A DNA stretch of 64,000 bases from Dictyostelium firmibasis (taxonomy: Eukaryota > Evosea > Eumycetozoa > Dictyosteliales > Dictyosteliaceae): NCBI GenBank assembly GCA_036169595.1, contig CM069767.1:1268501-1332500 (forward strand). Direction: 5' to 3'. Position numbers and translations under genes: made by a program. The notes under the pieces were generated by a model. That model had not been told where the DNA came from and did not search any database. It worked only from the letters and a program-made list of their open reading frames with translations. This document shows, piece after piece, positions 1 through 64,000 of this stretch; position 1 is the stretch's first letter; each line of letters starts with the position of its first letter.

Positions 1-6291
<6,291 letters not shown>

Positions 6292-6367
6292 TTTTATAAA
6301 AATTTTATCTCGGTGAAAGAAGAGGAAAAAAAAAAAAAAAAAAAAAAAACCAGAAATAAAAACTGGT

Positions 6368-6404
6368 CAAAGAAATTTTATTCTTTGTTATAAAAATACA
6401 GTGA
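6368..6404 (-). promoter_or_regulatory. Candidate sib promoter element (copy 1)
   Basis: A dyad CAAAGAAATTTTATTCTTTG (6368-6387) is followed by TATAAAAATACAGTGA, 77-113 bases upstream of the start codon. A similar pair lies upstream of copy 4 at 28365-28403. The function is inferred only from this recurrence and position. Confidence 0.4.
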
Positions 6405-6619
6405 CAATTACAAATGATAAAAAAACTTTTTTTTTTTTTTGTTTTTTACTTTTCTCTTTTTTTTTTTATTTTTTTTTTTATTTTTTTTTTTTATTTTTTT
6501 ATTTTTTTTTATTTTTTTTTTTATTTTTTTAAACCAAAAAAAAAAAAAACGGATCTGTCAAAAATGTGCTGAGTGTCAATCCGTTAAAAAAAAAATCTAG
6601 ATTCCGCAGTAAAAATTAG

Positions 6620-6848
6620 ATTGGCATAAAAATTTTTAGTCCATGGCAATTACCCATTTGCATGCCAAAAAGTAATTAATATCAATGTCAATAATAAATA
6701 ATTTTGATTGTAAAAAAAAAAAATTAAAACTAAAATAGGTTTAATTTGTTGTTTTACACAATCAAAATTATTTATTATTGAAATTATTATTAAATACTTT
6801 TTGGAATGCGAATGGGTAAATGCTATGGACTAAAAAAATTTTCTTGCA
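6620..6848. repeat. Long imperfect inverted repeat (foldback)
   Basis: Left arm about 6620-6711 and right arm about 6758-6848 are imperfect reverse complements, separated by a 46-base A/T spacer. The innermost part, ending ATTTTGATTGT at 6711 and restarting ACAATCAAAAT at 6758, is perfect for about 24 bases, and TTTTTAGTCCAT pairs with ATGGACTAAAAA near the outer ends. It could be a foldback or MITE-like element or a source of hairpin RNA; no reading frame lies inside. Confidence 0.75.
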
Positions 6849-7594
6849 ATACTTTTTTTTTTTTTATTTCTCTTTATTTAAAAAGAGCAATTTTATTATT
6901 AATAACCTTTTTTTTTTTTTGAAGCTAATATTTTTTTTTATAAAAAATAGTTTATTATAATATAATTAGCATTATTTTTTTATTTATAATTTTTTTTTTT
7001 TTTTTTTTTTTATTTTTTTTTCGAAACTACTAAAAATATTAAGGTGAAAAAATTAAATTAAAAAAATAAAAAATTTTTTTATCGTTTTTTTATTTCTTTT
7101 TTTTTTTTTCAATGCATTGAAAACAAAATGATTTTACAGCTAAAAATGGATGTAAAAAAAAAAAAATATCTGTTGGGAAACACTACGTTTTTAAAAAAAC
7201 ATCTTTTTCATTGTGGCATAAAAAAATAATTTTCAATATAAAAATATACATCCATTTAAAAGGATATTTTTTTAAAACGAGGTGATTTAAATCATATTTT
7301 TTTTTGAAAAAATAATTAATATTATGAAAATAATAAATTAAGTTATAGATTTAAAAAAAAAAAAAAAAAAAAAAAAAGTGAATATAAAAATGTATGAGCT
7401 TCTTGGGTTAATATTTTTATTTTTTTTTATTTTTTTTAATTTTTTTTATTATAGACACAAATAAAAATAAGAATAAAATAATTTGAAAAAAAACAAAAAT
7501 TAATTTTTAAAAAAAAAAAAATACACTTTCAAAAATCTCATTTTTTTTATTTTATTTTGTTTAATTTTTTTTTTTTTTTTTTTTCTTTATTTTT

Positions 7595-10500
7595 TCAATC
7601 ATTTGAACTTTCATAAATTTTTGATACATAGGATGTTGAAGATTGCTCATAAATTGGATTACTAGAAACATCACCAATGAAAGCACCTTCGTCAAAGAAA
7701 GAGTCAGTTGGTGGCGAGGATTTTTTTATTAATCTCCAAAAACCAACAGCAAGTAGAGCAGCACCAGCAGCACCAGCAGCAATAGCACCAGATAAAATAG
7801 TTTTATTATCAGTGGTATGAGTTGTAATAATAGGATCATTGATTACAATTTTAACATAGCTTGTTACATTTAAATGTGATTGATATCTGACTGCCACTGG
7901 TGCATTATATCCCAAATCATCAATAAATAATTTTAGACTATAGTTTCCACTAATAAAACCAGTGACAGAGATAGTGGATATAGATGAGTTAAGAGATTTC
8001 TTTGAACCCATACATGTAATAATGGCAAAATTTAAATCTGGTTTACAATTTATTGAATGGGAGAAAGATAATTTAACTTGACCATTTGGTACAGCTTTTT
8101 CATTGGATATCTCGTTATCTACTATCGATACAATCATTGAAATATTATTGTTTACAGAATCCGGATCATCCAAGGTTACATTAGTAATGAAGATGGTTAA
8201 ATTAGTTTGACCAATATAAATATTTGAATTTGAACCAATATAGATTTTAGGTGGAAGGTTAATATTGTTTACATTAATTGTTACAGTAATCGTTGAAGAT
8301 ATGGCTCCTTTTTCATCCACAATACTAAAAGGAATACGACAATAACCAATACCAATTGTTCGAGGCGATGGAACAAAAACTACATAAAAATAACCATCAT
8401 TTGAATTTATTTCAACATTTGGGTTGGAACGAGTAATTAATGAACCTAATAAATTTGGAGCACTTGAATTATAGGTATAAAGTGAACCACGTAGTGGAGG
8501 GTTTAAAATTAAACCGACCAATGGAATGGTTTGATTATCAATATCATGACCTAAAAATTTAATTAAAATTGAACTATTGATATTGAAATTAATAGTTGAA
8601 TCACTAATACCATTGGCAAAAACTATTTCTTTTTTACTAGATAAATTATCATTTAAAAGTTTATAGCTTATTAATTCAGCGATTGGAGGTTGATTTACAT
8701 GAATTACATTAACGACAATGGTATATACTTGGGAAACAACCTCACCATCAAAGAGTAGGAATTCAATTTGATCAAAGTTTGGACCAAATTGATTTTTTGG
8801 TGGAGCATATGCAAAGTTGTATGATTTTGAACCAATTCGTTCACTTGGATATTGAGTGATCTCTTTATCTATAATACCCTCTTTACCTAAATTATATGAA
8901 ACCAATAACTTTCCACGACCAGAAAAACTTAAAACTCTTACACTCACAGATAATCCACCCCCTCCCACAACACCTTCAATTGTTAATGGGTAATTGGTAT
9001 TTTGGAATACATTTATTTCACTTTGACCAATGTATACTGGTGGGTTTCTTGATCTAACTTGGAATGACATTGTTACAGAAGAAGCTAAAAGATCTTGTGA
9101 ATCAGCTATTGAATATGAAATTTTATCTAATGGACCTAAATGACCAACTGTATCCCAATTTGAGAGAGTAGCAAATGGTTTGTATGTTAGTGAATCTAAA
9201 GCAAAAAGATTTTTTTCAATTAATTCTTTGGTTAACACAACTTGGTCAGAGGTTTTCAAAAGCTGACCATTAACTGGTAGAGAATATAATTTAACTCTAA
9301 GTAATGATACCTCTGATTCTATATCAGTTCCATTAAAAGAAAAGGAGATAAAGGAATCTTGATCTAATTCAACTGAACCACTTTCACTCTTTGGTGGAGT
9401 ATTAACATAGGTATATTGAATATTACCAATAGTGTCACCAGTTGATAATGAACCAAATGGTAGGGTTAGTTTACTATCGTCTTTACAATTAATAGTGAAT
9501 GTACTTTGGGTATTTGAAAATGGAATAGGTGTAATAATTGATGGGTTCAATAATTTAAAACTAAAACTATTATTAGAAAGCTCGTTTGGAACAGAAGAAA
9601 TTAATAAACCATTGGAATCATACATAGTGAATTGTTTTGGAAGAGCTACCACTGAGCAAAACACATTATCGCCATCTTTATCAGTTGTGGTTAATTTTTG
9701 TTTATCACCTTCGCCACCATTTTCTGAAGTAAATGCATAAACATTAATAAAAACATTTGGTTTATGATTAATTGGATTAACAGTAATGGTTGTTTTTAAA
9801 ATTGGTGATGTTTCTTTAAATGTATCCACAACTTGATATGAATAACTATCAGTGCCAGCGTAGCCTTGATTTGGTCTATAGTAATGATAGAGTGGTACTT
9901 TTCCTTGGGTGGCCAAGGTTGAACCGTTTTCAACAGTAACTAAAATACCATGAGTTGGTGCGGTAGTTATAATAGCATTTAAATTATTATCATTGGAGTT
10001 TGGATTATAATCATCGATATCTGGATCAGTACCAGTTATTTGGTGTACAGTAGAATCTAAATAATCTTGATAGCAAGAGTAATTTGGAATAGCAGTGGCA
10101 ACAGGTGGACTATTTGCACGATTTCCGACAATACTTATTGTGACTGTTGCTTGATTTGATTCTAAACCTTGATTATCAGTTGATGTGAATGAAATCGAGG
10201 CATAGTTTGAGACTGCTGCAGGTTCATAATTAACATAACAGATCGAGATGCTAGCTTTATTATTGATGTATGAAGTCTTTGGATATTGTTTAACATCTGT
10301 AACATTATTAAAATCAGCAGACCCAGCAGCACATAAACAACCATTGGTAGCACATGTATAGAAGGTACCATTAAAGCCATTGGTTTTTTTAATTGTAAAA
10401 GTTGCAGAAGTTGAATCAAAATCATTTGAATATAAAGTAAAAGAAACATTACCTCTTGGAATAACTGAAACCGACTCTCCTACAGATACAGGCGCTTCAT

Positions 10501-13500
10501 TTTTATGGATTACATTTATAATTAAACTACATGAATCTGAAAGTAAATTAGTGGTATCAATTATTTGGTAACTTATAGATATTGAAATGTTTGATGGGTT
10601 CTTTGTTTGTTGAAAAAAAAGATTTATTTCGTTTTTGAATATTGTCCCCGAAGAGATTTTACTGTTATTATAGGTTAAAATTCCGTATTGCTCCAAGTTT
10701 TCTAATTCCGAGTTTACAAAGAATTTTGCATTTAGTAATGATGAATCATCTTCAAAATCCGATGCAATAAGTGAAAAACGAATAATCTCACCAAATGTAG
10801 ATGAAACCACAGTAGTTCGGCACTCTGGGGGTTGAGGTACTCTGATAATTGAAATTAAAAGTGAACCTGAATCACTTGTCAAGCAACCATCATCAACACT
10901 AAAAGCTACGGATAATGGTTTTAAATAATTTTTATAAGGATAAAAAGTAAATACTTCATCGGCTGGGTATGATTTGGTTTTTTGGGATGAAACATCAATT
11001 CCTTGGCTTGAATTAATTTGACCTTCTGTTTTGGATAAAAATGAAGTAAATTTAAATGTTAAAATATTATTATCAACATCACTTCCTCCCAATTTAAATT
11101 CTTTTTTAGAATTTTGATTACAAGAAAATCCTCCAGAATTAGGGGTTGGAGAATGATTGATACTTAAGTATATTTCAATCCTTTCGAATCCAATCGCTGA
11201 TACTAAAATATATGGTTCAATACTTTCATTACTGGCAAAAGCAAATGAGAGACCATCAATTGAGCTTATAACCTTACTATCAGGATTAATTGGTATTTTG
11301 GGTGGAATCGATTTTAAAAATTGCAATCCATTAGATTTAGTGCTAGATTTAAAGATAATGTTTTGCAAAAGTCCATTACCGAATTCTGTTGAGGATGTTT
11401 CTTTGAAGCCTGATACTAAAGAAGCTTTCCACGATGTCGATGTTGGTGATTTTTTATATACTCCAAAACCACATTTTGATAATAAAGAACTCCAATTGCC
11501 AAGTGCAACATTAATTCCAATAACCAATGGAGCAATTGATCCTTCAATGAATCCACTATTGAAATCATCACTTTCTTTTGATTGTATATCAGTTTTGGAA
11601 ATGATAATCATACTTCTAAAAGAATTTGGTCTCCAACCCAATGGGGTTTTTGCAGCACTAATTGCCCCAGATAAAGATGCTCCTTTTGTAGATGCATTGT
11701 AGCCTCCCCATGTGTTGTTTTCTAACTTTGTTATATAATTTCCATCACCTATTTTTGCCAAATTACCAAACACACCATTAGAATCAATAACTCCTACTCC
11801 AAAAGATATACTTTCTATTGAGAGATCTTCTTTAAGATTAAGTTGGCCCAATTGAGAAAGAATATCTTTATAACTTTTCTCATCTTGATTGATATCAATT
11901 AAAAAGTATATATCAAGTTGTTTGTTTCCAAAAGGAAAATTAATATTGATTGGAACTTCATAGCTTTGATTTTTTCCCAAATATAACCGGAGTTCAACTG
12001 GATTAATAAATGACTGTGATTTAACTGTAGAATTAAGAATACCACTTTGTATTAAACTACAAGACTTACTGTCCGAAATTGAGCAATCGTCGCCAGTCCA
12101 CCCATTATTACAATAGCATTTACCATCTCCCAGTATGCCACTCTTTGGCTTACCATGAATACAACTTGGGACAGGTACACAATCTAAACCATAATATCCA
12201 TTTGAACAATCTAAACAATCACTCTCTGATGTCCAATTTTGTAAACATTTACAAATACCAGATTCTTTATAACCTCCATTTCCACACTCTGGTCTTTCTT
12301 TTTTATTTATAAAAAAAAAAAAATAGAAAAAAAATCTTAGAATATATTTTTTAAAAAAAATTAATATTATTTTCTAATAATAGAATACTTACTAACAACA
12401 AAAGACACCATTGTAGTAACTTCTAGATTAGAATCACTACATGTTATAGCTTTTACATAGGAGCCTTCATTTAAAATCGTAGGAGACCATGATAAAGTTA
12501 GATTGGAGGTTTTTCCTATTTCTTGTTTTATCATTTGAAAACCCAAGGGGAAACCAATAGGTGCAATTGTGGTGTTTTTGTCTGGAAAACTAGTGGAGCA
12601 TGAAACGGTTATTGCATTAGTATAGAAATCACCAACGACAAATGTTTTTACTTCATCAGGTTTAGGTGTTGGAGGATAAATAAAAATGGGCAATGGTGAT
12701 GTACAAGCATTAAGAGTTGTTGAATTAAATTTTTGATCACACTCGATACAATCCCTATTTGCTATACAAGAATTACCCGAGTTTGAACATGACGGATGAC
12801 AATTTCCGGTTTCAGCCACAGAATTCAATAAAAAGTCAATACTAATATATGCACCATCTTTATCAGTAATAACAACTTGGGTACAATAAAGACCTATACT
12901 ATCAGGTTTAAAATGAATTTCTCCTGTTATACTGTTGAGAGAAATTCCAGGAGGTTGGTGCATACCTTCTAACAATTTAAAAACGAGATTTGATGTTTCT
13001 CCATCAGTAGGATTTTGGTCAATAGCAACAACTTTGAAATTATTGTTTTTACCATAATTCACAGGGACAATAGGTTTCATTCCAGATACTGGTGACCAAT
13101 TTATTTTTTGAAATGGGTTTTTATTATCAATCTGAACCAGTGTTTGTAATATCATTGGTTCTCCTTGGTTATTTAATAGAGTCATGATTCTACAACATTC
13201 CCCATATGTTACAGTATAATTTTTTTGGGTCCCAGGTGGTAATGCTGAGTAAGTGTGATATATTTCACCAGTACCATAAGACCAGTCATTCAATAGGTCA
13301 ATACTCACTGGCTTCAACTCTAACCCTCCACCTATTGAATCCCCAAAATCTATATAAATACTCATTGTTGATGGATACATACTGGTTCTATATGCAATAT
13401 CAAATGTAAATTTAATTGTTGAATAATTATCATATGGGCTCCATTTTAATGTTCCAAATCTTAAATGTGACGCTTAAAGAATTAAGGTTAAAAATAAAAT

Positions 13501-13601
13501 ATTAGAAATTTTTAATTTTTTAATAAAAAATATTTTAATTTATTACCATTTGAATTTACAACAAATAAAAATAATAAAAATTTTAATATAAACTTATTCA
13601 T
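7595..13601 (-). CDS. Sib-family integrin-beta-like adhesion receptor, copy 2 (divergent)
   Basis: Full-length Sib receptor of 1945 residues. Inferred exons are 13601-13547 (signal peptide [13 protein letters not shown]...), 13472-12393 and 12297-7595; the intron that splits the N-terminal domain in copies 1, 3 and 4 is absent. Order: SHLRFGT N-terminal domain, Cys-rich segment, EGF-like cysteines (12070-12290), a VWA-type domain with MIDAS-like DINQDE (about 11300-11930), several cadherin-like repeats (motifs [15 protein letters not shown]), a Gly/Ala-rich transmembrane helix (about 7740-7810) and a short cytosolic tail. The tail keeps one NPIY motif but has SKIY where copies 3 and 4 have a second NPLY. 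It is clearly the most diverged of the four genes throughout, including the VWA domain. Family assignment is firm; ligand and expression cannot be read from the sequence. Confidence 0.9.
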
Positions 13602-14280
13602 TTTTTTACTAATAATAAAAAAAAAAAATAATTAAAAAAATAATAAAAAAAAAAATAAAAAAAAAAAAAATTTTTTTACTAATAATAAAAAAAAAAAATT
13701 AGAAATTTTATAAAAACTAACATCTTTCAATATAACTATTTTAAAAAAAGAAATCCACCCATTTATTAAAAAAAAATAAAAAAAAATCGAAAAAAGAGAG
13801 AGAGAGAGAGACACTATTTTATTATAAAAATCATTCTTAGAAAATTTGATCCAATTTTAAAAAGTGTGAAAAGATTCTAAAAAATTTTTTTTTAATCGTC
13901 CAATAAATTTTTTTTTAAAAAAAGAATCCTGCAATTTATTTAAAATTCTAAAAGCCACTTTTTTTTTTATTAAAAAAAAAAAAAATCGATATGAATTTCT
14001 AACAAATTTTTAATTTTTGGTTGGTGAAGAAAATTGGGTCCCTGCCAATCATAATTAAATAAATTACATAATTATCTTTTGATTATTTTTAGATAATAAA
14101 TTATTTTCATTAAATTTAAGTATTTTTCTGTAACAGGTTCCATCAATTTCATTACACAAAAGAAAATCTAATAATAGATGAATATTATTTTTATAGAAAA
14201 AAGAAATAAAAAAAATTAAAAAATTAGAATTGAATGAAATTATTGAATAATTTTATTTAGTAAAATAGATCGAATAAGGC
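13602..14280. other. Intergenic region between sib copies 2 and 3
   Basis: A 679-base A/T-rich gap with no gene. A 28-base segment containing TTTTTTTACTAATAATAAAA occurs at 13601-13628 and again at 13671-13698. The area 14030-14150 is less repetitive and may hold regulatory sites for copy 2, but no known motif was recognised. Confidence 0.7.
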
Positions 14281-17188
14281 TTAATCGGTATTATCTGATG
14301 CAGATTGATAAAGGGGATTTTCAGCAGCGGTTGCTGATTGTTCGTATAATGGATTAGCGTTGACACCATCACCAAGGAAAGCTGCTTCACTAAAGAATGT
14401 ATCAGTTGGTGGTGCAGCTTTCTTTAATAATTTCCACGCAGCAGCAGCAATTAAAGCAGCACCAGCGGCAGCACCAGCAATAGCACCTGTTAAAACAGTC
14501 TTATTGTTGGTGGTTTGAGTGGTGGTTTCTGGTGCATTAACTTTAATCTCTACATAACCGGTTGCATTTAAATGTGATATATCTCTGACGGCAGCTGGTG
14601 CATTGTAACCTAAATCGTCAACAAAGAGTTTAAGACGATAGTTACCAGCGGTTGAGGCTGTAACAGAGATCGATGTGATAGAATTATTGAGTGCTTGTTT
14701 TGTACCAATACATGAGACTGATGCCAAAGTTTTATCGTAATTACACATTGAACTTTGGGTGAATGAAAGTTGAACGTTAGTGAGAGGTGCAACAATGTCA
14801 TCCTTTTCACCAACGATTGAAACAATAATTGAAACGTTATTGTTTACAGAATCTGGATCATCAAATTGAACACCTGAAACAGAGAGAGTTAAATTGGTTT
14901 GAGTTGTGTAGTTTTTGTTACCAATGAGTACGTATGGTGCAATATTAACAGTATTAACGTTAATTGAGACTAAGGCAGTTGGTGACATAAGACCACCATT
15001 ATCAATCATAACAAATGGTACTTTTGCATACGATTCAGCAGCTGTACCTTTGGTTGGTACAAACACAACATAATAATAACCATCTTTAGGGTTTTGATAA
15101 ACATTTGGGAATGAACGACTAATTAATGCCTTCGATGAGTTTGATGAAGTTGGGTCATAGGTATAGAGTAAACCACGAAGTGGAATATTTAAAACCGATG
15201 AATTTAATGGAGTAACTTGATCGACATCAATATCACTACCAGCGTATTTAATTAAAACTGAAGTATTAGTATTCATATTGATTAATGATGAGTTGCCAAA
15301 TAAGATTTCACTTGAATCTCCATTTAAAATCTTATAACTGATTAACTCGATTGTTGGTGGTTGATTGACATGAATAACATTTACAGTGACGTTGTAAAGT
15401 TCAGAGTAGAGATCGCCATCATAGAGTTTGAAGTAGATGTAATCGAATTTTGGACCATACTTGTTGTGTGGTGGTTTGTATGCGTAGTTGTATGAGGTTG
15501 AACCAGTTTGATCATTTGGATATGATGTGATTTCTTGATCCATTGTACCTTCACTACCCATATTATGAGCGATATAGAAAGTACCATTTCCAGTGAAACT
15601 AATAACTTGAATATTGACTTGTGAACCACCATTTCCAACTTTACCAGTGATAGTTAATGGGTAACGAGTGTTTTGTAATACATCGATTTCTTCTGCACCA
15701 GTGTAAACTGGTGGATTTCTTGGTCTGACACTGAAGTAAATAATATCAGAATCTGATGTAAGACCTTGTGGATCAACTACAGCGTATGAAATTGAATCGA
15801 GTGGACTTTGTTGATCAAAGGTATTCCAATTTGAAAGACCTGCATTTGGTTTGTATGCGAGTTGACTGAGAGTGTATTTGGTTGAGGAGGTATTTAATGA
15901 AGTAAGTTCTTCACCAGTAGAAGTAATTAAAAGTTTACCATTGATTGGTAATGAAAGGATTTTAACTTGAAGATCTGATGATGGTGATTCAATATCTGAA
16001 CCATTGACTGTAAATGATTTAGTGGTATCTTGATCGAGTTGAACTGTACCACCTTGAGAGCTTGGTGGAGTATTGATATAAGTATATTGAACGTTGGCAA
16101 CGACATTACCAGTTGATAATGATCCATATGGGAATGTTAATGCTGTAACATCTTTACAAGAAATGGTGAAAGTACTTGAAACATTGGTGTATGGAGTTGG
16201 TGTAATTGTTGATGGACTTGGGAAATCAAAACTGTATGTATTGCTTTTGAGATCGGTTGGGACAGATGTAATTAAATTACCTTCTGAATCGTACATACTA
16301 ATTTGACTTGGAATTGAGATGACTGAACAAATAACTTTATCACCATCTTTATCACTAGTTGCTAATGTTTGTGTGACACTACCACCAGATTGAGAAGTGA
16401 AGGAATATGAACTAACTACAACGCTTGGTTTATGATTAATTGGATTAATAGTAACAGTTGTAGTTAAAATTGGTGAGGTTGCTTTGAATGTGTCCATAAC
16501 TTGATATGAATAACTATCAGTACCACTATAACCTGGGTTTGGTCTGTAGTAATGATTGAGTGGAGCATTTCCTTGTGTGGCAACAGTTGAACCATTTACA
16601 ACGGTAACTAAAATACCATGAGTTGGTGCAGTGGTAATGATGGCGATTAAATTGTTTACTGGTGGAATTGAGTTTGGATTGTAATCATCGATATCTGGAT
16701 CAGTACCAGTGACTTGGTGTACAGCGGAATCTAAATAATCTTGATAACAAGAATATGGTTGAATTGGAGTGGCAACAGGTGGATTGTTTGCACGATTACC
16801 AACAATATTTACAACTACTGTGACAGAGGTTGACTCTAAACCTTGGTTATCAGTTGATGTGAATGAAATAGAAGCATAGTTTGAAACTGCTGCAGGTTCT
16901 TCATTGAGGAAACAAATTAATTGATTGGCAACTTTATTGGAGTATGAAATTGTTGAATATTGTTTACCATCAGTAATATCGGTACGACCAGCTGATCCTG
17001 TGGCACATAAACAATCACCAGTGGAACATGAATAGAAAGTACCCTTTGCGCCATTGGTAACTTTTTTAATTGTAAATGTTGCAGAAGTTGAATCTGAATC
17101 AGTTGATACTAAAGTTAAAGAAACATTACCTCTTGGAATAACTGAAACTGGTGTGGCGGAAGATGAAACTGGTGCAATATTTGTATGA
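14281..17188. repeat. Direct repeat, unit B (copy 3), partner of 22016-24923
   Basis: The 3' 2.9 kb of sib copy 3 is nearly identical to 22016-24923 of copy 4 at a constant offset of 7735 bases, with no indel at the points checked. Similarity falls abruptly just upstream of the codons for VHTNIAP, near 17188/24923. Confidence 0.9.
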
Positions 17189-20100
17189 ACGAGACTAACT
17201 GTTAATGTACAAGTACTTACTGATAATGCATTTGAACTATCGACAGCTTGGAATGACAATGGAACAGAAACAGCACTAACTGGATTAACAGTTTGTGTGA
17301 AAATGATTGGTGACCCAGTTTTAATTTTAGTTGAGGAAGTAATGGCAACACCGTTATAAGTGAATGTACCATAGGCAGTTAAATCGGTTGGTTTAGTAAA
17401 TACCAAGTTAGTGTTGGTTTGATCCTCGAAATCGGTACCTGTTACATAAATGATAACTTGACTATTTAAAAGTCCTGCTGTTGAGTTACTATTACATGTT
17501 GGTAATTGATTGACTCTATTAATTGTAATTGAAACAGTTGCATAAGTTATACTATCAACACAGCCATCATTGGCAATGAATTTAAGAGTATTTGATGTTA
17601 AATAGTTTGTTGCTGGAGTGTAGGTAAACACTTCAGTTGATGGATAATATATTGATTGAGTTGAAACATCATTTCCATTACTATCGGTAATAACACCAGC
17701 ACCGGTTGGTAAGGTTGAAGTGAATTTAAATGTTAAGATATTTGAATCTGGATCAGTACCTGTCAATTTAAATGTGGAAAAAGAGTTTTGATTTACAGAG
17801 AATGAACTTGAGGTTGCAACTGGTGGACGATTGTAATTGATTGAAATATCCATACGACCATAACCCATTGCCGAGATTGAAGCAACTGGTGATGTAATAG
17901 TAGTACCTGATGGGAGTGATAATTTAAGACCACTGACGGTTTGTTGAGTTGATCCAGTTGTCGATACGGCAACAGTTGATGGGACAGAGGATACAAATGA
18001 TGCACCAGTTGCTGTTAAATCATATTTGTAAACAATTTTTGATAAAACAACTCTTAAACCAACGGTAGCTTTAGCGGCTAAATCAGCAGCGGTTGCGGTT
18101 GAGACGGCACTATAACCAAAACCTGATGATGAAATTGCTGAGGCCCAATTTGGAAGTGATGAAGCACCAAAACCTACGACTACTGGTACAACTGATTTTC
18201 CAACAAAGGCATTGGTAAATGAGGTTACAGCTGCTGACGCAGAGGCATGATCACTATCGGTAATGATAACAATAACTTTGAAAGAACCAGTATTCCAACC
18301 TACTGAAGCCGAAGCTGCTGCAGTTGCGGCTGCAAGTGAATTACCATTAGAAGTTGTGGTGTAAGATGATGGATTATAAAGATTGATACCAGCACCGATA
18401 GCACTACCAATAACTAGTGATGGCGAGAATGTAATTGGAGATGTGGTATAATCACTGAAATAACCAAGACCAAATTGAGCATTTTCACAAACACTGGTGA
18501 AGGAAGAAACTATTGAAGAAACACCCGATTTAATGGTACCGAAGGTATTTGATGATGCAACATTAGTATCAACTAAAACGTACACATCGAGGCTATTAAT
18601 TGGAGTTGGAATACTAACCACTGTTGGTATTTCATAATTTGGAACACTTGTGAGATAAACTTGAGCCTTGGTTGGGTTGATAAATGATGGACTACTATAT
18701 GAGATGGAAAGATTACTATTTACTAAATCACCACAGCTTTGTGAGAAAGATACGCTACAATCAGCACCAGTCCAACCATTGTTACATAAACATTTACCAT
18801 CACCATTTACACCACTATTTGGAACACCGTTTACACAACTTGGTACTGGGTCACAATTTTCACCATAAAAACCATCTTTACATTCGAAACATTGAGATGT
18901 AGGATCCCAATTACCCTTACATTTACAAACGCCAGCATCTTTAATACCACCATTGCCACAATCAGGTTTTGCTAAATAAAAATAATAATAATAAAAATAA
19001 TAATTAGAATCTATATATATATATATAAAATAAAAAACTAATTAATATTTACCAACTAAAATTGTAAATGAACGAACTGAAGAAGTTAAACCAGTTGAAT
19101 CTGAACAAACAGCAGAAACAACATATGAACCAGTATTTGCAGTTGTTGGTTTCCATGATAAGGTTACATTATTTATTTGGCCAGTTACTGGAGTTGTAGT
19201 TGAGATACCAAATGGAAGGTTAGCCAATTGAATGGAAGTAGTTCTGGCAGAAAATGGAGTTCTACATGAGAGAGTTACACTAGTGGTAGAATTAATTGGG
19301 AAACCTTTTGTTTCACCATCATCTGGAGTTGGTGGAGAGACAAAATCTGGTGGGTAATTTGTAGTGGTACAAGTATCGATAGTGGTTGAACCAGAATTGG
19401 TACAACCTTTACATTGAGAGTTTTGGGTACAAGCTGTACCAGAGTTTGTACAAGTGGAATCGCAAATACCATTTTCAGTGACAGATTGAAGAATAAAATC
19501 TACGACGATATAGGCTTTATTTGAATCTTCGATATAAATTTGTGTAGAGTAAAGACCAACAGAGGTTGGAAGGAAATAACAGTTACCAGTAGAATCAATG
19601 GTCATACCACTTGGTTGAGTCATTGAATAAACGGTTGAGAATTTAAAAGCGAGGGCTGATGATTGGCCAGGTTGTACATTTTGATCGGAGGCAATGACAC
19701 GGAAGTTATTGTTTTTACCATATTTAACTTGAACAATTGGAACCATACCAGATACTGGTGGCCAATTTACTGCTGATAAGGCATTTTTATTATCAATTTG
19801 AACACTGGTTGTAATATTCCAATATCCACCTGCATTATTAATAAGTGAACCAATTCTACAACAATCGGTAAAAATGGCTATATAAGTTCCAATAGTACCA
19901 GATGCTTGTGTTGGATAGGTTTTAGTCACTGTATATGAACCGGTGAACCAATCATTGGTAGTATCAAAACTAGTTACTGTTACGTATACAGAAACTGTTG
20001 ATGAACCATCACCATAGTTTAAACTACCGACATTGACTGAATCACCAATCTTGATGGAAGATGCTGTGGAATAGAAAAATGTAGTTCTATATGCAAAATT

Positions 20101-20454
20101 TGATGTAAATTTAATTGACTATATAAAAAAAAATATATAAAAAAATAAATAAATAAAAAATTAAAAAAGATATTAAAAAAAAATATATAAGTATTAATTC
20201 TTTTAGATAATAATATTGATCCAGTTAAAATCGTACATTATATGTAGTTTGAGGTTGGTAAGAAATTGTACCAAAACGGAAATGTGATGCTTTAAATTGT
20301 GAAAAAATAATTAGTAAACTAATTTTTTTTTTTTTTTTTTTGTGATTTTTTTGTTTTTTTTATTTTTTTTTATTTTTTTTTTTGTTTTTTTATTTTTTTA
20401 TTTTTTTTTTTTGGACAAGGTTGTCGTTTTGGTTAAAAATTCTTTTTTTTTCCG

Positions 20455-20487
<33 letters not shown>

Positions 20488-20588
20488 AAATTTAATTAAA
20501 TTCTAAATTATTTGATTACTTAAAACTTACCTTCAATTAAATAAAAAAGAGCTAAGAAAACAAATAAAATTTTAATAAATTTATTCAT
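14281..20588 (-). CDS. Sib-family integrin-beta-like adhesion receptor, copy 3 (mosaic)
   Basis: Complete Sib receptor, 1955 residues. Inferred exons are 20588-20531, 20289-20237, 20118-19053 and 18971-14281; the phases (1, 0, 1) agree with copy 1. Seen: signal peptide ending in FYLIEG, SHFRFGTISY domain, Cys motif, EGF-like repeats (18720-18970), VWA domain with DTNVASS and a later TDSDH (about 18000-18600), cadherin/tandem-95-like repeats, a Gly/Ala-rich membrane segment GAIAGAAAGAALIAAAAW (about 14425-14495), basic LLKKAAPPTD, then two NPLY motifs near the C-terminus (14300-14350). In known Sib proteins this tail recruits talin and couples adhesion to actin. The 3' half is nearly identical to copy 4 and most of the 5' half to copy 1, so the gene looks like a product of recombination between neighbours. 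Intron 2 uses a slightly unusual GTACGA donor. Confidence 0.92.
17563..18473. repeat. Direct repeat, unit A (copy 3), partner of 3160-4070
   Basis: Second member of the near-identical pair. A further matching block follows at 18583-18943 (against 4180-4540), separated by a diverged stretch that encodes the start of the VWA domain. Confidence 0.85.
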
Positions 20589-22015
20589 TTTATTATTTAT
20601 TGTTTTTATTATTTTTTTTTTGGAAAAAAAAAAAAAAATTTGTTTAAAAAAATTTAAGAGTTAAATGGGTTGATTTGTTTTTGTTTATTTGTTTATTTTT
20701 TTAATTACTAAATTTGAAAAAAAATAGAATAAATAAATAAATTGTTCGTCCAGAAAATAAAAAAAAATTTATTGGAAATTAATTTATTATTTTTTTTTTT
20801 TTTTTTTTTTTTTTTATTCAAAAAAAAAAAATAAAAAATTTATTGTTATAATGTTACAAAGAGAATGTTGATGACTTTTTTTATAAAAATAAAATTGAAA
20901 AAGGTTTTTAACTAATCAACTTTTTTTTTTTTAAAAAAAAAAAAAAAATTTAAAAAAAAAAATAAAAATAAAATAAAAATAAAATAAAATAAAAAAAAAA
21001 ATTATAATATCATAATAAAATTTAGTTTTAACTAATTTTTTTAATCACCTGTGGCAAAATAAAACTATCTTTTTTATTAACCCCATAATAATAATAAAAA
21101 AACACAATCAGACAAAAATTTTATAGATGATTTTCCGATAATGCACGATGAAAAATTTTTTTTTTATTTATTTCATTTTTTTTTTCATTTTTTTTTTTGT
21201 TGACAGTTTCTGATATTTTTCGAGTTTGGTCAAAAATATTGGCTTTTTTACTCTTTTTTTACCATTTTTTTTTTTTTTTTTTGGTTTTATTTTAAAACAA
21301 AATTTTTTTTTTTACAGCAGCAAAAAAAAAAAAAAATTATCAACACACAAAACAAATAGAACTAGTTGATCAATTGTAAGTATATTTTTTTCAAATATAA
21401 TTTCTTTGTTTTTTTTTTAAAAAAAAATCATTCAAAATTTATTTATTTTTTTTATTTTTGGCCATATGTCTTTTTTTTTACCAATTTTTTTTTTTTTTTT
21501 TTTTTTATTTTTTTTTTTATTTTTTTCAATTTTATATTTATATTATAATTTTATATGGTTTTATTTTATTTATTTTTACTTCATTTATTTTAATTTATCA
21601 ATTTATTTTTATTATTTTGTTTTTTTTCCATACAATTTTTTTTTTTTTTCACACAATTTTTTTTTTTATTTTATTTTATTTTTTTTTTTGTAAAATCAGA
21701 AAACAAATTTTTTGGTATAAACATTTTCTACTTTTTTTTTTTTTTTTTTTTTTTTTTGGTATAAATCTTTTCAAACTTTTTTTAAAACCTTTTTGTTTTT
21801 TTTTTTTTATTATTATTTTTGTTTAGATAATTTAAAAAAAGTTATTCGTTAAGAAGATTAAATTAATCAGTTTAATCAACAATAAATTTTTTTTTTAAAA
21901 AAAAAGTAATTATTATATTAAATTAAAAAATTTAAGTTTAAGTTGAATTTTATTATTAATAATTTTTTTTTGTATAGTCAGGTTTATGACTTTTATCATA
22001 AATTAAGAAGTGGGT
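20589..22015. other. Intergenic region between sib copies 3 and 4
   Basis: A 1.4-kb gap of A- and T-runs. Reading frames in it (for example 21366-21826) are just poly-T translated as Phe. A CCCATAA sequence at 21082-21088 was considered as a small-RNA promoter element and not supported. No gene was seen. Confidence 0.75.
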
Positions 22016-24923
22016 TTAATCGGTATTCTCAGATGCAGATTGGTAAAGTGGATTTTCAGCAGCGGTTGCTGATTGTTCGTATAATGGATTAGCGTTGACA
22101 CCATCACCAAGGAAAGCTGCTTCACTAAAGAATGTATCAGTTGGAGGTGCAGCTTTTCTTAATAATTTCCATAAACCAGCGGCAAGAAGTGCGGCACCAG
22201 CGGCAGCACCAGCAATAGCACCTGTTAAAACAGTCTTATTGTTGGTGGTTTGAGTGGTGGTTTCTGGTGCATTAACTTTAATCTCTACATAACCGGTTGC
22301 ATTTAAATGTGATATATCTCTGACGGCAGCTGGTGCATTGTAACCTAAATCGTCAACAAAGAGTTTAAGACGATAGTTACCAGCGGTTGAGGCTGTAACA
22401 GAGATCGATGTGATAGAACTATTGAGTGCTTTCTTTGTACCAATACATGAGACTGATGCTAAAGTTTTATCGTAATTACACATTGAACTTTGGGTGAATG
22501 AAAGTTGAACGTTAGTGAGAGGTGCAACAATGTCATCCTTTTCACCAACGATTGAAACAATAATTGAAACGTTATTGTTTACAGAATCTGGATCATCAAA
22601 TTGAACACCTAAAACAGAGAGAGTTAAATTGGTTTGAGTTGTGTAGTTTTTGTTACCAATGAGTACGTATGGTGCAATATTAACAGTATTAACGTTAATT
22701 GAGACTAAGGCAGTTGGTGACATAAGACCACCATTATCAATCATAACAAATGGTACTTTTGCATACGATTCAGCAGCTGTACCTTTGGTTGGTACAAACA
22801 CAACATAATAATAACCATCTTTAGGGTTTTGATAAACTTTTGGGAATGAACGACTAATTAATGCCTTCGATGAGTTTGATGCAGTTGGGTCATAGGCATA
22901 GAGTAAACCACGAAGTGGAACATTCGAAACCAATGAATTTAATGGAGTAACTTGATCGACATCAATATCACTACCAGCGTATTTAATTAAAACTGAAGTA
23001 TTAGTATTCATATTGATTAATGATGAATTGCCAAATAAGATTTCACTTGAATCACCATCTAAAATCTTATAACTGATTAGCTCGATTGTTGGTGGTTGAT
23101 TGACATGAATAACATTTACAGTGACGTTGTAAAGTTCAGAGTAGAGATCGCCATCATAGAGTTTGAAGTAGATGTAATCGAATTTTGGACCATACTTGTT
23201 GTGTGGTGGTTTGTATGCGTAGTTGTATGAGGTTGAACCAGTTTGATCATTTGGATATGATGTGATTTCTTGATCCATTGTACCTTCACTACCCATATTG
23301 TGAGCGATATAGAAAGTACCATTTCCAGTGAAACTAATAACTTGAATATTGACTTGTGAACCACCATTTCCAACTTTACCAGTGATAGTTAATGGGTAAC
23401 GAGTGTTTTGTAATACATCGATTTCTTCTGCACCAGTGTAAACTGGTGGATTTCTTGGTCTGACACTAAAGCTAATGATTTCGGAATCAGATGAAAGACC
23501 TTGTGGATCAACTACAATATATGAAATTGAATCGAGTGGACTTTGTTGATCAAAGGTATTCCAATTTGAAAGACCTGCATTTGGTTTGTATGAGAGTTGA
23601 CTGAGAGTGTATTTGGTTGAGGAGGTATTTAATGAAGTAAGTTCTTCACCAGTAGAAGTAATTAAAAGTTTACCATTGATTGGTAATGAAAGGATTTTAA
23701 CTTGAAGATCTGATGATGGTGATTCAATATCTGAACCATTGACTGTAAATGATTTAGTGGTATCTTGATCGAGTTGAACTGTGCCACCTTGAGAGCTTGG
23801 TGGAGTATTGATATAAGTATATTGAACGTTGGCAACGACATTACCAGTTGATAATGATCCATATGGGAATGTTAATGTTGTAACATCTTTACAAGAAATG
23901 GTGAAAGTACTTGAAACATTGGTGTATGGAGTTGGTGTAATTGTTGATGGACTTGGGAAATCAAAACTGTATGTATTGCTTTTGAGATCGGTTGGGACAG
24001 ATGTAATTAAATTACCTTCTGAATCGTACATACTAATTTGACTTGGAATTGAGATGACTGAACAAATAACTTTATCACCATCTTTATCGCTAGTTGCTAA
24101 TGTTTGTGTGACACTACCACCAGATTGAGAAGTGAAGGAGTATGAACTAACTACAACGCTTGGTTTATGATTAATTGGGTTAATAGTAACGGTTGTAGTT
24201 AAAATTGGTGAGGTTGCTTTGAATGTGTCCATAACTTGATATGAATAACTATCAGTGCCACTATAACCTGGGTTTGGTCTGTAGTAATGATTGAGTGGAG
24301 CATTTCCTTGTGTGGCAACAGTTGAACCATTTACAACGGTAACTAAAATACCATGAGTTGGTGCAGTGGTAATGATGGCGATTAAATTGTTTACTGGTGG
24401 AATTGAGTTTGGATTGTAATCATCAATATCTGGATCAGTACCAGTGACTTGGTGTACAGCGGAATCTAAATAATCTTGATAACAAGAATATGGTTGAATT
24501 GGAGTGGCAACAGGTGGATTGTTTGCACGATTACCAACAATATTTACAACTACTGTGACAGAGGTTGAATCTAAACCTTGGTTATCAGTTGATATGAATG
24601 AAATAGAAGCATAGTTTGAAACTGCTGCAGGTTCTTCATTGAGGAAACAAATTAATTGATTGGCAACTTTATTGGAGTATGAAATTGTTGAATATTGTTT
24701 ACCATCAGTAATATCGGTACGACCAGCTGATCCTGTGGCACATAAACAATCACCAGTGGAACATGAATAGAAAGTACCCTTTGCGCCATTGGTAACTTTT
24801 TTAATTGTAAATGTTGCAGAAGTTGAATCTGAATCAGTTGATACTAAAGTTAAAGAAACATTACCTCTTGGAATAACTGAAACTGGTGTGGCGGAAGATG
24901 AAACTGGTGCAATATTTGTATGA
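22016..24923. repeat. Direct repeat, unit B (copy 4), partner of 14281-17188
   Basis: Second member of the 2.9-kb near-identical pair. A few small patches differ, for example around 23465-23520 and in the membrane-helix codons at 22160-22200. Confidence 0.9.
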
Positions 24924-27900
24924 ACAAGTTTGACTGTTAATGTACAAGTGCTTGTTGAGATTGCACCGGAACTATCGACAGCTTGAAATGTGACTGGAAC
25001 ATCAACATTGTTAGTTGGGTTAACGGTTTGTTTAAATATGATTTCAGTGCCGTTTGAGATTGAAGTTGTCGAGGTAACGGCAACACCATTATAAGTGAGT
25101 GAACCATAAGCAGTTAAATCGGTTGGTTTGATAAAGACAAGTTTTGGGGAAACATCTTCGAAATCATCAGCATTTAAAAAAAATTTAAAATCAACATTTA
25201 TGGTTGGTGAGATTGTTTTCTGACTACAGGTTGGTAATTGATTGACTCTAATAATAGTGATTGAAACAGTTGAAGGGGCACTATCAACACAACCATCATT
25301 AGCAATAAAATTAATGGAAATCGGAGATAAATAGTTTGTTGCTACAGAGAATTTAAATACTTCAGTTGAAGGATAGTATTTGTTTTGTGTTGAAACATCT
25401 ATATTATTGCTATCAGTAATAATACCGCCTGATAATAAGGTTGAAGTGAATTTAAATGTTAAAATATTAAAATCTGGATCAGTACCTGTCAATTTAAATG
25501 TAGTGAAAGAGTTTTGGTTGACAGAGAATGCACTTGCAGTAGCAACTGGTGGACGATTGTAATTGAGTGAAAAATCAGTTTGACCAAAACCAATTGCCGA
25601 GATTGAAGCAACTGGTGAAGCAATTGCAGTATTTGTTGGTTTGGTTAAAATAAGACCAGTAACATTTTTGACAGTATCAGATGTGGTTGAAACTGCAATA
25701 TCTGATGGTGTTGTTTTTACAAATGATGCACCGTTGGTTGTATTATCAGTTTTATAAACGACGGTTGATAAAACACTCTTTAAACCGGCAACAGCTTTGG
25801 CTGAAATATCACTGGCTGTTGCAAGAGATACGGCACTATAACCAAAATCAGCGGTTGAGATTGCTGATGCCCAATTTGGAATTGATGAAGCACCAAAACC
25901 AATGACCACTGGTGCGATTGAATTTGAAACGTATGCACTAATGAATGAATTTACGAAGGTAGAGTTTGAAGAGTGATCACTATCGGTAATGATTACAATT
26001 GATTTGAAGGAACCAGTATTCCAACCATTTGCATTTGAAGCTGCACCAGTTGAACCCAAAAGTGAATTACCACTTGAGTTTGAAGAGTATGATGATACTG
26101 AATAACTGTTAATAGTGTTTACAATATTACTACCAATGATTGTACCAGGAGCGAAATTAAAACCACTGGTAAGAGCATCACTAAAATAACCAATACCAAA
26201 TTGAGTGGTTTCACAAATACCCTTTGAAACATCGTTGACAAATGTGGAAATACTTGATTGAACGATACCAAACAAAGTGGATGTAGCAACGTTAACATCG
26301 ACTAAAACGAAAACATCAACTTTAGATAATTTTAGTGGAACATTTAATGAGGTACTTAAAGCAAAATCACTTTCGATATATAATTGAACTTTTGATGGAT
26401 TGACGTAGAATGATGGAACAGTTGTGGAAATGAGTACAGTGTTTTTCATGTCTTTGCAGCTTTGAGATAATGGGATATCACATTTACTACCACTGTAACC
26501 ATTGATACACATACATTTACCATCACCCAAAATACCTTCATTTGGAACACCTTTGTCGCATGGTGGAGTTGGGTCACAGTTTTGACCATAATAACCGGAA
26601 CTACAATCGAAACAATTTGAATTTGGATCCCATTGGGAACCTACACATTCACATTTACCAGTTACATCATTTTTTTTACCATTACCACATTCTGGTTTGG
26701 CAATGAAAATTGTGAAAGAACGAGAGTTTGAGGTTAAACCATTTGAATCATAACAAAAGATTGATGTTACATAAACACCAACATTTGCAGCTACTGGAGT
26801 CCAAGTGAGAGTATTTGTAACAACACCTTGAGTTGAGGTGCCTTGTGCTAAATTTGCACCAGATGGGACGTTAGCAGCTTGAATACCAACGGTTCTAGTT
26901 GAATAGTTTGATTTACATTGAAGATTGATAGTATTTGATTGACCGACAGTGAATGGAATTAAGGCGTTATCTTCTGGTGTTGGCGAAACAAAGAAAGGTG
27001 GATAGTTTGTTGTTGAGCAAGTGTTAACAGTTGTTGAGGCAGAGTTTGCACAATTTTTACAATCAGTGTTAGCATTACATGTTGCACCACTATTGGAACA
27101 ACTTGGATCACATTTACCTGGTTCGGCAATTGACTCTAAAATGAAATCTACTACAGAGTAGGCAGGTGGGACAGCATCATCTGTAATATAAATTTGAGTG
27201 GAGTAAAGACCAATTTGAGTTGGTAAAAAGTAAACATGACCAGTACTATTAATTTTCATACCGGATGGTTGGGTCATTGGATAAACAGTTGAGAAAGAGA
27301 ATGTAAGTTTGTCATTAACATTTGGATCACTAGCAATAACACGGAAATTATTGTTTTTGTTGGCGATAACTTGAACAATTGGTAACATACCAGATACTGG
27401 TGAATAGTTTACAGATGGCCAAGTATTATAGTCGAGGTAAACGCTACTGGTAATATTCCAATCGGAATCTTTATTATTGAGAAGGGTACTAATTCTACAA
27501 CATGATGTAAACATGGCAAGATATTGTTTAGTAGTATTTTTGGCCAAAGCAGTATAGGTTTTGGTGAAGATAAATTGGCCTGAGAACCAATCATTCTTGA
27601 TATCAAAACTAGTTACTGATGCTGTTACACTTGTTGATGTACCATCACCAAAACTTAATGCACCAAGATTAATCTTTTCTCCAACGATAATATCTGAGGT
27701 GCTTGTTTTAAAATAAGTTGTTCTAAATGCAAAATTAGTTGTAAATTTAATAATCTATAAAAACAATTTCAATTAATAATCAATAAAATTTTATATTTTA
27801 AAACGAAATAAAAATAACAATTAGGTCTTACATTGTGTGCGGTTGTTGGCGCCCATGAAACACTGCCAAATCTAAAATGAGTTGCTAAAAATTGAAATAA

Positions 27901-28215
27901 GGAATTAATAATTTTAAAAATTATAATTTTGGTTGTAATAAAGTTAGAAAAACAAAAAAAAAAAACAAAAAAAATAAAAAAAATTATAGTGAACCAACAA
28001 AGGCGCCACACAATTTATAATTTTTCTTTTTTTTTTTTTTTTTATTTTTTTTTTTTTTTTTATTTACAGAATGATGTAAATTTACCGCAAGGTATTTTTT
28101 TTTTTTTTTTTTTTTTTTTTTAATCTTTTTCTTTTTCTTTATAAATTCAAATCTTACCTTCCGTTACACAAAATACAGCAAGCAATACAAATAAAAGTTT
28201 GAATAAATTATTCAT
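22016..28215 (-). CDS. Sib-family integrin-beta-like adhesion receptor, copy 4
   Basis: Complete Sib receptor, 1949 residues. Inferred exons are 28215-28158, 27884-27832 and 27754-22016. The intron that in copies 1-3 lies just before the EGF-like region is absent: the frame reads through RSFTIFIAKPECGNG without a break. Seen: signal peptide MNNLFKLLFVLLAVF, THFRFGSVSW domain, Cys cluster (about 27030-27130), EGF-like cysteines (26440-26700), VWA domain with DVNVATS (about 25760-26320), cadherin/tandem-95-like repeats, Gly/Ala-rich transmembrane helix (about 22160-22235), and two NPLY motifs in the tail ending ASENTD. The 3' 2.9 kb aligns with copy 3 without an indel at the points checked. Expected role, from the family: adhesion and phagocytic receptor linked to talin at the plasma membrane. 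Confidence 0.92.
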
Positions 28216-29200
28216 TTTTTTATTACTTTAAATAGAAATCGATTTTCTATTTATAACTTTTTTTTTTTTCTTTTTATAAAAAATAAAAATAGATAGGAAA
28301 ATTAATTTAAAAAAAAAAAAAAAAATTAATTTTATTTTATTATTTCTTGAAAAAAAGGAATTTACAAAGAATTAATCTTTGTGTGTGTGTAAAAATACAA
28401 TGAAGAATGAAAATAAAAAAAAATAGAAAAAAAACTATTTTTTTTTATTTTTTGATTTAGTTAAAAATATTTTTATAAAAAAAATAAAATAAATTTAAAT
28501 AAAAAATAAAAAAAATTTTAAAGAAAAAAAAGATATTTTATAGAAAGAGAAAAAAAAAAAAAAAAACTTAAAATTATCACAAAAAAACCAGTTGAAATCG
28601 TTAATCAAATCGGCGATATCGTGGAAAATCATTTTTGATAAGTTTTAAACCCCCAATAATTTTTTTAAAAAAAAAAAAAAAATTAAAAATTGGGTGAAAT
28701 TTTTTTTTTTGGGCCATTGTTAAAACCGTTATTGTGGAATTTTTGATTTGATTTCTTTTATTTTTTTTTTTTTATTATTTTTAGCTTTTGTAAAGAGTGT
28801 TTAATATCTCAATAAAATGTAAATTAAAAAATTTAATAATAAAAACCAACATAAAATAAAAATAAAATAAACAAAGAAAAAAAAATAAAATAAAAAATAA
28901 ACAAAAAAAAAAAAAAACAAAGAAAAAAAACAATAATACACACAAGAAATATTTTCTTTGAATATTATATTTTTTTTACTTCACTAAGGATTGATATTTT
29001 CTTTTTTTTTTTTTTTTTTTATTGTTAATGATCATTCACTTCAATCATTTACTATTCTATTTATTGTTCAATTATTATTTGATGATTAAATAAAAAAAAA
29101 AAAAAAAAAAAAAAATAAAAATTTAAGAAAGATGAAAATGGATAGAGAATATATTTTTTTTTTTTTTTTGATAACAATGTTTAGATTCTAATCCATTGGG

Positions 29201-29233
<33 letters not shown>

Positions 29234-29523
29234 GTTTGCCATGTACCAAATTAATAAATTATGTTGATTTCTTTTTATTTTATGATTTTTTTTTAATCTT
29301 GCAATTTTCTCAAACTTTTTTTTTTTATATTTTTTATTTCAAAAAAAAAAGATATTTTATATTTTTTTTATGTTTCTTTTTTTTTATTTTTTTATGTTTT
29401 TTATTATATTGAGAGGGGTTGCAAATAAAAATATTAAAAGGAAATAAACATAATACAAATATCATTCATAACTCACAAATTTATTAAATGTTGTAAATTT
29501 GAAAATTAATTAAAAAATTTTTG

Positions 29524-29571
<48 letters not shown>

Positions 29572-29628
29572 GAAGGGGTTTTAGCGGAAAAATTTTTTTA
29601 TACACCAAACGAATATGTTTGGACAGTA
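28216..29628. other. Divergent intergenic region, sib copy 4 / EXS gene
   Basis: A 1.4-kb stretch holding promoters for both flanking genes. It carries the candidate sib element at 28365-28403, a less repetitive patch at 28590-28660 (TCGGCGATATCG), and a 42-base A-run at 29524-29566 just before the EXS gene. No coding region was seen. Confidence 0.7.
28365..28403 (-). promoter_or_regulatory. Candidate sib promoter element (copy 4)
   Basis: A dyad CAAAGAATTAATCTTTG (28365-28381), a short GT run and TAAAAATACAATGA (28390-28403) lie 150-190 bases upstream of the copy 4 start codon, resembling the element before copy 1. Confidence 0.4.
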
Positions 29629-31367
<1,739 letters not shown>

Positions 31368-31442
31368 AAAAACTTTTTTTTGAAAATATTTAATACATAT
31401 AATTTTTTTATTTTTTATTTATTTTTATCTAAATAGAATTGT

Positions 31443-34400
31443 TTAAGAATCTTCACAACTACTATCACTTGAATCATCTGATGATTTTAGTGGGGTGAGT
31501 GTGTCATTATTATTTTTATTTTTATTATTATTATTGGTAGATTCATTATTTAAAATTTGATTTTGGTGTTGTTTTGGAGGAGTTGGTAATGGTTTTTGTT
31601 GTTGTAATTGTTTTGGGGATTGTTTTTGTTGTTGCTGTTGTTGTTGTTGTTGTTGTTGTTGCTGTTGTTGAATTGATGTTATTGGTCTTTTAACAAGAGT
31701 AAATAAAGTATTACCTCTATTTAATTGAATATGTTGATTTTTTGAAGTTTCAGTGTAAACTGGTTCCATAGGAGTATGAGTTTTATAGATTTGTTCAATT
31801 TCTTCCAATTTCTTTATAATTTCAATGAAGGAAGGACGACAGGTTGGATCTTGAGCCCAACAAATATTTAAAAGACTGTCATATTCTGGTAGATTATGAG
31901 ATGGTAATGATGGACGTACACCTTCAGTAATTAAACTTTCAACTTCAGACATAAAGGAAATGTTTGAAAAGAATCTGGTACGTGATAAAAGTTCAAACAA
32001 GATTACACCATAGGCATAGACATCGCTTTTATCAGAGCATAACTCATTGTTGATAACTTCTGGTGCTAACCAAACTGGATTTTGAACAGAGCGATTTGCA
32101 ACGGTTGTTGAGAAACCAGATAATGAAAAATCACAAAGATGACATTCCATAGTTAATGGGTCTTTGCTTGAGAGTAAAATATTTGGGCTCTTTAAATCAC
32201 GATGAACTACAGATGGTTTACTATCATGAAGTGTTTGTAATGATGCGGCAATACCTTTGGCTATTTTAATTCTTAAATTCCAATCCAATGGGTTTTTGAG
32301 ATCGTGAATATAATCATAAAGATTACCACCACTTTGAAACTCTGTGATAATTGCCAATGGTTCTAAACAAAAACCTTTAAGATCAAGGATATTGTCATGA
32401 ATAAACGAGGAGAGACAAAAGATTTCACGACGATATTCAGCGAAAACCTTTGAAAAATCACTACCAACTACATCAGTTTTTAAAAGCTTAACGGCAACAT
32501 CAGACTGTCTCCATTTACCCTTATAAACGGTTGCTGTACCACCTTCACCAATTGGATTTGGATCAAGTTCAACCTCTTTGAAATCTATCAATTTGTGACG
32601 TAAATCATTCATTGTTAAATCTGGTACTAATTGGTTCAATTTAGTTGGTATCAAAGAATGAATTGGACAACTTTGATAGGTTTTACCTTTGATTACAGAT
32701 TCTTCGATTTGATTAAGACTGAAAAGATATTGTTCAGATTTTGGTAATGTCTCAATACAATGAATACATGGAATATAGATTGTGTAGGCAAGTTGATTAT
32801 AGGATTCTAAAATTGATTCAAAAATTTGTAGAATATGTCTACACATTTTTGATGAGGAAATTTCAATCTTTGTGTCGCCATGAACTTGAATCGATACTAA
32901 ATCATCGGACTCTAAAACAGAGATTGTTGAACTTCTACGGAATGGATTCTTTGCGTTTGGTGACATTGGGAATCTTCTTGCTACAGGGAATGATAGATAA
33001 CAATTCTCCAAGATAACCCCATTCTTCCAACAATGTTTAATTGAACAAAACATATATAACTGACTTAATAGTCTTGGGAAGAAACTTGATGGTATCTTCT
33101 TTTCGAATTGGAATATTCTACAAAGGGATCTTGGTTGATCATCTGAAAACATTTTATCCATTGGCATTGGTGGTTCAGTTGGTAGTTCATTTGGCAAGAA
33201 AATCACTTTCTCGTTTAGTTGCTTCAATTTATCATACTTTTGTTGTAATTGTAAATTCTTTAATGGTGATAATAAGTTATTTAAACTTGAATGGCTACCA
33301 TGATTGGTTAAACTGTTACAACTACCATTACGAATTGGTGATAATGCTAAATTTGGGAATTTCAATGGACTTGAATTATTTGATCCACCAGAATTTAAAG
33401 TACTATTACGAATTGATATTGATCTTAATGATGGACTGCCACTAATTGATAATCTATTTAAATTAATACTGGTTTGTGGTTGTTGTTGATGTTGTTGTGG
33501 GTTAGCAAATGGTGATGGATAAACAAAACCCCAAGAACTTGGATCATAAAGTGTATCAATTTGATAGGCAATATTAAATTTCTTTGCCAATGTTAACAAA
33601 TATGGATATAATCTTGTTGGAATATCGTTCCATATACCTTCTAAATTACTCATTAATATAATATCTCTCTTTCTAATAGTTGGACTGTTTGCTTTATTAC
33701 TTCCACTACTGTCTTTACTAAAACTATCATTCATACTACTATCTAATAAAATTGAAGAGGTATTTGATAATGATACAGGTGTTGGCATTGGTGATAATGG
33801 GTTTGTTGATGTTGTTGATGTTGTTGATGTTGTTGTTGCTGATGGTAATACAGTACTTAAATTTGAGGAATTTAAAGGTATTTGAGGTGGTGTACTTGGA
33901 GCAGAAGATGGTTGTTTTAAAGTTAATAATAAATTTAAAGTATTTGATAACCAAATTGGATCTAAAATTACCCAATCATGGTCCTCAGACCAAAATAATA
34001 AACTCAACTCTGTGAGTAATTCACAAGTATTTTTTGTTTCAATTTTATCTAATTTACACATTTCACCTATTGAAAAAAGCTCCTTCTTTGAAATGAATGG
34101 AGTTTGTAATGTTTTGATATGTTTTTCGAATAGTTTTTGACTACTTGATACTTTAGTGCCAAATGGTTTGGAATTTAAAAATACATTTTTGATTTCTTCA
34201 CGTAGTTTTGGCATACCACCTGAAATACTATTACTACTATTATTACTTAAATTATTTTCACAATTATTATCAATACTATTAATAATTGTAGGTTGTACTA
34301 TTGCATTATTATTACTATTATTATTATTATTACTACTATTATTGTTATTGTTGTTCAAAATATTAATAAATGAAAATGTAAAATTTGGGAATAAATTATG

Positions 34401-37400
34401 ACATTTTTGTTCAATCCTTGGAGTTATAAATGAATAATAGTCTTTTGGTACATCTTGACTATATTCACTATTATAAAGCCCAACGATGAAGACAGTTGCA
34501 AAAGCACATCTATCTCTAATTGATTCCAACCATTTATAGATTCTAATTGGTTCTTCACTTTCAGTTAATACCCAAACTAAACAGAAAACGGCTCTCTTTG
34601 AGAAAAGATGTTGACTACAATTTGTATTACTAATATCAGCACCATTACCACTACCACTATAATTAAATTGTGATAAATCACGAATGAAAATTGTTAAATT
34701 CTTTTTCTTTGAAATCTCTTGGGTGTTGAAATGAGAATTTAAAAATTCTTCCTTATTTAATTTTGTGCATTCTTGATTCGAAGATGAAATCATAATTGGA
34801 GAGGAAATGAAATTATTGGTACAATGAATTGATGATGCAACATTGTACAAGGTTGTATTTGGATGATTCTCATAATCAATCTCCCATTTAATTGGTAAAT
34901 TTTGATTGAAACCAATTTGTGACGAGTATTGATGTTGTTGATATTGATGTTGTTGTTGGGATTGTTGTTGTTGATAATAAATTGTATTACCTTTTTTATC
35001 TTTTGAAGTAAAACCAATGTTTTTATGTTTTTTATCTTTTTCTTTCTCTTTTTCTTTCTCTTTTTCTTTCTCTTTTTCTTTTTCTCTTTCTTTGGAAGTT
35101 AAAGGTTTTGTAATTGTTAGATTTTTAATGAAATCATTTTTAACCTGTGGATTGGTTATATCAGAGATAATAATTAGTTTATTTCTTGGATGAAATTGAG
35201 ATTGTTGCATTTGTAATGTTAGATAACGCATAATTGCATCGGTAGTTTCCAATTCTCTAAAGGGTGATTCCATTATATTTGAATTAATAATTAATGATTT
35301 CAATTTCTTTAATAATGCTAAAGTATGTGGTAAAGTTGTAATTTGTGGGTTTCTATCTAAATTTAATAGGGTGAGTGATAATAATTTTGTACCGATTGAA
35401 GGTGAAACATAGGTCAATTTATTACCATCTAATCTGAGCTCAGATAATAATGGTAGATTAAAATCATTGAAAGAAATATTGTAGAGTTGATTATTGTGTA
35501 GATATAATTTTTTAAGTGATGGTAACATTGCATGAATTGGTACGTTGGTAAACTGATTATCTGATAGATCCAAAACTGACAATTTAAAAAGTCTTTTGAA
35601 GTCAATTGATACCTCTGAGAGTTTATTTTGATTTAAATACAAAGCTTCAAGATTAACCAAATTATCCAATAGTTTCAAGGGAATGGACGATAGGGAACAA
35701 CCTGTTAATTCCAAATGAATTAAAGATCTCATTTCAAACATTTGATTCGATAGCTTTTGCAATGGATTTGGACCCATTCTAAAATGAATGATTTCGTTCA
35801 TTAGGAAACAATTTTTATCATCCAATTTATGACATTTAAATTTGGTGATTTGATTATTACGTAAATCTAAAATTTTTAATGAACCCAATTTAAAGAAACC
35901 CAATGGTAATTCACGAATTTGATTGTTTTGAACGTAGAGTTCCTCCAATCCAACACATAATGACAATGCTTGTGGGAAAGATGATAAACGATTGCTTTGA
36001 ACGGATAAACATTTCAATTGTTTCATTTTACTAATTGATTCCGGTATAATTATCAATTTATTATTATCAAGTACCAATTTAGTCAATGTTGAGAGGGTAT
36101 AAATTGATTTATGCAATGACTCCAATAGATTGTGAGATAGATCAAATTCTTGTAATTTTAGTTTTGAACCAATTAATTTCAATAAACTACTAGGTATTGA
36201 TTTAATTCTATTATCTTGTAACCAAAGATGAGTTAGGTTACTCAATAAAATGATTTCAATTGGGAATGTATTGAAATAATTTTTAGAAAGATTCAATTTT
36301 GTTAACGTTGAAAAATAAGATAAAAAATTTCTATCGATTGTAAGGAATGTTAATTTTTGAGAAATTAAATCACATTTAACTTTACCAATAAGTTTCTTTG
36401 AAATTTGTTGAGATTCTCTTGAATTTATAAATTCTGTGAAAAATGATGACCATAAAATAATTTGATCATTTTCGCATGATGGTTTGATCATTTCATTAAA
36501 ATCCTCTTGTTTAAAAATAAATGAATGTCTTGGTGAAATTGGTGATGGTAGTTTATTTGTTGATGAAGAAGAATTTGAACTATGTTTATAGAGTAAATTT
36601 ATAAAAGTTGATTTGTTTTGATTAATATAGGTCCAAATTGAAGGTGATCTTTTTAAAAATTTTCTTTCACTATCTCGCAATGCCTCTGAATATAGGAAAT
36701 TACCAAATCTACCAGAGAATGACTCCTTTACTAATAATAATAACAATGATTCATTAAATTCAAAATGAAATGGGAATTGTCTTTGTAGTTGCCAAACTGC
36801 ATCTAAAAATTGAACGAAAATTGGGGAAAATGATCTATTAACAAAAATTGATGATTCATATTGATCTTGGAATAAATAAGTTTTCTTTTTTTGTGATTCT
36901 GTATGGATTGTATCTGGTAATACTACATTATTAGAATCGTATCTATCTAAATCATTAATCAATGAGACTATACCTGCTGATGCTTTTGAAATTGAACCTG
37001 ATGTTTTCTTTGTAATTGATGGTGTATTTGTTGTTGAATTATCTTTTTCTTTATCTTTATTATTATTAATATTATTGTTACTACTATTTAAATTATTATT
37101 ATTACTATTACTATTACTATTATTACTATTGTTATTATTACTATTGTTATTTAAATTATTACTATTATTTATATTATTATTTAAATTATTTTGTTCTTTG
37201 TGATAATTAATATTGTTAAAAGGGAAACCATATTGAATCCATTCTTTTTCAATTAGAATTAAAAATCCATCTAAAGTTCTATAGAATGGGTCACTTAATA
37301 CCATTGTCAATGATGATGTTGAGGCTAAATCTAATGTATGTAATTGAGAATCAGTTGGTGGTTTTAATAAAACTGATGAACCTTCATCCAAAAGATTTGA

Positions 37401-37693
37401 AACTTTTACACAACCCTCCAATAATAATTTTACAGAATCAACCCATTTAGAGTCTTCAATTGATTTCCAAGCATCCATTGAACCATCGAAACTTGTAATC
37501 GATTGGTAAAGATCAAACCAATATCCTTCAACCTGTTCTCTGGTTGGTATTGATAAGAAAATAATATTTGAACTATTCATTTTAAATTGTTCATAAACTG
37601 ATATTATGTTTAAATGATTATCACTTGTACCAATTTTATTAGTGAATACAATAGTTGCTTCGTTTTGTCTTTTACTCTTATTAGACGAGTTTA

Positions 37694-37725
<32 letters not shown>

Positions 37726-40700
37726 GGGTGTTGTTGTTGTTGTTGTTGAATTTGTTGAAATTCTTTACTTAAATTATTACTACTATTATTCAATGATGTT
37801 GATGGTGATGATGATGTTGATGATTGTTGTTGCTCTTCTTTATTTACAAATAAATTATATAATTTAACATCTACAGTATCAGTTGATATTATAGTTTGGT
37901 TTGATGAGGTTGATGAAGTTGATGATGAAAGAAATCCTGATTTATCTTTTTTGGATGACTTTGGAATTCCTTTTGATGATCTAAGTGAACTTAATGGGGA
38001 TGATGTATCTTTTTTATCTACAATTTGTTGTTGTCTCTTTTTAATTGGTGAGGGTGGTTCTAATTCCCCCACAATTAAATTGCTATTATTATTATTTAAA
38101 ATACCACTAGTATTTGTACCAGTGGTTGAACTTGATTGAGTTGTTGTTATTGTTACAGAGTTATTACTATTATTTAAATTATTATTGTTATTATTATTAT
38201 TATTGTTATTATTTAAAATAATGGCACTATTATTATATGCTAATGTGCCACCAGAATTATATTTATTACTAATTGGTTGATTATATACACAAATTCTAAA
38301 TAACATTGATTTATTATTTTGATTTGACCAACAAAAGATTGGGATTTTAGATTGAGTTTTACGAACATAACTTTGAAGTAAATCGTCGCCAATTAGATTT
38401 GGTATTAAAATACGTTTTGGATAAATGGTTGATGTATCCCTTGAAAAGAATTCAACTAATCTCCATTCTTTATCTAAATCCAATTTTAATCTTTGACCTT
38501 CAATTAATGGTGAATAAATATCCCAAATATTTGTACTAAAGTCATGACCACCACTATTTCTATTGTTATTATTACTACCACCACTATTAAGTAAATTATT
38601 AGTGGAGGTGTTGGCGCCACCTCTACCTAAATTTATTAAATTTGAACTACTGTTATTATTATTAGCCAATAATGGTGCCCTTGTTATTTCATTATTTACA
38701 CTTGAAAAGTATCTTCCGAAATCGATAACTGGATTAATGTAATAGGCCAAAATTAAATTTAATTTCTCTAAATCTCTAAAATTTGACTCATCACTAAAAC
38801 CCATATATTGAAATCTAATATTCTTACAATAGCAAAGGAAGATTTGAAATTGTGATCTATTGACACCACCATTTTGGAAGGTTGTTGGTGTTGACATCAT
38901 TGGTGTTGTTGATTTTAATGATTTTCCAAATGATTCCCACTTTATAATTGATGTTAAAATTATTTCAAATGAATATAATTTAATCTCAACAAATTTATTA
39001 TTACTATTGGTTGTATTTTTAACTGATGAAAATGATTGTGATGGCGTTATAATATCCTCTGGTAATAATATTGAGTTAGATTCTGAATCAATTGATTCAT
39101 CCTTCTTCCAAATCATTCTATAATTTGTAATATACAATGTACCAGACTCCCATAGCGATACATCAGTATTACCATTTTTATCGTTTTTATCATTTTTATC
39201 ATTTTTACTACTGCTACTGCTCGCTATATGATCCAGTTTTAAATTTGTTGGTGGTATAATTACATTCTTTATTTGCATCATTATAAATTCACCTGCTAAT
39301 GTAATTGGCCTTTCATCTATGTGTACAAATATATCCTCGCAACTTGTTATTAATGTTGATGTCGACGAATAAAATGTACTATGTGTTTTATAATTTACAA
39401 ATAGTGGTGTAAATAATTCTGATAATTTTTCAATCAATGATTTTATAGGTGGTGCTTGTTGTTGTTGTTTTGGTTGTGGTTGAGGTGATGATGGTGGTGT
39501 AACTTGAATTGATGGTGTTATTTCACTATTATCGCCTGTTGATTGTCGTAGTTGTTGAGTTGATGTTGAAGGTGATAGTGCTTCAACTGTACTCATTGAT
39601 GAAGATAATGACAATGATAAAACCTCTGTAGATTGTCTTTGTTGTTGTTGTTGTTGTTGTTTTAATAAACATGCTGAAACATGTTTCTTTAAAAAGAATA
39701 ATAATCTTTGTAAGTATTCCCTCGATTCAATCGATAATTTTTGTGCTAAATATTGAATGTCCCAATAACCACCATATTGTGAATTCACTGAAAATAATTA
39801 AAAAAAAAAATATATTATTAATATTAAAATGTTTATGAATTTAAAAACTATATCTATACATTACAAGCAGAAGTATGGTTTTTAATAGCATTATATAATT
39901 CAACATTTAATAATTGGTCGGGTAAAGATGCAGTGAATTCAACTAAGAGAGCTGCTACATCATATGGATCTTGTGGATCAGGATAAAAGAAATTAAAATC
40001 ACCAGTTTTTTCAAATGAATTTCTCATAAATTTAACTTTTTCATTATTATATTTTTTAAAAAATAAATCTTCAAGATGACCTAATAGTAAACGAATTTAT
40101 ATGTCAGAATATTATTAACTATTAATTAAAAAAACCTATTATTTAAATAATCAACCTACAATGGCCTTCTAAAAATGAAATTGATTTCTCTAATAAAATT
40201 GGAATTGATAAACCATTATCTTGACGTTTAACTAATGTATATAATGGCGAACCGAAATATTGGGAATCTGAAAATTGATTACTGTTATAGAAATGGATAG
40301 GAGGTGATTGTTGATCAAATATTGGCAATGGCGTATTTGGTATTATAAACTCAAAGTTTGAAATATTTGATTTACTTGATGAGGATGAACCATTCTTTTC
40401 TGTTTTTAATGATTTAAATTTTAAAGAATTATATATATGCTTTAATTTCGATGATTTTGGTGGTTTTGGTGTTTTTACTGTTCCACTAGTTGATGATGTT
40501 GATGACATAGTTGGTGAAGTTGTTATGGTTGATGTTATATCTGATGATTCACTAGTTTGTGAATAGAATGAATCCGATCTAATTCCACCATTATTTGATG
40601 AATTGTAATCGATACTTCTTGTACTTGATGATCTTAATGATGAATATGATGTTGAATTTGATGTAACTAATCTATTTTGATTATTATTGTCACCTTCAAT

Positions 40701-40934
40701 TGATATAGTATTTAAATCACCATTATTATTATCACCTTCCATAAATTGTTGTTGTTCATCATCTTGTTGTTGTAGCTGTTGTAAAATTTTCTTTTCTTTA
40801 TCTTTTTTACTTGTTCCAAATAAAGTTTTAAATTTTAATGTTCCACTTCTTGATTTTTTGGTTTCTTCTTTTTCTGTTACATCTTCACTTGCTCTTTTTG
40901 ATTTTTTATCAAATAAATTAACAATTGAAGACAT
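31443..40934 (-). CDS. roco9: Roco-family protein kinase with RhoGAP-like, myotubularin-like and LRR regions
   Basis: Giant multidomain kinase, 3111 residues. Inferred exons are 40934-40160, 40080-39865 and 39787-31443. Domains in order (approximate residues): low-complexity N-terminus; RhoGAP-like fold 235-380 (DPYDVAALLVEF, LPDQLLNVELY); GRAM-like 490-690; myotubularin-like 740-1376 (DPFYRTLDGF, EKEWIQYGFPF, QFPFHFEFNESLL); about 15 leucine-rich repeats 1480-1860; Roc-like 1860-2136; COR-like 2190-2710; kinase 2729-2996 with IGEGGTATVYKG, VAVKLL, HRDLKSPN, CDFS in place of DFG, and APE; Gln/Asn-rich tail. Roco proteins are LRRK relatives, normally regulated by GTP binding to Roc. The name roco9 rests on recalling that roco9 is the Dictyostelium Roco protein with a RhoGAP domain. 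The Arg finger, phosphatase Cys and P-loop are absent (see findings). Asn, Gln and KE runs interrupt the domains. Confidence 0.85.
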
Positions 40935-41855
40935 TTTAATTATTTAATATTACTATTACTATTACTATTATTATTATTATTACTATTACTATTACTATTA
41001 CTACTACTATTACTATTACTATTACTATTACTATTACTATTACTATTACTATTACTATTACTATTACTATTACTATTACTATTACTATTTTATTATTTAT
41101 TATACTATATCAAAATCAGGTAATTTTGTATTTTTTCTTATTATATTATATTTTCTTATTTTTATTTTTGTGCGTATGAGGTGAAAATTATTTTTAAGTG
41201 AAATTATTTAATTTATAGATGAGTGTTTTCCAACTATCAAAAATTAGAAAAAAATTAAAATAAAAAAAAATAAATTAAATAATAAAAATGGTTGGTTATT
41301 TTGGTTGTGAGTGAGTGTGGGTTATAAAGTTTATAAAAAAAGAGTTAAACCGAAATCAAAAAAAATCTCAAAAAGTCTTTATTGTATACTATTTATAATT
41401 TTATTTTTAATAAAATACACATTGATTTAAAACCCTAAATGAGGTAAAAAAAAAATAAATAAAAATACAATTTGGGCGCGAACTTTTTTCGTATAAAGAT
41501 GGAGAAAAAAAATAATTGAAAAAAAAAAGGGGAAAAAAAAATTAAAAAAAATTAAAAAAAAAAAAATAATTGAAAAAAAAAAAATCAAAAATTTTTGAAG
41601 TCACTTTGACCAATCAGTTTTTTTTCTTATTCAATGAATCATAGTTTTATAATAAAAAAAACAATAAAAAAAAAAGAATAAAAAAAATTATTCTTAACTG
41701 CCAAAATATGCAAATACCAAAAAAAAAAAAAAAATAAAAAATAAAAAATAAAAAATAAAAAATTAGATAAAAATGGGTTTATTTATTAATAAACTAATAA
41801 TATTTTTAATTTTATATTTTATTTTTTATTTTTTATAAAACTTAAAACCAATTTT
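40935..41855. other. Intergenic region upstream of roco9
   Basis: A 921-base gap between the roco9 start and the stop of the CBS gene (both minus strand). It opens with the hexanucleotide array 40949-41091; the rest is A/T runs with one short G/T-rich patch near 41306-41330. No gene was seen. Confidence 0.75.
40949..41091. repeat. (ATTACT)n hexanucleotide array
   Basis: About 22 near-perfect units, with short ATT and ACT interruptions, begin 15 bases upstream of the roco9 start codon, so they probably lie in its 5' untranslated region. Confidence 0.9.
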
Positions 41856-42471
41856 TTATTTTTTATGATGAATAACAATTTGCTCTAAAATGTCTTGTAA
41901 AGAAACAACACCAATTGGATGGTGGTTTTCATTTACAACAAATACTCTATGTGCTCTTTTTTCAGCAACATTTTCAACAACACTTTTAAATGTATCACTT
42001 GGTTTACAATAAATATAATTATTATCCTAAATAAAATAATAATTTAGTATATCAATAAATTTTTTTTTTCATAAAAATAAATTTAAAAATAAAAATAGTA
42101 AAAATAAAACATACAGTAACTTTTTTTAATGCGGCCAAATACTCAGATACTGGTAAATGTAATAATTGGAGGTATTGGAATTTTGGTTTAATTATTTTCA
42201 AATCACTATCACTAATTGAACCAATTAATTTACCCTGTGGGTCTGTAACACCAACACCACTAACACCCATTTTTGAAATTAATTTGAATGCATCCCATGC
42301 TTTTTTATCACTTGATATCGAAATTACATCACTTGTACCAATTTTCATCTCTTTAATTGATTTTTTACCTAATTGTTCTAATTCTTTATCCATTGCAAAT
42401 AAATGTGATATACATTCAATAATTCTTGACTGAAAAAAAATAAAAAATAATAAATTAGTCAGTAAATAATA

Positions 42472-42505
<34 letters not shown>

Positions 42506-42944
42506 TAATGCATACATTTGTAATTATATTGCAAAGTTCACCTTTTTGGTTTAATACAGCAACTCTTCTTATATTATTTTTAACCATTAAACCTGTAACA
42601 TTATCTAACATTGTTTCGCTGTCAACTACAATGAAAGGATCTCTCTTTGATGAATCACAAATATCGGCCACTATACTTTTTTTAAATAATTTTCTATCTT
42701 GGAGGTCCAATAAAACAGTACTGATATCACCTTCCTGTTCCCAATGTTGAGTTGTCGATGTTGTGACTATCTCTTTAATTAAATCTAACATTGAAAAAAA
42801 ACAATAATATTTCTTTTCATTTGGATTATAAACTGGTGCTGATAAAATACTATTTGAGATTAATTGCTATAAAATATTTAATTAAATAATAATAATTTTT
42901 TTTATTTTATTTGTTTTTTTTTTATTAAATTTAAAATAATATTA

Positions 42945-42989
<45 letters not shown>

Positions 42990-43110
42990 TTTAGTAAATA
43001 ATTACTTTTAATGCAACATCTATCGTATCGGTCATTGATACCGCTTTTATTACACTTGAATCATTTGGAAAAACTGGTGAGGAGGCCCTTAATGTTTTTA
43101 ATAACTCCAT
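41856..43110 (-). CDS. Four-CBS-domain protein, AMPK-gamma/SNF4-like
   Basis: Protein of 313 residues. Inferred exons are 43110-43006, 42866-42516, 42429-42115 and 42026-41856; every junction is phase 0. Four CBS motifs are seen: VSMTDTIDVALKQLI (CBS1), FIVVDSETMLDNVTGLMVKN (CBS2), DVISISSDKKAWDAFKLISK (CBS3) and YCKPSDTFKSVVENVAEKRA (CBS4), each followed by a beta strand and an [SI]xxD or SLQDIL-type signature. Two tandem Bateman modules and this length match the gamma subunit of AMPK/SNF1, which binds AMP/ATP and regulates the kinase complex. It could instead be a plant PV42-like or stand-alone CBS protein, so kinase association is inference. It lies upstream of, and in the same orientation as, roco9 (921 bases apart) and is divergent from the IFRD gene. 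Confidence 0.8.
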
Positions 43111-43790
43111 TATTTATTTATATATTTATTTTATTATTTATTATAATTATTAGTATACACTTAAAATGGGTGATAGAAAAAAAAAAAAAAATTAAAATTA
43201 AAGTAAAAAGGTTTTTTATTTTATTTTTTTATTTTTTTTTTTATTTTTTTATTTTTTAAATAAAATTAAAAAAATCCTATCCTTATTAGTTTTCAAATAG
43301 ATTTATATAAAAAAAAAAATATTAAATTAAAAAAAATTAAAAATAAAAAAAAAAAAATAAAAAAATGAAAACATTATTTTGGCATGACAAATTATTGAAA
43401 TGTTGTTATCATAATCTCACATATTATAGTAACATAAAAACAAAAGAATAAATATTATTTCACTCACCACACTCACGCTATACAGACACAAAAAAAATAA
43501 AAAAAAATAATAAATAAATATAAAAAAAAAAAAAATTGTAGTGGTGTTGTGAACATACCAATTTTTTATCTTTTACCCTTGTTTTTTTTTTTTTTTACAC
43601 TTTTTTATTTAAAAATAATAAAATATAGTTTTCAAGACTATTTTGAATTTTCTTTTATGTTTAAATGTATGAATTAAATCAAAACAATTAAATAAAACCA
43701 AAATGATAATACAAAAAAAAAAAAAAAAAAAAAAAAAAACAAAGTTTTGATTCTAAATTTGCAGGTGCCTATATTATTTTGTTCTCATAT

Positions 43791-43832
<42 letters not shown>

Positions 43833-44052
43833 TATTAATTAATTTAAAATATATAGGATTAATATAATTTATTTTTTTTTTATTTTATTTATTTTTTTTA
43901 ATTTAATATTAATTTAAGCTAATTTTAAAATTGTTGTGTGTGTGTGTGTTCTCCATTACGTAAAAGATGAGAAAAAAAAACGAAAAATAAAATTTTTTTT
44001 ATTATTATTAATTGTTTTGTTTCCTTTTGTGAGAAAATAAAAATAAAATTAA

Positions 44053-44083
<31 letters not shown>

Positions 44084-44217
44084 TTTAAAATTTTAGAGAA
44101 AAAAAAAAAAAAATTTTAATAAAAAAAAAAAAGAAAAAAAAATTAAATCATTATATTAAAAAAACAAATACACATAACACATTTAATTATTACACAATAC
44201 TTAATAAATAAGAAAAA
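43111..44217. other. Divergent intergenic region, CBS gene / IFRD gene
   Basis: A 1.1-kb region serving as upstream DNA for both genes. It contains poly-A/T runs, a GT run at 43934-43949 and a CA-containing patch near 43460-43490. No gene was seen. Confidence 0.75.
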
Positions 44218-45953
44218 ATGAATATAAGTAAATATCTTGATATTAAAATAAATAACTAAACATTTCTTTACTACATACACACACACAAACACTATATTAT
44301 AATTTATACCCATAAAACCCACATTCTCAATATAATAATTTCACCACACACCACGCACACAAAAAACTTCATATGTATAACGAAAAAAAATGGAAAGAAA
44401 AATTAAAAAACTAATAAATACTTACATATTTTTCTTTCTATTTTTTTTTTTTATATTCTAAAATTTTAAAGGAGAGAAAAAGAAAGGTAATCATAGATCT
44501 GCAGTAGCAGTTCATAAAGCATTAAATGAAAAAGATAAAAGTTTTGAATACTTTTTACCATTATTACAAGAAAAGAAAACAAGTATTGTATCAAATGCAA
44601 TCAATAATTTAAATTATATTCTCACCTATCAATCCGATAGAGAAGAGGAAGTTAGTAAAGATATTGTCGATGCATTATGTCAACTTTTTACAAGTGGTGC
44701 CTCAAGCAAATTAGATAAACCCGAAGAACTCGGTAAATGTATTGGTTTAGTTTGCTTAAAGACTGGTGATAATAATGAATACTATCGTTATATTAAATCA
44801 ACACTCTCTTCAATTATATCCGATGGTGAAGTTCACATCAAAGATAATGAATTAATCGCTGCAATCTATGCCCTATGCCAAGCATGCTTTTACTGTTGTA
44901 CTGATCGTGAATCCTATAAACATACAATTTCATTATTCCAAGACCTACTATATACACAAAAAAGAAAAAATATTCAAGATAAATTATTATCTGCTTGGCT
45001 ATTATTATTAACAAGAGTTAATCCACAAGAAATGACTGATTATAAAATGTAAGTATATTTATAATATTTATTAGTTTTTAATTTATTTAATATATTAATA
45101 TTTTTTTTTAAAAAAAAACAAAAAAAAAAAACAAAAAAAAAATAAAAGGGTTTTACCAAGATTAATTGAATTTTCAAAATCATCATCTCAAAATGTTAGA
45201 TTATCAGCATCATTAGCTATTGCAATGATTGTTGATGACGTTAAAGAAAAGGTTTTAGAAGATTTTGAAAGTGAAATGGGTAGTGAAGATCAAAATGATG
45301 AAGCTTATGAAGATTACGATGATGAAGAAGATTATGATGACGATGATTACAATTATGACGAAGAAGAGGAAATTGAAAGAGACTACAGAAGAAGCAGTGA
45401 TCACGGTGGCAAATCAGCACCAGTTGATGAATTAAATAATTTAAGTTTAAATGGTGAAAATGGTGAATATAATAGCGAAGAGGATGGTGAAGAAGGTCAA
45501 TATAGCGAATACAGCGAAGAGGACACTGTGAATCAATTCATCGTTGATGATGATCATATGATAAAAGTTATAGAGGAAACCCTTAGTTTAAATGATGATA
45601 AGGGAAAGAAGAAAATTCAATCAAAATCTTTGTTACGTCAAATCCTTGTAAACTTAAAGGATGGTGATTCACCAAAAGAAACCATCATCATCAATGGTTT
45701 ACCATTTCATTTCAGTGGTTGGAGAAAATATATTCAATTGGAGGGTTTACGTAAACTTGTTGGTAGTGGTATGATGGCTCAATGGTCAAATCCATTAATT
45801 CAAAAACAATTTGGTATTGAAATCCCAGAGGGCGTTCGTTTAAGAGAGGCCAAATATCAATTAAAAAGATCAATTTCTCAAAAGAAAAAAACAGATTATG
45901 ATAGATCAGTACGTTCATCTAGTAGTTTATTTGAAAATAATGCTGCAAATTAA
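44218..45953 (+). CDS. Interferon-related developmental regulator (IFRD) family protein
   Basis: Protein of about 463 residues, close to the ~450 of animal IFRD1. Exons 44472-45048 and 45149-45953 are clear. No ATG opens the first of them before MTDYKM, so a short upstream exon is needed: ATG at 44218 in an AAAAAATGA context plus a GTAAAT donor gives a 10-nt exon that restores the phase. Seen: alpha-helical ARM-like N-terminal half (SFEYFLPLLQEK, LLSAWLLLLTRVNP), an acidic Asp/Glu/Tyr-rich insert (about 45280-45530), and a C-terminal segment LPFHFSGWRKYIQLEGLRKL followed by GSGMMAQW, matching the IFRD C-terminal domain. Family members act as transcriptional co-regulators and ribosome-associated factors. 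The first exon is the weakest part of the model. Confidence 0.75.
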
Positions 45954-46896
<943 letters not shown>

Positions 46897-47533
46897 ATGA
46901 GTAATAATAGAGCAAGTATTTATGGTGGATTAGGATCAGTTGGTAAAATATTTGGAGCACCATTATTAGATGTAGTAATGAATCAAAAGAGTAAAACAAC
47001 ATCATTGAATTCATCATCATCAGCAACCAACAATACCACCACTGAAGAGATTAACATTCCATTATTTCTTCACAATGGATTTAAATATATTATTCAACAT
47101 GGACTTGGTATTGAAGGTATCTTTCGTATTGCAGGTACTAAAGATAAGGTAAAACAATTACAAATGCAATTGGATAAAGGTGAAAATATAGATTACGATG
47201 CATCGAAAGTTGATCCAGTAGATTTAGCAGATCTCATGAAAATATATTTTAGAGAATTACCTGATTGTCTCTTACAAGCTGATCAATACGATCATTTCAT
47301 TTCTCTATTGACATTAGATCGTTTAGGTCAAATTCAAAAATTACGTGAATTGGTAGCTTCACTTCGTCCTGAAAATAGAGAAATGTTAAAACAATTGGTT
47401 TGGTTCTTAGGTAGAATTGCGATTAATTCAACTGTAAATAAAATGTCGGAAGAAAATTTAGGTTTGGTTTGGGTAAATTGAATTTATATTATTATTATTT
47501 TTTTTTTTTTTGTTTGTCCTAATTAACACATTG

Positions 47534-47566
<33 letters not shown>

Positions 47567-48886
47567 AAAAAGGGTCCAAATTTATTATGGAAAGGTGGTA
47601 AAGCAGTTAGCACAACTGATATGATGGAATTAATGGCAGGTGCTGGTAAAATTAAATTAATTGTTACACTTTTAATTGAAGAACAAGAACATGTATTTAA
47701 CAATTTAAACACTCCAATTACAAAAGGTGAAATGGTAATATCAATTAATTCCATATTAATCAATCAATTTTATTATACAAATACTAATATTTATTTTTTA
47801 TATATGTATGTATATATATATATATATATATATATAGAAAGTAACATTTATTAATAAAATTGTAGGTAATAAAAAAACATGTCAAGGTATTTCAATTATT
47901 GAAGACGGCGAGAGTAAATCAATTTGGACAGCAGATTCAGCAGGTATTATAAAAGTATTTAATGCAGATAGTTACGCAACAGAAAGAGAATGGGATTCAA
48001 ATCTTGGTAGAATTCATACAATGACATCAGTTAGAGATCATGCTTGGATCGCTTCAAGTCAATCAGTTAGTCTTTGGAATAAAGCTGGTAATTTGGTTAA
48101 AGAGTTTCCAGGTTTTCATGTTTCATTAACACCAGTTTATTCACACGGTGAACATAGAATTTGGGCTGGTACTGATCAAAAAATTACAATTTTTTCTTCA
48201 AATGTAAAATATCTATTGAATATTTTTATAATACACAACGATAATATATTTTATACTAAAAGATTATTTTATTATTTATTTATTTTTATTATTTTTTTTT
48301 TTTACAATATTAGACTTTAGAAGTTGTACAAACTATTTCAATTCCAGGACAATTTATAGTTAGCATTACAGAGATATTTGGAGAGAGTAATCAAGTTTGG
48401 GTTGGTGCAACAGGTGGACAAATTATTATTTTTGATAAGACAACTGGTGAGGAGATCAGAAAATTAGAAACACCTGCTAAGAGAAATATTACATGTTTAA
48501 CATTTCACAAATATATGGATAAAGGTAAGGTTTGGGCAGGTTCTGAGGATAAATTAATATTTGTAATAGATCCGTTTGACTACAGTATCGTTCAAACCAT
48601 TACACATCCAGATTTACTTTTGATCAATACATTGAAATCAATTTCAAAATCAGTTTGGAGTTGTAGTAGAGATTCTTCAATTAGAATTTGGGATTCAAAT
48701 TCTTTCGATTTATTGGGTTCTCTAGATGATTATCATACCGATGCTGTCATCGATGCAATCCTAACTTATAACAATAGAAAAATGCGTTGGGAATTTTGGA
48801 CAGCTAGCTTCGATAAATCAGTTTGTATTTGGAGTGTTTCAAGTGAATTATTATCTCAACCACCACCTCCATTATTAAATGTTTAA
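46897..48886 (+). CDS. Rho GTPase-activating protein with C-terminal WD40 repeats
   Basis: Protein of 558 residues. Exons 46897-47472, 47573-47734, 47838-48203 and 48314-48886; junctions are all phase 0. Residues about 50-235 form a RhoGAP domain: [14 protein letters not shown], then [10 protein letters not shown] with the catalytic arginine at residue 77, [18 protein letters not shown], and [15 protein letters not shown]. Residues about 255-550 form a WD40/beta-propeller ([73 protein letters not shown]). By family it should accelerate GTP hydrolysis on Rac-type GTPases; the propeller probably sets localisation or partners. It belongs to the Dictyostelium gac group, but I cannot name the member. 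The gap upstream holds a long AAT repeat and CA-rich boxes near 46705. Confidence 0.88.
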
Positions 48887-51316
<2,430 letters not shown>

Positions 51317-51580
51317 AAAGTAAAATCATTTTTTTAATAAAATAAAAATAAATAAAAAAAAAAAAAAAAAAAATGCAAATCTCTTTCTTTTTTTCCACCT
51401 TTTTTTTTTTATTTTTTAAAATTAATAACCAACCATCATCACCCTCCAAAATTTTTTAATTTTATTTTTTTTTTTTCAATTTTTTTCAATTTTTTTTTAA
51501 AATTTTCAATTTTTTTTTTTTTTTTTTTATTTATATTAATATTTTTTAACTTCACAAACAATAATTAAGAAAAGAAAAAA

Positions 51581-54500
51581 ATGAGTAATGTAAGTTTTTT
51601 TTTTTTAAACTATATATATGATAGTAATAGTAATAGTAATAATAATAAAATAAAATAAAATAAAAAAATTAAATAATAATAATAATAAAAAATTATTGAA
51701 TGGATGGATGATAGAAAAAACTCTTTATGAGCCATGAAGAGTTGGAGAAACAACAAGAACAAGAGTTGCAACAATCTCAACAACAACAACAACAACAACA
51801 ACAACAAGAAGAAAATAACAATAATAGTGTTATGAGATTCTTTCAAAATTTAAGTGGTTCAATGGGATCCATACCAACACAAGATCAACTATTACCGCCA
51901 CAACAACAACAACAACAACAACAACAACCACATATACTATCATTTTTAACAGGTGAAATGAGAAGTACTTCACCAACAATATCACCATCAACATCATCAA
52001 ACAATGTAAATATCAATCTTCACTCATCCGATAAATCAATAAAAAATTCAATTGGTAATTTTATAAATAATAAAAACTCAACGTAAGTTTATATATTATA
52101 GACTAATAAAAAATAAAAAATAAAAAATAAAAAATAAAAAAAAGTTATAAAATTATTTTATTAATAACATTTTTTTTTGTCCTATTATTAATTATTTATT
52201 CATTTATTTATTTATTTATATGTTTGTTATAGTGTACTTCATTCAGGATTACATTTATATGGTAAAAATATAAATATAAATTCAAAGAAATCGTTAAGTA
52301 GTAAATTTGAGGTGGAATCACAAACAGTGACAATGGTACAATCCAACAGACCAAGTAGTAATTTAATTGGTAATTTAATATCGGTTAACAAATATTTCAT
52401 ATCGTACATTGTAAAAGGTGAAAAGGTTAGAATATTGGATAAATCAAGTTCAACCAAGATCTTGTTAAAAGAGTTTCCAAATGTAATAGATATTCAATTC
52501 CATAGTGAAAATGTAAACATTTTATCATGTTGTAGTATGTCCGATGGTTGTATCTACATTTATGAAATCGTTAATAACGGTGAATCTATAAATGCAAAAT
52601 TATTATCAAAAATTAAACAACAACAACAACCTCCAAGTGGTTCTTTGGGAACAACTTCTTACTATACAACGGTTAAATGGCACCCAACAAAGAGCGATAT
52701 ATTGTTAACTTGTACAAATGATTCTAAATTGGTTTATGCATTTAGTATAAATCAACCAGACACACCATTATTCGTATTGGAACCAACAACTGGAAATATT
52801 CCAACTGGTTTATGTTGGCTCGTACAGGAATCACCATACAATGGTATTGAAAAATCATCAATTTTAGTTTCTAATGGTGATATTTGTATTTTTAATCAAC
52901 CCCAACAAAATAATAATCATCTATATCAATTGGAGAATACATTTGGTGGGGTAAATGGTGGTAGTGGAGCAAATATTGATTTCCTGTTTGTCTATCATGT
53001 TAATTTCGATGCAGTCGTTGGTGTTACAAGACAATCTGAAATCTATTTATTGACTAGACAATTTTCAGTGATTCAAAAGATTAGCTTTTCAAATAATCTA
53101 TTCTCATTATATTCATTATTATCAATCAAAGATTCATTTTTATTTATCTCTGATAGTAATAGTTCAAAAGCATACACAATTCATATAAACTCTGGTAAAA
53201 ACGATAAATCAAATGATAGTATCGATGGTGGTAGTGATGATATTAATAAAGATAGTATAGATGATGATATTAATAATGAAGATAGTGGTAATAATAGTAA
53301 CTATCCACATTTTGATTATATTAATGAATGTGATTTCAAAAAACCAATCATTAGTTTTTGTTTTCAATCAACACCAACTATAAATAAAAGTACTAGTAGC
53401 AGTAGTTTATCATCATCAACTCAATCACAACAAACCCATCAACATCCAGATAAAACAATATTTAGTGCTTGCACAATTCAATCACATTCAGTTTTACTTC
53501 ATTCAATTTCTTTAGATTCTCATTATGCCGAGAATGATCAATATTCTATCAATTCACTTGATAATGATGTTGTAGAGCAATCTGGTTTATATTTAGATTC
53601 ATTAAATAATAGTAATAATAATAATAGTGGTGTAAATAGTAAAATCAATGATAACAATAACGGTATTTTATCACCAACAAGTAGTACAAATGCAACAGTT
53701 GGTAGTGAAGATGATGATATTAATAAGATAATATTATTAACACCAAAATCATTTACTCCATCATCACCACCACCATTATCATTGCCTGAGCCAGATTTGT
53801 CATCAAGTCCTACATCAGATGATCCAATTTTTGGTAATGTAAATAGTAGTAGAGGTGGTATTTCAAACGTTGTTGGTGCCACCGTTGAAAAACCAAAGAA
53901 AGAGCCAACTGCAACAAGAAATTTGAAAAAGAAAACAAAATCAAAAGAAAATGAATCAAGTAATACTGCCACCATACCAAATAATAGCAACAACTCAACA
54001 CCATCTTCAAGTGGTTCATCTCCAAATGGTACAAATTCAACAACACCATCAACTACAGTATTATCCCCATCATTATTAGTTAATGGCTCAACTGATGATC
54101 AATCAGGCCCAACCTCTCCAGCAAGTGTTAAAAAAGTGAAACCAAAAACTACAACCACTAAAGTTACATCCTCAAGTTCAAATGAATCGTTAAATACTTT
54201 AGACACCAAAGAAAAAGAAAAAGAAAAAGATAAGGAAAAAGAAAAAGAAAAAGAAAAAGAAAAAGAAAAAGAAAAAGAAAAAGAAAAAGAAAAAGAAAAA
54301 GAAAAAGAAAAAACACCAACAAAACCAATTAAATCTACAACACCAACTACAACAACACCAACTAAAAAGACTCCATCATTTGTAGCTCCACAATTAGTTA
54401 TTCCATTAACCAATCCAGCTTCCAAGTTAACACCTGCTAAATCATTATCATCAACCAATATTTCCTCAATATCATCACCAACTTCCTCAACCACAACAAC

Positions 54501-55625
54501 AGAACCATCAACATCAGTTTCAGCAGCAACAACAACAACAACAATAACAACTCCATCTTCTTCGCCACCAGCTGCTATTAATTCAACTACTAGCCCAAAT
54601 ACATCACCATCATTTTTATTGCCAACACCAGAAACTAATCAAGATCAAACTAATATTTCCACCAATACAACATTACCAGAACCACCAACTTCAACTACTA
54701 CTACATCAGCAACAACACCATCATCAATCGCAATGGCTTCACAACCAATTTTATCACAATCAAATTATTCATCAAATAATATACAACAATTATTTATGGA
54801 AATGGAAAATAATTTATTCAATAGATTAGAGAGATCGATGGCAAATCAATTTGCACAACATGAAAAAGAAAGAATTGAAAGGGAAGCAATGGAGAAGGAA
54901 AGACATGAAAAACTTTTGGCAGTTGTTCATCAATCTATTACAACCATGATGAAGAGTAATCTTGAAAAGATTGTAAAGAAAGAAATTGCCAATACATTTG
55001 TAAACTTGGAGAAAACCTTACCAACCACAATCGAACAAACCATTGGTAAGATCACACAAGATCAATTGAAGAAACTTTCGGCTAAAACCGATACACTCTT
55101 GAAATCATCATCAGAGGCAATTGTTTCAAATGTTAAACAATTAATCGTTTCAGACACTTTTGAAAGTTTGGTAAAGAATCAAATGGAAACTATTTTCATC
55201 AGTTATTTCCAAAATATTTTAATACCAGGCTTTGATAAATCTTGCCAATCAATGTTTAAACACTTAAGTTATACATTTGAAAATGGTTTCAATCAAGCAA
55301 TTCAACATCAAACTTTATCCTCTCAAGGCCAACATTCAGCTTTGGAAAAGATTTTAAATGAAGGTAATAACGTAATTAAACAATGTACTTCTCAATTGGT
55401 TGAACAACAAGACCAATTATTAAAAGAATTTAAAAAACAACAACAAATGCCACAAATTTCACAAATGCCACCACAATTCCAAGGTTTACATCATAGTCCA
55501 ATGAACCCAAGTGGTTTTTATCCTTTCCCACCATCACCTCATTCACCATTAAATAATCAACAAGCCCCACCACAACAACAGCAACAACAGCAACAACAGC
55601 AACAACCACAAACACCACCACCACC

Positions 55626-55718
<93 letters not shown>

Positions 55719-56178
55719 GCAACAACCACAACCACAACAACAACCACAACAACAACCACAACCACAAATACAACAACAACTAATTAATCAAAAATTATCA
55801 GCATATCCACAACTTAAAGGATTAGTAGAGACAAGTTATATCGATGCATTTAATTTTGCATTAAATGCATCAAATCTACAAATGGTAGTTAGTCTTTGTT
55901 CATGTTTAGATCCATATACAGTTTTCTCTTCCCATAAATTCCCACAAACAATTATTTTATCATTAATTCAACAATTATCAATCAATTTATATAGCGATAC
56001 CGAACTCAAATTAAAATGGATTAAAGAATGTTTATTCGTAGTCGACAATAGTAAGGCAGATGTCACTAAAAAGATTTTAAATGTTTTAAAAACCAAATTG
56101 GATGAACATCAATCTTCAAATCCAAATTCAAATCCACATCTTCTTCAATCAATTAAATATATCATTAAAGATATTTAA
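51581..56178 (+). CDS. EDC4/Ge-1-like enhancer of mRNA decapping
   Basis: Scaffold of the mRNA decapping complex, expected in cytoplasmic P-bodies bridging Dcp1/Dcp2 and Xrn1. Model: tiny exon 51581-51589 (MSN), exon 51715-52082, exon 52233-56178; phases 0 and 2; 1440 residues. Order: polyQ N-terminal segment; beta-propeller of about residues 160-450 (NVIDIQFHSENVNIL, TTVKWHPTKSDILLTC); long Ser/Thr/Pro-rich linker with a Lys-Glu run coded by GAAAAA repeats (54210-54312); helical region of about residues 970-1190 (RLERSMANQFAQHEKERIER); pure Gln tract (55564-55775); and a conserved C-terminal helical domain (SYIDAFNFALNASNLQMVV, TIILSLIQQLSINL, LKLKWIKECL) matching EDC4. WD40 at the N-terminus plus this C-terminal domain is diagnostic of Ge-1/Hedls. 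hspA ends 264 bases upstream on the same strand. Confidence 0.88.
54210..54312. repeat. GAAAAA hexamer repeat coding (Lys-Glu)n
   Basis: Nearly perfect AAAGAA/GAAAAA units inside the EDC4-like gene code for an alternating Lys-Glu run of about 16 pairs. A similar run is encoded in roco9 at 35033-35094. Confidence 0.95.
55564..55775. repeat. CAA-repeat tract coding polyglutamine
   Basis: In-frame CAA/CAG run in the EDC4-like gene; the longest uninterrupted part, 55627-55724, codes for about 33 Gln. Pro codons interrupt it at both ends. Confidence 0.95.
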
Positions 56179-56316
56179 TAAATTTAAATTTAAAATTTAA
56201 AAAGAAAATAAAATAAAAAATTAGTAAATAAATAGTCAAAAATATTTTAAAGTAATCAATAATTTTTTTTTTTTTTTTTTCAATTCTTTTTATACAATTA
56301 TTTATTATTATTATTA

Positions 56317-56923
56317 TCATATAGTAACTAAATCTTTAATTGGAATTAAATCACTTCTTGTCAAACCATTTTGTTTTAATAATCTTTCAAAAGTTTGATA
56401 ATCTTTTTTATAAAGTTGTGGATTTTCTTTTATGGTAAAACATTTTGCATGAATTTTTAAATCGAATATGTGTCTTATTTCATTTCCAAACATATTTAAC
56501 TTTTCATAACTTGTAACTCTTAATAATACTTGTTGCTGAACACCTAATATCTCTACATGTGCTAAACATATATATGCAATACCTAAATGATTGTTACAAC
56601 TATCATGTGAAACTATTAATAATGGGTGACTCTTTAGTTCCAATTTTATTGCATCTTCTCTATTTATATATGAATAAAATGACTAATAATAATAAAAAAA
56701 AAAAAATAAAAAAAATTTATATAAAAAATTAATAAAAAAAAAAAACTTTTGAGGTGAAAAAAAAAAAAAAAAAAAAAAAAGGAAAATTCCAACTTACAGC
56801 TGTTGATACAACAACTTTTAATGGTGTAGAATTTATATAACTTTCTATTAAATGGTACTTCGATCCTTCAGATGATGAGAGGAAATCTCCGTGAGCTGTT
56901 TTTTTGTGGTAAAAAGTTTCCAT
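56317..56923 (-). CDS. Small protein of unknown function (possible flavin split-barrel relative)
   Basis: Protein of 163 residues from exons 56923-56798 and 56682-56317, joined in phase 0 with a GTAAGTT donor and TTATTAG acceptor. I do not recognise it with confidence. It is soluble, with no signal peptide, membrane helix or low-complexity run, which is unusual for this window. The middle reads LKSHPLLIVSHDSCNNHLG then IAYICLAHVEILG; together with the preceding KVVVSTA strand this faintly recalls the pattern of pyridoxamine-phosphate-oxidase-like FMN-binding split barrels. That is a guess from strand spacing, not a motif match. It converges with the EDC4-like gene (138 bases between stops) and diverges from the Twinkle gene. 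Confidence 0.6.
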
Positions 56924-57470
56924 TAATTCTATATACTATTTATTAATAGTGAAAAATATTTTTTTTTGTTTTTTTTAATAAACAAACAAAAAACTTTTCA
57001 GATAAAAAAAACTACCAAAAAAAAAACAAAAAAACAAAAAAAAAGATGATGGAATTTTCAATTTAAAATTTTTCGCAAGTTATCAACTTACTCAAAAAAA
57101 TGGAAAAAAAAAAACACACTGTTTTTTTGCAATCATTCCCAATTTTTTTCAAATTTTACAACAAAAAAAAAAAAAAAAAAAAAAAAACTAATTCTATTAA
57201 TTAAAAAAATTGAAAAAAAATTTACTAATTTAAAAAAAAAAAAAAAAAAAAAAACAAAAAATATTGTTTGTTTTAAAATGTGTCAAAGTTTATAATTTTA
57301 ATTTTGTAAAGAGTTGGCAAAATTATTTGAAATAGGTTTGGAGGAAAAAAAAAAAAAAAAAAAAAAAATTTTTATTTATTTCGACAATTGCAACCAAAAA
57401 TATAAAATTTTTTTTTTTTTTTTTTTTTAATTTATTTCATTCTTTGCAACCAATAATATAAAAAAAGATC
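56924..57470. other. Divergent intergenic region upstream of the Twinkle gene
   Basis: A 547-base A/T-rich gap between the small unknown gene and the Twinkle-type gene. It has long A-runs at 57161-57187 and 57233-57254. Nothing else was recognised. Confidence 0.7.
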
Positions 57471-59798
57471 ATGATTTCTCAATGTAGAAATTTGAATAAA
57501 ACCATTCAAAGATTGTCATGGTCAACAAATTCGACATATTCAATAAATGCATATAGTGTTTATAAATCACAGTTTTTCTCAACAACAACAACAACAACAA
57601 CAATAAACACAATACCAAAAATTACCAGTAAGAAATTAAAAGTAACAATTAAAAATAAAGATAAATTAGATATACCTTCTAAAAGTTTTGTTAATACCAA
57701 CAACAACGGACCATCACTAAAAATTAATTATGTCGGCGGAGAAATTGAAACAAATACCACATCACCATCATCACCACCAGCACAATCATTACCAACAACA
57801 GGAACAACAAAAACAACAACATTTAAAAATAGTAATGATAATGATAATGATAATGAGAATAATAATTCATCAACATTTGTATCATCACATTACAAAGTTA
57901 ATGAAGAATCAATGTTGTCATACTTGGATAGAAAGAAAATGGTATATAAAATAATTGGTAAACAAATCATCGTTAAAGAGTGTCCATTATGTCATGATAC
58001 AAAAGGTAAATTTGATAATTTCTGGAAACTATATATCTCTAGAGAGACAGCAGCCTTCTTTTGTCATAGATGCGGATGTAAAGGTTCTTGGATTGATTTA
58101 AAAGTAAATTTAGGTGATCTATCATTAGATCATTCAAATCATAAATCAATAATTAAATCAACACCATCATCTAAAACGTCATCAACATCATCGCCAACAT
58201 CATCAACAAATGAAGAACCAACAGTTAGTATAGCAGATTTAAAAAAAATGTTAAATTATTCAAATGAATTAAATAATCATCAAGATGTAATAAAGAAATT
58301 AACTGGTAAAGAAAAAGGTGAGAGAGGATTATCAAAAGAGGTTTTAGATTTTTATAAGGTTGGTGTAACTAGTCAACAATTCTTTTTCAATGATGAGTGG
58401 CAAGAGCATAAATGTATAACATTCCCATGGACATCATTAGATAAAAAAGGTAATGTTCAAGTACATCGTTGTAAACTAAGATCCACCAAAGAGAAATCTC
58501 TACAAAGAATTGAACCAAAAGGTGGCAAATGGGGCTTTTTTGGTTGGCATACTGTACCTTTGGATGCCAAAGAGATAATTTTAACCGAAGGTGAATATGA
58601 TGCAATGGCAGTTTATCAAGAGACTCGTATACCAACTATTTCATTACCAAATGGTGCAAATAGTTTACCCATAGCATTATTACCTATGTTGGAAAGATTT
58701 GAAAAGATTTACCTTTGGATGGATGATGATGTACCAGGTATGGAAGGTGCAGCTAAATTCTCTGAGAAACTTGGAATTCAACGTACTTTTATCGTTTCTA
58801 CCAAACAAAATGACCCATATGGTCCAAAAGATGCTAACGATGCATTATTGGCTAACAAGGATTTAAATAAAATTTTATCAACCGCAGCAAATATACCTCA
58901 TGATCAAATTTGTGATTTTAGTGATGTTAGATCAATAATACACAATGAGTTAAAGGATCCTTTATCTGTGATTGGTAAACAAAGTAAATGGTTCCCATCA
59001 TTTAATAAGATTTTAAAGGGTCATAGAAAAGGTGAACTAACGATTTTCTCTGGTCCAACTGGTATTGGTAAAACTAGTGTGCTCTCTCAATTATCTTTGG
59101 ATTTCTGTTCACAAGGTACTAGAACACTTTGGGGTAGTTTTGAATTAAAAGTACCAAGATTAGCAAGAAAAATGTTATCACAATTCTCAAATTGTAATTT
59201 GGATAAACATGTTGAAAACTATCAAGAGATAGCCGATAACTTTTCAAATATGCCAATGTATTTCCTCAGATTCTTTGGTTCAACACAAGTCGATAAAGTT
59301 ATCGATGCAATGGAATACGCTGTATACGTACAGGACGTTGAGCATATCGTTTTAGATAATCTACAATTCATGTTGGGTGGTCAAGCAAAAGGTATCGAAA
59401 GATATGAGATCATGGATGACTCAATTGAAAAACTTCGAAAATTCGCCTCTCAAAAAAATGTGCATATCACTTTGGTAATTCATCCAAGAAAGCAAGATAT
59501 CGACCAAGTACTCAACATTAACGATATCTTTGGTACTGCAAAAGCAACCCAAGAAGCTGATAATGTTATCATTTTACAAAATGGTAAAAATAATTCTCGT
59601 TATTTAGATATTAAAAAGAATCGTTTCTCTGGTGATCTTGGTATAATTCCATTATCTTTTGAAAAAGAAACAAGTAGATTTGGTGAATCAAATGAATTTG
59701 ATAATTTAATAATAGCTAGTATTAATAATAATAATAATACCAATAATAATATTAATAATAGTAATAGTAGTAATAAAAACCAATCTCTTTCGAATTGA
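57471..59798 (+). CDS. Twinkle-type mitochondrial DNA primase-helicase
   Basis: Intronless gene, 775 residues, related to phage T7 gp4 and Twinkle; expected to unwind and prime mitochondrial DNA at the replication fork. The N-terminus (MISQCRNLNKTIQRLSW...) is basic and Ser/Asn-rich with no acidic residues, as in a mitochondrial presequence. A zinc-ribbon primase motif is complete: CPLC near residue 172 and CHRCGC near 198. The TOPRIM domain shows LTEGEYDAMA (about 370) and WMDDDVPGMEGA (about 417). The RecA-like helicase domain shows GPTGIGKTS (Walker A, about 528), HIVLDNLQFML (Walker B, about 625), LVIHPRKQD and KKNRFSGDLG (arginine finger region). Animal Twinkle has lost the zinc ribbon and priming activity; this one keeps the residues for both functions, like plant homologues. 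The C-terminus ends in an Asn-rich run. Confidence 0.93.
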   Translation: MISQCRNLNKTIQRLSWSTNSTYSINAYSVYKSQFFSTTTTTTTINTIPKITSKKLKVTIKNKDKLDIPSKSFVNTNNNGPSLKINYVGGEIETNTTSPSSPPAQSLPTTGTTKTTTFKNSNDNDNDNENNNSSTFVSSHYKVNEESMLSYLDRKKMVYKIIGKQIIVKECPLCHDTKGKFDNFWKLYISRETAAFFCHRCGCKGSWIDLKVNLGDLSLDHSNHKSIIKSTPSSKTSSTSSPTSSTNEEPTVSIADLKKMLNYSNELNNHQDVIKKLTGKEKGERGLSKEVLDFYKVGVTSQQFFFNDEWQEHKCITFPWTSLDKKGNVQVHRCKLRSTKEKSLQRIEPKGGKWGFFGWHTVPLDAKEIILTEGEYDAMAVYQETRIPTISLPNGANSLPIALLPMLERFEKIYLWMDDDVPGMEGAAKFSEKLGIQRTFIVSTKQNDPYGPKDANDALLANKDLNKILSTAANIPHDQICDFSDVRSIIHNELKDPLSVIGKQSKWFPSFNKILKGHRKGELTIFSGPTGIGKTSVLSQLSLDFCSQGTRTLWGSFELKVPRLARKMLSQFSNCNLDKHVENYQEIADNFSNMPMYFLRFFGSTQVDKVIDAMEYAVYVQDVEHIVLDNLQFMLGGQAKGIERYEIMDDSIEKLRKFASQKNVHITLVIHPRKQDIDQVLNINDIFGTAKATQEADNVIILQNGKNNSRYLDIKKNRFSGDLGIIPLSFEKETSRFGESNEFDNLIIASINNNNNTNNNINNSNSSNKNQSLSN

Positions 59799-59852
59799 TA
59801 AAATATATTTTATTAACACAAAGGAATTACAATTTTTTATTTTATTTTTATT

Positions 59853-61492
<1,640 letters not shown>

Positions 61493-61574
61493 TTTTAGAA
61501 GTTAAATTTTTTCTATTATAAATTAACAACAAAAAAAGTGGTGATCCAAGAAAAAACTAGTGTTAAAAAAATAT

Positions 61575-61611
<37 letters not shown>

Positions 61612-62151
61612 AACAAATAAAAATTTTATTATTATTATTAATTATTATTTATTTGTAGATATATTTTTTCATTAATATTAAAATAATTAATAAATTAATT
61701 TAAGAATTAATTAAAACTTTTGAAAAATGGGTTGACTTTTTTTTTCTTTTCTTTTTTTTTTTTCAATAAAAAATAAATTTCCAATGAAGATATTTATATA
61801 ATTGTAAATAAGTGGGGTTATTGTCAAAATCAGGAAAAAAATAAAAACTTAGGGTTATTAAATAACCACATGTTTAAGAATTTTCGCATTTTAACATATA
61901 AAAATTGTATTAGAAACAGGTTAACCCCTTTACCCCCCCCTAAAAAAAATTTTTTTTTAAAAAAAATAAAATAATTAATATTAAAAAAATAAAAATGTTG
62001 AGCCTATAGTTATTTAATTTAAAATAATATTTATAATATAAATATCGATAGACAAAAATAACAATAACACACTTAAAAAGACATATATTTGATTTTTTTT
62101 TTTCTTTGTCATAAAACTTTAAAGTTACCTTTTTTTTTTTTTCTACTATTT

Positions 62152-62190
<39 letters not shown>

Positions 62191-63137
62191 ATATATTATT
62201 TTTTCTACTATTTTCTTTTTTTTCTTTTTTTTTATATTTCATTTATTATTAAATTCCTGTATTTTGAAAAAAAAATTTGTGAAGGTTTTTTTCATATAAA
62301 TTAATTCAAAAGATTATACATATGTTTTTATTATTACAACAAAAAAATAACAAGTATTACCTATTTATTTAATTTTTTTTCTTTTTTTGATTTTTAAAGT
62401 TTTTTCTAATACTCTAGGGCCAAAAGATGGATGCGTGTGTTGGTAAACAATAAATAAAAGAATATATAAATAAATAAAAAACAATACAAAATTGGTTTAT
62501 AATAGATTAAATAATTAAAATGAGAGAGAGAGAGTGTGTGTGTGTGAGTGTGTTCATTTTTGTGTGTTTTTATGTAAGAGAAAAAGAGTGTGGGTCTAAA
62601 AATAATCTCTCATTTGTATACTCTTTATATAGTAATATTAGTGGGTTGTTTATAAATATTGTTTTATTTAATTTTTTTAATTTATTCTACAAAAAATTGA
62701 TTAAATAGAGTGATTATATACAAATAAATATTTAAATGGAGTTTTAATTTTTTTATTTTATTTATGTGCTAGTGATAGAGAGAAAAAAAAAAAAAAAAAG
62801 GTTTATGTTTTAAGGGTGTGCTAATGTGGTGTTGTTATTAACAAATAATAGTGAGTGAATTTAATATTTATATGATATTTCCATTTTTTTTATAATTATA
62901 AATTTATATTTTTATTATAATAATTTTAAATCAATTGTTTTTTAATTTTTTTATTTTTTTTTTTTTTTTATTATTTTTTTTTTTTTTTTTAACTGGTTTG
63001 ATTAATTTATTAATTTTTTTTATTCAATTAAATTATTTGTAATAATAGTTTTTATAAATATATATATAAATATATATAGAAATAATTTTAGAAATTGATT
63101 TTTTTTTTTTTTATAGATTTTTAAATAATAAAAATAC

Positions 63138-63171
<34 letters not shown>

Positions 63172-63281
63172 ATAAATTAAAATCCGAAAATAATATAATC
63201 TTTGTATAATCTTTTTTTTTTTTTTTTTTTTTTTTGATAATAATAAATTTATTTATTATTATTATATATATATAATTAAGA
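61493..63281. other. Divergent intergenic region upstream of the cAMP receptor gene
   Basis: A 1.8-kb region. It holds a T-run (61577-61610), a GGGTTATT pair with a 15-base palindrome at 61853-61867, a C-run at 61931-61938, G/A and G/T repeats at 62521-62556, a G/T-rich patch at 62811-62834, and A/T runs up to the start codon. No coding region was seen. Confidence 0.75.
62521..62562. repeat. GA/GT dinucleotide repeat
   Basis: A run of GAGAGAGAGA followed by GTGTGTGTGTGAGTGTG on the plus strand, about 720-760 bases upstream of the cAMP receptor start. Confidence 0.9.
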
Positions 63282-64000
63282 ATGACTATTATGTCAGATA
63301 TTATCGCACAAAGAACAATTTTATTAATTGCGGATTTTTCATCGATTATTGGATGTTCTTTGGTTTTAATTGGTTTTTGGAGGTTAAAACTTTTACGTAA
63401 TCACATTACAAAAATTATATCATTATTTTGTGCAACTTCTCTATTTAAAGATGTAATATCAACAATTATCACCTTACTCTATAGACCTGATCAAACAGAA
63501 TCAGGTTTTCCTTGTTATCTTCATGCTATAGTTATTACTTTTGGTTCATTAGCATGTTGGCTTTGGACACTTATGTTATGTAACTATTTTTTTATTTCAT
63601 CTCTTAATATATAAAAAAAAAAAAAAAAAATTAAAATATATAATTTATTAATAACTTTTTTTTTTAAATCCATCAAAAAAAAAAAAAAAATTATTTTTAG
63701 CATTTAGTATTTATAATTTAATAGTTAGAAGAGAACCAGAGCCAGAAAGATTCGAAAAATATTATTTTTGTCTTTGTTATGGACTACCATTGATTAGTAC
63801 GATTGTAATGTTATCGACACATATTATTCAACCAGTTGGTGGTTGGTGTTGGATTGGTGATAACTACGATGGTTATAGATTTGGATTATTCTATGGACCT
63901 TTCTTTTTTATTTGGGGAACATCAGCAATTTTAGTTGGATTAACATCTAAATATACCTATTCAGTAATTCGTAGTAGTGTGTCCGATAACAAAGATAAAC
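63282..64000 (+). CDS. carB: cAMP chemoattractant receptor, most likely cAR2 (3' part outside window)
   Basis: Seven-transmembrane receptor of the cAR family, which senses extracellular cAMP during Dictyostelium development. Exon 1 is 63282-63579; exon 2 starts at 63701 and runs past the window (GTAACT donor, TTTTTAG acceptor, phase 1). The 199 residues present include [86 protein letters not shown] and YRFGLFYGP, near-identical to known cAMP receptors, covering helices 1 to about 5 and stopping at SVSDNKDK in the third inner loop. The two extracellular Cys (in FPCY and GWCW) can pair. The opening [10 protein letters not shown] and the details of helices 1-2 fit cAR2 better than cAR1 or cAR4 as I recall them. 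The family is certain; the exact member is probable. Confidence 0.9.

Follow-up and report, generated by a model that had tools for sequence, protein, structure and literature searches.

Interlocus conversion is a familiar process in tandem paralogues, recognized by low silent divergence in patchy tracts that neighboring genes share while their flanks stay unexchanged. The Sib (integrin-beta-like) genes of Dictyostelium firmibasis resemble SibA–SibE of D. discoideum in their SIBA-E domains, vWA domain, cadherin-like repeats, glycine-containing membrane helix, and NPLY tail motifs. The available part of PMC9197732 reports five genes in D. discoideum, against the six found here, with talin A binding by the tails of SibA to SibE, and describes no mosaic structure. 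The tgrB/tgrC allorecognition genes are likewise a cell-surface adhesion family with members made mosaic by recombination; excerpts of PMC12324515 give 12 and 10 recombination sites detected by GARD and a locus that also duplicates, inverts, and loses genes, whereas the Sib tracts lie inside intact genes of one genome. Here, we analyze a 64,000-nt stretch of D. firmibasis DNA (the window) in which one Sib gene, copy 3, is a mosaic of copy 1-like and copy 4-like sequence.

Results

Locus and Gene Structure

A search of the source assembly (31,455,843 bases, 12 contigs) with the Ig_SibA family recovered six Sib genes, four of them in tandem and in the same orientation within the window (Table 1). 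Copy 3 matches the Pfam families SIBA-E_N, Ig_SIBA-E_2nd, Ig_SIBA-E_3rd, vWA_SIBA-E, Ig_SibA, and Cadherin_4. In both copies 3 and 4, PF24907, PF24908, PF24910, PF24909, and PF24619 all score above cut-off, placing the SIBA-E-specific N-terminal, Ig, and vWA domains in each protein. The tails of copies 1, 3, and 4 each carry two NPLY motifs, the two-NPXY arrangement of Sib proteins. Their membrane helices, with limits judged by eye, contain 3, 3, and 4 glycines, respectively, compared with the five given for D. discoideum SibA–E in the available part of PMC4510845. Intron 3 is missing exactly from copy 4, a precise loss.

Table 1. Sib genes in the window and the tracts, patches, and island of copy 3 (window coordinates; fourfold, differences from copy 1 per fourfold-degenerate sites)
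Feature	Coordinates	Strand	Description
Sib copy 1	1..6291	−	Partner of the 5′ tracts; final 114 nt outside window start
Sib copy 2	7595..13601	−	Carries older block common to copies 3 and 4, partly to copy 1
Sib copy 3	14281..20588	−	Open spliced frame; four exons; 1955-residue protein
Copy 3 exons	20588-20531, 20289-20237, 20118-19053, 18971-14281	−	
Sib copy 4	22016..28215	−	Partner of the 3′ tract; without intron 3
Copy 4-shared tract	14281..17190 (copy 4: 22016-24925)	−	Residues 987-1955
Copy 1-like run in membrane helix	14438..14458	−	Nine consecutive informative sites inside the copy 4-like tract; placed by reading the alignment
Unexchanged island	17191..17498	−	308 nt; about residues 884-986; roughly one repeat
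Copy 1-shared tract	17499..18479	−	Most of vWA and first repeats beyond; permutation test; fourfold 12/187
Less similar patch, vWA domain	18480..18565	−	Fourfold 7/8
Copy 1-shared tract	18566..19150	−	Intron 3, EGF-like part, vWA start; permutation test; fourfold 10/76
Less similar patch, third Ig-like domain	19151..19305	−	Fourfold 3/19; weakest patch
Copy 1-shared tracts	19306..19822 (19822-19748 and 19714-19306)	−	Second Ig-like domain; permutation test; fourfold 6/81
Less similar patch	19823..20118	−	Residues 38-136, most of SIBA-E N-terminal domain

Copy 3 Changes Partner Along Its Length

Copies 1 and 4 differ at 1,673 sites, at which copy 3 agrees with copy 1 at 714, with copy 4 at 856, and with neither at 103. 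Omitting the last class, copy 1-like and copy 4-like sites stand at 651:92 above position 17500, 33:46 in 17201–17500, and 30:718 at or below 17200. Silent divergence follows the same course: dS is 0.22 between copies 1 and 3 and 0.82 between copies 3 and 4 in the 5′ half, against 0.68 and 0.043 in the 3′ half. At silent sites, copy 3 thus changes partner along its length, the pattern characteristic of conversion.

The original prediction had matched blocks of copy 3 to copies 4 and 1 at fixed offsets, and these hold wherever checked. Relative to copy 4, the offset is 7735 at 14284 and 17188; relative to copy 1, it is 14403 at 17563, 18473, 18583, and 18943, and 14406 at 19053 and 20118. Synonymous divergence is not uniform along the gene, its closest partner swapping between halves, and the proposed recombination is borne out by formal tests. 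The single-breakpoint maximum chi-squared statistic is 1013, against a highest value of 18.9 in 200 recombination-free simulated alignments. Approximately unbiased (AU) tests, run segment by segment over all 105 six-gene trees, reject one history common to both halves: among trees pairing copy 3 with copy 4 in 20118–17500, the best gives P = 0.0003 and the highest P for any is 0.0017, and in 17190–14644 the best tree that unites copies 1 and 3 gives P = 2e-29. A grouping of copies 1 and 3 is not rejected for the last 360 nt (P = 0.41). Copies 3 and 4 come together in the whole-gene tree (support 100).

A Copy 4-Like 3′ Half

The tract shared with copy 4 opens where a cadherin-like repeat begins and ends at the stop codon. 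From 17190 to 14284, the two copies differ at 56 of 2,907 nt without a single gap, in line with the original prediction, which saw no indel at the points it checked. Differences at fourfold sites number 6/425 in 17190–14644 and 6/63 in 14643–14284, and silent divergence shows no unevenness along the tract (chi-squared 9.4, P = 0.31; very small counts). Tracts were delimited with an in-house permutation test, neither GENECONV nor GARD, which returned 17190–14460 and 14404–14315 for this pair. When all sites are used, pairs 1-4, 3-5, 3-6, and 4-6 yield short flagged pieces too, and the test is therefore also sensitive to conserved stretches. The copy 1-like run interrupts the copy 4-like sequence where copy 3 has three helix glycines and copy 4 has four. 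A DNA search with 14644–17190 gave no further long match above 73% identity. An older block links copy 2 to copies 3 and 4 and in parts to copy 1 (17148–16430 in copy 3 coordinates); its beginning lies no more than about 50 nt from where the 3-4 tract starts.

An assembly or polishing artefact could in principle produce such a block, given that 150-base reads can mis-map inside 2.9 kb of 98% identity and that, according to the available part of PMC11193728, short reads were used to polish the published assembly. We consider it extremely improbable. With 56 differences between the blocks, neither can be a collapsed duplicate of its counterpart. NextPolish introduced 42,885 edits over 31.5 Mb, a mean of about 1.4 per kb, which is too low to raise identity from 70% to 98% unless concentrated at this locus, and reads under 1 kb were discarded and long reads favored (PMC11193728, same part). 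Nor can read mis-mapping account for the older 5′ pattern, where identity is about 90%.

A Patchwork 5′ Half

The permutation test resolves the copy 1-like sequence of the 5′ half into three or four tracts, not one piece. The patch in the vWA domain differs from its two adjoining tracts pooled (P = 6e-7, fourfold differences). Nucleotide identity falls to 0.69 in 19296–19162, within the third Ig-like domain patch. The N-terminal patch shows 14/34 fourfold differences from copy 1 (P = 4e-5 against the next tract). A single event between copies 1 and 3 across the whole 5′ half was considered and rejected, fourfold differences being too uneven over nine 300-column windows (chi-squared 51, 8 df, P = 2.5e-8).

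Copies 1 and 3 share intron 3 (alignment score 84; 200 shuffles reach at most 59), which means that DNA, not cDNA, served as template at that place. This bears on whether conversion was templated by reverse-transcribed mRNA instead of chromosomal DNA, as might be suggested by the confinement of the 3-4 tract to a single exon and the precise loss of intron 3 from copy 4; the available part of PMC4683709 favors cDNA conversion as the route of intron loss in Dictyostelium. A cDNA template is nonetheless very unlikely for the tracts: those of the 1-3 pair pass through the shared intron, and the 3-4 tract ends at the stop codon, while the 3′ untranslated part would also be present in an mRNA.

An Old Island Between the Blocks

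The island separating the two blocks is about equally old in its divergence from copies 1 and 4. Fourfold differences are 7/25 between copies 3 and 1, 10/31 between 3 and 4, and 8/26 between 1 and 4, and the AU test on 17499–17215 leaves 78 of the 105 trees. Fast evolution under selection was considered as a cause and set aside: fourfold divergence is about that of unexchanged copies elsewhere, which indicates that the island is old, not merely selected. The sharp stops of tracts on either side of one repeat are the notable detail of this case.

A change of similarity between 17190 and 17560 had been foreseen, correctly as to place; the zone proves to be old divergence from both other copies, not a simple junction. 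Likewise, the partner does switch at silent sites as proposed, but the picture of two joined halves gives way to one with an island between the blocks, a 5′ half in several tracts, and copy 1-like sites in the helix.

Flanks and Mode of Exchange

Exon 1, introns 1 and 2, and the flanks of copy 3 are not nearly identical to those of copy 1 or 4. Exon 1 matches copy 4 at 43/58 positions and copy 1 at 35/58, and intron 1 of pairs 1-3 and 1-4 scores narrowly above 200 shuffles. When 500-nt flanks are aligned locally, the six pairings among copies 1, 3, and 4 score 52 to 82, compared with 945 for a 500-nt exon pair inside the 3-4 tract. Some pairs exceed shuffled sequence: 3-4 downstream (62 vs. 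at most 52 in 60 shuffles), 1-3 upstream (73 vs. 67), and 1-2 downstream (90 vs. 74). The final 30 coding nt plus 250 nt downstream are 63% identical between copies 3 and 4, with 84 gap columns, where dS of 0.043 would predict about 96%.

The recipient's flanks are therefore kept, as gene conversion requires, with weak residual similarity in some pairs, and copy 3 is not a chimaera bearing the outer flanks of both parents. Unequal crossing over of misaligned copies, which the original prediction had offered beside gene conversion, would have fused a copy 1-like promoter and 5′ half to a copy 4-like 3′ half and 3′ flank. Tandem genes in one orientation, a main switch near the middle, and the weak above-shuffle similarity of 1-3 upstream and 3-4 downstream DNA would suit such a fusion. 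It is nevertheless highly improbable: the downstream DNA of copies 3 and 4 falls far below the predicted identity, exon 1 lies nearer copy 4 than copy 1, the supposed joint is occupied by the 308-nt island, and less similar patches interrupt the 5′ half. Near-identity that skips exon 1, introns 1 and 2, and the flanks fits repeated conversion, the half of the proposal that survives, and not unequal crossing over.

Direction of the 3′ Transfer

Events were compared within the six Sib genes of one genome. Sib genes were also sought in prokaryote genome contigs, where host contamination from other Dictyostelium species might occur, and none were found. Copy 4 may itself be the recipient of the 3′ tract, leaving copy 3 chimaeric in its 5′ half only, a variant of repeated conversion to which we give slightly less than an even chance; the data are about equally compatible with copy 3 as recipient. 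Relative-rate tests give a weak, outgroup-dependent hint. When copy 5 serves as outgroup, the faster lineage in the 5′ half is copy 4 (347 unique changes vs. 247 for copy 1, chi-squared 16.8), but this is not so in the 3′ half (235 vs. 275, chi-squared 3.1), as would be expected had the 3′ half of copy 4 come from another copy. With copy 6, neither half differs significantly (chi-squared 2.4 and 0.2), and domain-specific rates would give the same pattern. GC content at fourfold sites gives no hint of direction.

Discussion

The pattern is best explained, with a probability of about 0.88, by tandem Sib genes swapping coding sequence through repeated interlocus gene conversion. Before these events, copies 1, 3, and 4 would have been separate, about equally diverged genes. 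Much of the 5′ halves of copies 1 and 3 would then have become alike through several, mostly older, transfers, and the 3′ likeness of copies 3 and 4 would go back to one more recent transfer spanning about 2.7 kb or more. We infer a break repaired from a neighboring copy, with transfer extending until homology fails at the diverged middle repeat and at the stop codon, past which near-identity ends; poor homology would be the barrier. In the resulting copy 3 protein, the N-terminal domain and one repeat would be its own, the second Ig and vWA domains copy 1-like, and the remaining repeats and tail copy 4-like, with copy 1-like residues in the membrane helix. Such a composition may, as the original prediction suggested, shuffle ligand-binding and signaling halves.

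In principle, this case does not differ from interlocus conversion in general, and copy 3 is clearly a clean new example of a known, ordinary process. Among the literature matches listed (titles and starts of abstracts), none reports Sib gene conversion.

A broader reading would make the Sib cluster a standing exchange system, in which helix, tail, and many repeats are homogenized repeatedly, fixed modules escape and diversify, and diverged islands halt tracts; we regard this as unlikely. The escaping modules would be the N-terminal domain, the vWA patch, and the repeat at 17498–17191, and the copy 2 block start at 17148 would exemplify tracts stopping repeatedly at an island. If such a system did operate, receptors would recombine specificity with a common talin-linked half.

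Because the halves of copy 3 have different histories, whole-sequence phylogenies and one-to-one orthology of these Sib genes can mislead. Copies 1, 3, and 4 also represent naturally occurring domain swaps in an adhesion receptor of the integrin-beta-like type, and these nearly matched proteins could allow its parts to be compared for ligand choice, Phg1A-dependent sorting, and talin coupling.

The Sib Gene Set

Six integrin-beta-like Sib genes (copies 1–6; Table) were recovered when the genome was searched with the Ig_SibA family; PMC9197732 reports five for D. discoideum. Models of copies 5 and 6 omit first exons. Pfam runs on copies 3, 4, and 5 found SIBA-E-specific domains, vWA, and cadherin-like repeats. 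For D. firmibasis TNS-C-14, the published assembly comprises 12 contigs totaling 31.5 Mb and was built with 199x Nanopore plus 540x Illumina data (PMC11193728). Intron 2 is absent from copies 2 and 5; intron 3 is present in copies 1, 2, 3, 5, and 6 and exactly missing in copy 4 (coding exon 22016–27754, near 26672–26701).

Sib genes and tracts nearly alike between two copies (window positions)
Feature	Position	Strand	Basis
Sib copy 1	6291 down to -113	minus	open spliced gene; end from adjoining contig sequence
Sib copy 2	13601-7595	minus	open spliced gene
Sib copy 3	20588-14281	minus	open spliced gene
Sib copy 4	28215-22016	minus	open spliced gene
Sib copy 5 (L009)	~90 kb from cluster, same contig	opposite	
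Sib copy 6 (L010)	~1.07 Mb off, same contig		
1-3 tracts	19822-19748, 19714-19306, 19150-18566, 18479-17499	minus	permutation tract test
3-4 tracts	17190-14460, 14404-14315	minus	permutation tract test

Copy 3 Is a Mosaic of Copies 1 and 4

The original prediction joined a copy-1-like 5′ half to a copy-4-like 3′ half in copy 3, and its offsets between copies proved correct. The six genes were placed in a codon alignment guided by protein sequence (6,060 columns) and compared in 150-column windows. In the 18 windows as far as 17500, 1–3 identity was at least 0.88 in 14 and 0.69 to 0.78 in the rest. Every one of the 20 windows listed from 17232 to 14344 had 3–4 identity between 0.91 and 1.00, and 1–4 identity stayed at 0.52 to 0.88 throughout. 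Nei–Gojobori dS was 0.221 (1–3), 0.824 (3–4), and 0.785 (1–4) in the 5′ half (20118–17500), and 0.678, 0.043, and 0.706 in the 3′ half (17190–14284): Silent divergence switches partner rather than running uniformly along the gene.

Recombination tests favored the same reading. Copies 1 and 4 differ at 1,673 sites; of these, copy 3 agrees with copy 1 at 714 and with copy 4 at 856, leaving 103 where it matches neither. In the walk along these sites, the longest descent was 701; 20,000 permutations reached no more than 194, and 200 alignments simulated on the best single tree no more than 245. The same simulations gave a max-χ2 of no more than 18.9, vs. 1013 observed. AU tests (IQ-TREE, all 105 unrooted six-gene topologies per segment) retained nine trees for 20118–17500, rejecting those pairing 3 with 4 (largest P = 0.0017), and 10 for 17190–14644, rejecting the best tree pairing 1 with 3 (P = 2e-29). 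The mosaic structure is genuine, with well-defined limits.

Tracts, Patches, and the Island

Tracts were called with our own permutation version of the GENECONV idea (1,000 permutations, 15 pairs). Third positions alone left three tracts for 1–3 and one for 3–4; all sites also flagged short pieces for 1–4 (four) and for 3–5, 3–6, and 4–6 (one each), so the test also responds to conserved stretches. Fourfold differences were 6/81, 10/76, and 12/187 in 1–3 tracts and 6/425 in the 3–4 tract. Less similar patches interrupt the 1–3 half (Fisher tests against tracts): 20118–19823 (14/34), covering most of the N-terminal domain (residues 39–146, Pfam); 18565–18480 (7/8), inside vWA (residues 488–772, Pfam); and, more weakly, 19305–19151 (3/19). 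The island between the halves (17498–17191; residues 884–986, just ahead of a Pfam Cadherin_4 match at 981–1039) differs at 7/25 (1–3) and 10/31 (3–4) sites and retains 78 of 105 trees.

The last 360 nt are unusually alike in both 1–3 (7/52 vs. 100/279 upstream) and 1–4 (7/50 vs. 105/280; P ~0.001); there, 24 of 105 trees remain, and placing 1 beside 3 is not rejected (P = 0.41). Within the 3–4 tract, nine successive informative sites (14458–14438) are copy-1-like; they lie in the membrane helix, which has one glycine fewer than that of copy 4. In D. discoideum chimaeras, Phg1A-dependent targeting to the cell surface is affected by how many glycines are present (PMC4510845), so an effect on sorting is possible.

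Conversion Favored over Unequal Crossing Over

The original prediction had allowed either gene conversion or unequal crossing over. A crossover would take flanks along at tract-level identity, and the flanks argue against it. In gapped AT-rich alignments, copy 3 was 57% identical to copy 1 and 68% to copy 4 over exon 1 plus 120 nt upstream, 66% and 60% in intron 2, and 57% and 63% over the 3′ end plus 250 nt downstream. For copies 1, 3, and 4, local alignment of 500-nt flanks gave scores of 52 to 82 over the six pairings, vs. 945 for a 500-nt exon pair inside the 3–4 tract; two pairings (3–4 downstream, 1–3 upstream) exceeded all 60 shuffles. Intron 1 scores of 106 (1–3), 82 (1–4), and 80 (3–4) were close to the highest values from 200 shuffles (105, 81, and 82, respectively), giving copy 3 no clear partner. 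Exon 1 is nearer copy 4 (43/58 vs. 35/58 to copy 1) and exon 2 nearer copy 1 (41/53 vs. 31/53 to copy 4). Intron 3, within a 1–3 tract, is common to copies 1 and 3 (84 vs. at most 59 in 200 shuffles), so the template there was DNA.

Gene conversion is thus the favored process. Limited by homology, it would end the 3–4 tract at the stop codon, and a diverged repeat would halt tracts arriving from either side; we infer that such divergence or poor homology acts as a barrier. The 3–4 tract (dS 0.043) is younger than the 1–3 half overall (0.22); the 1–3 stretch adjoining the island is also young (pS 0.04 in 17787–17500). Outgroup rate tests on donor vs. recipient disagree with each other.

Copy 2 and Wider Implications

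Evidence for exchange involving copy 2 is weaker than for copy 3. Its 5′ half is strongly diverged (1–2 dS 1.36 vs. 0.81 in the 3′ half). The tract test found a block at 17148–16430 (copy 3 coordinates) common to copies 3 and 4, with parts common to copy 1. In copy 2 this block closely resembles copies 3 and 4, and it starts within about 50 nt of the 3–4 tract start. Over its 744 nt, trees joining copies 2 and 6 reach P ≤ 0.044; that grouping gives the best tree in the 5′ half and likewise in 16429–14644. Tree tests on the whole 3′ half allow more than one placement of copy 2.

Copy 3 is a new, clean case of tandem adhesion-receptor paralogues undergoing gene conversion; the process itself is already known in kind. 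As originally proposed from sequence, such exchange may shuffle function among Sib copies.
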